Source: an uncultured Pseudanabaenaceae cyanobacterium (GTDB lineage: Bacteria > Cyanobacteriota > Cyanobacteriia > Pseudanabaenales > Pseudanabaenaceae). From it: a stretch of 63,134 nucleotides of DNA. The position numbers were made by a program, and so were the translations under genes. The stretch covers positions 1-63,134 of the forward strand of contig CALGKB010000012.1 in assembly GCA_937927915.1 (NCBI GenBank). The letters run 5' to 3'. The notes below the pieces were generated by a model. The model had not been told where the DNA came from. It ran no database searches and saw only the letters and a program-made list of their open reading frames with translations. Shown piece after piece: positions 1 to 63,134 of this stretch (the stretch's first letter is position 1; each line of letters starts with the position of its first letter).

Positions 1-75
1 TTTCATAGTTTTGTTGTCATCCAAAATTGAATAAACAGAAAGAGCAACTATTAAAAATGCGATTAGGCGACCCAT
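1..75 (-). CDS. N-terminus of a possible small membrane protein, cut by the window edge
   Basis: An ATG at 75 on the minus strand opens a frame of 25 codons that runs off the left edge without a stop. The visible part starts MGRLIAFLIVALSVYS, a hydrophobic stretch fit for a signal anchor, followed by polar residues (LDDNKT). No strong ribosome binding site is seen. It lies beyond the sigma-factor terminator, so it would need its own promoter. I do not recognise it, and with so little visible it could be a chance frame. Confidence 0.3.
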   Translation of the reverse strand, partial: MGRLIAFLIVALSVYSILDDNKTMK

Positions 76-120
76 AGCCGACCGAGCGCTCTTGATCCGC
101 AAAAACCATAAATATAGCTA

Positions 121-161
121 AAAAAGAAGCCCCCTGTTGGCAAATTGCGGGAGGCTTTTTT
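121..161. terminator. Bidirectional rho-independent terminator
   Basis: A-rich and T-rich runs flank an imperfect stem in which AAGCCCCC pairs with GGGAGGCTT around a loop of about 15 bases. Read on the minus strand it sits about 40 bases after the sigma-factor stop and ends in a T-run, so it should end that transcript. It could also work on the plus strand. Confidence 0.65.
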
Positions 162-202
162 AAAAAATATTAAGTTGTTAACGTTGCAAGTCTCCAAGTT
201 GG

Positions 203-1195
203 TTAGTTCAACCAACCTTTCAAACGGCGAGCTACTTGAGGGCGACGTAACTTACGCATTGCCTTGCTTTGGATCTGGCGTACCCTTTCCCGTGACAGGC
301 TAAACATTCCTCCCACTTCTTCCAAAGTATAGGGTTGACTGGTAGATAAACCATAACGCAGGCAAATTACATCTTTCTCACGCTGAGTTAAGACATCATC
401 AAGGACATCGGTAATTTCCTGACGCATCATGTTTTCATTCATCCGCTCTTCAGGAAGTTGCAGCTCGCTATCTTCTAGCAGATCAACCAACTCGGTATCT
501 TCTGCTTTACCAACACGATGATTTAGAGACAAAGACTGACGACGTAACTCCAGTAGTTGACGTAGCTGGGAAATAGACGTTTTTAGCTCCTGGGCTAACT
601 CTGTTTCATTAGGATTGCGCTGCAATTTCTGCTTCAGATGGCGCTGTGCTTTTTTTAGTTTATTGAGTTTTTCAACAATATGAATTGGTAACCTAATGGT
701 ACGAGCATCGTTGGCAATGGTACGGGTTATTGCCTGACGAATCCACCAGTAGGCATAGGTAGAAAACTTAAAGCCCTTGGTGGGGTCAAATTTATCCACC
801 GCCCGCTCTAACCCCAACGTACCTTCCTGCACTAAGTCCAGTAACTCCAAATTGCGCTTTTGGTATTTCTTGGCCACCGAGACCACCAGGCGTAAATTTG
901 CCTCGATCATCTTGGTTTTGGCACGACTACCCTGTTTGAGAGCCGCTTTGAGGGCTTCGACCGTCATCCCCGCCTCCTGTGCCCATTCCTCTTCCGTGGG
1001 CATCCGCCCCAGCCGATCGGCTAGCTTTTCCTGCAGGGCAAATAAATCCATCATCTGCTTTACCTGTTTGCCCAGACGAATTTCTTCCTCGTTACTCAGC
1101 AAAGGAATTTTGCCAATCTCGTGGAGGTAGGTGCGCACCATGTCACCCCCCAAATTTGCCTGCCGTCTATTGACCACCTTCTCTGTTTCTTTCAT
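203..1195 (-). CDS. RNA polymerase group 2 sigma factor (SigB/SigD-like)
   Basis: Sigma-70 family protein of 330 residues that directs RNA polymerase to a subset of promoters. Visible parts are a region 1.2-like MVRTYLHEIGKIPLL near the N-terminus, the region 2 core with DLVQEGTLGLERAVDKFDP and the YAYWWIRQAITR -10 recognition helix, region 3, and a region 4 helix-turn-helix ending SLSRERVRQIQ. It lacks the long N-terminal extension of the primary SigA, so a non-essential, stress or carbon-responsive group 2 sigma is likely. Its N-terminus resembles SigB more than SigC, but this is from memory. GGAGAGGG precedes the ATG. It is monocistronic, divergent from the prolyl oligopeptidase gene and followed by the terminator near 140. 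Confidence 0.92.
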   Translation of the reverse strand: MKETEKVVNRRQANLGGDMVRTYLHEIGKIPLLSNEEEIRLGKQVKQMMDLFALQEKLADRLGRMPTEEEWAQEAGMTVEALKAALKQGSRAKTKMIEANLRLVVSVAKKYQKRNLELLDLVQEGTLGLERAVDKFDPTKGFKFSTYAYWWIRQAITRTIANDARTIRLPIHIVEKLNKLKKAQRHLKQKLQRNPNETELAQELKTSISQLRQLLELRRQSLSLNHRVGKAEDTELVDLLEDSELQLPEERMNENMMRQEITDVLDDVLTQREKDVICLRYGLSTSQPYTLEEVGGMFSLSRERVRQIQSKAMRKLRRPQVARRLKGWLN

Positions 1196-1506
1196 CGTGT
1201 CCCTCTCCTAGTGCTAACTCACCGATCGGTTGCTTATTATTAAAAATTGCGTAACTTGATACCGCTTTCGTCTATGATAGAAGTTTAAGCTTTTATCAAG
1301 TCTTTGTATGGGATAGCTATTATGGCAGATTTGCCCCAAAAGTCAATTGGTTTATCCATAAATTCTTCGCTAGTATTAGGCATTTCTACCATCAATAGCT
1401 ATTCCACAAGGTTAGACGTTGATTTTATTGTGCAGGTTGCCAATTCTTAAACAAATTCTTCCCTGGAGTGATTTAATACTTTAATAGGTCTGGAGGAAAT
1501 TTAATA
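1196..1506. other. Divergent promoter region with a possible 42-residue ORF
   Basis: This 311-base gap separates the sigma factor (minus) from the prolyl oligopeptidase (plus), so it must hold both promoters; I could not assign clean -35/-10 pairs. A 42-codon plus-strand frame (ATG 1322, stop 1448-1450) begins MADLPQKSIGLSINSS. It has no clear ribosome binding site and I do not recognise it, so its coding status is doubtful. Confidence 0.3.
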
Positions 1507-3555
1507 ATGTCTTTAGCTTATCCTGTGACGCCTGCTGACCCGGCGGTGGTAGAGGACTATCATGGGGTGTCAGTGGCTGACCCCTATCGCTGGCTGGAGG
1601 ATACTGGGAGTGAGGCAACCCAAGCTTGGATTAAGGCACAGAATGAGCTGACTTTTAGTTTTTTGGCGGCGATTCCGCAGCGGGAGAAGATTAAGGAGCG
1701 GTTGACGGCGTTATGGAATTATCCCCGCTATGGCTTGCCCTGGCGGCAGGGAGGGCGCTATTTCTTTTTCAAGAACGATGGCTTGCAGAATCAGAGTGTT
1801 CTCTACTGCCAGGAGAGTTTGACGGCGGAACCGCAGGTGGTGCTTGACCCCAATGCTCTATCCCAAGATGGCACGGTGGCGCTGGCGGGGGTGTCCGTGA
1901 GTGAGGATGGCAAATGGTTAGCCTATGCCCTTGCCCGATCGGGGTCAGATTGGCAGGAATGGCGGGTCAAAAATTTGGAGACGCTAGAGGATACGGCGGA
2001 CTTAGTGCAGTGGAGCAAGTTTTCGGGGGCAAGTTGGACAAAGGATGGGCGGGGGTTTTTCTATAGTCGCTATAATCCCCCCAAGGATAACAGTTTAGTG
2101 GAGGCAAATTACTATCAGAAATTGTACTACCACGTTGTTGGTACGCCCCAGGAACAAGACCGCTTAATTTATCACCGTCCTGATCATAAGGATTGGGGGT
2201 TCCAGGGAGAGGTGACGGAGGATGGTAAGTTTTTAATTATCACGGTGTGGAAGGGAACTAGCCCCCAAAATCTGGTGTTTTATTTGCCCCTCGATCGAGA
2301 AGGTGCCCTGGTTCAGCCCCTCATTGAGGAATTTACGGCAGCCTATAGTTTTTTAGGCAATGCAGGCAATTATTTTTGGTTTCGTACCGATCGGAATGCC
2401 CCCAGGGGTAAGGTGGTAAAAATCAATATTGAGACCAAAGAAACGCTGGATGTTATTCCTGAGCAGGCGGAGACTTTGGAGGGGGTAAATTTAATCAACA
2501 ATCAGTGGGTAGCTCTCTACTTAAAGGATGCCTGTACGGTTGTACGCCGATATAGTTTGGAAGGAGAACCCCTGGGAGAAATTCCCCTGCCTGGTTTGGG
2601 GACGGCGGTGGGCTTTGGCGGTAAGCGCTACGATACAGAGACCTTTTACAGCTTTACCAGTTTTACCGTTCCCCCCACTATCTATCGCTTTGATTTCACC
2701 ACTAACGCAAGTACTATCTTTCAACAGCCCCAGATCAATTTTCCCCTCTCTGATTACACGACGGAGGAGGTGTTTTATAGCAGCAAGGATGGCACCCGTA
2801 TTCCTCTGTTTCTCACCTATAGAAAAGACCTGAAGGGGAAAATTCTTCCCACCTATTTGTATGGCTATGGCGGCTTTAATGTCAGTTTGACTCCCAGTTT
2901 TTCCATCAGCAATTTGCTGTGGTTGGAGTTGGGGGGCTTACTGGCAATTCCCTGTTTACGGGGCGGGGGAGAATATGGGGAGGAATGGCATCGGGCAGGA
3001 CAAAAGCACAACAAACAAAATGTCTTTGATGATTTCATCAGTGCGGCGGAATACCTCATCAATAACGGCTGGACTACCCCACAAAAATTAGCGATCGCTG
3101 GTGCTAGTAATGGCGGTCTCCTGGTGGGTGCCTGTATGGTGCAACGCCCCGACCTCTTTGCCGCTGCTCTGCCTGCTGTGGGGGTGATGGATATGTTGCG
3201 CTTCCACAAATTCACGATCGGGTGGGCATGGACGGAGGAGTATGGCTCCCCTGACGACCCCGCCGATTTCCCCTACCTCTACGCCTATTCCCCCCTCCAC
3301 AACCTCAAGCCCGGCACTCGCTACCCCGCTACCCTGGTGACCACCGCTGACCACGACGATCGGGTTGTCCCTGCCCACAGTTTCAAATTCATCAGTGCCC
3401 TCCAAGCTGCCCAGGGGGGAGATGCCCCCGTCCTCATTCGCATTGAGACCAAGGCGGGTCACGGCGCTGGCAAACCGACTAGCAAAACAATCGAGGAAGC
3501 TGCCGACAAGTGGGCATTTTTAGTCCATGTCCTAGGTATAGAGTGCCATCTATAA
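1507..3555 (+). CDS. Prolyl oligopeptidase (S9A serine peptidase)
   Basis: Cytosolic peptidase of 682 residues that cuts short peptides after proline. The N-terminal two thirds is the beta-propeller gate, starting with the family hallmark DYHGVSVADPYRWLED near residue 18. The C-terminal alpha/beta-hydrolase domain carries the triad: Ser534 in GASNGG, Asp617 in ADHDDRVVP and His652 in KAGHGAGK. Length and triad spacing match the family, and no signal peptide is seen. GGAGG at 1492-1496, ten bases before the ATG, supports this start. No partner gene is evident; the next gene, thiC, has its own riboswitch leader. Confidence 0.96.
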   Translation: MSLAYPVTPADPAVVEDYHGVSVADPYRWLEDTGSEATQAWIKAQNELTFSFLAAIPQREKIKERLTALWNYPRYGLPWRQGGRYFFFKNDGLQNQSVLYCQESLTAEPQVVLDPNALSQDGTVALAGVSVSEDGKWLAYALARSGSDWQEWRVKNLETLEDTADLVQWSKFSGASWTKDGRGFFYSRYNPPKDNSLVEANYYQKLYYHVVGTPQEQDRLIYHRPDHKDWGFQGEVTEDGKFLIITVWKGTSPQNLVFYLPLDREGALVQPLIEEFTAAYSFLGNAGNYFWFRTDRNAPRGKVVKINIETKETLDVIPEQAETLEGVNLINNQWVALYLKDACTVVRRYSLEGEPLGEIPLPGLGTAVGFGGKRYDTETFYSFTSFTVPPTIYRFDFTTNASTIFQQPQINFPLSDYTTEEVFYSSKDGTRIPLFLTYRKDLKGKILPTYLYGYGGFNVSLTPSFSISNLLWLELGGLLAIPCLRGGGEYGEEWHRAGQKHNKQNVFDDFISAAEYLINNGWTTPQKLAIAGASNGGLLVGACMVQRPDLFAAALPAVGVMDMLRFHKFTIGWAWTEEYGSPDDPADFPYLYAYSPLHNLKPGTRYPATLVTTADHDDRVVPAHSFKFISALQAAQGGDAPVLIRIETKAGHGAGKPTSKTIEEAADKWAFLVHVLGIECHL

Positions 3556-3606
3556 AAAGTCTGCAGGGCAGGGGGGACACAAGGGGGGAAACAGATGTTA
3601 GGATAA

Positions 3607-3696
3607 ACACCAAGCTAGGAGTGCCTGGGAATGCCTCAGGCTGAGATGACATCCTCAGAACCTGATCCGGGTAATGCCGGCGTAGGAAAGCTAACT
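3607..3696 (+). promoter_or_regulatory. TPP (thi-box) riboswitch of thiC
   Basis: The leader shows the aptamer landmarks in order: AGGAGTGCC near 3617, GGCTGAGATGAC at 3640, and the distal consensus CCTGATCCGGGTAATGCC followed by GGCGTAGGAAAG up to about 3690. It lies just upstream of the thiC ribosome binding site (AGGAG at 3702-3706). The short distance suggests that thiamine pyrophosphate controls translation start by hiding the ribosome binding site; the mechanism is inferred. Confidence 0.95.
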
Positions 3697-3698
3697 AG

Positions 3699-5087
<1,389 letters not shown>

Positions 5088-5109
5088 CCGAATGCCCTAA
5101 AAAATGCTA

Positions 5110-5138
5110 GGGTTATCTCCATTGAGGTAGCCCTTTTT
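5110..5138 (+). terminator. Probable thiC terminator abutting the next start codon
   Basis: GGGTTA pairs with TAGCCC (one G-T pair) around an imperfect inner stem, followed directly by TTTTT at 5134-5138. The next gene starts at 5142, so the hairpin also covers GAGG at 5124-5127, the only ribosome-binding-site-like motif for that gene. Confidence 0.45.
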
Positions 5139-5141
5139 ACT

Positions 5142-5699
5142 ATGGGACTAATTGAAGACATCAAGCGCTTTCTGGAACTACGCTTGGAAGACTTTATCAA
5201 GCAAAAGCCCTGGCTGGAGCTGCAGTTATTGGATGACAAGCTGCAACACCAGGAAGAGGAGTTGGCAAAGCTAATTGCTAACCTCACGCAGCAGGAGAAC
5301 CAATACCAGCAGCAAATCCTTGCCCTGGCAGAAGATGTTGCCCTCTGGCACAAACGCACCCAGAAAGCAAGAGAGGCTAATCGCCCTGACCTTGCTACCG
5401 CTGCCCAGGAAAGGGAAGCCGCCCTGTTGCGGGAGGGGAATCAAATTTGGGCACAGATGGAATTGGTGAAACAGCGCGCTAGCCAAGCCCAAGACCTCCT
5501 CAAACAGGTCAAAGCTCGTCGTTTCGAAGTGCAGGCAAAAATCAAAGAGGTGGAAAAACAGAGCGATCGATCGAGTTGGCAGGGTGCCCGTTTTTCCTTT
5601 AGCCAGGGCTTTGACAAGGACCTCGATCCCCTAGAGCAGGAATTCCGCCGTTGGGAATTGGAGGAAGAGTTAGAAGCCCTCAAGCGGAAGATGCGTTAG
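5142..5699 (+). CDS. Cyanobacterial coiled-coil protein (TIGR04376-like)
   Basis: Protein of 185 residues, nearly all charged or glutamine-rich alpha-helix with heptad patterns, consistent with a long coiled coil. There is no signal peptide or membrane segment. The N-terminus (GLIEDIKRFLELRLEDFIK) and the middle AAQEREAALLREGNQIW match my memory of a conserved cyanobacterial family annotated TIGR04376, whose helical architecture recalls PspA/IM30 proteins; the function is unknown. It lies 54 bases after thiC and its 3' end overlaps the convergent PetP-like gene by four bases. Coding status is well supported by length and composition. Confidence 0.75.
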   Translation: MGLIEDIKRFLELRLEDFIKQKPWLELQLLDDKLQHQEEELAKLIANLTQQENQYQQQILALAEDVALWHKRTQKAREANRPDLATAAQEREAALLREGNQIWAQMELVKQRASQAQDLLKQVKARRFEVQAKIKEVEKQSDRSSWQGARFSFSQGFDKDLDPLEQEFRRWELEEELEALKRKMR

Positions 5700-5893
5700 T
5701 TGTTGACGGGTTCTAGTTCATCGGGGAAAAACCAAGTGCCCTGGTTATCGGCAAACGTCACAATATAGCCCATGCCTCCCCCATCCACGATCTTTTCCCC
5801 CTGGATGATCCCCACTTGCCCAATTTTGGCAGCAATTTCCTTGGAGACCCGATCGCGACAGGTCTTAACCTTTACTTTTTGTCCTACTCTCAT
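5696..5893 (-). CDS. PetP-like (DUF2862) SH3-fold small protein
   Basis: A 65-residue soluble protein starting MRVGQKVKVKTCRDRVSKE and ending GTWFFPDELEPVNN. That pattern, basic beta-strands, IGQVGIIQG and TWFFPDELE, is that of DUF2862, the family of PetP, a small subunit bound to the cytoplasmic side of the cyanobacterial cytochrome b6f complex and linked to cyclic electron flow. Some genomes have paralogues, so equivalence to PetP is likely but not certain and no symbol is given. It is convergent with and overlaps the coiled-coil gene by four bases. No clear ribosome binding site precedes the ATG. Confidence 0.75.
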   Translation of the reverse strand: MRVGQKVKVKTCRDRVSKEIAAKIGQVGIIQGEKIVDGGGMGYIVTFADNQGTWFFPDELEPVNN

Positions 5894-5934
5894 AGAATGT
5901 GTTGCGAAATACCAGGCTAAATTTTAGCAAAAAC

Positions 5935-6465
5935 CTAGTAGGTAATCTCGATGGGTTGGGAGGGGGAACGGAGGTAGACGGTTCTGCCGTTCGCCAAAAC
6001 TAAGGCGGTGACAACTGTTGCTAAATTGCCTTGGGGCGGACTGGGAGCAGGGGTAAACTCAATTTCCCCTAGGCGAAAACTCATGGCACCGGCGGGCAGC
6101 CTGCGATCGGTATGGAGACAAGCCTTGGTCTGTCCTACCTGGTTAACACCCTCTCTCTGCTGGATTACCCAAAAGTTAGCGATCGCGAAAGGCACAGGTC
6201 TCCCCTCGGTTTCAATATCCACCACTCCCTGTAGCCCATGTTTGCAGGGGCGGTAGCCTGGGCACCCGAGGCAGTTTTGATCCACAGGGCAGGGCATGCG
6301 GTCTTCCCATAGATAAGCCTTGAGGGTGATTTTGCTGCTGCCAATGCGCAGGACAGTGGGGATATTCTCTAGGGGGGGCAGATTGCCAGTCTGGGCGTTA
6401 ACCCTCCCCATAGTCAGCATTCCCCCCAGCGCCAGCCCCACACAAACCGGGGACAGATACTGCAT
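5935..6465 (-). CDS. Exported Cys-rich protein of unknown function
   Basis: About 176 residues with an N-terminal hydrophobic export signal ending near NAQ, so probably periplasmic. A compact four-cysteine cluster, Cys59-x5-Cys65-x2-Cys68-x5-Cys74 (PCPVDQNCLGCPGYRPC), could bind metal or form disulfides. The rest looks beta-rich. An ATG three codons upstream (6474) touches AAGGAG with no spacing, while the ATG at 6465 has it nine bases away, so the latter is chosen. The gene is divergent from typA. I do not recognise the family. Confidence 0.7.
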   Translation of the reverse strand: MQYLSPVCVGLALGGMLTMGRVNAQTGNLPPLENIPTVLRIGSSKITLKAYLWEDRMPCPVDQNCLGCPGYRPCKHGLQGVVDIETEGRPVPFAIANFWVIQQREGVNQVGQTKACLHTDRRLPAGAMSFRLGEIEFTPAPSPPQGNLATVVTALVLANGRTVYLRSPSQPIEITY

Positions 6466-6581
6466 AAACTCCATCTCCTTACTGGCTCCCTGTTAATAAT
6501 CTAGCTAAGACGGGAAAATATTTGCCGCCAGAGGAACCGGGAATGCCAAAATAAATATGAAGAAATGATAAGCCAGCAGTT

Positions 6582-8375
6582 ATGTCTCTCCCCATTCGCA
6601 ACGTTGCCATTATTGCCCACGTCGACCACGGCAAAACTACGCTTGTCGATGCCCTCCTAAAGCAGTCGGGGGTATTTCGGGAAAATGAAGAGGTAGAAGC
6701 TTGCGTCCTCGACTCCAACACCCTGGAACGGGAGCGGGGCATTACTATCCTGGCAAAAAATACGGCGGTGCGCTACAAAGACACCCTCATCAACATTGTG
6801 GATACGCCTGGGCACGCAGACTTTGGCGGCGAGGTGGAACGGGTGCTCGGTATGGTGGATGGCTGTCTGTTGGTCGTGGATGCCAATGAGGGACCCATGC
6901 CCCAAACCAGATTTGTGCTGCGCAAAGCACTGGAGAAGGGACTGCGACCGATCGTTTTTGTGAACAAGATTGACCGTCCCCAGGCAGAACCCCTCAAAGC
7001 GATCGATAAGGTTTTGGACTTGTTCATTGAATTGGGGGCAGACGACGACCAATGTGACTTTCCCTATTTGTTTGGGTCAGGGTTGCAGGGCTATGCCAAA
7101 AACACCCTAGAGGAAGAAGCTACGGACATGAAGCCCCTGTTTGAAGCAATTTTGCACCATGTGCCCCCCCCCGTCGGTGACCCCAAAGCCCCCTTGCAAC
7201 TGCAGGTGACAACCCTCGATTACTCCGAATATTTGGGACGGATTGTCATTGGCAAAATTCACAACGGCACGATCCACTTAAACCAGCAGGTAGCATTGGT
7301 GCGGGAGAACGGCGAGATTGTCAAGGCGAAGGTGACCAAACTGTTTGCCTTTGAGGGTTTGCGCCGCATAGAAGTAGAAACTGCCACAGCGGGCAATATC
7401 GTTGCCGTCGCAGGTCTTAGTGATGTCAACATCGGGGAGACGATCACTGACCCCAACGAACCGAAGTCCCTACCGCTCATTAAAGTGGATGAACCCACCC
7501 TCCAGATGACTTTCTGTGTCAATGACTCCCCCTTTGCGGGCAAGGAAGGCAAATATGTCACTTCCCGACAACTGCGGGAGCGCCTCCTGCGGGAACTAGA
7601 AACTAACGTGGCACTGCGGGTAGAGGAAACGGACAGCCCCGATCGGTTCCTAGTCTCCGGGCGGGGGGAACTCCATCTAGGCATTCTAATTGAGACCATG
7701 CGCCGCGAAGGCTATGAATTCCAAGTCTCCCAACCGCAGGTGATCTATCGTGAGATCAACGGGCAACTGTGTGAACCCTATGAGTACCTGGTTTTGGATG
7801 TGCCAGAGGATACCCAGGGCGGTGTCATCGATCGGTTGAACCAGCGCCGCGGGGAGATGCAGAATATGCAGGTAGGCAGCGGGCGCACGCAATTGGACTA
7901 TGTCATTCCGGCGCGGGGTTTGATTGGCTTTCGGGGGGAATTCATGCGCTTAACCAGGGGAGAAGGGATCATGAACCACAGCTTCCTGGACTACCGCCCC
8001 ACCGTAGGAGAAATTGAAACCAGGCGTAATGGCGTCCTTATTTCCTTTGAAGAGGGAGAAGCCACCTTCTATGCCCTTAAAAATGCCGAAGACCGCGGCG
8101 TATTCTTCATCAAACCGGGCACCAAAGTTTACAAAGGCATGATTGTGGGGGAACATAACCGACCGCAGGATTTGGAATTGAATGTCTGTAAGACCAAACA
8201 ACTGACCAATATGCGATCGGCGGGGGCAGAGGAACTGGTACAACTGCAGGCACCCATTGAGATGACCCTGGAACGTGCCCTGGAATACATTGGTCCCGAT
8301 GAATTATTAGAAGTCACTCCCACTTCCATTCGCTTGCGCAAACTGGCTAAAAAACTGGAGCGGGTCAAAAAGTAG
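6582..8375 (+). CDS. typA: Ribosome-associated GTPase TypA/BipA
   Basis: Translational GTPase of 597 residues involved in 50S assembly and stress growth. G1 is AHVDHGKTT near residue 12, the switch I region holds RERGITI, G3 is DTPGH and G4 is NKID. These are followed by EF-G-like domains II, III and V and the BipA-specific C-terminal domain ([16 protein letters not shown] tail). Full family length. A run of nine C at about 7163 encodes part of a proline stretch. queE starts two bases after the stop, suggesting cotranscription. Confidence 0.97.
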
Positions 8376-8377
8376 GG

Positions 8378-8983
8378 ATGGACAGTTCTAGCACTTATCC
8401 AGTGGTAGAAACATTTCACTCCCTGCAGGGGGAAGGTTATTGGGTGGGGGTGAGCGCCTTTTTCATCCGCCTGGCTGGGTGTGATGTTCACTGTCCTTTC
8501 TGCGATACAAAACACTCCTGGAACGCCCAGCGGCACCCCTTAGTAACGATCGATCGTCTGTTAGAGCAAGCACGGCAAGCCCGTCCCCAAATTGTCGTGA
8601 TCACGGGGGGAGAACCCCTAATGCACAATCTGCAACCCCTCACCGCTTTATTCCACGCCCATTCTCTCCGTCTGCATTTAGAGACCGCCGGTGCCCATCC
8701 CTTGACAGGGGAATTTGACTGGATCACCCTTTCCCCCAAACCCTTCCTCCCCCCCCTTGCGAGTATATATGAGCAAGCCCATGAATTAAAAGTCGTTATT
8801 CAATCGCCCAAGGATTTGCAGTGGGCAGAAAACGAAGCGCAAAAAGTGCGACCTACTACCCATCTCTTTTTACAGCCAGAATGGTCGCAGCCAGATAGCC
8901 GTCAACTGGTCATCGACTACATTTTGACCCATCCCCGTTGGCGTTTAAGTCTGCAAACCCACAAATACCTAGGCATCAATTAG
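8378..8983 (+). CDS. queE: 7-carboxy-7-deazaguanine synthase QueE
   Basis: Radical SAM enzyme of 201 residues that contracts carboxytetrahydropterin to carboxydeazaguanine, a step toward queuosine in tRNA. The cluster motif is Cys35-x3-Cys39-x2-Cys42 (GCDVHCPFCDT), preceded by the hallmark FHSLQGEGYWVG. The SAM-binding GGEP follows (VITGGEPLMH). Slightly short for the family but with an intact C-terminus. It lies two bases downstream of typA. A run of eight C near 8749 encodes prolines. Confidence 0.93.
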   Translation: MDSSSTYPVVETFHSLQGEGYWVGVSAFFIRLAGCDVHCPFCDTKHSWNAQRHPLVTIDRLLEQARQARPQIVVITGGEPLMHNLQPLTALFHAHSLRLHLETAGAHPLTGEFDWITLSPKPFLPPLASIYEQAHELKVVIQSPKDLQWAENEAQKVRPTTHLFLQPEWSQPDSRQLVIDYILTHPRWRLSLQTHKYLGIN

Positions 8984-9155
8984 GGTCTGCTCGCAGCAGC
9001 AGGGTCAGTTTGTAAATTCTATTCCAGAGCGTTTATCCATAAGAAAGAAGAAAGATTATCTGCACTCGATCGACAACAAGAGGAGTGACAGAGTTTGTTG
9101 ATGTTGCGGCTTAGACAGTGGGGAAAAATATGAGCTTATCTGTCCTAGTCTGTGT

Positions 9156-9183
9156 TTGACAGCAAAAAAGAGAGGCATAGAAT
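9156..9183 (+). promoter_or_regulatory. Promoter-like element facing into the gap
   Basis: A perfect -35 TTGACA (9156-9161) is followed after 16 bases by TAGAAT (9178-9183), four of six matches to the -10 consensus. No protein gene lies downstream on this strand until the M16 peptidase, so it would drive a non-coding or short transcript starting near 9190. Confidence 0.45.
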
Positions 9184-9189
9184 GAAAGT

Positions 9190-9392
9190 GTAGTGCAAAA
9201 CTACCGTCGAGTTCACGATGGGATCACTGCTACGCATCCATCCATCGCCGCCCCGTCACCCTTTGTCAACCCTTCAGGAGAACTAATTGCTACGTCTGTA
9301 ATCAACTGGACTGTGTCATGCATGGGCGTAAAGACTCCCCTGTTATGCAATCGTTCAGCAAAGCTTGCAAGGGGTGCGGTCCTTTTGGGGCT
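9190..9392 (+). ncRNA. Candidate small RNA of about 200 nt, family unknown
   Basis: Downstream of the promoter-like element there are successive stems: a perfect 5-bp hairpin GTAGT/ACTAC (9190-9204), CGATGG/CCATCG (9216-9247), TGCAA with TTGCA near 9346-9368, and a weak final AAGG/CCTT stem with a short T-run. Size and context would fit a regulatory RNA, but I could not match it to 6S RNA, tmRNA, RNase P RNA or a riboswitch. Low certainty. Confidence 0.25.
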
Positions 9393-9400
9393 TTAGCTGC

Positions 9401-10600
9401 CTAGGTAGCAGACTTGTGACTCATTGCCCCCTGTTTTTGGCATACCCACTGTAAAACGGGAGTAGCTGGTTTCCAGGCTTGGAATTTCCCAAGGGGGCTG
9501 GGTTGTTCGATCGTTATGCGTGTCAAACTACCACCTACCTTTTGTTGCCACTGGTAGATGAGAGCTTGGCTTTCCAGAGTAACAGCATTAGCCACCAGTC
9601 TGCCCCAGGGGGGTAACTTTTCCCAGCAGGTTGCCAGCAAATTGGGGGTAGTGATACCACCGCCGATAAAAATCGCATCGGGAGTAGGCAAGTCTTGTAA
9701 AATCTGGGGCGCTTCCCCCTGCACAATCTCTAGGTGGGGGACACCGAGGGCACTGGCATTAGTGGCAATGTAATCCGTGCGGGTTTTCTCGATCGCTATC
9801 GCCCGACAGCGGGGATGACTGCGCAGCCACTCAATGGCAATAGAACCGCAACCAGCTCCCACATCCCACAGCAGTTCCCCAGGGGCAGGACTTAAGGCAG
9901 AGAGGGTAAGAGCACGGATGGGTTGTTTGGTCAGCTGTCCGTCATGGTGGTAGGCAGAGTCCGGCAGCCCCGGCACACGGGAGCGCAAAACAGAAGGTCT
10001 GCTACTACGACACTCGATCGCTACTAAATTCAAAGGGGGGAAGCGAGCATCGGGTTGATAGGCGCCGATAGTTTCCTTTTCCCCCCCCAGGTGGGATAAA
10101 ACCGTAATTTCACTGCGATCGTAGCCCGTTTCCTGCAAAACTTTCGCTATGTGATGGGGAGTTTCCCCGTTACTACTCAAAACCAGCAGCCGTGCCCGGG
10201 GAGAGAGATAACTGCGCAACAGATCAACAGGTCTGCCACACAAACTAAGAGTTTCTACATCTTCCATCTGCCACCGCAACCGCGCACAAGCGAGAGTGAA
10301 AGAAGAAAGAGAGGGAATCACCACACTCTGGGGAAAAGATTGCAGAATCAATTTACCACCCCCATACCACAGGGGATCGCCACTGGCTAAAATACACACC
10401 GATCGGTCCTGTTGCTCTCTGATGAGGTCGATCGTTTTCTGAATAGGCTTTTGCCAAGGAATGACAATTTTGCCAGTAGTGTCCACCATCTGCAGGTGAC
10501 GTTCTCCCCCCACCAAGACGGCAGCACTAGCGATTATCGAGCGGACACTTGGCGGCAATCCCGCTAGACCATCCTCACCAATACCAACAATTGTGATCAT
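9401..10600 (-). CDS. cobL: Precorrin-6Y C5,15-methyltransferase (decarboxylating), CbiE-CbiT fusion
   Basis: Bifunctional enzyme of 399 residues in corrin (vitamin B12-type) synthesis that methylates C5 and C15 and decarboxylates the C12 side chain. The N-terminal CbiE half (1 to about 200) starts MITIVGIGEDG and contains SGDPLWYGGG, typical of tetrapyrrole methylases. The C-terminal CbiT half is a class I methyltransferase with motif I WDVGAGCGS at 245-253 and IFIGGG. Both halves are complete. It stands alone, with no other cob genes beside it and no cobalamin riboswitch recognised upstream. It is divergent from the M16 peptidase gene. Confidence 0.94.
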   Translation of the reverse strand: MITIVGIGEDGLAGLPPSVRSIIASAAVLVGGERHLQMVDTTGKIVIPWQKPIQKTIDLIREQQDRSVCILASGDPLWYGGGKLILQSFPQSVVIPSLSSFTLACARLRWQMEDVETLSLCGRPVDLLRSYLSPRARLLVLSSNGETPHHIAKVLQETGYDRSEITVLSHLGGEKETIGAYQPDARFPPLNLVAIECRSSRPSVLRSRVPGLPDSAYHHDGQLTKQPIRALTLSALSPAPGELLWDVGAGCGSIAIEWLRSHPRCRAIAIEKTRTDYIATNASALGVPHLEIVQGEAPQILQDLPTPDAIFIGGGITTPNLLATCWEKLPPWGRLVANAVTLESQALIYQWQQKVGGSLTRITIEQPSPLGKFQAWKPATPVLQWVCQKQGAMSHKSAT

Positions 10601-10684
10601 GCCCTGGGGAGAAAGAGTGCTCCTTTATACTAAACCACCTGCAGGACTGTGGTAGTAACTTTACTTACGCCAAAACTACACGCC

Positions 10685-11977
10685 ATGTCTGCCACTGTTC
10701 AGGTTTTAGATGCCAGTCTCACCCTCGTCCATCAGGAAATTCCCCATATACCCACCGTCACCATCGATGTGTGGTTGCGGGGCGGGACAGTCATGGAAAC
10801 AACGGCAGAACGAGGAGTTGCCCACTTCGTGGAGCACATGGTGTTTAAGGGGACGGCGCGGGTGAAACCGGGGGAATTCGATCGCTTGGTAGAATCCTTG
10901 GGTAGTGTGACGAGTGCGGCTACCAGTTACGACTATACCCGTTATTCCCTGACCACGCCGCGGGAGCATTTTAAGACAGTTTTACCCTACTTAGGGGAAA
11001 TGTTACTAGGCGCGCAAATTCCTGAAACGGAACTGGAAGCGGAACGGCAAGTAGTGCTGGCAGAATTGGCACAAGCTTGGAGTAACCCTGACTGGATTAG
11101 CTATCAATTTTTACTGGCGACTATCTTTGACAATCATCCCTACGGTAGCCCTGTGATTGGTTCAGAAACAGAAGTTAATCAATTGCAGCGGGAACACCTC
11201 TGCTACTTTCATCACAAGTTTTACCAAAATAGCCCCATTGTGGTAGTAGTAGTTGGCTCCTTGCCCCTCGATCAAGTCCTGGAACCAGTGCAATCTGCCT
11301 TCCACCGTCCTATCGCTGATACACCCCCCTGTCCCCAATACCCCGTCCCACCTCTGCCTGGCATCATCCGTGAAGAATTGTATCTACCCCATCTTCCCCA
11401 GGACCGCCTCCTCCTCGCCTGGCTGGGACCAAGGGCAACTGAACTGCAAGGCACGATCGGGATGGAACTCCTCTCCCACATCCTGGGGGAAGGACGCCAC
11501 TCCCGCCTACCCCTCACCCTCAAACCCTGGGGCAACCATGTCAGCAGCGGCTATATCGCCCAAGAGTGGGGGGGCTTCTTTACCATCAGCACTTACCTAG
11601 AGCAAGAGCAGAGACAGGCGGTGGAATCTACCATCCTGCAGGTAACCAGGGACTTAGCCGCTCACCCCATCACTGCTGAGGAACTGAAACGGGCACAAAG
11701 GGCGCTCCACCATAATTTCGCCTTTTTAATGGAGTCTCCCCCTGAACTGGCCCACTTTTTGGGGTACCATGCCCTCCTGGGGTCCTACGACCTCTGTCAC
11801 CACTGGGATACCCTCTACCCCGAACTGGTGTGGCAAACCACTGCCCCTGACCTCCTGCACCTGGCACAGACCTATCTCCTGTCGCATCGGTATGTCTCTC
11901 TCCACATCACTACGTCCCCGCCACAATTTGCCGAATCAGGGGTAAACGGTCTTGAATGTAGCGATGTAAAGCCGTAG
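10685..11977 (+). CDS. M16 family zinc metallopeptidase
   Basis: About 430 residues, a pitrilysin/processing-peptidase type enzyme. The inverted zinc motif HxxEH is present (AHFVEHMVFKGT near residue 46) and the family stretch LDNGLT-like DASLTLVHQ opens the protein. The second, inactive-like M16 domain follows (PQDRLLLAWLGPRA). A GTG at 10649 could extend it by 12 residues, but family alignment from memory supports the ATG at 10685. Soluble with no signal peptide, probably degrading peptides in the cytosol. Its last 68 bases overlap a convergent small gene. Confidence 0.9.
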   Translation: MSATVQVLDASLTLVHQEIPHIPTVTIDVWLRGGTVMETTAERGVAHFVEHMVFKGTARVKPGEFDRLVESLGSVTSAATSYDYTRYSLTTPREHFKTVLPYLGEMLLGAQIPETELEAERQVVLAELAQAWSNPDWISYQFLLATIFDNHPYGSPVIGSETEVNQLQREHLCYFHHKFYQNSPIVVVVVGSLPLDQVLEPVQSAFHRPIADTPPCPQYPVPPLPGIIREELYLPHLPQDRLLLAWLGPRATELQGTIGMELLSHILGEGRHSRLPLTLKPWGNHVSSGYIAQEWGGFFTISTYLEQEQRQAVESTILQVTRDLAAHPITAEELKRAQRALHHNFAFLMESPPELAHFLGYHALLGSYDLCHHWDTLYPELVWQTTAPDLLHLAQTYLLSHRYVSLHITTSPPQFAESGVNGLECSDVKP

Positions 11978-12128
11978 ACTGGCTGCAGTCTAACCCCAAA
12001 GCCTCCTGCATCCGATCGAGGAGCCAGAGTTTTAAGCGCTCATCATCCATCGGCAGGACTTGTTGGGGGTTCAAGTGCTGGACTGTACTCCAAAACAAAC
12101 GTAAGATGCTAGGCTGCACGGTAATCAC
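11910..12128 (-). CDS. Conserved cyanobacterial small protein, unknown function
   Basis: A 72-residue, largely helical, soluble protein starting at a GTG and ending DRLPLIRQIVAGT. The layout (SILRLFWSTV, then a leucine-rich middle with DDERLKLWLLDRM, then YIQDRLPLIR) resembles a small conserved cyanobacterial family I recall as unnamed hypotheticals. Its 3' part overlaps the M16 peptidase gene by 68 bases in antisense, so the two ends constrain each other. The start could also be the second GTG three codons on. Confidence 0.6.
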   Translation of the reverse strand: MITVQPSILRLFWSTVQHLNPQQVLPMDDERLKLWLLDRMQEALGLDCSQSTALHRYIQDRLPLIRQIVAGT

Positions 12129-12323
12129 CTCAGTCTTAATAATTTCTTAAGGATTGCCTCCTACCCTATTGAAGCACTAATGTGATAAGAATGCCCAGAA
12201 TCACACAAAAAGCAACAATTCCTGTGGCTATCCCTAAAGGAATGTAAAGCTTGCGCCTAGGGGCAAAGCCTGGGCAGGTCGGGCTGATCGTAGTAGAATT
12301 GAAGACAGATTGCTGAGGGAAAT

Positions 12324-14303
12324 GTGGACAAAGGTACGCTGGTAGAAGTCAAGCTCAACGGACATTATCGCTTGTTACTGATTGCCGGCACCGAGGGCAA
12401 AAAGCACCTCCAAGCTACCGATGAGAACGGCATTACCCACACTATTCACCCCCGCGAGATTGAGTATGTGATTCCCCATAGTCACCTCCTAGATGCCAGT
12501 CAGATTCCCCAATTTCGTACCCGCGTGCAACCCTACCTCGACCCCAGTCAGCTGGAGTTAGCTTGGGAAGTACTGCAGGGGCAAGCCACCACGCCGGAGG
12601 AGTTAGCGGACCTTTTATTTTCCAACGCTGACAGTCACACTTGCTATGCGGCTTACTGTCTGTTGCGGGAAGATAAGATTTATTTCAAACAAAAGGGACA
12701 GGTATACGAGACCCGCCCCCGCAGCCAGGTGGAAGAGATTAAGCATCAAATAAATTTGGCACAACAACGGGCGCAGGAAAATCAGCAATTTGTCGACAAG
12801 GTACAGGCAAAATTACAGGGGGAAGCAGTGGAGTGGACTAGCGCTGAGCGCCAACGCCTGGAATGTTTGGAACGCTATGTGCTATACCCCCAAGAAATTA
12901 CCGAGAGGGAGAAAAATCAGGCGCAGGAAATTCTTAGCCTCGCGAAACGCCTGAAGACGGAAGCGGCTGCCTTTGATCTGCTAGTGGATTTGGGCATCTG
13001 GTCCGTCCATGAGAATCTTGCCCTCAAACGTAGCCAAATACCCATTACTTTTCCTCCTGAAGTGTTAACCTTAGCCCAAGAGCGCCTGCATAACCCCCCC
13101 CCTGATATGTCCCACCGCCTGGATTTGCGCCACCTGCGTACCTACACAATAGATGACATCTCCACTACCGAGATCGACGACGGGATTAGTATTGACAACG
13201 ATCGGATTTGGATTCATATTGCCGACCCGACAAGGTGGGTGATGCCGGGGGATGCCTTGGAATTGGAAGCCCGCCGCCGCGCTACAACAGTTTATTTGCC
13301 GACGGGGATGATCCCCATGTTTCCCCACGAGTTGGCAACAGGACCAATGAGTTTGGTGCAGGGGCAAGATTGTTGTGCCCTTTCTTTTGGTGTAGTCCTG
13401 GCAGAGGACGGCAGTATTCAAGATTGGCAAATTGCTACTACCCTCGTCTGTCCCACCTATCGCCTCACCTATGATGACGTAACGGAGATGTTGGAAATTG
13501 GGGCAGAGGCAGACCTCGATCGGTTATTTTACTGGGCGAAGAAGCGGGAGCAGTGGCGGTTGCGGCAGGGAGCAGTAGCCATCCATTTACCGGAGACAAG
13601 TATCAAGGTGAAGGGGGAGGAAGTGACCCTCCAGTTGTTGGAGGATTCCCCCTCGCGGCAGTTAGTCTCAGAGATGATGATCTTGGCGGGGGAGATAGCA
13701 GCCAGGTTTGCCATCGAAAAACAGATACCAGTTCCTTTTCGGGGGCAGGCAACCCCCAATCTACCGCCGGCGGAAGAGCTAGAGCAAATTCCTAACGGTG
13801 TAGCGAGGGCTTGGGCTATCTGTCGCACCATGTCCAAATCAGAGGTGAGTCTGGAACCTCAACCCCACGCCGGTTTGGGACTACCTGCCTACGTCCAAGC
13901 TACTTCTCCCATTCGGCGTTACGGCGATTTAATTGTGCATTACCAAATCAAAGCTGCTCTGTTGGGACAGCCGCCCGTATTTACAGCACCGCAGGTACAG
14001 GAACTGATTGGTATGATCGATGTGGCAACCTATGATGCCGTGCAGGTAGAAAGACAAACAAATCGCTACTGGAGTTTGGAATACCTACGCCGACATCAGG
14101 ACACAGTCTGGCAGGCAGTTTTCCTAGATTGGTTGAAGGAGTCTGATAAGTTAGGTTTGATTTTACTGGAAGAACTGGGATTGAAGTTGCCCATCAAAAT
14201 GACGAGACAGGTAAACAAGGGAGAACACCTACAGGTAAAGGTAAGTATAGTCAATCCCCGATCGGATACTATTCAGTTCCAGGAAGTGGGTGTGGCATCC
14301 TAA
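12324..14303 (+). CDS. RNase II/RNase R family exoribonuclease
   Basis: Protein of 659 residues with a GTG start preceded by GAGGGA. An N-terminal OB/SH3-like part leads to the RNB catalytic domain, whose magnesium-binding signature appears at Asp267 to Asp286 (DLRHLRTYTIDD, then EIDDGIS). Downstream hallmarks are PTGMIPMFP and ATSPIRRYGDLIVHYQ. This is a 3'-5' exonuclease for RNA turnover. Its size fits the shorter cyanobacterial RNase II paralogue rather than the larger Zam-type protein. A run of nine C near 13095 codes for prolines. The 3' end overlaps the methyltransferase remnant by 14 bases. Confidence 0.92.
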   Translation: MDKGTLVEVKLNGHYRLLLIAGTEGKKHLQATDENGITHTIHPREIEYVIPHSHLLDASQIPQFRTRVQPYLDPSQLELAWEVLQGQATTPEELADLLFSNADSHTCYAAYCLLREDKIYFKQKGQVYETRPRSQVEEIKHQINLAQQRAQENQQFVDKVQAKLQGEAVEWTSAERQRLECLERYVLYPQEITEREKNQAQEILSLAKRLKTEAAAFDLLVDLGIWSVHENLALKRSQIPITFPPEVLTLAQERLHNPPPDMSHRLDLRHLRTYTIDDISTTEIDDGISIDNDRIWIHIADPTRWVMPGDALELEARRRATTVYLPTGMIPMFPHELATGPMSLVQGQDCCALSFGVVLAEDGSIQDWQIATTLVCPTYRLTYDDVTEMLEIGAEADLDRLFYWAKKREQWRLRQGAVAIHLPETSIKVKGEEVTLQLLEDSPSRQLVSEMMILAGEIAARFAIEKQIPVPFRGQATPNLPPAEELEQIPNGVARAWAICRTMSKSEVSLEPQPHAGLGLPAYVQATSPIRRYGDLIVHYQIKAALLGQPPVFTAPQVQELIGMIDVATYDAVQVERQTNRYWSLEYLRRHQDTVWQAVFLDWLKESDKLGLILLEELGLKLPIKMTRQVNKGEHLQVKVSIVNPRSDTIQFQEVGVAS

Positions 14304-14550
14304 ATACTTTAGTAAACCCCAGACGATCGTTTTGGCAGGTGACTGTCTCCAGCACTTAGGGGAGTTACAGGCGGGCAGAGATCGCTTTGCACTTACCTTT
14401 CTTGATCCCCCCTTCAACCAAGGTAAGGACTATAAATACTTTGATGACAATCAACGCGAAGCAGTGTATTGGAGCTGGCTATTAGAGATTTGTCAGGCAG
14501 TCTATGACTTATGCTTGGAAGGGGCAGCGATTTACTTTATAAAATACTGA
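14290..14550 (+). pseudogene. Truncated site-specific DNA methyltransferase (DPPF type)
   Basis: An 86-residue fragment that keeps the N-terminal part of an adenine/cytosine-N4 methyltransferase: a motif I-like region LAGDCLQHLGEL, then the catalytic TFLDPPFNQGKDY near residue 37 and GAAIYFI at the end. Full enzymes are some 250-300 residues; here the frame stops at 14550, a few bases before the terminal repeat of a decayed IS4-family element, and no C-terminal half is seen on the far side. A GTG start with AGGAAG before it overlaps the RNase stop, implying it was once translationally coupled. Probably inactive. Confidence 0.8.
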
Positions 14551-14555
14551 GTATT

Positions 14556-15624
14556 TACTGCGCCAAAGGTGTTGAATCTTCGCAACAAGACTTAACATTG
14601 AAGGTTAGATTTAGCCTACCAAATGCCTACCTATTTCTATCCGTAAATATCGTAATTTCTCGATGAGTTAACAACTTAAGCAGTAAATAACCAATCAGTA
14701 CAGCATAGATTTGTAGTCGCACTCCATTCTCATTCTTTGTGATTATGCTCTCCAATTTCAATTGCATCTTCAATTTGCCAGCGTAGACGATAGGCTTCCT
14801 TGATTTCCTCGTTACTCATGTCTTCCACATTAGTAGCTAGTTTATACCCAATGTTATCTTCTTCATTAAAAAATTGAACACCCGTACATTAGGATTGTCT
14901 GGATTGAGTTTCATGTTATTTCTAATCCGTACAATAAACAATGTATGTCTCTGGCACATTTCATCCACTAATTTCCAAGAACTAAAAAACCTCTATCCAT
15001 GATGTCAAAGGCATCCTCTGGTATCGTTCTGATGACAAGATTGCCAACTTTTTGGTCACTAATTTGTCCAAAAGTAATTATTTTATTACCAATGTTACCT
15101 GGGTTTATATCAAAGCAAAGAGATACTTTACTTGGTATACTTGCTGTTGCCAAAATAGTTTACTTGTTAAAGTTATGATGGTAGAATCTAGAGGAAATAA
15201 ATGCTTAAATTCTCCGTAGTTTTGTCTTTTAAGACGCTGTTGCAACTCTCTTAAAATGCGTTGAAATGGTTCAGTACTAAGAGAAAGAGTAAGCCCCTCA
15301 TTGTGAAGATTCTTGCATCCAAAGTAAAGTCTATCCAGATGAGGACAAAGAGTTGAGAATCCAGAACAGGATAATCATTTTGGGGCATAAGTCTTAGCAA
15401 GGGCTTGATAAGTTGCCGAAGTTGTTTTAAGATAAACTCAAATCTGTTTGCTATTTCTCAGAGCTAGGAGACCATTTCTGGCTCCTTCTTTCTGCCTCTT
15501 TCCTAACATTCAAAACTTCTGGCATTGTACTTTAATGCAAATCTTGGGGCTTGAGCCTCTGGTAGGGTAAATCTGACTTCTAATATTAACTTTTGTTGCG
15601 AGAACATTCAACACTTTTGGTCTG
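14556..15624. mobile_element. Decayed IS4-family insertion sequence
   Basis: Both ends share a long diverged terminal inverted repeat of about 65-70 bases. The left end has CCAAAGGTGTTGAAT, CGCAACAA, then GATTTAGCCTACCA; the right end, reversed, has CCAAAAGTGTTGAAT, CGCAACAA, then GATTTACCCTACCA. The interior carries a minus-strand DDE transposase broken by stops and frameshifts. Outer limits are approximate, and no clear target duplication was found. Base composition is AT-richer than its surroundings and it contains no CGATCG cores. Confidence 0.8.
14627..15525 (-). pseudogene. Broken IS4-family DDE transposase
   Basis: Pieces of an IS4 transposase can be read on the minus strand in shifting frames: NYGEFKHLFPLDSTIITL, with the first catalytic Asp, near 15190; DIMDRGF, with the second Asp, near 15000; FIVRIRNNMKL near 14920; the YREK-type EAYRLRWQIE near 14780; and a C-terminal NGVRLQIYAVLIGYLL near 14690. 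At least three stops or shifts separate them, so it cannot make a full protein. The longest intact piece is 61 codons at 14968-15153. Confidence 0.8.
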
Positions 15625-15826
15625 TATTAATTGCATAGGGTTTATATCAGTAGTAAGAATAGGGTTGCGGTTATTGTCTTCCTTGGGTGGGAGGCTATTA
15701 TGGAGACTATCATTAAGTAAATCTTAAAAGGGTGGGGCTGAGGCGATCGGTTCCCCAGGGGCAGCAAGTCAGGTGCAGGCGTAGCAAAATATATGCTATA
15801 CAGGGATTTACGTCTGTGTTACTGCC

Positions 15827-18448
15827 ATGTCTACCCTAGTTATTGTTGAATCCCCAACCAAAGCTCGTACTATCCGTAACTTTCTGCCCAGTGACTACAA
15901 GGTGCAGGCATCGATGGGGCACGTGCGGGATTTACCCCAGTCTGCCAAAGAGATTCCCCCTGCCTACAAAGGCTATGATTGGGCAACTTTGGGTGTGAAT
16001 GTGGAGAAGGATTTTGAACCCCTGTATGTGGTGCCAGCGGATAAGAAGAAGGTGGTCAAGGAGCTGCAGCAAGAATTGAAGAACGCGACAGAGTTAATTC
16101 TGGCAACGGACGAAGACCGCGAAGGGGAGAGTATTTCCTGGCATCTCCTGCAGGTGCTGCAACCTAAAATCCCCACGAAACGCATGGTTTTCCATGAGAT
16201 TACGGCGGAAGCAATCCAAACAGCATTGCAAAATTGTCGCGATATTGATGAGCAGCTGGTTAGGGCGCAGGAAACTAGGCGTATTCTCGATCGACTGGTC
16301 GGCTACACTCTCTCCCCCCTACTGTGGAAGAAGTTGGCATGGGGGCTATCGGCAGGACGGGTGCAGTCAGTGGCAGTGCGCTTGATTGTAGACAGAGAAC
16401 GGGAACGGCGGGCATTTCGCTCAGCAACCTACTGGGATTTGAAGGCAGTTTTGTACGCGCCCAAGTTGGAGTTCCCTGCACAATTAATCAGTCTGGCTGG
16501 CAAAAGTTTAGCTACAGGTAAGGACTTTAATGACCGTACAGGGCAACTGTTACCCGATCGGGATGTGGTTTTACTAGACCAAGCCCAGGCAGAGGCACTG
16601 TGTGAGAGATTACGGGATAAAACTTGGCGGGTGACCGATCGGGAGGAACGCCCCATGACTCGCAAACCTGCTCCCCCCTTCACCACTTCCACTTTGCAAC
16701 AGGAGGCTAACCGCAAACTCCGATTTAGTGCCAAGGAGACGATGCGTATTGCCCAGGCGCTCTATGAACAGGGCTACATTACCTATATGCGTACTGATTC
16801 TGTGCATTTGTCGGAGCAGGCGATTACGGCAGCTAGGGAATGTGTGGCAAGGATGTACGGGCAAGAATATCTCAGCCCCCAGCCCAGACAGTACACAACT
16901 AAGACTAAGAATGCCCAGGAAGCCCATGAAGCTATCCGCCCCGCTGGTTCCACCTTTAGAACACCCCAAGAAACGGGGTTAACGGGGAGAGAATTGCAAC
17001 TCTATGACTTAATTTGGAAACGAACAGTAGCCTGTCAGATGGCAGATGCTCGCCAGACAATGACGACAATCACAATCGGGGTAGAAGATGCTCTCTTTCG
17101 AGCGGCAGGGAAGCGCATTGATTTTCCTGGTTTTTTGCGTGCCTATGTGGAAGGTTCCGACGACCCCACTGCTGCCCTGGAAGACCAAGAGATATTGCTG
17201 CCCCTTATGCAAGTGGGCGACGAATTGGATTTGCGGCAGTTAGAGCCAGTCAAGCATGAAACGCAACCGCCCCCCCGCTACACAGAAGCATCTCTAGTGA
17301 AAACCTTAGAAGCTGAAGGTATCGGCAGACCCAGTACCTACGCCACAATTATCGATAAAATCTGTGGTGAACGAGGGTATGTACAGATTATTAATAATGC
17401 TCTGGTACCGACTTTTACTGCTTTTGCTGTCACAGAGTTGTTGGAAAAACATTTTCCCCATCTAGTTGACACTTCTTTTACTTCCAAAATGGAACAGACC
17501 CTCGATGACATTGCCACAGGTACTATGGATTGGTTGCCCTATCTGCGGGAGTTTTACAGTGGTAAAGAGGGTTTAGAGAAACAGGTGAAAGAAAAAGAAG
17601 AAACGATCGACCCTGAAACAGCAAAAACGATCGAGTTAGAAGGGCTGGGAGATGTCAAAATCAAGATTGGCAAATTCGGTCCCTACATTCAGGTGGGGGA
17701 TGTGTCAGCCTCTCTGCCCCCTGACATTACCCCTGCTGACCTCGATCAGGAAAAGATTGAATCTCTTCTAAAACAGAAGTTAGAAGGACCAGACCAAATT
17801 GGTGTGCATCCAGAAACAGGAGAGCCAATTTTCCTACTAGTGGGGCGCTATGGACCCTACGTGCAGTTAGGCAAAGCAGAGGAGGGGCAACCTCTCCCCA
17901 AGCGGGCTAGCCTTCCCAAGGGTGTACAACCAGAGGAAGTGACGCTACAAATGGCGATCGATTTACTGCGGCTGCCCCGTCACCTCGGCAACCATCCTGA
18001 GACTGGGAAACCCATTATTGCCAACAACGGCAGATTTGGTCCTTTTATCGTCCATGACCAGGGCAAGGTAAAGGACTATCGCTCCCTCAAAGCCCCTGAT
18101 GACCCCTACACAATCACCCTAGAACGGGCATTGGAGTTATTCGCCCAACCCAAGACTACCCGATCGCGGGGCAGCAAACTGGTTCGCATCCTAGGAGAAC
18201 ACCCGGAGGACGGTAGCCCCATCGAACTCCTGGAGGGCAGTTATGGTCCCTACATCAAGTATGAATCCACCAATGTGGCTGTTCCCAAAGAAATGGATAT
18301 AGAAAGTTTGACCTTAGCACAAGCCCTGACACTCCTAGCAGACAAAATCCCTGAGAAACCAAAGAAAAAGACAGCCACTGCTGCCAAAACAACAACAAAA
18401 ACGAAAAAGACTACAACTCGATCGAGGTCGAAAGTAGCTAGCAAATGA
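15827..18448 (+). CDS. topA: DNA topoisomerase I
   Basis: Type IA topoisomerase of 873 residues that relaxes negative supercoils. The TOPRIM domain opens with [12 protein letters not shown] and includes ATDEDREGE. The catalytic tyrosine is Tyr320 in ITYMRTDS. The C-terminal half lacks clear zinc-finger cysteines and instead has repeated [24 protein letters not shown] units, as in cyanobacterial enzymes, ending in a Lys/Thr-rich basic tail (about 840-873). The start is the first ATG and matches the family N-terminus; no strong ribosome binding site is seen. It follows the IS remnant by about 200 bases, which must hold its promoter. Confidence 0.97.
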
Positions 18449-18579
18449 CACTGCCTTTTCTCTGTAGAAGTTAGCAATAAGCTTCTGACTTCACGATCGA
18501 TCGGAATTTAGATGTAGCAATCAGTCAATTTGCTCCTGGTTCACAAACAGTACGGGCGTTGGGTGTGATAACAAGAGGC

Positions 18580-18595
18580 GGGGGCAGTTGCCCCC
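18580..18595 (-). terminator. GC-rich hairpin after the DUF3386 gene
   Basis: GGGGGC (18580-18585) pairs with GCCCCC (18590-18595) around AGTT, starting eight bases past the stop of the DUF3386 gene. There is no strong T-run after it on either strand, so termination efficiency is uncertain. Confidence 0.45.
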
Positions 18596-18602
18596 AGTTA
18601 GC

Positions 18603-19244
18603 TTAGACAGTGTTCAGGAGTTGAATATTGTCCAGACTAAAGGTGACAGTGTTGCCCTGTTCGTCTGCAATCGTTCTCTTACTCAGGATATAGTAACCCC
18701 CTACCTTTTGGTATTCATCTGTGAAGTGCTGGCGGGGTTTCACCTGCTCCCCTGTCTGCGGATTGTGATAGATAGAAGTGTAGCGATGGGACAGGTAACC
18801 TGCTTCTGTAGGATGAACAGACAAAGTATCGATCGTGACGACCATGCCGTGAATGTGACGATGTACTAGGGTGACAATGTTGTCTTTGACTTTGTAGCGA
18901 TCGCCGGCATTAGCGCCCCCCACCAGGATTTCCTGGGTACCGTCTTCATCTTTGTTGCCGAAGCTAAAAGTGTTTTTAGCGTGGGTATCCTCGAAACTGC
19001 GACGGACGCGGTGAATCGTGATTTCCCAAATCTGTTCCTTGACAGCGTTTAGCACTTCTCCTTGGTCAAAGCCCGTAATTTCTGATTTCAGCTTGGCATC
19101 CACCTTGACCTGACCAGTGTAGGATTGTCCGTCTTTAGTCATAGTGACAGTGGCAGTAAACCCCGGGAAGTTGCTGTCCCAGGTATAGCGGTTTTCATAG
19201 GCAGCACGAAATAGGTCTTGCGCACTCAGAGTTGCAGCAGTCAT
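18603..19244 (-). CDS. DUF3386 family protein
   Basis: A 213-residue soluble protein with no signal peptide or membrane segment. Its whole length matches what I know of DUF3386, a family of cyanobacteria and plastid-bearing eukaryotes with no assigned function: an opening ARDLFRAAYENRYTW-like segment, FPGFTATVTM, a central HRHIHGMVVTIDTL and a C-terminal VGGYYILSKRTI. Predicted mostly beta-strand, perhaps a carrier-type fold. It is transcribed alone, with the GHL10 gene ending 41 bases upstream of its start on the same strand. Confidence 0.85.
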   Translation of the reverse strand: MTAATLSAQDLFRAAYENRYTWDSNFPGFTATVTMTKDGQSYTGQVKVDAKLKSEITGFDQGEVLNAVKEQIWEITIHRVRRSFEDTHAKNTFSFGNKDEDGTQEILVGGANAGDRYKVKDNIVTLVHRHIHGMVVTIDTLSVHPTEAGYLSHRYTSIYHNPQTGEQVKPRQHFTDEYQKVGGYYILSKRTIADEQGNTVTFSLDNIQLLNTV

Positions 19245-19285
19245 CGGTGTTTCCTAATGCGTTTTATTAGCAACAACATTTTAAC

Positions 19286-20626
19286 CTAGTTGGGGGGTGG
19301 GATCATAAATTTGCGCTCCCGATCGGAGGCAGGCTCTATCCAACCATAGACAAAGTGGCTTAGGCACTGAATTTGGGGAGTACGCTTTTGTATCTCTGCC
19401 ATTTGCACTTCCAAAGGAGCGTGACCATTGAAAGGTTTACCCCAGATGCCCGCCAAGACAGGACAGACAAGGGTAGAGGGGGGAGATTGCTGTAATACCT
19501 GTGCCACTTCCTGGGCGACACATTTGCCGTCTAAACAGAGTCCGTAGGTCATGGGGTGGCGCTGCCAATGGGGGGGAAATCTATGCCAGGGCTGCATTCT
19601 GGTATCTAACTTGTACCCGTCGCGGCGGTTACCGCCAGGGAAAAAAACTGTTCCGATCGCTACTGCAGCAGGGATATTACGGGTAACAGCTTGGCTGAAT
19701 TCCAGCACTCCGTTGTAGGCGTGTTCTGTTACTTTCTCCCAGAAATTGAGGTCATTTCCCCCCCGATCGAGATATTCCTCCAGTTGTGCTCTCTCTTCCC
19801 CATGCCTGGTTTTTGCTAACAACGCCTGGCGGGAAGCCTGGCCGTATATCCACAGGTTTTCCACCTGGTCATTCATTCTAGGACTCGTCAAGGGATAGCG
19901 AATGTAATCAAACACCATACCGTCAGGTTTAGCTTTTAGTAGTTGCTGTACTACTTGCTGCAAGTCCGCTCTAGCCTGTGGATGATAGGGGTCAACAAAG
20001 AGATGTTCTGTCTCAGTCAAAGGCAGATAGAATGACCTACCATCTTTTCCCTCCGCAGGACTAAACTGTGCTCGACTGATACTGCTCTCTCCTCTGCCAT
20101 TACGGGCAATTACAGATAAACGATCGGTGTTCTCACCATAGCCATAGCCAAAGTTGAGAGTAAATAACCAACCATACACTTTTAAGCCTCTTTCTTTTCC
20201 CTTTTGCACTGCCATCTGCCACAGGTCGGTATCGGGAGAGAGTTTGCCCGCCTGTACGGCTTCCAGAGTGACCGATCGCCAGGGACTCTTATTCTCACTG
20301 ACGGGTAACAACACCCTGCCATCGTAAAAGACTTCCACAAAGACCTGATTGTAACCGAGGTCAACAATGCGATCGAGGACAGGTTCTAACACCCCAGGGA
20401 GAGCATCAGCGGGGTAGAGACGCAGCCAAATTCCCTGGGTTTGGGGAAAATTACTTTGGCGACACCGTTGTAAGGCTTGGGCATCCGCCTGGATACGCTT
20501 TTGGTAGGCAACAGGGTCTTGCAGACGCAGTCTTTGCTTTGCCTGACTAGCTTCTACAGTTGCTTTACAGGTAGCTGCCCCAGGTACAGAGACTAGAAAA
20601 GACAAGAGAATAACTAACCACTTCAT
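19286..20626 (-). CDS. GHL10-type (DUF187-like) family 10 glycosyl hydrolase-like protein, exported
   Basis: About 446 residues beginning MKWLVILLSFLVSVPGA, a classical signal peptide. The mature protein has the TIM-barrel landmarks of glycosyl hydrolase-like 10 proteins: GIWLRLYP, YNQVFVEVFYDGRVLLP, GLKVYGWLFTLNFGYGYG, then FVDPYHPQARADLQ and DGMVFDYIRYPL. It may act on polysaccharide or peptidoglycan in the periplasm; the substrate is unknown. Longer starts exist up to 20692, but they add a poor sequence that lies inside sufD. The chosen ATG is two bases past the sufD stop, suggesting cotranscription. Confidence 0.85.
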   Translation of the reverse strand: MKWLVILLSFLVSVPGAATCKATVEASQAKQRLRLQDPVAYQKRIQADAQALQRCRQSNFPQTQGIWLRLYPADALPGVLEPVLDRIVDLGYNQVFVEVFYDGRVLLPVSENKSPWRSVTLEAVQAGKLSPDTDLWQMAVQKGKERGLKVYGWLFTLNFGYGYGENTDRLSVIARNGRGESSISRAQFSPAEGKDGRSFYLPLTETEHLFVDPYHPQARADLQQVVQQLLKAKPDGMVFDYIRYPLTSPRMNDQVENLWIYGQASRQALLAKTRHGEERAQLEEYLDRGGNDLNFWEKVTEHAYNGVLEFSQAVTRNIPAAVAIGTVFFPGGNRRDGYKLDTRMQPWHRFPPHWQRHPMTYGLCLDGKCVAQEVAQVLQQSPPSTLVCPVLAGIWGKPFNGHAPLEVQMAEIQKRTPQIQCLSHFVYGWIEPASDRERKFMIPPPN

Positions 20627-20627
20627 C

Positions 20628-21827
20628 TCAGACATGCCGCAGTAACTCTCGCAGAGAAGCAAGAGGAATGCTATTGATGATTTCCGCCGCAAAGGCAGCA
20701 GTGAGGATAGTAGTGGCAGTGGTCTGGTCTATACCCCGACTTTGCAAATAAAACAGCTCTTCCCGATCGAGCTGACTGACGGTTGCGCCATGGGAACATT
20801 TGACATTGTCAGCAACAATTTCCAGCTGTGGTTTAGTATCAATGCGGGCGTGGGGAGAGAGTAAGAGATTGCGACTGAGTTGACTGGCATCCGTCAGTTG
20901 CCCTGCCTTTGTAACACAAATTCTACCGTTGAACACCCCGTGACTGCGCTCCCTTAAAATACATTTATGCAATTGATTACTGCGCCCCTGGGGATGACTG
21001 TGCAAAATAGTGGAATGGGTGTCTGCTAACTGTTCCCCTGCTATAGAAACTAAACCCTGCACGATCGTTGTCGTCGCTTCTCCTTGAGGTTGGATGTGTA
21101 AATTGTGGCGGGACAAGCGGGCACCCAAATCGATCGTTTGTATCTGATAAAAACTATGCTTAGCCTGTCTGACTCTAGTGGTTTTGGTGTGAAATGCCGA
21201 TCGTCCCTGCTGTTGCCACACGATATGCTGTAACTGCGCTTGTTCACCAACATAGATTTCTGTGACAGGGTTTGCCCAGTATTCCACCGCACTACCAGTG
21301 TAGATTTCTACAACCGTCAACTTGGTGTGGGGAGACAACACAATCAAACAGCGGGGATGACTGACGCAGTGATGACCAGTGTGGAGATAGTGCAGACCGA
21401 TCGTTTTGTGCTCTTCCCACTTACTAGAGGTATAGATGAGGGCAAGATCATGACAGGCTTGACTGTTTAACTGCGTGAGATAGTCCCGATCGTCTGTATA
21501 CTGTCCCAGGTGAGCAAACAAAACAGAACTACACTGGGGAATCACCCCTGCTACAGAACCAAGGACACAGAGACCGTCTTGACAGATGACCGATCGTTCC
21601 CGCTGCCACACACCGTTTTGTAGGACCAACTGATAGTCAGCCTCTGGTAAAGGGAGAGCTTCTACTACCTCTGCCGTTTCTAGTTGCTGCCAAGGGATTT
21701 CTTTAATGGGGGTGAGGTCAGTATAGCGCCAGTCCTCCTCCCGGACAGTGGGAAAATGTAACTGGGTCAGCCGCTCCGTTGCCTCTGTTCTAATGGCGTG
21801 CAGTAATCTTTCTACTTCTGCTGTCAT
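20628..21827 (-). CDS. sufD: Fe-S cluster assembly protein SufD
   Basis: About 399 residues. SufD partners SufB and SufC in the SufBC2D scaffold that builds Fe-S clusters. The C-terminal beta-helix core is recognisable ([47 protein letters not shown]) followed by the helical end [12 protein letters not shown]. The ATG at 21827 overlaps the sufC stop as ATGA with AGAAGAAG ahead of it, indicating translational coupling; a longer start at 21845 would sit deeper inside sufC. sufB and sufS are not adjacent. Confidence 0.93.
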
Positions 21828-22594
21828 ACTTCTTCTGTTAACCAATCGTAACCCCGCGCTTCTAGTTCCAATGCCAATTCCTTCCCCCCCGTTAATACAA
21901 TGCGTCCCTCTTCCATGACGTGGACAAAGTCAGGCACAATGTAGTTTAACAACCTTTGGTAGTGGGTGATAACGATCGTGGCATTGCGTTCATTACTTAA
22001 TTGATTGACTCCTGCCGCCACAATTTTGAGGGCATCAATGTCCAAACCCGAGTCCGTTTCATCCAAAATAGCTAACTCTGGTTCCATCACCGCCATCTGC
22101 ACAATCTCATTTCTTTTTTTCTCCCCGCCGGAAAAGCCCTCATTGACACTGCGCTGTAAAAAGGCGGGATTCATTGCTACAACCTGCAGTTTTTCCGTAA
22201 TGAAATCATTAAAGTCCAGTAAATCCAACTCTGGCAAACCCCGATGCTTCCGCACAGCATTACAGGAGATACGCAAAAATTCCGAGTTAGTCACCCCTGG
22301 AATCTCTAGGGGATATTGAAAGGCGAGGAACAGCCCTTCCCGTGCTCTGATTTCTGGCTCCCACTCCAATAAGTTCTGCCCCTTGAATGTAATGCTGCCC
22401 CCTGTAACCTTGTAATCGGGATGCCCTGCTAGCACTTTGGAAAAGGTACTCTTGCCTGAGCCGTTGGGTCCCATAATGGCGTGAATTTCGCCCCGTTTTA
22501 CTTCTAGGTTGACTCCCTGCAAGATCGGCGTACCATCTACTTCTGCGGTCAGGTTTTGCACAGATAACAGGGTTTCTGCTTCAGGAATGATCAT
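21824..22594 (-). CDS. sufC: Fe-S cluster assembly ATPase SufC
   Basis: ABC-type ATPase of 256 residues that powers the SufBCD scaffold. Walker A is GPNGSGKST near residue 42, the Q-loop region is [13 protein letters not shown], the signature is [10 protein letters not shown], and Walker B with D-loop is [12 protein letters not shown]. The switch histidine is in VITHYQ. Complete. The protein starts [14 protein letters not shown]. It is the first suf gene of this run, and the gene upstream is the beta-lactamase-fold protein whose stop lies 21 bases away. Confidence 0.97.
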
Positions 22595-22615
22595 GTTACT
22601 TTAGTTCACTTTGCT

Positions 22616-23662
22616 TTAGTTTAACACCTCTGTAGTCAAGGAGGTAGGCGGTAGGGGTGCCTTGCCAGCCTGGAAGTAATCATAGACAATGGTGGAAATG
22701 TTGCGGATCAGTTCTTCCGCTGTGCCATCTTCGGGGGGACGTTTGACCATAACAGTTAAAAAGTAGCGCTTGCCATTGGGCGTGTCAATCATAGCAGTAT
22801 CCCCTACCAAACTAGCAATCGTGCCGGTCTTGTGCCGAATGCGCACCCCTTCCCCCAGGGGAGCAGCCAACAAAGTATTGTTCTTCGTCCGACTGAGAAT
22901 ATCCATGAACAAATCGCGACTACGCAGGGAGAGCAATTGATTTTGTTCCACCTTACTAAACAGTTCCACTAACTCCTTGGCTGTGGTTGTATTTGTACCC
23001 TGGAGGTCCGGCAGTTTATTGCGCAACCGCGTTTGCTGCATCCCCCATTTGCTAAATTGCTCGTTAATTTTCTCAATGTCCCCCAGGCGCTTGATCATCA
23101 TGTTGGTAGCAGTGTTGTCACTTTCGGTGATCATCAGGGTAGCCACTTCCAGGGCAGGTACCTTTGTCCCCACAGGGCGGTCTTGCAAAATACCCGCCTC
23201 CGGCGCCTTCACATCCTCTGTCAGTTGCAGCATTTCATCCAGGGCAATGGTCTGTTGATCCACCTGTTCCAAAAAAGCGACCAGGATGGGCATTTTAATC
23301 AAACTAGCAGCTGCGGCGGCAGTGTTGGCATTGATGTCCACATAGCTCCCCTGGTCTGGTTCGTAGAGCATGACATAGAGGGTAAGTTTGTCCGCTTCCC
23401 CCTTGGGGACTAGCCCTTGGATAGCGCGGGTGAGGGTAGTAATTTCCTGTTTGAGGGGCAGGGGGGGAAAAGAGGGTTCGGCGGGAGCTTGCACAACGGG
23501 GGGAGGTGGGGCAGGACGACGGAAGAGGGCAGAGACGGTGCCGATAATCAAACTGAGGGCGACCAGGGGAACAATAATGACAATCCCTAGGCGGGCTAAC
23601 CGCAGCCAGAGGGGCATAGGTCTTTTCTGGGCACGACTGCGACGCTGGCGCAATTTACGCAT
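22616..23662 (-). CDS. Membrane-anchored beta-lactamase-fold serine hydrolase
   Basis: A 348-residue protein with a very basic N-terminus, a membrane anchor (about 23-47), a proline-rich linker and a periplasmic class A-type domain. Active-site elements are SLIK at 120-123, SDN at 181-183 and HKTG with Lys278. The omega-loop ExxLN motif of true class A beta-lactamases was not found, so a peptidoglycan-related or regulatory role is as likely as antibiotic hydrolysis. Its start overlaps the TrmJ gene by eight bases, so it sits in the minus-strand run leading to sufCD. Confidence 0.85.
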   Translation of the reverse strand: MRKLRQRRSRAQKRPMPLWLRLARLGIVIIVPLVALSLIIGTVSALFRRPAPPPPVVQAPAEPSFPPLPLKQEITTLTRAIQGLVPKGEADKLTLYVMLYEPDQGSYVDINANTAAAAASLIKMPILVAFLEQVDQQTIALDEMLQLTEDVKAPEAGILQDRPVGTKVPALEVATLMITESDNTATNMMIKRLGDIEKINEQFSKWGMQQTRLRNKLPDLQGTNTTTAKELVELFSKVEQNQLLSLRSRDLFMDILSRTKNNTLLAAPLGEGVRIRHKTGTIASLVGDTAMIDTPNGKRYFLTVMVKRPPEDGTAEELIRNISTIVYDYFQAGKAPLPPTSLTTEVLN

Positions 23663-24365
23663 GGGTTTTACCTCCCTCTACCGCCCACTGTACTTGGCTG
23701 AGGATGCCCCTGAGCATTGTCACTTCCTCTTGGGTTAACTCCGCGCGATGCACTATTTTACGGAATTTTTGCATACGGGCAAAAGCAGTGTGGGGGTAAA
23801 GGTACCCGATTTGTAACAAAACCTGCTCTAGGTGCTTAAACAAGCCCTCGATCGCTTCTAGGGGGGCGGGCATAGTGGGGTGAGGAGGCGGGGCATCGAT
23901 TTGGGACAGTCGCCATTGGTAGCAACAGATGGCTACGGCTTGGGCGAGATTAAGGGAAGGGTAGGCTGCCACAGTGGGAATGGTGATCACCCCTTGGCAA
24001 TATTGCAATTCTGTATTGCTGAGACCGCGGTCCTCTGCCCCGAATACCAAGGCGCTTTCTTCTACCCCCTGCAACCAAGTAATCCCCTGGGGGGGACTAA
24101 CGGAACTGCGACCATTACTCAAGCGACCGCAGGTACCAAGTACGCGCTGACAACCCGTAAGAGCGGCGGGCAAGCTGGTAAAAATCTGGGCATTGGCTAA
24201 TATGTCCTGGGCGTGTACTGCCATTTGCCGGGCGGCGGTGTCCTGGGGACTACAGAGGGGATTGACCAGGTGTAACCGATGGATGCCCATATTTTTCATC
24301 ACTCTGGCGACAGCGCCCAGGTTGAGGGCACCTTGCGTTTCCACGAGGACTATGCGTAAGGACAT
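23655..24365 (-). CDS. trmJ: tRNA/rRNA 2'-O-methyltransferase, TrmJ/SpoU type
   Basis: SPOUT-superfamily methyltransferase of 236 residues. Motif 1 is ETQGALNLGAVARVMKNMG with the conserved Asn and Arg; motif 2 is ALVFGAEDRGLSN; motif 3 is YPSLNLAQAVAICCYQW. A C-terminal helical extension (about 170-236) is like that of TrmJ, which methylates ribose 32 in the tRNA anticodon loop. Substrate assignment is by family and not certain. It is divergent from rfbB with about 70 bases between starts and heads the minus-strand run. Confidence 0.88.
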   Translation of the reverse strand: MSLRIVLVETQGALNLGAVARVMKNMGIHRLHLVNPLCSPQDTAARQMAVHAQDILANAQIFTSLPAALTGCQRVLGTCGRLSNGRSSVSPPQGITWLQGVEESALVFGAEDRGLSNTELQYCQGVITIPTVAAYPSLNLAQAVAICCYQWRLSQIDAPPPHPTMPAPLEAIEGLFKHLEQVLLQIGYLYPHTAFARMQKFRKIVHRAELTQEEVTMLRGILSQVQWAVEGGKTHA

Positions 24366-24434
24366 TCTCCCCCCTGAGTAACTGATAATTGTATGCTACC
24401 TTAAGATGGCGATCGCTAAATAGATAGGAACAAA

Positions 24435-25532
24435 ATGGAAACTTGGTTAGTGACGGGGGGAGCGGGCTTTATTGGCGCTAATTTTGTGTTATTAGCTAGA
24501 CAGAAACAGTGGGCAAATATCGTCAACCTCGATAAATTAACCTACGCTGGTAACCTGCAAACTCTGCAGTCTCTAAGGCACGATCGGGGTCATCACTTTA
24601 TTCAGGGGGACATAGGCAACCGTGAGCTGGTGAAATACATCCTGGAACAATTTGCGGTGACCAAAATTATCAACTTTGCCGCCGAAAGTCATGTCGATCG
24701 TTCTATCCTTGCTCCGGACAGTTTTATTCAAACTAACATTGTGGGGACATTTCATCTCTTAGAAGTGGCAAAGAATTACTGGCAGCATCTCCCTCCCCCC
24801 GCCCAGGCAAATTTCCGCTTTCTCCACGTTTCCACTGACGAAGTCTACGGCAGTTTGAGTTTAACCGACCCTCCCTTTACAGAAACTACGCCCTATGCCC
24901 CCAACAGCCCCTACAGTGCCTCCAAAGCGGCGGCTGACCACCTGGTACGATCGTTTCACCACACCTACCAATTGCCTACCCTCACCACCAACTGTTCTAA
25001 TAACTATGGACCCTATCAATTCCCAGAAAAGTTAATTCCCCTTACTATTCTCAACGCCTACGAAAATAAACCCATCCCCGTCTACGGCAAGGGGGAGAAC
25101 ATCCGCGATTGGCTCTATGTCACCGACCACTGTACTGCCCTCTATCAAGTTCTAACCCAGGGCACACCAGGGGAAACCTACAACATCGGCGGTGAAAGTG
25201 AAAAACCAAACCTAGAAGTAGTCACCACCATCTGCAGCATTTTAGATGAAATTGCCCCCCAAGCCACACCCCGCCAATCCCTGATTACGTTTGTCAAAGA
25301 CCGCCCTGGTCACGACCTGCGCTATGCCATTAACTGTAACAAAATCAAAACCCAACTGGGTTGGCAACCCCAAGAAAATTTCACCAGCGGTATCAGAAAA
25401 ACGATCGAGTGGTATCTGCACAACTTAGACTGGGTAAATAGTGTACGATCGGGTGCCTACCGCCAGTGGCTGCAGCAAAACTATGGCGATCGCGGTGCTA
25501 GTGAGCCTCGCCCAACACAGAAGCATTTGTAA
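24435..25532 (+). CDS. rfbB: dTDP-glucose 4,6-dehydratase
   Basis: Short-chain dehydrogenase/reductase of 365 residues for nucleotide-sugar synthesis toward dTDP-rhamnose and surface polysaccharides. The NAD-binding GGAGFIG is near residue 8, NFAAESHVDRS and STDEVYG follow, and the catalytic YxxxK is Tyr160/Lys164 (YSASKAA). NNYGPYQFPEKLIPL and VYGKGENIRDWLYV complete the match. No other rfb genes are adjacent. TAGGAA lies ahead of the ATG. Confidence 0.95.
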   Translation: METWLVTGGAGFIGANFVLLARQKQWANIVNLDKLTYAGNLQTLQSLRHDRGHHFIQGDIGNRELVKYILEQFAVTKIINFAAESHVDRSILAPDSFIQTNIVGTFHLLEVAKNYWQHLPPPAQANFRFLHVSTDEVYGSLSLTDPPFTETTPYAPNSPYSASKAAADHLVRSFHHTYQLPTLTTNCSNNYGPYQFPEKLIPLTILNAYENKPIPVYGKGENIRDWLYVTDHCTALYQVLTQGTPGETYNIGGESEKPNLEVVTTICSILDEIAPQATPRQSLITFVKDRPGHDLRYAINCNKIKTQLGWQPQENFTSGIRKTIEWYLHNLDWVNSVRSGAYRQWLQQNYGDRGASEPRPTQKHL

Positions 25533-25608
25533 AAAATTTCTGAGCCAGGGATACAAGCCCAGTAAAAGAGATTAAATTTGAGGAAGTAACTGGGAAGGCA
25601 GAGGAATT

Positions 25609-26223
25609 ATGCTGCAACCACCTGTACAAGATTTTATTCCCCCTGGGCATCTCAACATTATGGGACTGGTGCACGAGTCTGCTGTAAACGGACCAGGGCG
25701 ACGGGCAGTAGTGTGGGTACAGGGCTGTCAACGGGAATGCGGGGGGTGTTTTAATCCCCAATCCTGGGACTTTGTCCCCAATCAAATTGTGGCGGTAGAG
25801 TCACTGGCGGCGGCAATTTTGGCAAATCCCCGCAATGAGGGGGTGACTTTTTCTGGAGGAGAACCCTTTTGGCAGGCAAAGGCACTGGCAGAGTTGGCAA
25901 GGTTATTGAAAGCAAAGGGCTTGAATGTGATGTCCTTTACGGGCTTTACCCTGGCAGAACTGCGTTCCCCTGCTGCCCCTCCCCACAGCCAAGAGCTACT
26001 GGCAGAGCTAGATATATTGATTGACGGTCCCTACGTGCAGTCCCTGGCAATTAACTCCCCTGACTCCCTCGTCTCTTCCCGCAACCAGAGAGTTCATGTC
26101 TTTAACCCTGCCTTCTCCAATCGTTTGGATTGGGCTTCTGACCAGGCAGAAATCCATATCCTCAAAGATGGTACCCGTATTGTCACAGGTTTTCTCGGCA
26201 CCCTCAATTTATCCCCCAACTAA
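25609..26223 (+). CDS. Radical SAM protein, NrdG-like activase
   Basis: A 204-residue protein with the cluster motif CQRECGGC (Cys-x3-Cys-x2-Cys) in GPGRRAVVWVQGCQRECG, and a GGEP-like GEPFW segment (VTFSGGEPFWQ). This is the small 4Fe-4S activating-enzyme type that, in NrdG, installs a glycyl radical on anaerobic ribonucleotide reductase. No nrdD gene is present in the window, so the partner is unknown and the NrdG label is by family only. The start has GAGGAATT ahead of it. It follows rfbB by 76 bases on the same strand. Confidence 0.85.
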   Translation: MLQPPVQDFIPPGHLNIMGLVHESAVNGPGRRAVVWVQGCQRECGGCFNPQSWDFVPNQIVAVESLAAAILANPRNEGVTFSGGEPFWQAKALAELARLLKAKGLNVMSFTGFTLAELRSPAAPPHSQELLAELDILIDGPYVQSLAINSPDSLVSSRNQRVHVFNPAFSNRLDWASDQAEIHILKDGTRIVTGFLGTLNLSPN

Positions 26224-26250
26224 AATACCCCCCGCGCAGTTACGGAGGGC
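26223..26250 (-). terminator. Possible terminator after the 50-residue gene
   Basis: On the minus strand, CCCTCCG and CGGGGGG can pair around TAACTGCG and are followed by TATTTT. The element lies about 25 bases past the stop of the small minus-strand gene and also ends at the stop of the NrdG-like gene on the other strand. Confidence 0.35.
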
Positions 26251-26272
26251 ATTCGGGGCAATGACTCATAGC

Positions 26273-26425
26273 CTAGTTGATGTAGGGTTTCCAGGTGTGG
26301 TCCGCAGCTTCCTTGACAGTTAAGCCTACCTTGGCAGCAATACGACCCAGTGCCTTCTCTTGGCGTTGTTGGTCTTGTACGCGGTTGTTAATCGTAGCTT
26401 GACGGAGTTGTTCTTTGATGTTCAT
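26273..26425 (-). CDS. 50-residue protein of unknown function
   Basis: A complete short gene: ATG at 26425, AAGG seven bases upstream, 50 codons and a TAG. The protein starts MNIKEQLRQATINNRVQDQQ and ends KEAADHTWKPYIN. It is strongly helical and charged, and GRIAAKVGLTVKEAADHTWK has a helix-turn-helix-like or small-domain look. Minus-strand TACAATATAAT about 30 bases upstream could be its -10 region, so it probably has its own transcript. I do not recognise the family. Confidence 0.6.
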   Translation of the reverse strand: MNIKEQLRQATINNRVQDQQRQEKALGRIAAKVGLTVKEAADHTWKPYIN

Positions 26426-26516
26426 AACCTTGTCCTTTTCCTTCTCGGCAATTATATTGTACAGGAAATTCTGTAGCTTATGCTACCAAAATCCCAAATT
26501 TTACAAAAATACATCT

Positions 26517-27110
26517 TTAGGTGGGGTGGTAGGTGGTGAGCCATTGCCAGAAGGTGCGCCAGAGTTTGATCAACCAGGCTTCTAGGCGGGCGACCAGGCG
26601 ATCGAGCCAGAGGAGGAAATTGACTAGGGGGCTATAGGCGTAGCCAAGGGAGGTGGCGGGGGTATCGATCCAGGCTTGCAGGGGAGGGTCTAGTTTAACT
26701 TCGGTGACTTCTAGGGGCAGTTGGGGCGGTGGCAGGGGGGGCCAAGGTTCTGTGTCCTGTTCGTATGCCTGTTGGGTAGGGGACAGTTGGGGGCGGCGGA
26801 GGAAATAATCCATCGCTTCTTCTAGGAGGGTACGCCAGCGGTGGGACACGATCGCGCGGGGACGGGGAGACAGAGAACTAGGAGTAGGAGGGGGAGCAGC
26901 CAAATCCCCAGAGGGGCGGGGTTGGAGGGGAGCAGCAGCTTTGCCCTGGAGCAGGCGGGGGAAAGTCTCTCGGCAGAACTGAACAACAGCTTGTACAGCC
27001 GGGGGAGTTTGGGCTAACCAGCGGTGGAGGGCATAGCGCAATTTTCTGCCCCATTGGAAAGGGGGGGAGTAATAAATCCATCGAAAAAGTCGGCTCTGGA
27101 AGGGAGGCAT
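26517..27110 (-). CDS. Proline-rich hypothetical protein
   Basis: A 197-residue protein with aromatic/basic ends and a proline-rich centre (PPLPPPQLPLEV and similar). The C-terminal third (LGYAYSPLVNFLLWLDRLVARLEAWLIKLWRTFWQWL) reads as one or two amphipathic, tryptophan-rich helices that may lie on a membrane. I recall similar unnamed cyanobacterial proteins ending this way but no function. Its start overlaps the upstream part of the divergent ycf36 frame, so the two genes share a very short control region. The ATG start is inferred from frame length only. Confidence 0.55.
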   Translation of the reverse strand: MPPFQSRLFRWIYYSPPFQWGRKLRYALHRWLAQTPPAVQAVVQFCRETFPRLLQGKAAAPLQPRPSGDLAAPPPTPSSLSPRPRAIVSHRWRTLLEEAMDYFLRRPQLSPTQQAYEQDTEPWPPLPPPQLPLEVTEVKLDPPLQAWIDTPATSLGYAYSPLVNFLLWLDRLVARLEAWLIKLWRTFWQWLTTYHPT

Positions 27111-27162
27111 GGCGGTCGTGCTATCATCAGCTAATAGAAGCTATTGTGCCATGTCAGGCATT

Positions 27163-27642
27163 ATGACGAATCCCGTTCCCCCTGAACAACAACCCCTCAA
27201 TGAGTTTACGGCACTCAGCGAATCCTCTTTTTTTGCCTGGGGTAAGGCGGAGGGCTGGCAATTTTGGCGGGTAGTGCTCTGTATTTGGTTGGGCTGGTCT
27301 GTGGTGGCAATTCCCCTGGCGATGGCGAGTTTTGATCCCCATAAGCAATTAGCCAAGTTTCTCAGTGCGACGGGGGCAGGGGCATCCATCGGTCTTGCCT
27401 TTATTTTGCTGCGTCTGTTCCTGGGCTGGAGCTATGTCTACCACCGCCTCAACAGCGACACCATTTTGTACGAAGAGACAGGCTGGTATGACGGGCAAAC
27501 CTGGCAAAAGTCCGAGCTAGAATTAGCACAACATCGCCTCATTGCCAATTACCAAGTGCTGCCCATTTTAAGGAGGATTCGATCGGTGGGGTTAGTAGTG
27601 GCGGTGGTGTTGGGGGCAAGTTTGGCAGGGGCGATTTTTTAG
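27163..27642 (+). CDS. ycf36: Ycf36/CGLD27 (DUF1230) membrane protein
   Basis: About 159 residues with two N-terminal membrane helices (VVLCIWLGWSVVAIPLAMA and ASIGLAFILLRLFLGWSYV), the hallmark YEETGWYDGQTWQKS and a last helix (VGLVVAVVLGASLAGAIF). This is the DUF1230 family found in cyanobacteria and plastids; a role in iron or photosynthesis-related homeostasis has been proposed for the plant and algal protein. The open frame extends to 27109, but family members begin near NPVPPEQQPLNE, so the ATG at 27163 with AGG five bases ahead is preferred (27151 is possible). Confidence 0.85.
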   Translation: MTNPVPPEQQPLNEFTALSESSFFAWGKAEGWQFWRVVLCIWLGWSVVAIPLAMASFDPHKQLAKFLSATGAGASIGLAFILLRLFLGWSYVYHRLNSDTILYEETGWYDGQTWQKSELELAQHRLIANYQVLPILRRIRSVGLVVAVVLGASLAGAIF

Positions 27643-27716
27643 GAATGCTTGCCTTAACGGGGGGAACGCGCTAAATTCTACGGCAGACCATCTTATATGA
27701 CTTGAGGGAGGAGGGT

Positions 27717-27932
27717 GTGAGTTCCCGATCGTTAAAAATAGACACCTCGATACTCCATGCGGCGAAGCAGACCTACCGTTCCTACATGGATGCCTACGAT
27801 GACCAGCTGCCGCGTCCCCTGGGGATTGCTGTCAATCGCAATGACCTCACGGGCAAATTGGTGTTCCGCAAGCCCATTCTCCTGCCCCAGGAAAGTTTTG
27901 TGCCCATTGAGATAGTGGAGTCCCACCGCTAA
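27717..27932 (+). CDS. 71-residue protein of unknown function
   Basis: The GTG at 27717 is preceded at ideal distance by a very strong ribosome binding site (GGAGGAGGG, 27707-27715), which decides the start over an in-frame TTG at 27702. The protein starts MSSRSLKIDTSILHAAKQ, is soluble, and ends PQESFVPIEIVESHR. It has no motif I recognise. Its last four bases overlap the convergent DivIVA-like gene. Confidence 0.6.
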   Translation: MSSRSLKIDTSILHAAKQTYRSYMDAYDDQLPRPLGIAVNRNDLTGKLVFRKPILLPQESFVPIEIVESHR

Positions 27933-28537
27933 CGCAGTTCTCTACGCCCGTTTTGTACTACTCGCAACATCTCCAACAGTTGTGCCTCCAGTTTGCTGAG
28001 AATCTGATCGGAGTAGGCATCTGCCCCCCGCTGCATTTCTTCCACTTCCTCTGCTACCCGCTGCCGTAGGGTCTCCCACTCCTTCTGAGCCTGCTTGCGC
28101 ATTTGATTGACTTCATTGATCACTTGATTGCGCATTTCTTCGCATTCCCGTTCCGTTTGCCGCCGCAATTCCTGGGCTGCCGCTTCCGCTTGGCGTACTA
28201 TGATGGATTCTTCTACTAGCCGTTCCGCCCGCTGTTGTGCCATCTCGATCGTGCGTTGGGCATAGCGCTCCGACTCGCTGATGATCTGTTCGCGGTATTG
28301 CAAAATTTCCTCTGCCTTGGCGATGGATTCGGGGATAGCAAGGCGCACTTGGTCAATCTGTTGACAGAGCTTTTCTTCATCCAGGATTGCCTTGCCCATA
28401 AAATGGATGCCTGTGTCAATCACCAACTCCTCCAATTTGTCCAGTTCTTCGTGTAGTTTCATGTAGTATTTGACCTGGTCTTCGCTAATTTGGGTTAGCT
28501 CTTGGGGAGAAAGGGGAGAGAGATTTTCCGAAAGCAT
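27929..28537 (-). CDS. DivIVA-like coiled-coil protein
   Basis: About 202 residues, almost entirely a long charged coiled coil (IAKAEEILQYREQIISESE, AAAQELRRQTERECEEMR, EEVEEMQRGADAYSDQIL) ending RVVQNGRRELR. The layout recalls DivIVA-domain proteins and cyanobacterial homologues next to coaD; it could be the division factor Cdv3, but I cannot prove this. Some databases mislabel such proteins as ATP synthase b subunits. The ATG at 28537 is chosen over a GTG at 28565-28567 that lies inside coaD. It follows coaD on the same strand and is probably cotranscribed. Confidence 0.75.
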   Translation of the reverse strand: MLSENLSPLSPQELTQISEDQVKYYMKLHEELDKLEELVIDTGIHFMGKAILDEEKLCQQIDQVRLAIPESIAKAEEILQYREQIISESERYAQRTIEMAQQRAERLVEESIIVRQAEAAAQELRRQTERECEEMRNQVINEVNQMRKQAQKEWETLRQRVAEEVEEMQRGADAYSDQILSKLEAQLLEMLRVVQNGRRELR

Positions 28538-28559
28538 CGTTTTTTCCCATGCGACAGGC

Positions 28560-29063
28560 TTAATCACTTATCTTAACAGACTTGTTGCCATAGCGGCACT
28601 CCAGGGCAGCCACGATGGAGGGGGGCACCAAATGGTCGATTGCTCCCCCAAGGCGGGCAATTTCCTTGACAACACTGCTGCTTAAAAAGCTGTACTCGGT
28701 TTTGGTTGTCAAAAATACCGTTTCAATGTCTTTGGCAAGGGTTTTGTTGATATGGGCCATCTGTAATTCCAACTCAAAATCGGACACTGCCCGTAACCCC
28801 CGAATCAAAACTCTGGCTCCCTGCATTTGAGCATAATTCACTGTCAAGCCTGTAAAACTGTCCACCCTCACGTTGGGAAGATGGGCTACCACTTCTTTGA
28901 TCTGCTCTACCCGCTCCTCAAGGGTAAACAAGGGGGTCTTCTGGGGATTGCGCACCACCGCCACGATCACCTCTGCAAACAGGGCACTCGATCGGGTGAT
29001 AATATCCAAGTGCCCGAAGGTGATGGGGTCAAAACTACCAGGATAAACGGCAATCAGTTCCAT
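28560..29063 (-). CDS. coaD: Phosphopantetheine adenylyltransferase
   Basis: Nucleotidyltransferase of 167 residues for the fourth step of coenzyme A synthesis, joining AMP to phosphopantetheine. The HxGH-type signature is in [16 protein letters not shown] at the N-terminus; [17 protein letters not shown] and [15 protein letters not shown] complete the fold. Full length. The DivIVA-like gene follows at once. Confidence 0.96.
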
Positions 29064-29219
29064 GCACCCACTGTAACACCCCTCGATCCCAAAAAAAAGC
29101 TAAAAGTCAGAATTCCCCCACACCAAGGGCAAAACTTGAGCAGGTCAGTGATCCCAGGAATTTTAGGCATATATACTTAGTGGTTAATTCGTAAATCGTA
29201 ACACTTAGTTACACTAATG

Positions 29220-29237
29220 ATCTATCTGGTGATAGAT
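29220..29237 (+). promoter_or_regulatory. Perfect hairpin in the leader of the YggT-trpC-proB run
   Basis: ATCTATC and GATAGAT form a seven-base-pair stem around TGGT, some 55 bases before the first start codon of this gene run. It lies in an AT-rich stretch (29161-29260) that probably holds the promoter. It could be an operator half-site pair or a stability hairpin. Confidence 0.3.
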
Positions 29238-29292
29238 AAACTTTTCTTATCAAAGCACAAGAGTTGAGTAGGCGATACCGCAAGGAGGAGCT

Positions 29293-29475
29293 ATGGCTAT
29301 TAGTTTACTGATTCGGCTGGGGGCGACGGTGGTGTTGTTTATGGCGTTGCCGTCCTTGGTGGAGCGGTGGGCAACTTATTTTCAAATTTCCCCTGTGTTT
29401 GAGGGTATACTAGCTATAGTTGCCTGTTTTGGTGCCTGCTTGCCGGTGTTGACGATTTTTCAGAACAGCGATTAA
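29293..29475 (+). CDS. Small membrane protein, unknown function
   Basis: A 60-residue protein made of two hydrophobic helices, the first starting MAISLLIRLGATVVLFMALP and the second centred on FEGILAIVACFGACLPVLTIF, ending in NSD. AAGGAGGAG precedes the ATG at good distance. It is followed after four bases by the YggT gene, so the two are likely translated from one message. I do not recognise the family. Confidence 0.65.
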   Translation: MAISLLIRLGATVVLFMALPSLVERWATYFQISPVFEGILAIVACFGACLPVLTIFQNSD

Positions 29476-29479
29476 GACT

Positions 29480-29767
29480 ATGGGATGGCTGGAGTTGTTA
29501 CTGGGAGTGGGGTTGGGGACGCTGATTGTCTTCTACGTGCTGCGCATTGTGTTGACCTGGTATCCTCACATCCCCTTGCAGAAGATGCCTTGGCTGATTG
29601 TCTATGGACCGACGGAGCCGCTGCTGGTGTTGTTACGGCGCTTGGTGCCGCCCCTGGGGGGAGTGGATATTACGCCGGTGTTGGGGGTAGCCATCTTTAG
29701 CCTCCTGCGGGAGTTGCTCCTGGGGCAGCAGGGGATTTTAACTATGCTCCATCGGTTGTCTAGCTAG
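29480..29767 (+). CDS. YggT/Ycf19 family membrane protein
   Basis: A 95-residue integral membrane protein with two helices. The YggT pattern is clear: LRIVLTWYPHIP, then [27 protein letters not shown]. Family members are linked to osmotic tolerance in bacteria and to thylakoid or nucleoid organisation in plastids and cyanobacteria (Ycf19). It is the second gene of a tight plus-strand run, with trpC starting three bases after its stop. Confidence 0.88.
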   Translation: MGWLELLLGVGLGTLIVFYVLRIVLTWYPHIPLQKMPWLIVYGPTEPLLVLLRRLVPPLGGVDITPVLGVAIFSLLRELLLGQQGILTMLHRLSS

Positions 29768-29770
29768 GCT

Positions 29771-30640
29771 ATGGTGGAGTTACTGGTACGGCGGTTTCAT
29801 CAAGAGCGGGAGGGTTACACCATCGCTACCAGTGCCATTCCCTTCAATGTGCTGGAAAAGATTGTCTGGCACAAGGAGTTGGAAATTCAAACCGATCGGG
29901 ATATTGCCCACCTGGAGAGCTTGCCTATACGGGATTTTGTGGACAGTTTGCGTTGTTCTCCCTATCAACCAGCCTTGATTGCCGAGGTGAAGCGGGGGTC
30001 CCCTAGTAAGGGGGTGTTGAGGGCGGAGTTTGACCCCGTAGCGATCGCTACAGCCTATGCCAGGGCGGGGGCAAGGGCAATTTCGGTGCTCACAGATGCG
30101 GAGTTTTTTGGCGGCAGTTTTGAATATTTGGCGCAGGTGAAGCGGGCAGTGGCGGTGCCGGTTTTGTGCAAGGAGTTCATCATCGATCGCGTGCAGTTGG
30201 ACTGGGCGCGGGCGTTTGGGGCGGATGCCGTGTTGTTGATCGCGGCGATTTTGTCCAACCAGGATTTGCAGGATTTGTGGGACTACGCCCAAGGATTGGG
30301 GATGCAGGTGCTGGTGGAGGTGCATACGAGCGGGGAATTACAGCGGGTGTTGGCGTTAGAGGGGGTACGAGCAGGATTACAGCAGGGGCGGGGGGCGATT
30401 GGCATCAATAATCGCGACCTGCGGGATTTCACGGTGAACTTACAGACCACGATCGATGTGATCAACGCCGTCAGCGCAGCGGAGCGGGAGAGTCTATTTT
30501 GGGTAAGTGAGTCGGGGCTGTTTACGCGGGCTGACCTGGATTTGGTGCAGAGGGCGGGAGCAAGGGCTGTCCTGGTGGGGGAATCCCTAGTCAAGCAAAC
30601 AGACATTGAGGCGGCGGTCAAACGGTTGCTAGAAGGATGA
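29771..30640 (+). CDS. trpC: Indole-3-glycerol phosphate synthase
   Basis: TIM-barrel enzyme of 289 residues in tryptophan synthesis. Family landmarks are [69 protein letters not shown] and the phosphate-binding [11 protein letters not shown] with VLVGESLV near the end. The N-terminal extension with [11 protein letters not shown] is typical of cyanobacterial TrpC. proB begins inside its last codons (ATGA overlap), so translation is coupled. Other trp genes are elsewhere except trpB at 39.8 kb. Confidence 0.96.
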
Positions 30641-31761
30641 CTCTAGTAATTAAAATTGGCACTTCCACCCTCACGCGACCCGATACGGGGGATTTGCATA
30701 TCAGCGCTATTGCCCATCTGGTGGAAACGATCGTCACTTTACGGCGCCAGGATTACAAGGTGATCTTGGTCTCCTCTGGGGCGGTGGGGGTAGGCTGTAC
30801 GCGCTTGGGGATCACAGAACGACCGAAGAAGTTGACCACTAAACAGGCAGTAGCTGCCGTGGGACAGAGTCGATTGATGCGGATTTACGACGATTTTTTT
30901 AGCCACTTTCAGCAACCGGTTGCCCAAGTTCTCCTCACCCGCGCCAACTTAATTGAGCGGCAACACTACGTCAATGTCAGCAACACTTTTCAAGAACTGC
31001 TGGACATGGGTGTTATCCCCATCGTCAATGAAAACGACACCGTCGCGGTAGAAGAACTGAAATTTGGCGACAATGACACTCTTTCTGCCCTGGTTGCCAG
31101 CCTAGTCCAGGCGCAGTGGTTGTTCCTGCTCACCGATGTCGATCGGTTGTATTCCGCTGACCCTCGCAAATTCCCAGAAGCAGAGCCGATCTTGGCAGTC
31201 AGCAGTGGGGAGCTACGCTCTTTAGCCATCGACACTAGCACTGCCGGGAAAAGTTGGGGCACAGGGGGCATGGTCACCAAAATCACGGCAGCTAGGATTG
31301 CCACCAGTGCGGGAGTAAGGACAGTAATTATGCATGGCAGACAGCCGGAAAACATCCTCAAAATTCTGGCGGGAGAACCGATCGGTACCCACTTTGCTCC
31401 CCAACCCCAAGCCCTAAGCGCCCGTAAACGCTGGATTGCCTATGGTTTGATTCCTATGGGGGAACTAGTCTTAGATGGCGGGGCGGTGCTAGCAGTGACG
31501 AAGAAGGGGAAATCTCTCTTGCCGGCGGGAGTTGTGGCGGTACGAGGTGAATTTGACAGGGGGGATTGCGTCAGCCTTGTTGATCAGAGAGGGGAGGAAA
31601 TCGGCAGAGGTATCAGCAACTACAGCAGCCAGGAAGTGGAGCAGATTCAGCAATGTCAGTCGGAAGAGATCAGCGACATCCTTGGCTATGAAGGGGAACC
31701 CACCGTCGTCCACCGTGACAACTTGGTCATCCTAGACGCAGTTACCCCCCATTCAGTATAA
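30637..31761 (+). CDS. proB: Glutamate 5-kinase
   Basis: A 374-residue enzyme that phosphorylates glutamate in the first step of proline synthesis. The amino acid kinase domain starts [10 protein letters not shown], with [29 protein letters not shown] and [17 protein letters not shown]-terminal PUA domain (about 280-374; [25 protein letters not shown]) is present, the usual form in bacteria. It overlaps trpC by four bases. A TATAAT at 31757-31762, over its stop codon, may be the promoter of the next gene. Confidence 0.96.
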
Positions 31762-31792
31762 TTGCAATCTACCCGTTGCCTGAGGAGAGCCT

Positions 31793-32956
31793 ATGCAGGA
31801 CAAACTGATGTTGATGATCCCCGGTCCTACCCCTGTACCGGAGCGCGTATTGCTAGCTTTGGCGAAACACCCGATCGGTCATCGTTCCAGCGAATTTAGC
31901 CACATCTTTGCCGATGTCACCACCAAACTGCAATGGCTGCACCAAACTAAGAACGATGTTTTGATCCTGACTGCCAGCGGCACCGGCGCTATGGAGGCTG
32001 CCATCATCAACTTTCTCTCCAAGGGCGATCGGGTTTTAGTGGGGGAAAACGGCAAATTTGGGCAACGGTGGGCAGAGGTATGTGAGGCTTACGGTCTCAA
32101 TACAGAGCGCATCCAGGCGGAATGGGGCAAGCCCCTCGACCCCGAGGTGTTTCGGGAGAAGCTGGAGACGGACAAGGAGAAGAGCATCAAGGCGGTGATT
32201 ATCACCCACAGTGAGACTTCTACGGGGGTACTCAACGACCTGGAGACCATCAACCGCCATGTCAAAGCCCACGGGGAAGCTCTAATTATCGTCGATGCGG
32301 TGACCAGCCTAGGGGCAACCAATATTCCCATGGATGAGTGGGGTATAGATGTGATTGGCTCTGGCTCCCAGAAGGCGTATATGATTCCCCCTGGTTTAGG
32401 TTTTGTGGCGGTCTCGGAGAAGGCATGGCAGGCATACAAACGGGCGGATTTACCCCGCTACTACCTGGACTTGGGCAAAGCCCGCAAAGATGCCCACAAA
32501 AACACTACTCCTTTTACAGCAGCCGTGAATATGATCGTGGCTCTGCGGGAAAGCTTGACCATGATGCAGGAGGAAGGGCTAGCCAACATTTTTGCCCGCC
32601 ATAGTCGCCATCGATCGGCAGTGCGCAGTGCAGTGAAAGCCCTAGGACTACCCCTGTTGACCAGCGATGACTGTGCCAGTCCTGCTATTACTGCGGTTGC
32701 TCCCGTGACAGTGGAGGCAGAAAAGGTGCGATCGCTGATGAAAAAACACTTCGACATTGCTCTGGCAGGGGGACAAGACCACCTCAATGGCAAAATCTTC
32801 CGCATTGGGCATTTGGGCTATGTCAGCGATCGGGATATTCTCAGTGCCATCAGCGCCTTGGAGGCAACGTTACAGATGTTGGGGTTGGAAATTCCGCCGG
32901 GGGCAGGGGTAAACGCTGCTATCGAAGCTATCTGGGGACAAGCTCACCAGTCGTAG
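31793..32956 (+). CDS. Class V aminotransferase (serine/alanine-glyoxylate type)
   Basis: PLP enzyme of 387 residues. It opens with MIPGPTPVPERVL and HPIGHRSSEF, typical of alanine-glyoxylate/serine-pyruvate transaminases; the PLP lysine is Lys194 in SGSQKAYMIPPG, and VDAVTSLGA precedes it. In cyanobacteria this family is often labelled, through old annotation, as the small subunit of a soluble hydrogenase; a photorespiratory or amino-donor role is more plausible. GAGGAG lies ahead of the ATG. The next small gene starts at the base after its stop. Confidence 0.92.
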   Translation: MQDKLMLMIPGPTPVPERVLLALAKHPIGHRSSEFSHIFADVTTKLQWLHQTKNDVLILTASGTGAMEAAIINFLSKGDRVLVGENGKFGQRWAEVCEAYGLNTERIQAEWGKPLDPEVFREKLETDKEKSIKAVIITHSETSTGVLNDLETINRHVKAHGEALIIVDAVTSLGATNIPMDEWGIDVIGSGSQKAYMIPPGLGFVAVSEKAWQAYKRADLPRYYLDLGKARKDAHKNTTPFTAAVNMIVALRESLTMMQEEGLANIFARHSRHRSAVRSAVKALGLPLLTSDDCASPAITAVAPVTVEAEKVRSLMKKHFDIALAGGQDHLNGKIFRIGHLGYVSDRDILSAISALEATLQMLGLEIPPGAGVNAAIEAIWGQAHQS

Positions 32957-33160
32957 ATGACTACTGATCCAGACTTACTCTGGTGGGGGGAGATGATAGG
33001 GGCAGACCAGGTGCTGTCCGATCGGGAGATGATTGCCATGCTATGCCCTCACCTAGCTGGTAAAACCCTGGCAGAACTGACCCCTGCAGAACTAGCAGAG
33101 GTAATGCGTGTTGCCGAATCCTTTCCTGTTGGTACTATGTCGGAAGAGGAGGAGGACTGA
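32957..33160 (+). CDS. 67-residue acidic protein, unknown function
   Basis: The ATG follows the aminotransferase stop directly and the stop overlaps the next start (TGATG), so it is embedded in the run and very probably translated. The protein is acidic and helical (TLAELTPAELAEVMRVAES) with a highly acidic end (SEEEED). No motif is recognised and there is no membrane segment. Confidence 0.65.
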   Translation: MTTDPDLLWWGEMIGADQVLSDREMIAMLCPHLAGKTLAELTPAELAEVMRVAESFPVGTMSEEEED

Positions 33161-33588
33161 TGCAGGTAGAGTTTCGGGAATGCGACTGGTTCAACCTGTG
33201 GATTTGGATTGAATTTCAAGAGCATCTGACGGAGCGGGAAAAGCAGATCATCGATGAGGTATTTTCCTCTTGGTTTTTGCTAGGGAAGTTGGGGGGCTTC
33301 AATGCTACTAATTTGCAGGTACTGGAAGCGGGAGTAGATGTCAGTCATTTTGACTATGACTCTGACAGCATGGCAGGGGAAATGATGGCAGTGATGCACA
33401 ACATCAGCGATGTGGAATACGAAGGCAATTGGGCACGTTGTTGGGTAGATTTGGGAACGGCGGATGCCATCGCCCTGGACACGTTGCTGAACACCCTCTA
33501 CCGCCTTAGTGAAGAATATGTCCCGATCGTGAAAGTCTATATCGGTGGCGAACAGGAACATTGGCCCATCGATCGGCGCTACGACTAG
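33160..33588 (+). CDS. DUF3531 family protein
   Basis: A 142-residue soluble protein starting MQVEFRECDWFNLWIWIEF, with LGKLGGFNATNLQV, MHNISDVEYEGNWARCWVDLGT and a conserved tail. This matches the DUF3531 family of cyanobacteria and plants as I recall it; no function is known. It is the last gene of the plus-strand run that began at 29.3 kb and overlaps the preceding gene by one base. Confidence 0.82.
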   Translation: MQVEFRECDWFNLWIWIEFQEHLTEREKQIIDEVFSSWFLLGKLGGFNATNLQVLEAGVDVSHFDYDSDSMAGEMMAVMHNISDVEYEGNWARCWVDLGTADAIALDTLLNTLYRLSEEYVPIVKVYIGGEQEHWPIDRRYD

Positions 33589-34215
33589 GGATAAATACTT
33601 GGGTCGCTTTGATCGACTGAACTCACCGAAATCTCTTGCAGCTCATTCTCGTGAAGGTCTGGCAGATGCTGTCTCTTTTCACACTAGAAGATAGCCAAAG
33701 CTGGTTTTCTCAATGTTGTTACTAGTCGTATAGGGCTGTAACTTTTTATCCTGTCTGCTCTGATTACACTATCCATCCATCCTAAAAAACGTGCCAATAT
33801 GTAACCCACTGCTTCAGTTGCCCTCCTCAACCTTTGAATCCTTAGGTTTTCTACCCCGTTGGCTACCTCTTGTAGAACTTCCCCTTTATTACTACTTCAT
33901 CTCAGAATAGTAGATAGGATTGTGCCTGAACTTTCTGGTAAGAATAATACTTTGCTCTCCCGTGGGCGCAAGACATCAAACTCATACCTCTTCCTCTCCT
34001 CTTGGTAGTGGTTTTGATAGACCACTTTGATACATGACTATCTACTGCAGGGAGTGGTAGGGGAATTTCCGTTTGGGTCGAGCGTCTTGCCGAGGAAGTC
34101 AGGTTTGGTTTGGAATTACAGATATGGTTAGAATTTGGTACATGAAGGGTCTACAGTCCATATTTGAAAGCTTTAGTTAGAAAAATGTTAAGTTTTCTGT
34201 GAGGGTTCAATACTA
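33589..34215. other. 627-base gap without a recognisable gene
   Basis: No frame of protein-like quality was found. A minus-strand stretch near 33860-33900 reads SSTRGSQRGRKPKDSK, which vaguely recalls the N-terminus of a transposase, but nothing follows it. The region is pyrimidine-rich, AT-richer than the flanks and has no CGATCG core. It leads into the decayed glycosyltransferase gene and is probably degraded foreign DNA. Confidence 0.4.
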
Positions 34216-34263
34216 TTGGATTACTATATTTTCTCTCTTCTACTGCTAAGCCCCGCAAGTAAA

Positions 34264-35337
34264 ATGTCTACTCTATCCCAGAGCTTGGTAATATTAAACT
34301 TACGTTCAGACCCAATCGTCGTGCATAGTGTATTTACTACTAACTTTCCGCAGGTTCTTCAGAGTTTGGGGATTAGTTTGGTAGTGTCCAGCTATCAGGC
34401 AGGATTTTTAATCGTTGTGGGGGCGGATGGTGATAAACTTAACACCCACTTCCGCCGGTTTGATAAACCAATGGGACTGGCGGCAGATGCTGAAAAAATT
34501 GCTCTTGGCTCGACTTATCAGATTTTAGAATTTCGCAACTTACCTGATCTGGCTACTAAATTGAAACCTCTCAGCAAACATGATGCCTGCTACCTCCTCC
34601 GCCAAGCTCACATTACAGGAGATATTGACATCCATGAGATGGCGTATGCAGATGATGAGATTTGGTTTATCAATACCAGATTTTCCTGTCTATGCACGCT
34701 CGATCGTGTCCATAGTTTTGTCCCACAGTGGCGACCACCGTTTATTTCTGGCTATGACTTAACCGATCGGTGTCATCTGAACGGTTTGGGGCTGCGAGAT
34801 GGCAAACCCCGTTATGTCACAGCTCTGGGGGATACAAACACTCCCAACGGCTGGCGGGCAAATAAAGCAAGAGGTGGAATATTGATGGACATAACGACCA
34901 ATGAGTTTATCTATCGTGGTCTATCTATGCCCCACTCTCCCAGATGGTATCGAGACAATCTGTGGCTCTTGGAATCAGGCAATGGCAGTATTGCTACGGT
35001 GGATTTACGCACAGGAAAACTAACAACTGTTGCTGAACTACCAGGTTTCACCAGAGGTATAGATTTCTATGGGGATTTAGCCTTCATTGGTCTTTCCCAG
35101 GTGCGAGAGACAGCCGTGTTTAGTGGTATTCCCTTAGCACAGAGGTTGGCCGATCAAATTTGCGGCATCTGGATTATCAACATTGTTACAGGGGAAACAT
35201 TGGGATTCCTACGATTTATGGAAGGAGTACAGGAGATTTTCTCTGTTGCTGTTTTGCCCTATCGTTTTCCGGAAATTTTGGAACTAAATGACGATCGTCT
35301 TACTAATTCTTTCTTCTTACCTGATGCAGCATTCTGA
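34264..35337 (+). CDS. TIGR03032 (DUF4915) family protein, probably the 5' part of a broken gene
   Basis: About 357 residues. The family is clear from VFTTNFPQVLQSLGISLVVS, SYQAGFLIVVGADG, DKPMGLAAD, HEMAYADDEIWFINTRFSCL, and GGILMDITTNEFI with LWLLESGNGSI, a propeller-like fold of unknown role found in large cyanobacterial surface-polysaccharide proteins. The stop at 35335 is followed in the same frame by 88 sense codons that begin a glycosyltransferase, so the stop is probably a mutation inside a once longer gene. An upstream TTG (34216) is possible, but the ATG at 34264 fits better. Confidence 0.7.
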   Translation: MSTLSQSLVILNLRSDPIVVHSVFTTNFPQVLQSLGISLVVSSYQAGFLIVVGADGDKLNTHFRRFDKPMGLAADAEKIALGSTYQILEFRNLPDLATKLKPLSKHDACYLLRQAHITGDIDIHEMAYADDEIWFINTRFSCLCTLDRVHSFVPQWRPPFISGYDLTDRCHLNGLGLRDGKPRYVTALGDTNTPNGWRANKARGGILMDITTNEFIYRGLSMPHSPRWYRDNLWLLESGNGSIATVDLRTGKLTTVAELPGFTRGIDFYGDLAFIGLSQVRETAVFSGIPLAQRLADQICGIWIINIVTGETLGFLRFMEGVQEIFSVAVLPYRFPEILELNDDRLTNSFFLPDAAF

Positions 35338-36762
35338 GATGTAGTACAACCAAACCAAGCTCAACTACCAGAACGATCAATCGATTCTTTCTCTGTCATT
35401 GTACCGATTTATAGTACACAAAGTAAGGGAGAAGGAATTTTACAATGCACACTCAAGAGTGTAGAAGCTAGTATTAACTATTATCTAGAGCACGAAAAAC
35501 CAGAATACTATTGTCAGTACGAGGTAATATTAATAAATGATGCTTCTACAGATGGGACTTGGGAAGTTGTTAAACAGTTTGTCAAAGGTAAGTCATTCTA
35601 TTGATTAGTGGAACACGATTGAAATCACGGTTAGGCGGCAGCACACAATACAGGGGCAAAAGTAGCTATGGATAAGGTGATGTTCTTCTGTGATGATGAT
35701 GACCTGTTTTATCCCCAACATATTTGGTTAGCTTTGCAGTTGATGAATCAACAGTAAATACAAATGCTAAGTTTAATCTACCCTTTAACCTACCTGCAGC
35801 TGTGCGAATGGCTGTACATACAGCCGATAGGTTGCATCCCTATTGGAAGGAACAGATTGAAAGAGTTCTATGCTTAAATTTGTGTGTGCGTAAAGAAGCC
35901 CATGATTTCATTGAGGGTTTTCCTGAAGGTGAGGTATTTCGTCAGTCAGAGTTTGGTAATGAAGATACAGTGTATGCTAATTGGCTAGCTAATTTCTGTA
36001 CTATTGTTCGCTCTACCGAAGAAACAGTGATATGCGTTGTCGAGGAAATTTATTAGATCGACAATTAGAGAAGTTTTAGAATTTACCAGGGGCGATAGCA
36101 GCCGAGAGTGGGATAGAGCGATCGAATTCTACGAAAAAACAGTTAGCATTCAAGCTGACAAAGCTATCTCCCATTTGAACTTGGGCATGGAATTACTACG
36201 CAAAGGAGAGTTTATTTAGGGCTGGCAGGAATGTGAGTGGCGGTGGCAAACACCTGAATTTACCCCCCTAAATGTACCGAAACCGCAGTGGCAGGAGGAA
36301 GACATCAGTGATAAAACAATTTTGGTCTATATAGAACAAGGCACAGGGGATGCCATTCAGTTTATTCACTATGCTCCGATCGTTAAACAACTATGTCGCC
36401 GTTTAACAGTCCTGTGTCCTGAGCATATGTACGAATTATTTAAGTTAGTGGAAGGGATTGATGAACTGCTATTACCTGGGGAAATTCCCTTGTCATCGTT
36501 TGATACTTATATTCCTTTGTTGAGTATAGCAAGGGTATTGAAGATTACTCCCTACAATACTCCCACTCCTATCCCCCACATAAGACCCGTTTTACGACCA
36601 GAAATGGACGAGTTTATGAAGCAGCATTTAGGTAAATTTAATGTTGGCTGTGCCTGGGTTGGCAGTCCCAGCAATAAAGATAACCATCTCCGATCCTGTC
36701 AAGTTATTGATCTTCTGATGGGTTTAAAAAAACAACAGACTAATCTTGCAACAATTCCTTAG
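35338..36762 (+). pseudogene. Decayed glycosyltransferase GT2-TPR-GT9-like region
   Basis: Successive remnants follow the TIGR03032 domain. In the same frame come SFSVIVPIYSTQ and YEVILINDASTDGTWEVV (GT2 start), then after two TGA and one TAG codon HNTGAKVAM, FFCDDDDLFYPQHIW (GT2 DxD region) and TAA. In a shifted frame come LNLCVRKEAHDFIEGFPEG to about 36050. After another shift comes a TPR unit AISHLNLGMELLRKGEF, a TAG at 36217 in place of a sense codon, then GWQECEWRW and a GT9-like stretch (EQGTGDAIQFIHYAPIVKQL, VGCAWVGSPSNKDNH) that ends abruptly at the anti-sigma gene. Non-functional. Confidence 0.8.
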
Positions 36763-37132
36763 GCATGGGTAACAGAGGCTGCTCCAAGGCTAAAATCAAA
36801 GGCTCTTCCTGTGCCTGTTGCCAACTGTATTTCTGGCTCACAAATACTCCCCCCACACTCAACAGACATACCCCCACTAGAGCTAAAGCCCGCCCCCACC
36901 AGCGCTGTTGCTCTCGTCTTTGAATATAGCCCCACGTGGCATGGATAGAGGTAGACACAGGAACATTGCTGACGGGAACTCGCCACAGTTGTTGTAACCG
37001 CAGTTGTTGGCGATAGCACAAAGCTAACTCCGGGTCAGACTGCAACCACTCTTCCACCTGCGCCTTTTCCTGCGGTGAAACTTCCCCATCTAAATAACTG
37101 CTCAATAGTTCAAACTTTTGCGGGTCAACCAT
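36740..37132 (-). CDS. Anti-sigma factor paired with the SigG-type sigma
   Basis: About 130 residues. The N-terminal cytosolic anti-sigma domain (FELLSSYLDGEVSPQEKAQVEEWL) precedes one membrane helix (GRALALVGVCLLSVGGVFVS) and a short periplasmic tail. It lacks the HxxxCxxC zinc motif. It sits directly downstream of the ECF sigma gene, as in other cyanobacteria, and should hold that sigma inactive at the membrane. Start codons GTG at 37141 or 37138 are also possible; GGAG lies near them. Its 3' end cuts into the remnant of the glycosyltransferase pseudogene. Confidence 0.82.
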   Translation of the reverse strand: MVDPQKFELLSSYLDGEVSPQEKAQVEEWLQSDPELALCYRQQLRLQQLWRVPVSNVPVSTSIHATWGYIQRREQQRWWGRALALVGVCLLSVGGVFVSQKYSWQQAQEEPLILALEQPLLPMPKELLQD

Positions 37133-37140
37133 GGTCACCA

Positions 37141-37767
37141 CTACGCTCCTAAATATGATTTTAATAGAGACTGTAATTTCAGACGGGCACGGGCAATGCG
37201 GGATTTTACTGTCCCGATCGATACACCCGTAATCTGGGCAATTTCTTCGTAGGAAAGACCTTCCACTTCTCGCAGGGTAATTGTTTCCCGAAACACACGG
37301 GGTAGAGTAGCGATCGCTCTTTGCAATTCCTCATAGAACTCTTGGCGGGACAAATTCTCCACAGGACTGATGTCCTCACTGGGTAAATCCCATTCCAAAT
37401 CTCCATCCCCTACTGACAAAGGGGCATCCAAAGACAGGGGGGCTTGCTGCCGCTTGCGTTTGCGCAGTTCGTCGTAAAATAAATTGGTGGTGATACGGCT
37501 AATCCAACCGACAAACTTTTCTGGCTCCTGCAGTCTTTTGATATTGCGGTAAACCCTGAGCCACACCTCCTGGGCTAAATCTGCCCGATCGTTCCAATCT
37601 GGGGCTAACTTATACAACAGCTGGTCAACGTGGTGTTGGTAACGGCGCATGAGGCGGGCAAAATCCGCTTTGTTGGGGGCGACACCCTGCTGACACAGAC
37701 GGACCAGATCGGTGCTAGAAGGCTGAGATTCAGAAGACACGGCAGACCAAGATAGGCTGTAGGTCAT
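37141..37767 (-). CDS. sigG: ECF RNA polymerase sigma factor SigG
   Basis: About 208 residues. Region 2 is visible as ADFARLMRRYQHHVDQLLY and DRADLAQEVWLRVYRNIKRL with FVGWISRITTNLFYDELRKRKR; region 4 is LPRVFRETITLREVEGLSYEEIAQITGVSIGTVKSRIARAR. The linker SLDAPLSVGDGDLEWDLPSED is like that of SigG of other cyanobacteria, an envelope-stress type sigma. The frame extends to 37881, but that extra part contains the petF terminator, so the ATG at 37767 is chosen. The anti-sigma gene overlaps or abuts its stop. Confidence 0.9.
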   Translation of the reverse strand: MTYSLSWSAVSSESQPSSTDLVRLCQQGVAPNKADFARLMRRYQHHVDQLLYKLAPDWNDRADLAQEVWLRVYRNIKRLQEPEKFVGWISRITTNLFYDELRKRKRQQAPLSLDAPLSVGDGDLEWDLPSEDISPVENLSRQEFYEELQRAIATLPRVFRETITLREVEGLSYEEIAQITGVSIGTVKSRIARARLKLQSLLKSYLGA

Positions 37768-37832
37768 CACTATCGCACCATTGGGTAGAGAACTACAAGG
37801 GAAGACGGCTAAATTAAGTTGCAGTTCCCAGC

Positions 37833-37857
37833 AAAAAGCCCCCTGGTACCAGGAGGC
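37833..37857 (-). terminator. petF rho-independent terminator
   Basis: GCCCCCTGGTACCAGGAGGC is a near-perfect palindrome with one internal mismatch. Read on the minus strand it is followed by TTTTTGC and lies 25 bases past the ferredoxin stop. It should separate petF from sigG, which is on the same strand. Confidence 0.85.
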
Positions 37858-37881
37858 AAAAATTGAGACCCAAATTAACAA

Positions 37882-38187
37882 TTAGTAGAGAGCTTCCTCT
37901 TGGTGGGTGAGGATTTCCAGGTCAGAGCGGGGGTAAGCAACACAGGTGAGCACGTAACCGTTTTCAATTTGCTCATCATCCAGGAAGGACTGATCCCCTT
38001 GGTCCACTTCCCCACCATTGGTAATCTTACCGGCGCAGGAAGAGCAAGCCCCCGCACGGCAGGAGTAGGGCAAATCTAAGCCTTGGGCTTCTGCTACATC
38101 CAGAATGTACTCATCTTCCGGCACATCGAGGGTGACATCCAAACCTTGATCAGGATTGTATAAACGAACTTTATAGGTTTTAGCCAT
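37882..38187 (-). CDS. petF: Plant-type 2Fe-2S ferredoxin
   Basis: A 101-residue soluble electron carrier that takes electrons from photosystem I to FNR and other enzymes. The cluster ligands are Cys43, Cys48, Cys51 and Cys82 ([10 protein letters not shown], then VLTC). It starts [15 protein letters not shown], the usual start; an upstream extension of 27 codons in the frame is leader sequence. GAGGAAA precedes the ATG. The composition is acidic, as in photosynthetic ferredoxins. Monocistronic, with its own terminator. Confidence 0.95.
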
Positions 38188-38499
38188 AGGACTATTTCCT
38201 CTCCATAGATTAAATAGAGTATCCAATTGCATCATAGCGCTACCCACCCCAAAATCAATCACTCCCATTGGAAAAAGTTTTCCCTCTGCCCCCCAAAAGA
38301 CAAATTATGCCCTTTGACGTAAAATTGACTTCTAGAGAGCCTTTCAGCCTTGACGACCTATGAGTATAACTTCCTAAGCTGCTATTTTCTATAAGTTTTA
38401 CTTATGATATTATAGGGTTTCATAGGTGGGATAAGTTGCATAAGAAATTTGTATTGGCAAAGCCCCACTATACTAGAGATAACCTACGGAGGAATGACT
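38188..38499. other. Divergent promoter region between petF and an exported-protein gene
   Basis: This 312-base gap contains no protein-like frame. It is AT-rich near 38340-38460. A TATACT at 38469-38474 could be the -10 of the plus-strand gene at 38500, with TTGTAT near 38449 as a poor -35 (short spacing). Minus-strand petF promoter elements must lie between 38200 and 38350 but were not assigned. Confidence 0.35.
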
Positions 38500-38892
38500 A
38501 TGGGCAAGATATGGGGGCTGGCACTGGTGGCAACGATCGCTATGGGTTTGTCAGGGCAGGCGCAGGACAGACAGAGTGAGTGTATGGCGATCGCCAATGT
38601 TTTTGCAGAGGCGGGGCGGGGCTACGAGATGTCAGCGGACATCGGGGAGGCGATTAAGTTGACCGATCGCTTAATTGCGGGCATGAAAAAGCTTAATCTC
38701 ACGGATGCCAAGTTAAAATCCCTGCAGGGGAGATACATCAACTACTTCAACAGTTCCAACGAGCTACTGAAGAAGGGGCAAAAGGCACAGAATGACGAAG
38801 CTGCCCTCAATGCCCTGATGGATTCCGCCCGTGCCAGCAGTCTCCTGGGGCAGAGACTAGGGGAAGAACTGACACAGTACTGTTTGCAGTAA
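38500..38892 (+). CDS. Exported helical protein of unknown function
   Basis: About 130 residues. A signal peptide (MGKIWGLALVATIAMGLSG, cleaved near QAQ) leads to a helical mature domain with two cysteines, one near each end (SECMAIANVF and TQYCLQ), which may form a disulfide in the periplasm. GGAGG with seven bases before the ATG at 38500 fixes the start; an ATG six bases earlier touches that site. I do not recognise the family. The stop overlaps the next start by one base, so the two genes are coupled. Confidence 0.7.
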   Translation: MGKIWGLALVATIAMGLSGQAQDRQSECMAIANVFAEAGRGYEMSADIGEAIKLTDRLIAGMKKLNLTDAKLKSLQGRYINYFNSSNELLKKGQKAQNDEAALNALMDSARASSLLGQRLGEELTQYCLQ

Positions 38893-39335
38893 TGGAGTTT
38901 CTCTCTTTAGAAGAAGTACAAAGGATCGATCGGTGTGCCTTGAGTGGGCGGGAGAAGTTCCTCACGCGGTTGACAGTGATGGCATGGCATTTACTGCAGC
39001 ACATTGGGGCAGCCCGCTCCCAAGCTATTTCTGATTTACAAGTGGCAGACATTATTGAGTGGTTTACCACCGCTCAAGACCTCAATTGGCAGGGAGAAGA
39101 CCTGGATTTTCCTGAGAGCAGGCAGGATGAAGTGAGTAGGACTAACTTACCTACCCATCAGAAATTCCTCTGTCGGTTGGCAATTCGGGCAAGGCTAGTA
39201 TTGATGACGATTGCTGCAGAAGTGGGCACAGAAGTCGACCAATTAACCCTCCCGCAGATACTGACTTGGATTGAGCAGGAATGTGCCGAACGGCGAGCCA
39301 AAGGAGAAGAACCAGCTTTTTTAGCTGTGCAGTGA
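38892..39335 (+). CDS. Protein with two copies of a helical repeat, unknown function
   Basis: A 147-residue soluble protein that contains the same helical unit twice: REKFLTRLTVMAWHLLQHIG with LQVADIIEWF, and HQKFLCRLAIRARLVLMTIA with LTLPQILTWIE. Each unit is about 65 residues. No signal peptide, while the coupled upstream gene is exported, so the two products act on different sides of the membrane. No known motif recognised. Confidence 0.65.
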   Translation: MEFLSLEEVQRIDRCALSGREKFLTRLTVMAWHLLQHIGAARSQAISDLQVADIIEWFTTAQDLNWQGEDLDFPESRQDEVSRTNLPTHQKFLCRLAIRARLVLMTIAAEVGTEVDQLTLPQILTWIEQECAERRAKGEEPAFLAVQ

Positions 39336-39377
39336 CAAAGCAAGCTATGATCTCCTTGATGCAAAGCTAAAGCTACT

Positions 39378-39788
39378 ATGACATTGATGGTTCGTGTACT
39401 TGCCCCCGATCGGGTAATTCTTGACCAAGCCGCCGAAGAGTTAGTCCTGCCCAGCACCACAGGGCAGCTAGGTATATTAACTGACCACGCCCCCTTGATG
39501 ACCGCCCTTGACTACGGAGTATTGCGCTACCGTGTGCAGAATCAGTGGTCAGCGATCGCTGTGTTAGGAGGTTTTGCCGAAATTGAGGACAACGAAGTGA
39601 CAGTACTTGTCAACGAAGCGGAGATGGGAGAGACCATAGACCCCGCCCAAGCCCAGCAAGAATTTGAGGCAGCAGAGACCCAGTACAAAGCAGTAGCTAA
39701 CGGCAATCCCGACCCCTTGGTGAAAATGCAAGCTGAACGGGCACTAAAGCGGGCGAGAGCTAGACTGCAAGCCACAACTCCCCTATAA
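39378..39788 (+). CDS. atpC: ATP synthase epsilon subunit
   Basis: A 136-residue subunit of the F1 central stalk. The N-terminal beta-sandwich is typical ([41 protein letters not shown] shape, with [11 protein letters not shown]) and the C-terminal helical hairpin is present ([24 protein letters not shown]). In most cyanobacteria this gene follows the beta subunit gene; here the neighbours are an uncharacterised gene and trpB. Naming of epsilon varies (atpC or atpE). No clear ribosome binding site. Confidence 0.95.
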
Positions 39789-39817
39789 TTAGGAGTACTA
39801 CTTTGACCCAAGGACCT

Positions 39818-41020
39818 ATGACAGCTGGTATTGTTTCCCGTCCCGATCGGTTGGGGCGCTTTGGTATCTTTGGCGGCAAATATGTCCCCGAAACCCTGAT
39901 GAGCGCCCTAGAAGAACTAGAGCAGGCGGCGCAGCAGTACCAGCAAGACCCCCACTTCCAAGCAGAACTCGATCGCTATCTCCGCGACTATGTAGGACGA
40001 CCCACCCCTCTCTACCTAGCGGAACGACTGACAGAGCACTACCGATCGGCGCAGATTTACCTCAAGCGGGAGGACCTCAACCACACAGGGGCACATAAGA
40101 TCAACAATGCCTTAGGGCAGGTACTGCTAGCCCTACGGATGGGCAAAAAGCGCATCATTGCCGAAACAGGAGCAGGGCAACATGGAGTAGCCACCGCCAC
40201 CGTCTGTGCCAGATTTGGTTTAGAGTGTGTGATCTACATGGGCGTAGAGGACATGGCGCGCCAGGAATTGAACGTTTTTCGGATGCGTCTGTTGGGGGCA
40301 GAAGTGCGACCGGTGAGCGCCGGCACAGGCACATTGAAAGATGCCACCTCGGAGGCTATTAGGGATTGGGTCACCAACGTCGAGACCACCCATTACATCC
40401 TGGGATCAGTAGCAGGACCCCACCCCTACCCCATGCTCGTCCGAGATTTTCAAGCCGTGATTGGCAGAGAAACCAAGCAACAATGCCTGGAGAAGTGGGG
40501 AGGCTTACCCGATGTTTTACTTGCCTGTGTGGGGGGTGGTTCTAATGCTATGGGCTTATTCCACCCATTTGTGGAGGAACCGAGTGTCCGTCTAATTGGC
40601 ATTGAAGCAGCAGGGGAAGGTACAGACACCGATCGCCATGCCGCGACCCTAACCAAGGGCAAGATTGGCGTATTACACGGGGCAATGAGTTATCTGTTGC
40701 AAGATGAGGAAGGGCAAGTACAGGAAGCCCACTCCATCAGTGCAGGTTTAGATTATCCCGGTGTGGGACCGGAGCACAGCTACCTCAAGGACAGTGGCAG
40801 AGCGGAGTATTACAGCGTCACCGACCAGGAAGCCCTCGCTGCCTTTCAGTTGGTTGCCCGTTTAGAGGGGATCATCCCCGCCCTGGAGACCGCCCATGCC
40901 TTTGCCTACCTCGAAAAACTCTGTCCCCAACTGACCCCCACCCACCGCATCGTGATCAACTGCTCTGGCAGGGGTGACAAGGATGTACAGACTGCCATAA
41001 AGCACCTACAGGGAGGCTAA
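39818..41020 (+). CDS. trpB: Tryptophan synthase beta subunit
   Basis: About 400 residues; condenses indole and serine to tryptophan. It opens with [16 protein letters not shown]. The PLP lysine is Lys94 (from the ATG at 39818) in [13 protein letters not shown], and the phosphate loop is [21 protein letters not shown] and the C-terminal [10 protein letters not shown] complete the fold. An in-frame TTG at 39803 with AGGAG eight bases before is a real alternative start. TATAAT at 39783-39788 may be its promoter -10. trpA is not adjacent. Confidence 0.95.
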
Positions 41021-41037
41021 AAACATAGACTGTAGTT

Positions 41038-42131
41038 ATGGGGGGACAAGGCTATAAGAGGCGGAAAGAATCAGGTAGATACAAAAGAAACAATAGTTTT
41101 TCTCCTTTCTGGTCTGATTTCTTTACTGATGCGGGGGTCTTTGACCCTTTTTTTATGGCGACCATTTATCCGAGAGCTGACGAACAACCAAAACAAGAGG
41201 GAAACAATACCCTTGCTGTTGGCACCACTAACTCTAACCAATTAACTGCAAAAACTCCTACAACTGATAAACAGCCTGTAACTATAGGTGTATTAGATGA
41301 CCCCCAGAAATATCAGCCCCTGGCAGAATAATGGCAGAATTATCTCCAATCCCACAGCAAAAAAATTATACAGTAGTCATCAATGGTTATGCCGACATTC
41401 CCTACCAAGAGGCTAAAACTAAGATTGCTAAAAAAGAATGGGATATAGCTTTTGCCTACTCCCCCATGCTATCCATAGTTAGCGGTTTCAGAATGTTTCC
41501 CAATCGGGAACTCTACTATTCTGCTGCCATATTTGTACGGTGGGGGTAACACACGGGCATCGGGGCGGTCGCATCAGGGAAATGGTGATAGAAGGCAGGA
41601 GCTTATGAATGCATCCAAGATAATCCCGCATACAAAGTAATTCACATCAGCCGCAAAATACCAGGTTCTTCTGTATATCTATCTTCCCAGCTAGAACAAA
41701 CAGAGACACAGCAAATTAAAGAGGCATTACTTACTGCGCCCAGCAACATTAAATCCTAGGCAGAGTTTATAGAAAGCCCAGGGGTGGATTAATTGCCCAG
41801 CGGGTAGAAATGGCGTTGGGGTGTGCTGATTTCAGTAAGGCAGTAGTTCAATTGTTCTGTAGTAGCAAGGTCGTCACTCCTAGCACCTCATCTGATTTTC
41901 TACAGGGCAAAATTGAGGGATTTTCTGCCATCAATGAACGCCACTCCCGAAAAACGCTACTGTCTAATTGTCGATCGGCAATTGATTAGCCAGGCAGGCT
42001 TTCCTCCCCCCTGGGGTTGGCAAAGCAAAAAGGTCACCGTTTACGATATACAACCCAACCAAAAGGGAGAGATAGTGGCAACCAATTCCCAAAGGATTGT
42101 TTTATCGCCAGGGCAGGGGGGGAGCGAGTAA
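41038..42131 (+). pseudogene. Decayed PhnD-like substrate-binding protein gene
   Basis: Pieces in changing frames spell one protein: an N-terminal stretch and linker, then VTIGVLDDPQKYQPLAE; after a frameshift at 41331, GYADIPYQEAKTKIAKKEW and DIAFAYSPMLSIVSGFRMFPN; after a stop at about 41547, AGAYECIQDNPAYKVIHISR, KIPGSSVYLSSQLE, a TAG at about 41757, CADFSKAVVQLFCSS and FLQGKIEGFSAIN; and a last piece ending near VTVYDIQPNQKG. This is the phosphonate/phosphite-type periplasmic binding fold fused to a C-terminal domain, as in some cyanobacterial sensors. At least four lesions make it non-functional. Confidence 0.75.
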
Positions 42132-42228
42132 AATTTCGCAAAAAAACTAGGCAAGGGGAAGCAGAAAATCTATGATTAGGTCTAGGAGTGTGCTAATCTG
42201 TTGCTTCCCGGTGTTTGTCCAGGACAAG

Positions 42229-42711
42229 ATGAAGGTACTGACCCAAAAAATATGCTTGGTGGGGGACTTTGGCGTAGGCAAAACTAGCCTTATTCGCCGC
42301 TTTGTCGATCGTTCTTTCTCTGATCAATACTTAGCCACAGTGGGGGTAAAAATTTCCCGCAAATTAGTCAATCTCACTCCTGATGTCGCTGTGCAGCTAG
42401 TGATTTGGGACTTGGAGGGAAGCACCAAATTCCAGGCAGTTAATGCTACCTATTTGCAAGGAGCAGCGGGGGCAATTATCGTTGCTGATGCCACCAGACC
42501 CGACACGATCGCCCATATTGCTAATCATTGTCAACAGTTTCATCGGATCAATCCTGCCAAACCGATCGTTATTGCCCTCAACAAGCATGACCTCCTAACA
42601 GGCAATCCCCCAACAGTCCCGCAAGCGTACCTGACCTCGGCAAAAACAGGCTATGGTGTAGATGAGTTATTTTATGAGTTAAGCCGCCAAATTGGAGGGG
42701 AAGCACCATGA
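42229..42711 (+). CDS. Ras/Rab-like small GTPase
   Basis: A 160-residue single-domain GTPase. G1 is GDFGVGKTSL near residue 11, G2 is the Thr in LATVGVKI, G3 is WDLEGS, G4 is NKHD and G5 is TSAK. In G3 the glutamine that activates water in Ras-type enzymes is replaced by serine, which suggests slow hydrolysis. No lipid-modification site or transmembrane part. The frame extends to 42172, but the ATG at 42229 with AGGA ahead fits the domain. Its stop overlaps the start of the histidine kinase gene (ATGA), so the two are translationally coupled and probably act together. Confidence 0.88.
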   Translation: MKVLTQKICLVGDFGVGKTSLIRRFVDRSFSDQYLATVGVKISRKLVNLTPDVAVQLVIWDLEGSTKFQAVNATYLQGAAGAIIVADATRPDTIAHIANHCQQFHRINPAKPIVIALNKHDLLTGNPPTVPQAYLTSAKTGYGVDELFYELSRQIGGEAP

Positions 42712-44894
42712 ATATTCTGTTCAAAAAATTATTAGCCCCCCGCCAACTGGAATATTTGTCCGTCGATGGGAATTTTCAAATTAAGGATTTTTCCAGTGGT
42801 CTACAGCGGTTTGCGGAACCGAATATTAGAGTAATGTGCAACCTTGATGCCCGCCAAGCTTTTCCTGAACTGGTAGGCTTAGAGAGTGTGCTCAACAGTC
42901 TATTGCTACAGGACTTCCCCTACTTTGAAATGAAAGGCATCAGAAGAGAAGAGATTTACTTTGATATCCTGTTCCTCTGCAATACCGAAGATAAAACCAT
43001 CGTTCTGGTGTTTGAAGATGTCACGGAGAAAATGAAATTAGAACAGGAATTGATCCAGCGCACTAATGAAACCCTCTTATTGATGGAGGCAATATCGAAC
43101 ACAAACAGATATTTAGAACAAGTGATTGATGGCATTGCCGATATAATTATCGTCACTACAGAAGCAGGGATAGTCAAATTGGCGAACCGGGCAGCTAAAG
43201 AAATTTGGGGGCAAGCAGTAGTAGGACAAAATATTTTCCACCTGACCGCGGGAGGGCTAGAAATCGATCGGGGCAGTGCGGAAGTAATTATAAATGAACG
43301 GATAATAGCCTTTTCCTGTGCTCGTATTGCAATTACTACTAATAGTTATGATTTAATCTGGTGTGGCAGGGACATTACTAAAATTAAAGAAATGACAGTT
43401 GCCCTAGAGAAAGCAATGCAGGAAGCGATAAAAAATGCCCAAGCTAAGACTGTCTTCCTAGCCAACATGAGCCATGAAATCCGCACACCTATGAGTTCTG
43501 TGTTGGGCATGGCAGAGTTATTACTCGATACTAATCCCACGCCAGAGCAAGAGGAGTTAATTGAGGGTATTCAAACTAGTGGGGAAATTCTCCTATCTTT
43601 GATTAACGACATCCTAGACTTTTCTAAGTTAGAGGCAGGGGAAAGCAAGTTAGAAACTGTCCCCTTGGAACTGCGTTTTACTGTAGAAGAAGTAATAGCT
43701 ATGTTAGCGCCTAGTGCCCATCGCAAAGGTTTAGAGATCAATGCGTGGATCGACCATCGCTTAGAGATGAAATTAGCAGGTGACCCCAAAAAATTTAAGC
43801 AGATTTTAATCAATCTGGTTAGTAATGCTATCAAGTTTACAGAAAAGGGAGAAGTGAATGTCAGATTGGAATTGCAGTCCCAAACAACAGATACTGTGAT
43901 TGTTTGCACTACTGTCTCTGATACAGGTATAGGCATTCCTGAGGAGTTTCACGATCGTCTATTCCAGCCTTTTTCCAAACTGGATGTTAACTACAGTGGT
44001 ACAGGATTGGGGTTATCTATTTCCCGCCGTCTTACTCATTTGTTGGGGGGAGAACTGAGTTTACTGCAGTCCTCGGAACGGGGCACGACCTTTAGCTTAA
44101 AATTGCCTTTTACCATACAGGAATTGATGCCGCTTCCCCCCCTAGAGTATCAGTGTATTTTACTTACTCCTGTGGTAAATACAGCACAAGCAGTGATAGA
44201 GTTAGGTCTAGTATGTGGTATTAAATTTACTGCTATTAGCACTTTGGAGGAGCTGACGAGAGATAAGGTTGATGCCATCTTTCTGGATAGTCTACTGATA
44301 GATATTACAGCTAATGATATAAAACAGGCTAACCCCTCTCCCTTGGTATTGTTGATTCCATCTCATCAACTCGATCGGGGTAAAAGTTATTTAGACCAGG
44401 GGTTTGATTATTTTATGACGAAGCCCCTACGGGTTGTAAGATTAAAGCAGTTATGGCAAAAAATTACTAAACAAGCTACCAAATTTCCCCTTACTGTTTC
44501 CCCTATGTCCAGAGGTGCGCAAACTTTGAAAATTCTCCTGGCAGAAGACAATCCTGCGAATCAGTTAGTAGCAAGGAAGCTCCTGGAAAAACTGGGCTAT
44601 AAAATCGATGTAGTTAACAACGGGGCAGAGGCAGTGGCAAAGTATGCCAACTATGATTTAATCTTTATGGACTGTCATATGCCTGTTTTGGATGGTTACA
44701 ATGCTACTAAGCAGATTCGGCAGCAGGAAACCGATCGGAAGGTAATCATCGTTGCTATGACAGCTAATGCTTATGAAGAAGACAGACAATATTGCTTGGC
44801 GTGCGGTATGGATGAATATATCACTAAGCCAATTTCCACAGAACAACTGCGTCATGTCCTACAGTGGGCAGAACAACAACTTCGGTTAAAATAA
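42708..44894 (+). CDS. Hybrid sensor histidine kinase with pseudo-receiver and receiver
   Basis: A 728-residue cytosolic signalling protein with no membrane helix. Order: an N-terminal region of unknown fold (1-125), a helical linker and PAS-like part (about 125-225), HisKA with His256 (ANMSHEIRTPM), HATPase (N box LINLVSNAIKF, G1 DTGIGIP, G2 GTGLGLSI), a degenerate receiver (about 478-590) that lacks the N-terminal acidic pair but keeps FLDS and TKPL, and an intact C-terminal receiver (about 605-728; AEDNPANQ, Asp655 in FMDCHMP, Lys in TKPI). Being cytosolic, it probably takes its signal through the GTPase coupled upstream. Confidence 0.92.
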   Translation: MNILFKKLLAPRQLEYLSVDGNFQIKDFSSGLQRFAEPNIRVMCNLDARQAFPELVGLESVLNSLLLQDFPYFEMKGIRREEIYFDILFLCNTEDKTIVLVFEDVTEKMKLEQELIQRTNETLLLMEAISNTNRYLEQVIDGIADIIIVTTEAGIVKLANRAAKEIWGQAVVGQNIFHLTAGGLEIDRGSAEVIINERIIAFSCARIAITTNSYDLIWCGRDITKIKEMTVALEKAMQEAIKNAQAKTVFLANMSHEIRTPMSSVLGMAELLLDTNPTPEQEELIEGIQTSGEILLSLINDILDFSKLEAGESKLETVPLELRFTVEEVIAMLAPSAHRKGLEINAWIDHRLEMKLAGDPKKFKQILINLVSNAIKFTEKGEVNVRLELQSQTTDTVIVCTTVSDTGIGIPEEFHDRLFQPFSKLDVNYSGTGLGLSISRRLTHLLGGELSLLQSSERGTTFSLKLPFTIQELMPLPPLEYQCILLTPVVNTAQAVIELGLVCGIKFTAISTLEELTRDKVDAIFLDSLLIDITANDIKQANPSPLVLLIPSHQLDRGKSYLDQGFDYFMTKPLRVVRLKQLWQKITKQATKFPLTVSPMSRGAQTLKILLAEDNPANQLVARKLLEKLGYKIDVVNNGAEAVAKYANYDLIFMDCHMPVLDGYNATKQIRQQETDRKVIIVAMTANAYEEDRQYCLACGMDEYITKPISTEQLRHVLQWAEQQLRLK

Positions 44895-44919
44895 AGACAT
44901 TTGGTTACTAAAACTGACT

Positions 44920-45489
44920 ATGAATGTAATGGAGTTCTTTCAGCGCAGCAGTGGCAGATGGCTATCCCGCCGTACTACCCATCATTTGGCCTTCCAACGA
45001 TCGGAGACAGGAGAATCCTACATTGAGATTACAGCCCTTGCCGCTGATCATCCCCAAATTATTAGTACTTGCCAACTCCATGAAGTTGACCCCCAGTTAG
45101 CGATCGGGGGTGCCTACGTCACTTGGAACGGCTTTATGGCGTGGGATAAAGAGGGGGAAAAACATGAGGGTTCTACTTTGTTTGCCCTTGTACCTGACCC
45201 TGACAATCCCCAGAGAGGCAAGTTGCTGCGCGATCGGGGCTATGCGGAAACCGTGCCTGTGGCGGGCAGTTACCACATGGATAATGACTGCGAACTGGTG
45301 TTGATTACAGAATATCCTTCTATGCACACGATCGAGCGCTTCTGGTTTACTGAGCCTAACGTTCGTCTGCGCACAAGTACTGTGCAATGGTTAGGGGGAA
45401 TCACAACTGCTACCTTCTGTACAGAAACCCGTCTGGAGATGGACCAGCCTACTGTACCCTACACTAAAGTACCTGCATTTTTTGGCTAG
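44920..45489 (+). CDS. cpcS: Phycobiliprotein lyase, CpcS/CpeS type
   Basis: A 189-residue chromophore lyase that attaches bilins to phycobiliprotein cysteines. Family hallmarks are MEFFQRSSGRWLSRRTTHHLAF, YIEITALAADHPQI, EGSTLFALVPDPDNP, RGYAETVPVAGSYH and FWFTEPNVRLRTSTV. Lipocalin-like beta-barrel expected. The cpc/apc structural genes are elsewhere. Whether this is the CpcS or the CpcU paralogue cannot be told. The start shown matches the family; no strong ribosome binding site. Confidence 0.9.
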   Translation: MNVMEFFQRSSGRWLSRRTTHHLAFQRSETGESYIEITALAADHPQIISTCQLHEVDPQLAIGGAYVTWNGFMAWDKEGEKHEGSTLFALVPDPDNPQRGKLLRDRGYAETVPVAGSYHMDNDCELVLITEYPSMHTIERFWFTEPNVRLRTSTVQWLGGITTATFCTETRLEMDQPTVPYTKVPAFFG

Positions 45490-45765
45490 GATACCGGGGA
45501 AGAGAGAGGGCAAATAAAGTTCCACATAAAGGAGCAACGTCCTTCTCTTCTTTGCGTTAATCCTCAGCAAGCAAAACCTCTCTCTGATCATAAAGATTGA
45601 ATAATCTAACAGGTATATCGTCAACAAAACCGAGGGAAGTTACTGACCTTAAAGAGACAGGCAAAAGACGTCATTCCTAATCCTAAATTTACCATAAGGT
45701 TTGTTAGGATCGGCTATGCAAACTAAAGACTGACCTATAACAAAGGGGAAAATAAGGTAACTGCT

Positions 45766-47841
45766 ATGATAGGTGGCAGTAGGCGAGCAAGAACTATGGT
45801 CAGGTTATTGTGTCTATGTCTCCTCTGTCTATCTCTGTTTTGTACAGCCGTGAATGCTAACCCGATCGAGACGGAATTATCCCGTGTTTCCCTGGTGAGT
45901 GAGGTAGAGGCAGTCAGGGGGGGAGAGAATTTTTGGGTAGCCCTGCGCTGGCAGATGCGTCCTGGTTGGCATATTTATTGGCAAAACCCAGGGGATTCGG
46001 GGATGCGACCACAGCTAAATTGGCAACTGCCCGCTGGTTTTACTGCTAGTGACATTATCTTTCCCGTACCGCAGCGATTTATCATTCCCCCTTTGCCCTT
46101 GGCAAATTTTGGCTATGAAAAAGATGTTTATTTACCTGTACGACTGCAGGCACCCCCAACTATAGAAAGCAAGACTGTCAGGTTTCAAGTGCAAGCGGAA
46201 TGGTTGATTTGTCAGCAGGAATGTGTGCCAGAAAGGGGGGAATTATCTTTAACTCTGCCAGTGGGGGAGACACCAGTTAGTTTCGACAAACGGGCGCTAT
46301 TTGACCAAATTCGGCAATCTGTACCGCAACCCTTGAGCAGGACACTTAAATTTACAACTACCGATCGGGAAATTTATCTTGACCTCACAGATATACCTGA
46401 ATTGTCGTTACAACCTGATAGTGCAGTTACTTTTTTTCCCCTGCAGGATGGTGTGATTGTCAATGCCGCACCCCAGCAGTTAGTGTTGAGGCAAAAGCGT
46501 TCCCTACTGCGCTTAGAAAGGGGTTACCAAATTGATGTGTCCACAATCGAGGGAGTCCTTGCTGTCGGTAACCGGGGTTGGCAAATTACAGCGGAATTAA
46601 CTCCTACGGTCACTGGTAGTCCGTCCCCTGACTTTTGGCAAGCGATCGGTCTGGCTTTCTTGGGCGGCATTGTCCTAAATTTGATGCCCTGTGTGTTGCC
46701 TGTGTTGTCTTTGCGGGCTTTATCTGTTGTCTCCCTGTCCCAACGCAGTCCTGGTGTGGCGCGCTTACATGGCTTAGCTTTCATGGGGGGGGTGTTGCTG
46801 TGCTTTGCCACGATCGGGTTTGTCTTAGTATTACTGCGCTCCCTAGGACAGTGGGTGGGTTGGGGCTTCCAGTTGCAGTCTCCTGTAGTGGTGCTCTGTC
46901 TGGCATATCTCCTGTTTGGGGTGGGGCTAAATCTGTCGGGGGTGTTTGTGATTGGCGGCGGCTGGATGGGAGTAGGACAAAATCTCGCCGGTAAAGCGGG
47001 AGTGGCAGGGGAATTTTGCAGCGGTGTATTGGCAGTATTGATGTCGACACCCTGTAGTGCTCCCTTTATGGCAACCGCGGTCAGTGCAGCTTTGGTACTA
47101 CCAGGCTGGCAGTCTCTGGTGATCTTGCTGACCTTGGGACTGGGCTTTGCCCTTCCCTATTTCCTCCTCTGTGTTGCCCCCCCTCTGCAAAAATTTCTGC
47201 CTAAACCAGGGGCATGGTTGGAAATTCTCCCCCAGGTCTTAGCCTTTCCCATCTACGGCACAGCAGCGTGGCTACTATGGGTCTTTACCCTGCAGGTGGG
47301 AACAGATGGCTTAGCAATGGCTTTGGGGGGCTGTATCCTGCTGGCTTTCTCTGCCTGGCTCTATGGCAAAACACAGGTCTCCCGCTCCCTCTGGCGCAAA
47401 ATCGGCACGATCGGTTCTCTCATGGCTCTAACGCTCTGTTTCTCTGTCCTTTTTCTGATTGGCAGTCCCAGGGGGCAGACGATCGAGTGGCAAGTCTATT
47501 CGCGGGAGAAATTAATGACTTTGCGCCAGGAAGGCAAACCGGTGTTTGTGAACTTCAGTGCGGCTTGGTGCGTCAGTTGTCTTGTCAATGAAAGGACTAC
47601 CCTCTCCCAACCTGCAGTGCTGCAGGAGTTTCAACGGCGTCATGTCATCCTCCTCAAGGCGGACTGGACGAATCGCAATGCGGAGATCACCAAGGCGTTG
47701 CAAGAACTTGGCAGTAGTGGAGTCCCCCTTTACCTCCTCTATGGCGTTAATATGGATAGGGAAAAGCCGTTGGTGCTGCCCAAAAACCTGACACCCCAGG
47801 TAGTGCAGGAAGCCCTAGAGCAAGCTGTACCTCTATCGTAA
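45766..47841 (+). CDS. DsbD-like thiol:disulfide interchange protein
   Basis: A 691-residue membrane protein that passes electrons from cytosolic thioredoxin to the periplasm. It has a signal peptide (about 12-30), an N-terminal periplasmic domain with Cys pair in WLICQQECVPERG, about eight membrane helices with the redox-active cysteines in LMPCVLPVLSLR and STPCSAPFM, and a C-terminal thioredoxin domain with WCVSC. It resembles the ScsB/DsbD-like group with a large N-domain. A redoxin gene follows after ten bases, so the pair probably forms one periplasmic reducing path. Start could also be the ATG at 45796. Confidence 0.9.
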   Translation: MIGGSRRARTMVRLLCLCLLCLSLFCTAVNANPIETELSRVSLVSEVEAVRGGENFWVALRWQMRPGWHIYWQNPGDSGMRPQLNWQLPAGFTASDIIFPVPQRFIIPPLPLANFGYEKDVYLPVRLQAPPTIESKTVRFQVQAEWLICQQECVPERGELSLTLPVGETPVSFDKRALFDQIRQSVPQPLSRTLKFTTTDREIYLDLTDIPELSLQPDSAVTFFPLQDGVIVNAAPQQLVLRQKRSLLRLERGYQIDVSTIEGVLAVGNRGWQITAELTPTVTGSPSPDFWQAIGLAFLGGIVLNLMPCVLPVLSLRALSVVSLSQRSPGVARLHGLAFMGGVLLCFATIGFVLVLLRSLGQWVGWGFQLQSPVVVLCLAYLLFGVGLNLSGVFVIGGGWMGVGQNLAGKAGVAGEFCSGVLAVLMSTPCSAPFMATAVSAALVLPGWQSLVILLTLGLGFALPYFLLCVAPPLQKFLPKPGAWLEILPQVLAFPIYGTAAWLLWVFTLQVGTDGLAMALGGCILLAFSAWLYGKTQVSRSLWRKIGTIGSLMALTLCFSVLFLIGSPRGQTIEWQVYSREKLMTLRQEGKPVFVNFSAAWCVSCLVNERTTLSQPAVLQEFQRRHVILLKADWTNRNAEITKALQELGSSGVPLYLLYGVNMDREKPLVLPKNLTPQVVQEALEQAVPLS

Positions 47842-47851
47842 GGAGCAATTT

Positions 47852-48511
47852 ATGCAAGCAATTGGCAAGCGCAGTTTAGTGGTAGCGGCAGTAGGGTCCG
47901 CTTCCCTGGTAGCTATCACTGGTTTAAGCTGGTTATTCAGAACAGACAATGTGGTAGCTGCTATGGATGTGAAAGTTGGTGCTCCTGCCCCCGCCTTTAC
48001 GGTCACAGACAGCAATGGCAAAAAGCACAGTCTCGCTGACTTCAAGGGCAAAACGGTAGTACTGGAATGGACTAACCATGAGTGTCCCTTTGTCAAGAAG
48101 CACTACGAAACGGACAATATGCAGAAGCTGCAGCGATCGGCGACCGCCCAGGGGGTAGTTTGGCTTTCCGTGATTTCCTCTGCCCCAGGGCAACAGGGGT
48201 TTGTGGATGCTGCCAAGGCAAATGAGTTGACCAAGTCCCGCAATGCCAGTCCTACAGCGGTAATTCTTGACCCCGACGGTACCTTCGGCAGACTCTACGG
48301 TGCCCGCACTACACCCCACATGTTTATCATTGCCCCCGATGGCAAGTTAGCCTACATGGGCGCCATCGATGACAAACCTTCCACTAACAAGAATGACGTA
48401 CCAGGAGCGAGGAACTATGTCAATGAGGCACTAGAGGCTATCAGGGCTGGCAAACCCGTACCCGTGGCGACTACCCCACCCTATGGTTGTAGTGTGAAAT
48501 ACGGCAGGTAG
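47852..48511 (+). CDS. Exported redoxin-domain (thioredoxin-like) protein
   Basis: A 219-residue protein with a twin-basic N-terminus and a signal or anchor sequence (about 8-28), then an AhpC/TSA-type domain. The active-site region is WTNHECPFVKKHYE, with one cysteine in the CxxC position, and a second cysteine lies near the C-terminus (YGCSVKY), which may act as resolving residue. PTAVILDPDGTFGRLYGARTTPH is typical of the family. AAGGAG precedes the ATG. Likely a periplasmic or lumenal peroxidase or reductase kept reduced by the DsbD-like protein encoded just upstream. Confidence 0.85.
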   Translation: MQAIGKRSLVVAAVGSASLVAITGLSWLFRTDNVVAAMDVKVGAPAPAFTVTDSNGKKHSLADFKGKTVVLEWTNHECPFVKKHYETDNMQKLQRSATAQGVVWLSVISSAPGQQGFVDAAKANELTKSRNASPTAVILDPDGTFGRLYGARTTPHMFIIAPDGKLAYMGAIDDKPSTNKNDVPGARNYVNEALEAIRAGKPVPVATTPPYGCSVKYGR

Positions 48512-48521
48512 ACAATACTAC

Positions 48522-48539
48522 AGGGGAGATTGCTCCCCT
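48522..48539 (+). terminator. Hairpin after the redoxin gene
   Basis: AGGGGAG and CTCCCCT form a seven-base-pair stem around ATTG, eleven bases past the redoxin stop. No T-run follows, so it may be a processing or stability hairpin rather than a strong terminator. Confidence 0.4.
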
Positions 48540-48808
48540 AGGGGCATAATGCAGGGTGGCTACGGCAATAGCCTTGTCCTAGAGGACATCAATTTACCCC
48601 AGCAACTCTGGCAAATCCACCTTGTTGAAGTTACTCAGTCTAACCCCTTCTAAATGCCCCTTCACCCTAAACTCAAACCCCAGGGAAAGACAAAAATCCT
48701 TGACTTAATACAACTTGTACCTAAAGCCTTGTAGTAAAAAGAGGAACACCAATACCCGCCCAGGCTTTGAGGGGCAGGGCAAAACTGATATACCTGATCG
48801 CCACAGAA

Positions 48809-49708
48809 TCAATGTTGCCAGTGTTGGTTAGCTTCGTACACAGCCTGCACGTTGTACCAATTCAGAAAAATCCGTGCCAACTCCAACGCCCACTGGGATT
48901 TGCCGCGCACAATCAGGAACTGCAACAGAGGTGCCATTGTTCGTTCATTGACCAAGCCCCCCAGGGATAACAAGCCCCACAACAGCAGGTGGAGGGGGGT
49001 CATTTGAATCATCATACGCACTTCCCAGGTGGGATGCTTGCGATAAAATAAAATTCCCATTCTGCCCCGCTGTCTTTCCCGCTCGATCATCTGGGGTATC
49101 TGACTGAGAGCAAAAGGGGGGTGCCAGTGATAGCCTACAGCGGCAGGACAGGGAATCAACTTTAGCCCCAGTTTTTTTAGTCTTACCCCCAGTTCTAAGT
49201 CTTCCCAGCCGTATTGGGAGAACATGGGGTCAAATTTGCCCGCCAAAAGTAACCACTCTTTAGCGATCGCGACGTTGCCAGTGGCAAAAAAAGCCGCCGA
49301 AAAATCTGTCAGCTTAAAGGGTTCAGAGGTGGGGTCTTCAAAATTGACAGTGTTGATCACCCGCCCATAGGTGAAATACTTCCCTTCCTTGGGTAACTTG
49401 TGGGCATGGGCAGATAAAAAAGAAGCAGTCACAACTAGGTCACTGTCAATAAACACGATCCTGTCTCCCCTGGCAGCATCTATGCCTGTGTTGCGAGCGA
49501 TCGCTGCTCCCTGGTGTTCTTGCACAAGTAAACGCACATGGGGGAATTCTTTTTCTCTTGCTTGTAAAAACTTGACTGTATCATCCGTGGAACCATCATC
49601 TACTACTACCACTTCATAATCTTCTGCAAAGTCCTGTTGTTCCAGAGCCTGCAGACATTTGGTTAGGATAGGCAAACGATTGTAGGTGGGAATGATGACA
49701 GACCACAT
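48809..49708 (-). CDS. Family 2 glycosyltransferase
   Basis: A 299-residue GT-A enzyme. It starts MWSVIIPTYNRLPILTKCL, with VVVVDDGSTDDT for the nucleotide, IARNTGIDAARGDRIVFIDSDL carrying the DxD, and YGWEDLELGVRLKKLG as the acceptor-site ED motif. A C-terminal hydrophobic segment (MTPLHLLLWGLLSLGGLV) may touch the membrane. The donor and acceptor are unknown; its GH57 neighbour one base upstream suggests alpha-glucan or exopolysaccharide work. The start codon follows the GH57 stop directly. Confidence 0.9.
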   Translation of the reverse strand: MWSVIIPTYNRLPILTKCLQALEQQDFAEDYEVVVVDDGSTDDTVKFLQAREKEFPHVRLLVQEHQGAAIARNTGIDAARGDRIVFIDSDLVVTASFLSAHAHKLPKEGKYFTYGRVINTVNFEDPTSEPFKLTDFSAAFFATGNVAIAKEWLLLAGKFDPMFSQYGWEDLELGVRLKKLGLKLIPCPAAVGYHWHPPFALSQIPQMIERERQRGRMGILFYRKHPTWEVRMMIQMTPLHLLLWGLLSLGGLVNERTMAPLLQFLIVRGKSQWALELARIFLNWYNVQAVYEANQHWQH

Positions 49709-49709
49709 C

Positions 49710-51317
49710 TTACTTTTTCACCTGTGCTAGGAGCGGACGATAGACACGGTAATCTATGTTGGGAAAAATGTTGTCCAGATAGCTGATTTTTTGCAGCCAT
49801 TTACTGTCGATCTGCCCTTTGGTGATGTCTTCATAGAGTTTGTTGAACCGTAACAGGTGGGATTTAGTGCGGCGCACAGCGTAGGGTACCATAGTCCCTG
49901 TTGTCATAATGAACGCCCAGTCAGAAGATTGAGCCAATAACAACTCCCTAGCAGCTTGATTGAGGGCTTGTTTTTCTAATTCATTCTCTGGCTCCCGTAA
50001 AGACAATTGAATCATTCGTTCCGTTGCCTTGTGTAGGTGGGGATAAATCCAGCGGTTAGTGTCATTTAACCAGTATTCGTGAAAACCTTTGTAACCCCAA
50101 CTGGATTGGGCGGGGCGCACTACCTGCTGCTGCGGATTTTCCTGCAGGTATTCCGACAAATGGGTGACACGATAGGTGTCCTGGTCATAGTAAGCCTTGC
50201 GCATGACATAGTCAATAAACCAAGGTCCTTCATACCACCAGTGCCCAAAGAGTTCCGCATCGTAGGGAGCAACAACGATCGGGGGTCTGCCCATCACACC
50301 GTAGAGATGTTGGATTTGGGCTACGCGGTTGAAGACAAAGTTGCCGGCGTGTTCCGCCGCTTTTTCTCGCGCCCAGTAGGGGTCATAGTATTCCTTGGCA
50401 CCGAGGTCACAGCCTTTTTGGGTAATGCGATAGTACTTGATGCCCACGTTTTTGCGCTGACCATTGGGCATGATGTAAGGTTTGATATATTCATAGTCCG
50501 CTTCCCAACCTAGGTCTTTGTAGAATTCGCGGTAGACCCCATCTCCTGGGTAGCCCACCTGGGAAGACCACACCTGATGGGAGGATTCGTAGTCCCGTCC
50601 AAAGGCAGCTACCCCTGATTCCGTATAGACGGGAGCATAGGTACCAAAGCGGGGGCGGGGTTGTCCGTAGAGAATACCATGGGCATCAATTACAAAATAC
50701 CGCAGGCCAGCATCCGCTAACATTCGCTCTAAACCATTGTAGTAGCCGCACTCCGGTATCCAAATGCCCTTCGGTTCCCTGCCAAACACCTCTTTGTGAT
50801 AGTCGACCCCCACTTTGATCTGTGCCCACACTGCTTCCGGGTACATCTGCATTAGAGGGAAGTAGGCATGGGTGGCACCGCAGGTGATGATGTCCAAGTT
50901 GTTGCTATCGGCAAATTGCTGAAAGGCAGTGATCAAATTGCCGTTGTATTGCTCCCAGGTCTGCCGTACTTGGGCAAACTGTGCCTGATAAAATTCCGCC
51001 AAATAGCGCAGGTGGGGGTTATGATCGTAGCGGGCAATTTCCTTGGCAATCAGTTCCTCTAGTTGGGCAAGGTGAGCGGCAAACCGTTGCTGTAATAGTT
51101 CATCCCGTAGCATTGCCACGAGGGGGGGGGTTAAAGTCATGGTCAAGCGGAAGTCCATGCCGTCCCGCTGAAAGCCTTCCATCATCCTGATCAGGGGCAC
51201 ATAGGTTTCAATGATGGCTTCAAATAGCCATTCCTCTTCTAAGACATAGTCACTTTCAGGATGGCGCACATAGGGGAGGTGGGCGTGTAGAACCAAGGCT
51301 AGGTATCCGCTGGTCAT
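49710..51317 (-). CDS. Glycoside hydrolase family 57 (alpha-glucan branching type)
   Basis: About 535 residues. GH57 landmarks are YLALVLHAHLPYVRHPE, CGATHAYFPLMQ, GIWIPECGYYNGLE (with the expected catalytic Glu) and VAPYDAELFGHWWYEGP (with the second acid), plus a C-terminal helical part. This subgroup includes alpha-1,4-glucan branching enzymes; activity is inferred. The ATG at 51317 overlaps the coaE stop (ATGA). A run of nine G at about 51122 (C on the coding strand) codes for prolines. Confidence 0.92.
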   Translation of the reverse strand: MTSGYLALVLHAHLPYVRHPESDYVLEEEWLFEAIIETYVPLIRMMEGFQRDGMDFRLTMTLTPPLVAMLRDELLQQRFAAHLAQLEELIAKEIARYDHNPHLRYLAEFYQAQFAQVRQTWEQYNGNLITAFQQFADSNNLDIITCGATHAYFPLMQMYPEAVWAQIKVGVDYHKEVFGREPKGIWIPECGYYNGLERMLADAGLRYFVIDAHGILYGQPRPRFGTYAPVYTESGVAAFGRDYESSHQVWSSQVGYPGDGVYREFYKDLGWEADYEYIKPYIMPNGQRKNVGIKYYRITQKGCDLGAKEYYDPYWAREKAAEHAGNFVFNRVAQIQHLYGVMGRPPIVVAPYDAELFGHWWYEGPWFIDYVMRKAYYDQDTYRVTHLSEYLQENPQQQVVRPAQSSWGYKGFHEYWLNDTNRWIYPHLHKATERMIQLSLREPENELEKQALNQAARELLLAQSSDWAFIMTTGTMVPYAVRRTKSHLLRFNKLYEDITKGQIDSKWLQKISYLDNIFPNIDYRVYRPLLAQVKK

Positions 51318-51922
51318 GTTTCTTTTGTACTGATGGTGCAATTGTAGTGTATTTGCGACAGCAAGGCGCGATCTACCTGTTGATATAGCTCTTCTAATGT
51401 GCCTTCGTTGTATAAAACGACATCAGCCCGCTGTATTTTTGCCGCCAGGGGCATTTGGGCACGCAGGCGCTGCTGACATTCCTCTAGGGTGAGCTGATTT
51501 CTTTCCTGTAACCTGGCAATGGCGGTGGCTTCCCCGCAGGCAACTACCCAAATTATATCGACAAGGTCGGTCATCTCTGCCTCAAATAGGAGGGGAATTT
51601 CCAGGACAATTAGCCCTTCTGCCCGATCGGTATCTTCTACTAGCATTTGCCTGACTAGGGGGTGTATTTGGTGCTCCAACCACCGCCGTTCTCCTGCATC
51701 CCGAAAGATAATTTGCCCCAGACGTTGCCGATCGATTTGCCCTTGCCGCAGGATGCCGCTGCCGTAGCGATTTACAACTGCTTCCTTCACTAGGTTTTCC
51801 AGAACAAAATGGGCGTACCGATCGGCATTGTAGACCGGCACACCGTATTTTTGCTGTAGATATTGCGCGACGGTAGATTTACCGCAGGCGATGCCCCCGG
51901 TTAAACCGATTTTTCTTACCAC
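51314..51922 (-). CDS. coaE: Dephospho-CoA kinase
   Basis: A 202-residue P-loop kinase for the last step of coenzyme A synthesis. The Walker A is GLTGGIACGKSTV at residues 7-19 and the YNADRYAH and EIPLLFEAEM segments are family hallmarks. It starts with GTG inside the end of the upstream exported-protein gene (seven-base overlap). coaD is at 28.6 kb. Confidence 0.95.
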   Translation of the reverse strand: MVRKIGLTGGIACGKSTVAQYLQQKYGVPVYNADRYAHFVLENLVKEAVVNRYGSGILRQGQIDRQRLGQIIFRDAGERRWLEHQIHPLVRQMLVEDTDRAEGLIVLEIPLLFEAEMTDLVDIIWVVACGEATAIARLQERNQLTLEECQQRLRAQMPLAAKIQRADVVLYNEGTLEELYQQVDRALLSQIHYNCTISTKET

Positions 51923-52398
51923 AGAGCGGGGACAGGGGGAGCAGGAGGAGCAGGAGGGAAGACAGGGGGGGAGACAACAGGTTCGGGAGGAGTTAGAACG
52001 ATCGGTTCTTCCTTGATGCAGCCGGGCTGTTCAATGTTAAGTTGTTGGTAATAGCTGCAGTAGGAGGAGAGGGCAGTGGTATAGGGGTTAGCGAGGTCGC
52101 GGCTGCGAATCGTGGGGTCACTCTTGGTCTGCAGTTCCATCATTTCCCGCACAACGGAACGGAAGGCATTAAACTGGCGCTGAAATCGCAGGTCGCCAAA
52201 CTCAATTTGCAGGAAGGGGGCTTGAATGTTCAGGTCAGAGGTAATATCCAGTACCTTGGTGTAGACTTCCCCATAGGTGGGGGGGACATTTTCGGGGTAG
52301 GCATCCTGGTCGGTAGGATGGGGGTCAGCATAGGCAGCACCACTAATCACAGCGGCAGAGACCACACCTGTTAAGATTTTGGCTAACATCGATCGCAT
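51916..52398 (-). CDS. Exported protein with proline-rich tail
   Basis: About 160 residues. A signal peptide (RSMLAKILTGVVSAAVISGA, cleaved after AYA) leads to a mature domain with DLNIQAPFLQIEFGDLRFQRQFNAFR and two cysteines (SSYCSYYQQL, QPGCIKEE), ending in a proline-rich tail (PPVFPPAPPAPPVPALW). GAGGAG lies at good distance before the ATG at 52398; a further ATG at 52413 would put it inside the gene. Function unknown. It overlaps coaE by seven bases. Confidence 0.72.
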   Translation of the reverse strand: MRSMLAKILTGVVSAAVISGAAYADPHPTDQDAYPENVPPTYGEVYTKVLDITSDLNIQAPFLQIEFGDLRFQRQFNAFRSVVREMMELQTKSDPTIRSRDLANPYTTALSSYCSYYQQLNIEQPGCIKEEPIVLTPPEPVVSPPVFPPAPPAPPVPALW

Positions 52399-52471
52399 GG
52401 GGTAACTCCTCACAATTACTTGCCACTAATCTAGCAGATTCCATCAATTTTGGCTGACTCCAGGAAATAGT

Positions 52472-53029
52472 ATGACATTGACAGAAAAACGCGCCCAATT
52501 ACTAGAATTGATCGGCAAACTTGCCTACAAAAAGGGGGATTTTATCCTGTCCTCTGGGCAGAAAAGTTCCTATTACATCAATGGAAAGTTGGTTACCCTC
52601 CATCCCCAGGGGGCGCGCTATATCGGGGAAATTATGCACGCTCTCCTACCGCCGGATACTGTGGCAGTGGGGGGCTTGACTTTGGGCGCTGACCCGATCG
52701 TTTCTGCTATTACGGTGGTGTCTGCCTATAGCGATCGTCCTATCTACGGTTTGATCGTGCGCAAACAGGCAAAGGAACATGGTACAGCACAGACGATCGA
52801 GGGTTGCCCCTTGCCCCCTGGCTCTAGGGTAGTGGTGGTGGAAGATGTGGTCACTACGGGAGCTTCTGCCCTATTGGCGGTACAACAACTGCGGGGGGCG
52901 GGTTACCTGGTAGAAGATGTCCTAGCTATAGTCGATCGCCAGGAGGGGGCGGCGGCACGCTATGCCCAGGAGGGTCTCACCCTGCAATCCCTGTTTACCA
53001 TTGCGGAAATTCAGGCTCAGTTTCCGTAA
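52472..53029 (+). CDS. pyrE: Orotate phosphoribosyltransferase
   Basis: A 185-residue enzyme in pyrimidine synthesis that joins orotate to PRPP. The PRPP loop is VVVVEDVVTTGASAL; the N-terminal LSSGQKSSYYINGKL and the loop GLIVRKQAKEHGT are typical. Complete and soluble. Its last 35 bases overlap the end of nadB on the other strand. Confidence 0.95.
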   Translation: MTLTEKRAQLLELIGKLAYKKGDFILSSGQKSSYYINGKLVTLHPQGARYIGEIMHALLPPDTVAVGGLTLGADPIVSAITVVSAYSDRPIYGLIVRKQAKEHGTAQTIEGCPLPPGSRVVVVEDVVTTGASALLAVQQLRGAGYLVEDVLAIVDRQEGAAARYAQEGLTLQSLFTIAEIQAQFP

Positions 53030-54551
53030 GGGGAGTAAGGGAGAGGGAATTGTTGACAATAATAGTGTGCTGTTGCCACTGGGGGTCGGGGTGGGGGAAA
53101 TCCTGGCGGTAGTGGGTACCCCGGCTCTCCTGGCGGTAGAGGGCGGCTTGCATGATTAACTGACCGTAGGTGAGAAGATTGAGACTGCGGCGGTTTGGTT
53201 TTTGCCCTGCCAATGCCTCTAGTTGCCTTAGCCCTGTCTCTAAACTGGCTTGGGTACGCACAATGCCCGCCGAGCGCCAACAGATTTCCCGCACCTGTTC
53301 TTGACAGTCCAGCTCTCCCAATTCCAGTGCCAGGGGGCTTCCCACTGCTTCTAGCTTGCCATCCAACAAAGGGGCATACTTGGCTAGGCGTTCCCCAAAC
53401 ACAAAGCACTCCAGCAGGGAATTACTGGCTAGGCGATTGGCACCATGCACCCCTGTGTTGGCGACTTCCCCTACTGCGTATAGCCCTGGTAAAGAGGTGG
53501 CACCGATCGTGTCTGTGGCAATGCCCCCAATGCAGTAGTGGGCAGCGGGGGTAACAGGAATGGGCTGGGTTTCAATGTCAATGTGATATTCCTGACAGAA
53601 GCGGGCGATAGTGGGGAAGCGACGGCGAATCGTCGCCAGGGGAATGGGGCTAAGATCAAGAAAGACACTTTTCTCCCCTGTCTCTTGCAAATAGTGCCAC
53701 ACCGAGCGGCTGACGATGTCCCTGGGTGCTAGTTCTCCTTGGGGGTGGTAGTCAAACAGGAAGCGTCTACCCCGACTGTCAATGAGATGGGCACCTTCCC
53801 CCCGCACGGCTTCGCTGATGAGAAAGCGGGGAGCACCGGGAAAACAGAGGGCAGTGGGATGAAACTGCACAAACTCCATGTCCCGCAACTGCACACCGCG
53901 GCGCCATGCCATCACTACTCCTTCCCCCGTACTGCTAGGGGGATTGGTGGTCTGACTATAGACATAGGCTCCTCCCCCCGTGGCAAGGACTGTGGCTCTG
54001 GCTAAGAGGGGGTACACCTCTCCCTCCCGTTCTACCCACACGCCCCGGCATTCCCCTGCCACTACTACTAAGTCGATAACTTGGGTAGCTGCTAGGACAG
54101 TAATCTGGGGGTGCTCCAAAACGCGATCGGTCAGGGTTTCTACCAGGGCTTTGCCCGTAGCATCAGCACTGTGGAGGACACGATGACGGCTATGGGCAGC
54201 TTCCAAAGTAAGGGCGAGGGTACCATCCGGGTTGCGGTCAAAATTTACTCCCAACTGCAACAGGTGCTGGATATGGCGGGGGGCTTCCCTAACTAGGATG
54301 GCAACTGCTGCCCCATCGCAGAGACCTGCCCCTGCCCGCAAAGTATCTTGAAAGTGCAAGGCAAAGGTATCCGAGGCATCCAAAACTGCGGCAATACCCC
54401 CCTGCGCCCAACAACTGGCGGAGGTACGTAGATGCCCCTTGGTGATTAAGCCAACCCTGCCCCCCTGCCCTAATCTCTCGCTAAAACAAAGAGCCGTGTA
54501 TAGTCCTGCGGCTCCGCTCCCCACTACGATGGCGTCAAAGGCGCTGCTCAC
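52995..54551 (-). CDS. nadB: L-aspartate oxidase
   Basis: A 518-residue flavoprotein that oxidises aspartate to iminoaspartate for NAD synthesis. FAD-binding GSGAAGLYTAL is at the N-terminus, with SCWAQGGIAAVLD, HSADATGKALV, ATGGGAYVYSQTTNP and HFQDTLRAGAGLCD. RFLISEAVRGEGA and the C-terminal helical domain are complete. It starts with GTG right after the psbU stop, so it is probably cotranscribed with psbU although the functions differ. Confidence 0.95.
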   Translation of the reverse strand: MSSAFDAIVVGSGAAGLYTALCFSERLGQGGRVGLITKGHLRTSASCWAQGGIAAVLDASDTFALHFQDTLRAGAGLCDGAAVAILVREAPRHIQHLLQLGVNFDRNPDGTLALTLEAAHSRHRVLHSADATGKALVETLTDRVLEHPQITVLAATQVIDLVVVAGECRGVWVEREGEVYPLLARATVLATGGGAYVYSQTTNPPSSTGEGVVMAWRRGVQLRDMEFVQFHPTALCFPGAPRFLISEAVRGEGAHLIDSRGRRFLFDYHPQGELAPRDIVSRSVWHYLQETGEKSVFLDLSPIPLATIRRRFPTIARFCQEYHIDIETQPIPVTPAAHYCIGGIATDTIGATSLPGLYAVGEVANTGVHGANRLASNSLLECFVFGERLAKYAPLLDGKLEAVGSPLALELGELDCQEQVREICWRSAGIVRTQASLETGLRQLEALAGQKPNRRSLNLLTYGQLIMQAALYRQESRGTHYRQDFPHPDPQWQQHTIIVNNSLSLTPLTETEPEFPQW

Positions 54552-54926
54552 CTAGAGGCGGTAGTTAGCGTTGTTGATCCGTTCCCGTTGCATGGAATTG
54601 TCGGGGCGGTAGAGGGTGAATTGGTCCATGTACTGTTTGATGCGTTCTTTTTGCCGATCGGTCAGCCCTTCGATTTGCAGCACCTCATCTAGGCTGGCGT
54701 AGGGGGCATTTTGGATGATGATTTTTGCCAGGGTGGGGTACATACCGGGCAGACGACGAAAGGCTAAGACATTGGCATTGTTGAGGTCAATCTTGCTGTT
54801 ATCCACCTTAACAAAGTTGGTGTCCGGCAAGTGGTCAAAGGACTTGGCAAATACCGCTTGTCCTGCTCCTAACCACAGACTGACTGCCAGCACTACTACT
54901 AGGCAAATCCGCGCTAAAGTTTTCAT
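54552..54926 (-). CDS. psbU: Photosystem II 12 kDa extrinsic protein PsbU
   Basis: A 124-residue lumenal subunit that stabilises the oxygen-evolving complex. A signal peptide (about 1-27, ending VFAK) is followed by the helix-hairpin-helix type domain: KIDLNNANVLAFRRLPGMYPTLAKII, QNAPYASLDEVL, IEGLTDRQKERI. The match to PsbU is specific. Shared stop/start junction with nadB. Confidence 0.95.
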   Translation of the reverse strand: MKTLARICLVVVLAVSLWLGAGQAVFAKSFDHLPDTNFVKVDNSKIDLNNANVLAFRRLPGMYPTLAKIIIQNAPYASLDEVLQIEGLTDRQKERIKQYMDQFTLYRPDNSMQRERINNANYRL

Positions 54927-54983
54927 TTATACTAAACCCTCATCTAAATCTTTAGACATAATTTTAACGCCGATCGGGGAGGA

Positions 54984-55829
54984 TTACACTTCCAGGGAGG
55001 AAACAAGGGCTTTGGGGGCGCTGTAGTGGTGGACTGCTTCTACAAATTGGTGCACACGAATGGGGTCGATCGGTTGGTGGATTTGCCCATGGCGTTTGAG
55101 GGAACTACAGACAATCACGCCATCTGCCAGGGGGAGGATTTCGCCGATGTTGTCCCAACGCGCCCCTGACCCAATAAACAAAGGGGTATCGCCACAGGCT
55201 TGGCGGGCTTCTTGTAGATCAGCCAGGGAGGGGGGCTGTCCCGTTGCCCAGCCGGAGACAATGATGGCATCTGCCAAACCCCGATGGATAGTGTCGTGGA
55301 TGGCGAGGGTGAGGTTAGGGGAGGAAAGGGGCTGGGAATGCTTAACTAAAACATCGGCAAAGACTTTGGTGTGGGTGCCTAGGGCACGGCGATAGCGCAT
55401 TAACTCGTATGCTGTCCCCTCAATAATGCCCTGGTCCGTTGCCACTACCCCCGTGAGGACATTGACACGGATGAAAGGCGCCCCTGTACAGGCAGCGATC
55501 GCCATCGCACTGTGGCTGTCGTTGCGCAGGACATTGATTCCCACAGGCTGGGGCACCATCTGCATAATTCGCTGCACAATTAGACTCATGGCACTGACCA
55601 CTGCTGGGTCGACAGTCCCCTTGGTAAAGGGGGCATCAAAAAAGTTTTCCACTAAAATGCCATCGACACCGCCAGAGGCTAGGGCTGTGGCTTCCTGTTC
55701 CGCTCGCTCAATCACTTCCTGCAGGCTGCCACCCCAGCGGGGGGAAGTGGGGAGGGGCAAAAGGTGGATAACGCCGATAATAGGTTTAGGAGAACCAAAT
55801 AGTTGCTGTAACAACACGCCGCCAGACAC
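54984..55829 (-). CDS. btpA: Photosystem I biogenesis protein BtpA
   Basis: A 281-residue protein of the BtpA/SgcQ family, a TIM-barrel fold. Hallmarks are PIIGVIHLLPLPTSPRWGG, DGILVENFFDAPF, VGINVLRNDSHSAMAIA, FIRVNVLTGVVATDQGIIEG and DADAIIVSGWATG-like ADAIIVSGWATGQPP. In cyanobacteria BtpA is a thylakoid extrinsic protein needed for stable photosystem I reaction-centre proteins. It is divergent from the LpxB-like gene and shares the strand with psbU downstream. Confidence 0.94.
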   Translation of the reverse strand: MSGGVLLQQLFGSPKPIIGVIHLLPLPTSPRWGGSLQEVIERAEQEATALASGGVDGILVENFFDAPFTKGTVDPAVVSAMSLIVQRIMQMVPQPVGINVLRNDSHSAMAIAACTGAPFIRVNVLTGVVATDQGIIEGTAYELMRYRRALGTHTKVFADVLVKHSQPLSSPNLTLAIHDTIHRGLADAIIVSGWATGQPPSLADLQEARQACGDTPLFIGSGARWDNIGEILPLADGVIVCSSLKRHGQIHQPIDPIRVHQFVEAVHHYSAPKALVSSLEV

Positions 55830-55870
55830 AGTGATTACTTGCCCTTACTTTAACGCGAACTGGAGCAGAA

Positions 55871-57019
55871 ATGATGGATTTAGTTATTTTAAGCAATGGT
55901 GTGGGGGAAGTGACAACCTGGGTTTATCCCCTGGTGCGGGCAATAGCAGAGCGTAAAGATTTGTTATGGCGGGTGTCTGTTGTGCTTACCCCCTGTAGTC
56001 ACGCCAGCGGCAGGGAGAGGGAGATTGTGCAGAGTTATCCTGCTGTGGCGCGGGTCTTGCCCCCCGATCGCTTTTGGGACTTTTTGCTGTGGGGGAAAAC
56101 TCCCGGTTGGGATTGGCAGCCCCAGGGGGTAGTGGTGTTTTTAGGGGGGGACCAGTTCTATACCCTCGTGGTGGGCAAGCGCCTGGGCTATAAAACAGTA
56201 GTCTATGCGGAGTGGCAGGCACGGTGGGTGCCCTGGATCGATTGCTTTGCCCTCCGTCACCCCAGCATAGGGGCGGGGGAGAAGGGGACGGTGATTGGGG
56301 ATTTAATGGCGGATGTAGCCCCCTGTACACCCCTGGGGGGCAATTACCTGGTCTTCCTGCCTGGTTCTAAGCCTATGAAGCTGAGGGTGGGGGTGCCCTT
56401 GGTGCTAGCCGTTGCCGATCGGTTGCGTTCTATTTACCCGGACTTGCAATTTTACATAGCCCTTGCCCCGACTCTGACGCCGCCAGAGTTAGCTCGCTAT
56501 GGGGGCAACCTAGCAGGTGATACTTTACTTTCTCCCCAGGGAACGGCGGTGAAAATTTATGGGCAATTTCCCGCCACTGCCCTGTTTTTAGGGGCAAAAC
56601 TCTGTGTCACCACTGTAGGGGCAAATACGGCGCAGTTAGCGGCTTTAGGGGTGCCTATGCTGGTCTTGGTGCCCACCAACCAATGGGATGTGATGCGCGC
56701 CTGGGATGGTTTGGCAGGTCTTGCCAGTCATTTACCTGGGCTTGGCAAATTTATTAGCAGTGGCATCAACCGTCTGGTGGTGAGACAAATTAAACAGGGG
56801 GGCAAATTCCTCAGCTGGGGCAATATTTATGCCCAAAAACCGATCGTGCCCGAATACATTGACTACCTCACCCCTGACCTGGTCACCCAGTATATTTGCC
56901 AATTGTTAGATGACCCTGCCCGACTGGAGCAAATGCGCCAAGAGTTACAGGCAATTTTCCCCAGGCAGCGATCGGGGGTCAAGTTGCTGGAATTGATCGA
57001 GTCTGTAGCAGAAAAATGA
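55871..57019 (+). CDS. Lipid-A-disaccharide synthase-related protein
   Basis: A 382-residue GT-B type protein of the cyanobacterial LpxB-related group (TIGR03492-like from memory). It starts MMDLVILSNGVGEVTTWVYPL, contains VVVFLGGDQFYTLVVGKRLGY, NYLVFLPGSKPMKL and CVTTVGANTAQLAALGVPMLVLVPTNQWDVM, the sugar-nucleotide side. Cyanobacteria have a true LpxB elsewhere, so this paralogue probably acts on another lipid or glycan. Its end faces the PLD-like gene, five bases apart. Confidence 0.85.
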   Translation: MMDLVILSNGVGEVTTWVYPLVRAIAERKDLLWRVSVVLTPCSHASGREREIVQSYPAVARVLPPDRFWDFLLWGKTPGWDWQPQGVVVFLGGDQFYTLVVGKRLGYKTVVYAEWQARWVPWIDCFALRHPSIGAGEKGTVIGDLMADVAPCTPLGGNYLVFLPGSKPMKLRVGVPLVLAVADRLRSIYPDLQFYIALAPTLTPPELARYGGNLAGDTLLSPQGTAVKIYGQFPATALFLGAKLCVTTVGANTAQLAALGVPMLVLVPTNQWDVMRAWDGLAGLASHLPGLGKFISSGINRLVVRQIKQGGKFLSWGNIYAQKPIVPEYIDYLTPDLVTQYICQLLDDPARLEQMRQELQAIFPRQRSGVKLLELIESVAEK

Positions 57020-57024
57020 TCGCC

Positions 57025-58539
57025 TTATTCCTGTTCTAAATTGTTATCCTCAGGGGCGGTCTTTCTCCTGCGCGCTACTCTTTTTTTACTGCCATTGGGG
57101 GGACAGACTTGGGGAGCAGTTTCGACAATTTTGCGGGAGGGTCCCAGGCGGGCGTTTTCAAATAACCGATCGAATTCCCGGCGGTAATGGGCAGCGACAG
57201 TGGGATGTTTAACTACTACTAAAGTTTCGTCGTTGAGGTGATTAGCAGAGGCAGACCAGTTATGGGAACCCGTAATCACTAACTCATCATCCACAAGCCC
57301 GTATTTGTGGTGCAGTTTATCCCCCTTGACCAGGGCAGGAATGCCCACTTTACCGGGGATTGGTTTACTCCAAGGGCGACGATTGCCCACCCTACAATCC
57401 TGGGTAGACACATAACCCCACAGATCTAAAGTAGTAGCATATTCCCGATAGGCAAAACTAGGGTCAACGAGAACAGCAATCTCCACTCCCTGCTTTTGTT
57501 TTTCTTCTAATAGATTGCCAATGCGTGGTTCGGCAAACACAAATAGTGCCATATTGATCGATTTCCGCGCTTTATACAAATTAGCAGCAATCACCCCATT
57601 GGTGGTAGCTTCCCATGGCACCTGGGATTTACTGTCGGGGGAGAATTTTACCCACACTTCTGCATCTCCCACCTGCACTTTGCGCGCAGGACGATGGGGT
57701 TTTTGAACACCAAATTTACTATCTGGTTTGCCTCCTGGTCCATCTCCCCACATGAGGTTAAATTCCTCTAAAAACAGGTTAGCTACTTCCCTGCTGTCAA
57801 TGATCATCATGTTGTTGGCGTTGCCCCTGGTTTCGGTGTTGTCGTAGTCGCCGTAGGCATCACTCCAGGTGAAATTGGTGGAAGTCAATAACACTTTTTG
57901 TCCATCTACTACCACGAATTTGTGGTGCATTAAACCCGACCCCTTGGAGCCATCTGCTGTATCGTCTAGCATGGGGACAGCGGCCTGTTTCATGAGATAA
58001 ATCGCATCATTTCTGCGGGCTTCTTCCGTGGTCAAGACACCGTCTTTGTTGTCATCGGCAAAGATTTTATATTCCTCATAGCGGGGACGGCGGTGGGAGT
58101 CCAAACGACTTGCCTCTGCTTCTGTAAATTCTGACCACCCCTTGCTGTAGGTGTTTTCGATGATTACCCGCACTTTTACCCCCGATCGGTGTTTGTCAAT
58201 TACTGCCTTGGCGACACGGGGTAGGCGAAATTCTTGCACCGCCACATCCACACTCTGTTTAGCACTGTTGATGAAATCTAAAATCAGACCCTCGTGGTCG
58301 TCGCCATAACGATCGATGCCCCTGAGGTCAACAAAACTGTTGGCCTGTTGTTGGTTCATGTAGACCTGAATTTGGGGATGCTGGGGTAGGGGTTCTAGGA
58401 GGGGTTGCAGCTGGCTGCGTTTCCTAGGGGGGCGTAGAAACAGGTAGGCAACTCCCCCCAAAAGGAGGAGCACAATTATCCCTAGCAGTCCGACCTGGTA
58501 GACCCGTTGAGTGATTTGGGTAGTTTTGCCTTGGCGCAT
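57025..58539 (-). CDS. Membrane-anchored phospholipase D-like protein with EF-hand-type loop
   Basis: A 504-residue protein with an N-terminal anchor (about 13-36) and two HKD motifs: His205-x-Lys207-x4-Asp212 (HHKFVVVD) and His408-x-Lys410-x4-Asp415 (HHKYGLVD), each followed by the SxNW/N-type stretch (TSTNFTWSD, TGSHNWSAS). Between the start of the first repeat and its HKD lies an insertion with DDNKDGVLTTEE at 162-173, which fits the 12-residue calcium-binding EF-hand loop at all ligand positions. The domain should face the periplasm. Substrate (phospholipid or nucleic acid) unknown. Basic C-terminal tail. Confidence 0.9.
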   Translation of the reverse strand: MRQGKTTQITQRVYQVGLLGIIVLLLLGGVAYLFLRPPRKRSQLQPLLEPLPQHPQIQVYMNQQQANSFVDLRGIDRYGDDHEGLILDFINSAKQSVDVAVQEFRLPRVAKAVIDKHRSGVKVRVIIENTYSKGWSEFTEAEASRLDSHRRPRYEEYKIFADDNKDGVLTTEEARRNDAIYLMKQAAVPMLDDTADGSKGSGLMHHKFVVVDGQKVLLTSTNFTWSDAYGDYDNTETRGNANNMMIIDSREVANLFLEEFNLMWGDGPGGKPDSKFGVQKPHRPARKVQVGDAEVWVKFSPDSKSQVPWEATTNGVIAANLYKARKSINMALFVFAEPRIGNLLEEKQKQGVEIAVLVDPSFAYREYATTLDLWGYVSTQDCRVGNRRPWSKPIPGKVGIPALVKGDKLHHKYGLVDDELVITGSHNWSASANHLNDETLVVVKHPTVAAHYRREFDRLFENARLGPSRKIVETAPQVCPPNGSKKRVARRRKTAPEDNNLEQE

Positions 58540-58667
58540 AGACTTGCTATTGGCTTAGTTTTTTTAAAGATAGGACAAGATAGCTGCCTCTACTGTGGAA
58601 GAGTTCCTAAACAATTGCTCTCCCATCTGGGGAGGACAGCCGACCACCCTCCTCTCCCCCCATGTTG

Positions 58668-58673
58668 TATAAT
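58668..58673 (+). promoter_or_regulatory. Likely -10 element of the rimP-nusA-ylxR operon
   Basis: A perfect TATAAT lies 47 bases before the rimP start and just ahead of the attenuator-like hairpin. No good -35 (TTGACA-like) is seen at the matching distance, where the sequence is C-rich. Confidence 0.5.
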
Positions 58674-58682
58674 CAAAGACAG

Positions 58683-58712
58683 AAGTGGGCTTGACCCGCT
58701 TTCTTTGTTTTT
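58683..58712 (+). terminator. Attenuator-like hairpin in the rimP-nusA leader
   Basis: AAGTGGG (58683-58689) pairs with CCCGCTT (58695-58701) around CTTGA, followed by TCTTTGTTTTT up to 58712. This is a full intrinsic-terminator layout located after the -10 element and eight bases before the rimP ATG, so it would control read-through into an operon that encodes NusA, itself a termination factor. Confidence 0.6.
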
Positions 58713-58719
58713 AGGTACC

Positions 58720-59172
58720 ATGACGCACCCCCTGATCGAACCCATTCAAGATCTTGCCCGCCGCCTTGCCCCTGCCCTGGGTTTGGAGGTAGTGGCGGTA
58801 TATGTGCATACCCACTGTCATCCCGCTGTTGTCCGTGTTGATATTGCTAAACCGACGGAGGACGTGGGCGTTGATGACTGCGAGCGTATGAGTCTTGCCC
58901 TGGAAGCTGAACTCGATCGTTTAGACCTAATTCCTTTCTCCTACAACCTAGAGGTGTCCAGTCCAGAGATAGACCAATTTCTCACTACTGACCGCCACTT
59001 TAGCGCCTTTCGCGGCTTTACCATCGCTGTCTATGCCCACACCCCCTACGGCGGCAAGCGGGAATGGGTCGGACAACTGATTGAACGCACAGCGGAGGTG
59101 ATCAGACTGAATCAACGGGGGAAAGTAATTGCCATTCCCCGATCGGTGGTGGAGCGGGTCGAGTTACACTAA
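58720..59172 (+). CDS. rimP: Ribosome maturation factor RimP
   Basis: A 150-residue factor for 30S subunit maturation. Family features are IQDLARRLAPALGLEVVAVYVH, the central VGVDDCERMSLALEAELDRLD, YNLEVSSPEIDQFL with the conserved S-P/G-D type core, and HFSAFRGFTIAVY. The frame runs back to 58507, but the ATG at 58720 fits the family and follows the attenuator-like hairpin. First gene of rimP-nusA-ylxR. Confidence 0.93.
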   Translation: MTHPLIEPIQDLARRLAPALGLEVVAVYVHTHCHPAVVRVDIAKPTEDVGVDDCERMSLALEAELDRLDLIPFSYNLEVSSPEIDQFLTTDRHFSAFRGFTIAVYAHTPYGGKREWVGQLIERTAEVIRLNQRGKVIAIPRSVVERVELH

Positions 59173-59200
59173 AAATCTTTGCCAGCAGCGAGGAGATGCT

Positions 59201-60328
59201 ATGTCCATCGTCAATTTACCCAATTTACGCCGTTTAGTGGAGGAAATTAGTAAAGAACGCAACTTACCAACCACCTCTGTCCACACTGCTCTGCGGGAAG
59301 CCCTGATGAAGGGTTACGAGAAATTTCGCAAGACCTACCGTACCGAGGGCACCCACTTTGAGGATGGCTATTTTGATAACTTTGAAGTAGAACTGGATTT
59401 GGAACAGGAAGGGTTCCGGGTGCTGGCAACAAAAACGATCGTGGAGGAGGTGACCAATCCCGATCGGGAAATTGCCTTAGCAGAAGTGCGGGAGGTAGCG
59501 CCTGAGGCACAGCCAGGGGGCACGGTAGTTGTAGATGTCACCCCTGACCAGCAGGATTTCGGACGCATGGCAGCCATGCAGACTAAACAGGTCTTGGCGC
59601 AAAAACTGCGGGACCAACAGCGCAAGCTCATCCAAGAGGAATTCCAGGACATGGAGGGGGAAGTGTTGCAGGGGAGGGTATTGCGCTTTGAGAATAACTC
59701 CGTCATCCTGGCGGTCACCAGCAGCGTTGGGCAGCCAGAAGTGGAGGCGGAACTGCCCAAAAGTGAGCAACTGCCTAACGAGCGCCCCTACCGTCCCAAC
59801 TCCAGCCTCAAGGTCTACCTCAAGAAGGTCTATGACACTCCCCGCCGCGGACCCCAGCTCTTAGTCTCTAGGGCGGATGCGGGTTTGGTGGTGCGCCTGT
59901 TTGAAAATGAAGTCCCCGAAATTGAGGATGAAATCGTGCGCATTGTTGCCGTCGCTAGGGAGGCTAACCCCCCCACCCCTAATGTGGGACCCCGTACCAA
60001 GATTGCCGTCGATACCCTGGAGCGGGATGTTGACCCCGTCGGTGCCTGTATTGGGGCTAGGGGCGTGCGCATTCAAGCTGTCGTCAATGAGCTGAAAGGG
60101 GAAAAGATCGATGTGATCCGTTGGTCCCCTGACCCTGCCACCTATATTGCCAATGCCCTCAGCCCCGCTAAAGTCAAGGAGGTGCAAATCATCAACGCCA
60201 GTGAACGGCAAGCCCTGGTAATTGTTGCGGAAGACCAGTTGAGCCTAGCTATCGGCAAAGAGGGGCAAAATGTGCGCCTAGCGGCACGGCTGACGGGTTG
60301 GAAGATCGACATCAAACGCAATGAGTGA
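59201..60328 (+). CDS. nusA: Transcription termination/antitermination factor NusA
   Basis: A 375-residue protein that binds RNA polymerase and nascent RNA. The N-terminal domain ([20 protein letters not shown]), the S1 domain (about 130-200, [16 protein letters not shown]) and two KH domains ([40 protein letters not shown]) are all visible. The C-terminal acidic repeats of enterobacterial NusA are absent, as usual in cyanobacteria. GGAGATGCT precedes the ATG. The ylxR start overlaps the stop. Confidence 0.95.
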
Positions 60329-60627
60329 TGGCTCCCCCCCTGTTTCGGCGCTGTATTATCTGCCGTAAGCTAGCCCACCGCCAGGAGTTCTGGCGCATCG
60401 TGCGGGAGGGCAAAACTGTCAAACTAGACCAGGGCATGGGACGATCGGTCTATATCTGCCGCCAGGGGACTTGTCTACAGGAGGCGTTAAAGAAAAATCG
60501 GCTCAGCAAAGCCCTGCGTGCCCCTCTGCCCCCTGATATTCTGGTAGAGTTACGAGCTAGGGCGAGGCAGGGAGATTCTTCACCATCAGCAGACAGTTCC
60601 TGCCATCGGGAGTGCGGTCATAGCTAA
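60328..60627 (+). CDS. ylxR: YlxR family RNA-binding protein
   Basis: About 99 residues. The family marker is [21 protein letters not shown] with conserved basic residues, then [12 protein letters not shown] and [12 protein letters not shown]. YlxR (also called RnpM) has been linked to RNase P regulation in some bacteria. The A of the nusA TGA is shared with the ATG (a GTG three bases earlier is possible). The usual next gene, infB, is missing. The last 71 bases, encoding a Ser-rich tail, overlap the anti-sigma gene on the other strand. Confidence 0.88.
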
Positions 60628-60994
60628 GGCGGTCAGCGATCGATTCCATGATTAGCAGCCCCCTGCCCCCTGTGGGGATGTCCTCCACGTCGAAAATTTC
60701 CTGGTGCCGTTGTTCTAGTTTTTCCTTCTTGCCAAACAAATCAAAGGGCTGACCATAGTCCCACACTCGCAGTTCCACGTGGTCATCAAACAGGCGGCAC
60801 TCTATCTCTACGGGAGTCTCCTCCGGCAAGTGCTCGTGGGCGTGGTAGATGACATTGCTGAAGGCTTCCGTCAGCACTAGCTCCACCTGCTGATGGATAG
60901 ATTTGGGCAACTCCTTGACCTGGTGAAACCACTTGCGGACCTGGGCAAGTTCGTAAATGCTGCTACTGACAGTGAGGCGATAACAGTTAGTCAT
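60557..60994 (-). CDS. RsbW-like anti-sigma regulatory factor (HATPase)
   Basis: A 145-residue single-domain serine kinase of the GHKL fold. ATP-binding parts are the N box VLTEAFSNVIYHAHEH, a G1-type VWDYGQPFD and the G2-type GGRGLLIMESIAD. Such proteins bind sigma factors or phosphorylate STAS-domain anti-anti-sigma factors. No partner STAS gene is in the window. Its 3' end overlaps ylxR by 71 bases; YvcK starts upstream on the same strand but ends 24 bases before it. Confidence 0.85.
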   Translation of the reverse strand: MTNCYRLTVSSSIYELAQVRKWFHQVKELPKSIHQQVELVLTEAFSNVIYHAHEHLPEETPVEIECRLFDDHVELRVWDYGQPFDLFGKKEKLEQRHQEIFDVEDIPTGGRGLLIMESIADRLSYDRTPDGRNCLLMVKNLPASP

Positions 60995-61017
60995 AAATGC
61001 GTCAAGCCATCCTTACC

Positions 61018-62349
61018 CTAGGAGTTATGGTGGAACCAGCCCATAATCACATTAGCCAGTTTATCGGAATCGTGGCGCACTTTGCCATCTTGTTCCCACA
61101 TCACTTCCGCTACTAAGACGGGACAAGTAAGATGTTCCCGATCGAGGTAGACAAACTCTGCTCCACTGCGGCGATAGCTCTCCAGGGTCGAGGGAGAGGG
61201 GGGGGATTTTTGGGCAATGACCAGGTCGATGATCCCCTGTCCCACCACCTTCTCGATCGTGCGTACATGGTCTGCCACCGTAAAGCCGTCTGTTTCTCCT
61301 GGTTGGGTCATGATGTTGCAGACGTAGATACGGGGGACATGGCAACTGGCTATAGCTTCGGCAATCTCTGGCACCAAGAGATTGGGAATCACGCTTGTAT
61401 AAAGGCTACCAGGTCCCAAGATAATTAGATCAGCTTCAAATATATCCGCCACCGTTTGGGGCACAGCACGGGGACGATCGGGTTTACAGCCAATGCGCAG
61501 AATCTTCCCCCTTGCTGCGGTAATTTGGGATTCCCCCTCCACATAGCGTCCATCTTCCAGGTGGGCATAGAGCACCATATCATCCATAGTGGCGGGGAGA
61601 ACACGCCCCCTGACGGAGAGCACCTCGGAACTCGCCCTGATTGCCCGCTCCAAATCCCCCGTGATGTGGGTCATGGCGGTCAAAAACAGATTGCCAAAAC
61701 TATGCCCCGCCAAGCCTTCCCCTGTACTGAAGCGGTATTGGAATAACTCCGTCAGCAACTTCTCCTCATCCGCTAAGGCGGTCAGACAGTTGCGAATATC
61801 CCCTGGGGGCAACATCCCCTGTTCCCGCCGCAGCCGCCCCGATGACCCCCCATCATCTGCCACCGTCACAATTGCCGTAATATTGGCGCTGTATTTTTTC
61901 AAGCCCCGCAGCAACGTAGAGAGTCCTGTGCCCCCCCCGATCGCCACCAGCTTCGGTCCCCGATTGAGGGTGTAATGGGCAATCACTTTTTCCACGATCG
62001 CTTCCCGGGGATTGCGACCGGGCATGAGGGCTTGCAGTAGTCCCATAAACACCCGCCGTTGCCCCAACCACAGCAGGACGAGACCAACCAGGATGGCAAG
62101 GGGACCGCTTACCTGGCGGGGCAGAATTTGCACCAATAGGTCGATCAGCCTGTTAGCAAAATCCAGGAGGACGCGCACGGGAGTTAACCGCGCTGAGATC
62201 GCTAAACCCAAAACAATCAGCAATACCCCCACCAGGCTGACCAGGAACCAACGTTTGACCAGGATGCCAGGGCGCAGCCACTTGAAAAAGCGGGCTACCC
62301 GTCGTTTCACCCCCGTTGACTGCCGCGTAGTTTGTCTCCCCAAAGTCAT
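61018..62349 (-). CDS. yvcK: YvcK family protein (gluconeogenesis factor), membrane-anchored
   Basis: A 443-residue protein with two or three N-terminal membrane helices (about 35-55 and 75-105) followed by the YvcK domain: LVAIGGGTGLSTLLRGLKKY, VTVADDGGSSGRLRRE, LPPGDIRNCLTALAD, GHSFGNLFLTAM, LGPGSLYTSVIPNLLVP and MTQPGETDGFTVADHV. The fold resembles CofD/UPF0052 and binds nucleotide sugars. YvcK shapes carbon use and cell wall synthesis in Gram-positives; in cyanobacteria the role is little known. The ATG at 62349 is preferred over a TTG two codons upstream. Confidence 0.9.
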   Translation of the reverse strand: MTLGRQTTRQSTGVKRRVARFFKWLRPGILVKRWFLVSLVGVLLIVLGLAISARLTPVRVLLDFANRLIDLLVQILPRQVSGPLAILVGLVLLWLGQRRVFMGLLQALMPGRNPREAIVEKVIAHYTLNRGPKLVAIGGGTGLSTLLRGLKKYSANITAIVTVADDGGSSGRLRREQGMLPPGDIRNCLTALADEEKLLTELFQYRFSTGEGLAGHSFGNLFLTAMTHITGDLERAIRASSEVLSVRGRVLPATMDDMVLYAHLEDGRYVEGESQITAARGKILRIGCKPDRPRAVPQTVADIFEADLIILGPGSLYTSVIPNLLVPEIAEAIASCHVPRIYVCNIMTQPGETDGFTVADHVRTIEKVVGQGIIDLVIAQKSPPSPSTLESYRRSGAEFVYLDREHLTCPVLVAEVMWEQDGKVRHDSDKLANVIMGWFHHNS

Positions 62350-62423
62350 AACCAAAACGATCGGTGATCATACTACTACAGTCTGACTCTGATAGAATCA
62401 AGGCAGGCTCATAAACTCCGCCC

Positions 62424-62861
62424 ATGCCCCTAACAACTCTCAAGTTATTGATCTTCCCGATCGGGAATTTGTGGCTTTCCCTTAACCTACAATCTGTCAA
62501 GAAAGTGATTCCCCGTCCTGAGATTGTCAAAGGTAGACAGGAGTATTTGGGTCTGTGCGTCTTTGATAACCAGGAAGTAACTGTGATTGACCTCTACCAG
62601 AAGGTCTTGGGACAAGGCACACCCCAGGGGAAGTCCTATTTAATTGTGCTGGAATCTCCCAAGGGCTGGTATGGTCTCACCATCGGCAGTCTGCCCCTGA
62701 TGCGGGATGTCTCTGCTAACCAACTCCACCCTGTCCCCCCCGAATACCGTGAGCGAGATACCCTCAACATCGCTAGCCACATGGTACAGCTATCCCTGCA
62801 GCCCGATAAGCCAGTCCCTGTCTTCCTCCTGGACGAAACCCGCCTCTTGGAGTTGATTTAA
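62424..62861 (+). CDS. CheW-like chemotaxis/phototaxis coupling protein
   Basis: A 145-residue CheW-type SH3-like protein that couples receptors to a CheA kinase. Visible are KLLIFPIGNLWLSLNLQSVKKVI, GLCVFDNQEVTVIDL, SYLIVLESPKGWYGLTIG and the C-terminal VFLLDETRLLEL. In cyanobacteria such proteins serve type IV pilus motility and phototaxis operons (Pil/Tax). Here it stands alone, with no other che gene in the window. It is divergent from yvcK. Confidence 0.82.
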   Translation: MPLTTLKLLIFPIGNLWLSLNLQSVKKVIPRPEIVKGRQEYLGLCVFDNQEVTVIDLYQKVLGQGTPQGKSYLIVLESPKGWYGLTIGSLPLMRDVSANQLHPVPPEYRERDTLNIASHMVQLSLQPDKPVPVFLLDETRLLELI

Positions 62862-62906
62862 CCTCTGTCTTAATAAAGATTTAAGGATTCCCACCCCATA
62901 CCTGTC

Positions 62907-62934
62907 TTGACAAATCTTTACATTTTGATACAGT
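62907..62934 (+). promoter_or_regulatory. psbA promoter
   Basis: TTGACA (62907-62912) and TACAGT (62929-62934) are spaced by 16 bases. The -35 is perfect and the -10 keeps the key TA and T. The transcript would start near 62942 with a leader of about 50 bases. Such strong, light-driven promoters are typical of psbA. Confidence 0.65.
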
Positions 62935-62940
62935 GAAGGA

Positions 62941-62957
62941 GCAAAAAATTTTTTTGC
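62941..62957 (+). promoter_or_regulatory. A/T palindrome at the psbA transcript start
   Basis: GC, six A, seven T, GC forms a near-perfect palindrome placed where the psbA leader should begin. It could be a protein-binding site or an RNA hairpin affecting messenger stability; psbA leaders are known for AU-rich control elements. Confidence 0.35.
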
Positions 62958-62993
62958 AAAATACATTTAGTCATTAGCAATTAAGGTAAAGAC

Positions 62994-63134
62994 ATGACCA
63001 CTGCAGTAAGAAGTCAAGAGCGTCTCTCCTTGTGGGAGCAGTTCTGCCAGTGGATCACCTCCACCGAAAACCGTCTCTACATTGGCTGGTTCGGCGTGTT
63101 GATGATCCCCTGCTTGCTGGCTGCTACCATCTGC
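62994..63134 (+). CDS. psbA: Photosystem II D1 protein, N-terminus only
   Basis: The first 47 residues of D1, the reaction-centre subunit that carries the Mn cluster ligands and the QB site, before the window ends. [18 protein letters not shown] and [19 protein letters not shown] are exactly the D1 start and first membrane helix. The QB site and the C-terminal processing site lie outside the window, so the D1 form cannot be judged. No ribosome binding site stronger than AAGG at about 62983 is present. Confidence 0.97.

Follow-up and report, generated by a model that had tools for sequence, protein, structure and literature searches.

An early-stage pseudogene of a rare four-domain TIGR03032 architecture, with its first domain intact, in a cyanobacterial genome

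The closest described family to the locus reported here is TIGR03032 (PF16261, DUF4915). A literature search for the words TIGR03032 and DUF4915 found neither, subscription journals lying mostly outside its scope, and no title among the matches listed in a further search names the TIGR03032 family. Comparison is offered by intact multidomain genes of other cyanobacteria. The intact multidomain protein, for which an earlier first-pass annotation of this DNA had suggested a tblastn search, is encoded by four single-frame genes in three cyanobacterial genomes: one of 1076 aa in G078, one of 1073 aa in G051 with an adjoining, diverged second copy of 1026 aa, and one of 1152 aa, measured stop to stop, in G132. 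Pfam detects DUF4915, GT2, TPRs and a GT9 motif, in this order, in the proteins of G078 and of both G051 genes. The two G051 genes stand in tandem (L034 6684-13067), and the second propeller is strongly diverged, with a tree end branch of 2.46. When 291 genomes of the class were searched with the G051 protein (E <= 1e-130, at most two candidates scored per genome), 23 matched, and the match extended past the propeller through the GT2 core in five of these, namely G051, G078, G132, the sister-species genome G002 and the genome studied here.

Simpler arrangements were seen among the best 80 matches of the scan, which provided 79 loci from named genomes. At 41 of the 79 loci (three of them, L101, L124 and L140, broken or cut) the frame that carries TIGR03032 is no longer than 450 aa and matches nothing else, a TIGR03032-TPR-GT9-like form was found at 23 and a partial form at 2, and a longer frame without a match to the GT2 or TPR-GT9 queries accounted for 13. 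None of the 79 loci had a GT2 match within the TIGR03032 frame; because the GT2 queries came only from the G051 and G078 domains, a very different GT2 may be missed in this count.

We analyzed a window of 63,134 nucleotides, which is contig C12 of genome G000 (2.40 Mb in 13 contigs), cyanobacterial as judged from its relatives. The stretch 34264-36717 preserves the remains of a single gene for a protein with a TIGR03032/DUF4915 domain, a GT2 domain, TPRs and a GT9-like domain (Table 1). The first-pass annotation had followed four domains of one protein in order through this stretch, a reading supported by alignment both to G002 and to the intact one-frame relatives. G002 belongs to the same genus and aligns co-linearly along the window gene, with DNA identities of 74.6% over 1825 columns and 73.8% over 611 columns, far above chance, and with 82% amino acid identity in domain 1. 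The four-domain genes of G078, G051 and G132 have the same domains in the same order (57% identity to the G078 protein over TIGR03032-GT2); theirs are intact, whereas the copy in the window has lost its reading frame behind domain 1 and is truncated. Three-domain TIGR03032-TPR-GT9-like genes such as L071 and L076 share the head and tail domains, are likewise intact and have no GT2 match in frame. Phylogenetically, the window and G002 pair (100/100) within a cyanobacterial group of 15 rows (98/90), and L071 is among the rows nearest the window domain. This group mixes free-standing, three-domain and four-domain forms, and the forks inside it are partly open.

Table 1 Features in and around the broken gene (positions are those of the window)
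Feature	Positions	Strand	Basis
Second fossil, upstream: DUF4351-family gene remnant with stops and a frame change	33759-34083	-	
Open TIGR03032/DUF4915 beta-propeller, 357 aa, frame 1, ATG to TGA at 35335	34264-35337	+	Profile matches, structure model
GT2 domain, first part, frame 1, stops at 35602, 35620 and 35632	35338-35754	+	Pfam, alignment to G002
One-base frameshift (one base lost), frame 1 to frame 3, approximate place	~35750	+	Alignment to G002
GT2 region, C-terminal part, frame 3	35754-36029	+	tblastx, 84% over 61 aa to G002
Short frame-2 stretch ending at stop 36077	36032-36079	+	Alignment to G002
Deletion scar, ~337 bases net missing versus G002 (linker and first TPRs)	36080-36102	+	Alignment to G002
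Final TPR plus N-terminal half of GT9-like domain, frame 1, one stop (36217)	36103-36717	+	Alignment to relatives
Unmatched junction, reaching to the anti-sigma gene's stop codon	36718-36739	+	Without match to G002
Open anti-sigma-like gene, weak zf-HC2 just above Pfam cut-off	36740-37141	-	

Inspection of the alignment to G002 resolves the damage into six stops (35335, 35602, 35620, 35632, 36077 and 36217) and three frame changes that lead from frame 1 to 3 to 2 and back to 1, in keeping with the earlier count of at least two frameshifts and of a first domain that is fully open. Every stop in the earlier list is present, but the one at 35755 follows from the one-base frameshift, downstream of which it lies, and does not count as a lesion of its own; the stop at 36077 had been overlooked. 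Four bases are lost near 36029, and the net loss of ~337 bases, between 36082 and 36103, accompanies the last frame change. The gene is truncated near 36717, before the GT9 motif and ~124 codons short of the end of the G002 gene. The remnant had been described as cut off at the end of the anti-sigma gene; the truncation itself holds, but homology stops near 36713-36717, leaving ~22 bases before that gene's stop codon (36740-36742) unmatched to G002. The C-terminus of the anti-sigma-like gene is conserved in G001 and G002. Stops and frame changes from 35335 on leave no single open frame for a functional TIGR03032-GT2-TPR-GT9 protein, and the several disabling lesions relative to intact homologues identify a pseudogene.

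Profile searches were run on the individual open pieces. The open domain (34264-35334) matches PF16261 (DUF4915) with an E-value of 2.7e-128, well past the cut-off. GT2 matches cover 35338-35601 (E 1.1e-8) and 35635-35754 (E 3.3e-4, below the Pfam cut-off), and 36046-36216 gives a weak TPR match whose best E-value of 0.004 is below the cut-off. Alone, the C-terminal part of the GT2 region has no Pfam match, and the open pieces 35724-36053 and 36220-36759 have no significant family in the profile search and were identified via alignment to relatives. The C-terminal GT9 motif (PF01075) occupies residues 984-1017 of the intact G078 protein, which the window remnant matches only to residue 940. 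Because the gene is cut off before this motif, only the N-terminal half of the GT9-like domain is left.

The surviving domain is a member of the TIGR03032 family. It fits nearly the full TIGR03032 model (415.1 bits against a cut-off of 251.5, model positions 6-331 of 335) and shows no difference within the domain; what distinguishes it is the ruined C-terminal part behind it. The match ends at residue 348 of 357. We compared this with 91 rows of homologues having a stop within 150 aa past the propeller, a few of which represent the same place twice; the tail, measured from the tblastn match, is 5-30 aa long in 72 of them, and the open part ends about where free-standing TIGR03032 proteins do. 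Within 100 to 3000 bases of downstream DNA, C-terminal homology lies behind the TIGR03032 gene in 4 of the 91 rows: the window itself, L154; L101 and L140, on MAG contigs where error is possible; and L020, which has an open neighbouring TPR frame. An AlphaFold2 model of domain 1, built from 51 aligned sequences, gives a confident propeller fold (pLDDT 91.1, pTM 0.90). The closest solved folds are YWTD-type beta-propellers of the LDL-receptor family and nidogen (VIA-align Z ~24, 2.7-3.0 A over 237-240 residues). YWTD-type propellers are six-bladed. The fold is held in common at a sequence identity of ~9-12%, and a shared fold shows no shared function. The Foldseek list is headed by the designed SAKe6 protein and includes many Kelch domains.

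To date the decay, each half of the gene was compared with G002. The open part yields dN 0.102, dS 1.24 and dN/dS 0.082 (NG86; bootstrap 95% 0.05-0.121), and the remainder dN 0.167, dS 1.61 and dN/dS 0.104 (NG86; bootstrap 95% 0.049-0.151). The two ranges overlap, and ten open neighbouring genes give 0.018-0.128 for the same genome pair. The comparison of rates in the open and broken parts that the first-pass annotation had proposed thus returns low values in both, and the decay is therefore recent. Set against the values of the neighbours, both halves therefore evolved under purifying selection, and the gene was functional during the greater part of the period after the two species separated. 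A branch codon model with four taxa finds no difference between the window and G002 branches in either half (2dlnL 0.31 and 0.0), has little power with its very long outgroup branches, and gives present selection on the open part no support.

Departures from family-conserved residues are distributed unevenly. Of the 71 columns that at least 90% of 49 homologues conserve, the open part keeps 69, and its two departures compare with a range of 0-8 among those homologues. In the broken TPR-GT9 piece 22 of 30 family-conserved residues remain, with eight departures where 25 other homologues have 0-5 and G002 has 4. The contrast is significant for the window (2/71 versus 8/30, Fisher p 0.0008), and the G002 equivalent gives 3/71 versus 4/30 (p = 0.19). 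Part of the contrast between open part and tail is not due to decay, because the tail evolves faster in both lineages (12/190 open versus 18/114 tail for the window; 8/186 versus 13/109 for G002). All six stops and three frame changes lie downstream of the propeller and none upstream, a distribution with a chance of 0.05-0.065 from stop opportunity alone; this test and the conserved-column test were chosen after the data were seen, and three of the stops are close together. The conserved-residue contrast is suggestive and no proof.

On these observations the stretch represents a single four-domain gene that was broken recently; its last three domains are destroyed, and its first domain is still open and conserved. 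It is probable that the tail is dead and that the propeller is a usable free-standing gene, now or until very recently. The first-pass annotation had left a choice between a decaying gene and an open part kept for its own use; recent decay of the tail is established, and retention of the first domain is favoured though unproven.

It is possible, if somewhat doubtful, that the whole gene is dead, and so recently that the first domain is by chance still unhit. The low dN/dS in both halves speaks for recent decay, the lesion argument taken by itself is weak at the chance given above, and a fossil neighbours a gene without a promoter-like site upstream: a scan for sigma-70-like sites on the + strand from 33560 to the gene found none, giving fewer sites than its shuffles. 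Death of the whole gene is countered, however, by the loss of conserved residues in the TPR-GT9 piece (8 of 30) when the propeller lost only 2 of 71, and by the free-standing form being normal and common in the survey (41 of the 79 loci). Sequencing or assembly errors in an intact gene are very improbable; only one genome of the species was compared, but six stops, three frame changes, the net deletion of ~337 bases and a truncation that abuts another gene all fall within 1.4 kb, while ten neighbouring genes align cleanly, and resequencing is unlikely to remove these lesions. Least credible of all is that the domains are separate adjacent genes and were never one protein: TIGR03032 is often free-standing and does occur as a gene of its own in more distant homologues, but for the nearest architecture four intact frames in three genomes join the four domains in the same order, with G002 co-linear.

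Several further candidates were rejected. A second copy elsewhere is not present, G000 having only one TIGR03032 match. The missing 3' half does not lie elsewhere in the genome; the matches on C1 and C2 are long, open, paralogous TPR-GT9 frames. Programmed readthrough or frameshifting is set aside, the lesions being too many. An RNA element is rejected as well, no Rfam match at the gathering threshold being found in 33000-37500. A single frame of ~3142-3145 aa, in which TPR-GT9-like modules recur, is open in both genomes, at ~270-278 kb of G000:C2 and ~180-188 kb of G002:C1.

The surroundings indicate further disturbance. The upstream DUF4351 fossil shares 47% identity, in one stretch of 89 aa, with a 285-aa open-frame DUF4351 protein on G000:C5 (L051 5347-6204). 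Counterparts of the window's upstream neighbours lie on C3 of G002, those of its downstream neighbours on C6 and that of the gene on C1; because they occupy three contigs, the region is rearranged in one or both genomes, with the fossils in the rearranged junction. No clean common empty site was found, and the 5' flanks of the two genes show no clear similarity, as expected at such divergence. Separately, a decayed insertion-sequence-like repeat occupies window positions 14563-15620 and also occurs on G000:C5, where an open reading frame matches a DDE transposase domain. A phage-integrase-family gene stands directly upstream of the G002 copy (L032 7419-8576), and its relative in the window genome is elsewhere, on G000:C2.

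The sister copy is damaged as well. The G002 gene is split within GT2 into one frame of 508 aa and another of 598 aa, the propeller frame being whole, and the split is due to a 13-bp exact tandem duplication (L032 10617-10680). A repeat of this kind might in principle revert. The one-base frameshift of the window lies ~25 bases from the G002 break position and is a different lesion. The two copies known in the genus are thus each disrupted downstream of the propeller, and each in its own way. The G002 tail is also without short in-frame stretches. No TIGR03032 match was obtained in G001, a third genome from the genus, which is 90% complete.

Overall, the locus is a recent and ordinary pseudogene; its four-domain architecture is rare, and its first domain is intact and plausibly still in use. 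The process is ordinary pseudogenization at an early stage, with the mildly interesting twist that the head is still whole. The TGA nonsense codon at 35335, which lies directly behind the propeller, would have created a free-standing TIGR03032 gene of ordinary size, after which the untranslated tail would have gathered further stops and deletions, and the propeller may still be held by selection or have been until very recently. It would serve as a putative binding or scaffold module without the glycosyltransferases to which it was formerly tethered. Tentatively, this may amount to domain salvage, in which that codon turned a four-domain glycosyltransferase into a free-standing gene still selected while its tail rots, with the sister species independently losing the same tail. 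Were this true, the parallel loss in the sister would suggest how free-standing members of a widespread family originate. The locus separates the propeller from its glycosyltransferase partners and thereby provides a natural experiment. Should the propeller still be produced, it would fulfil its role without needing the enzymes that are fused to it in relatives.
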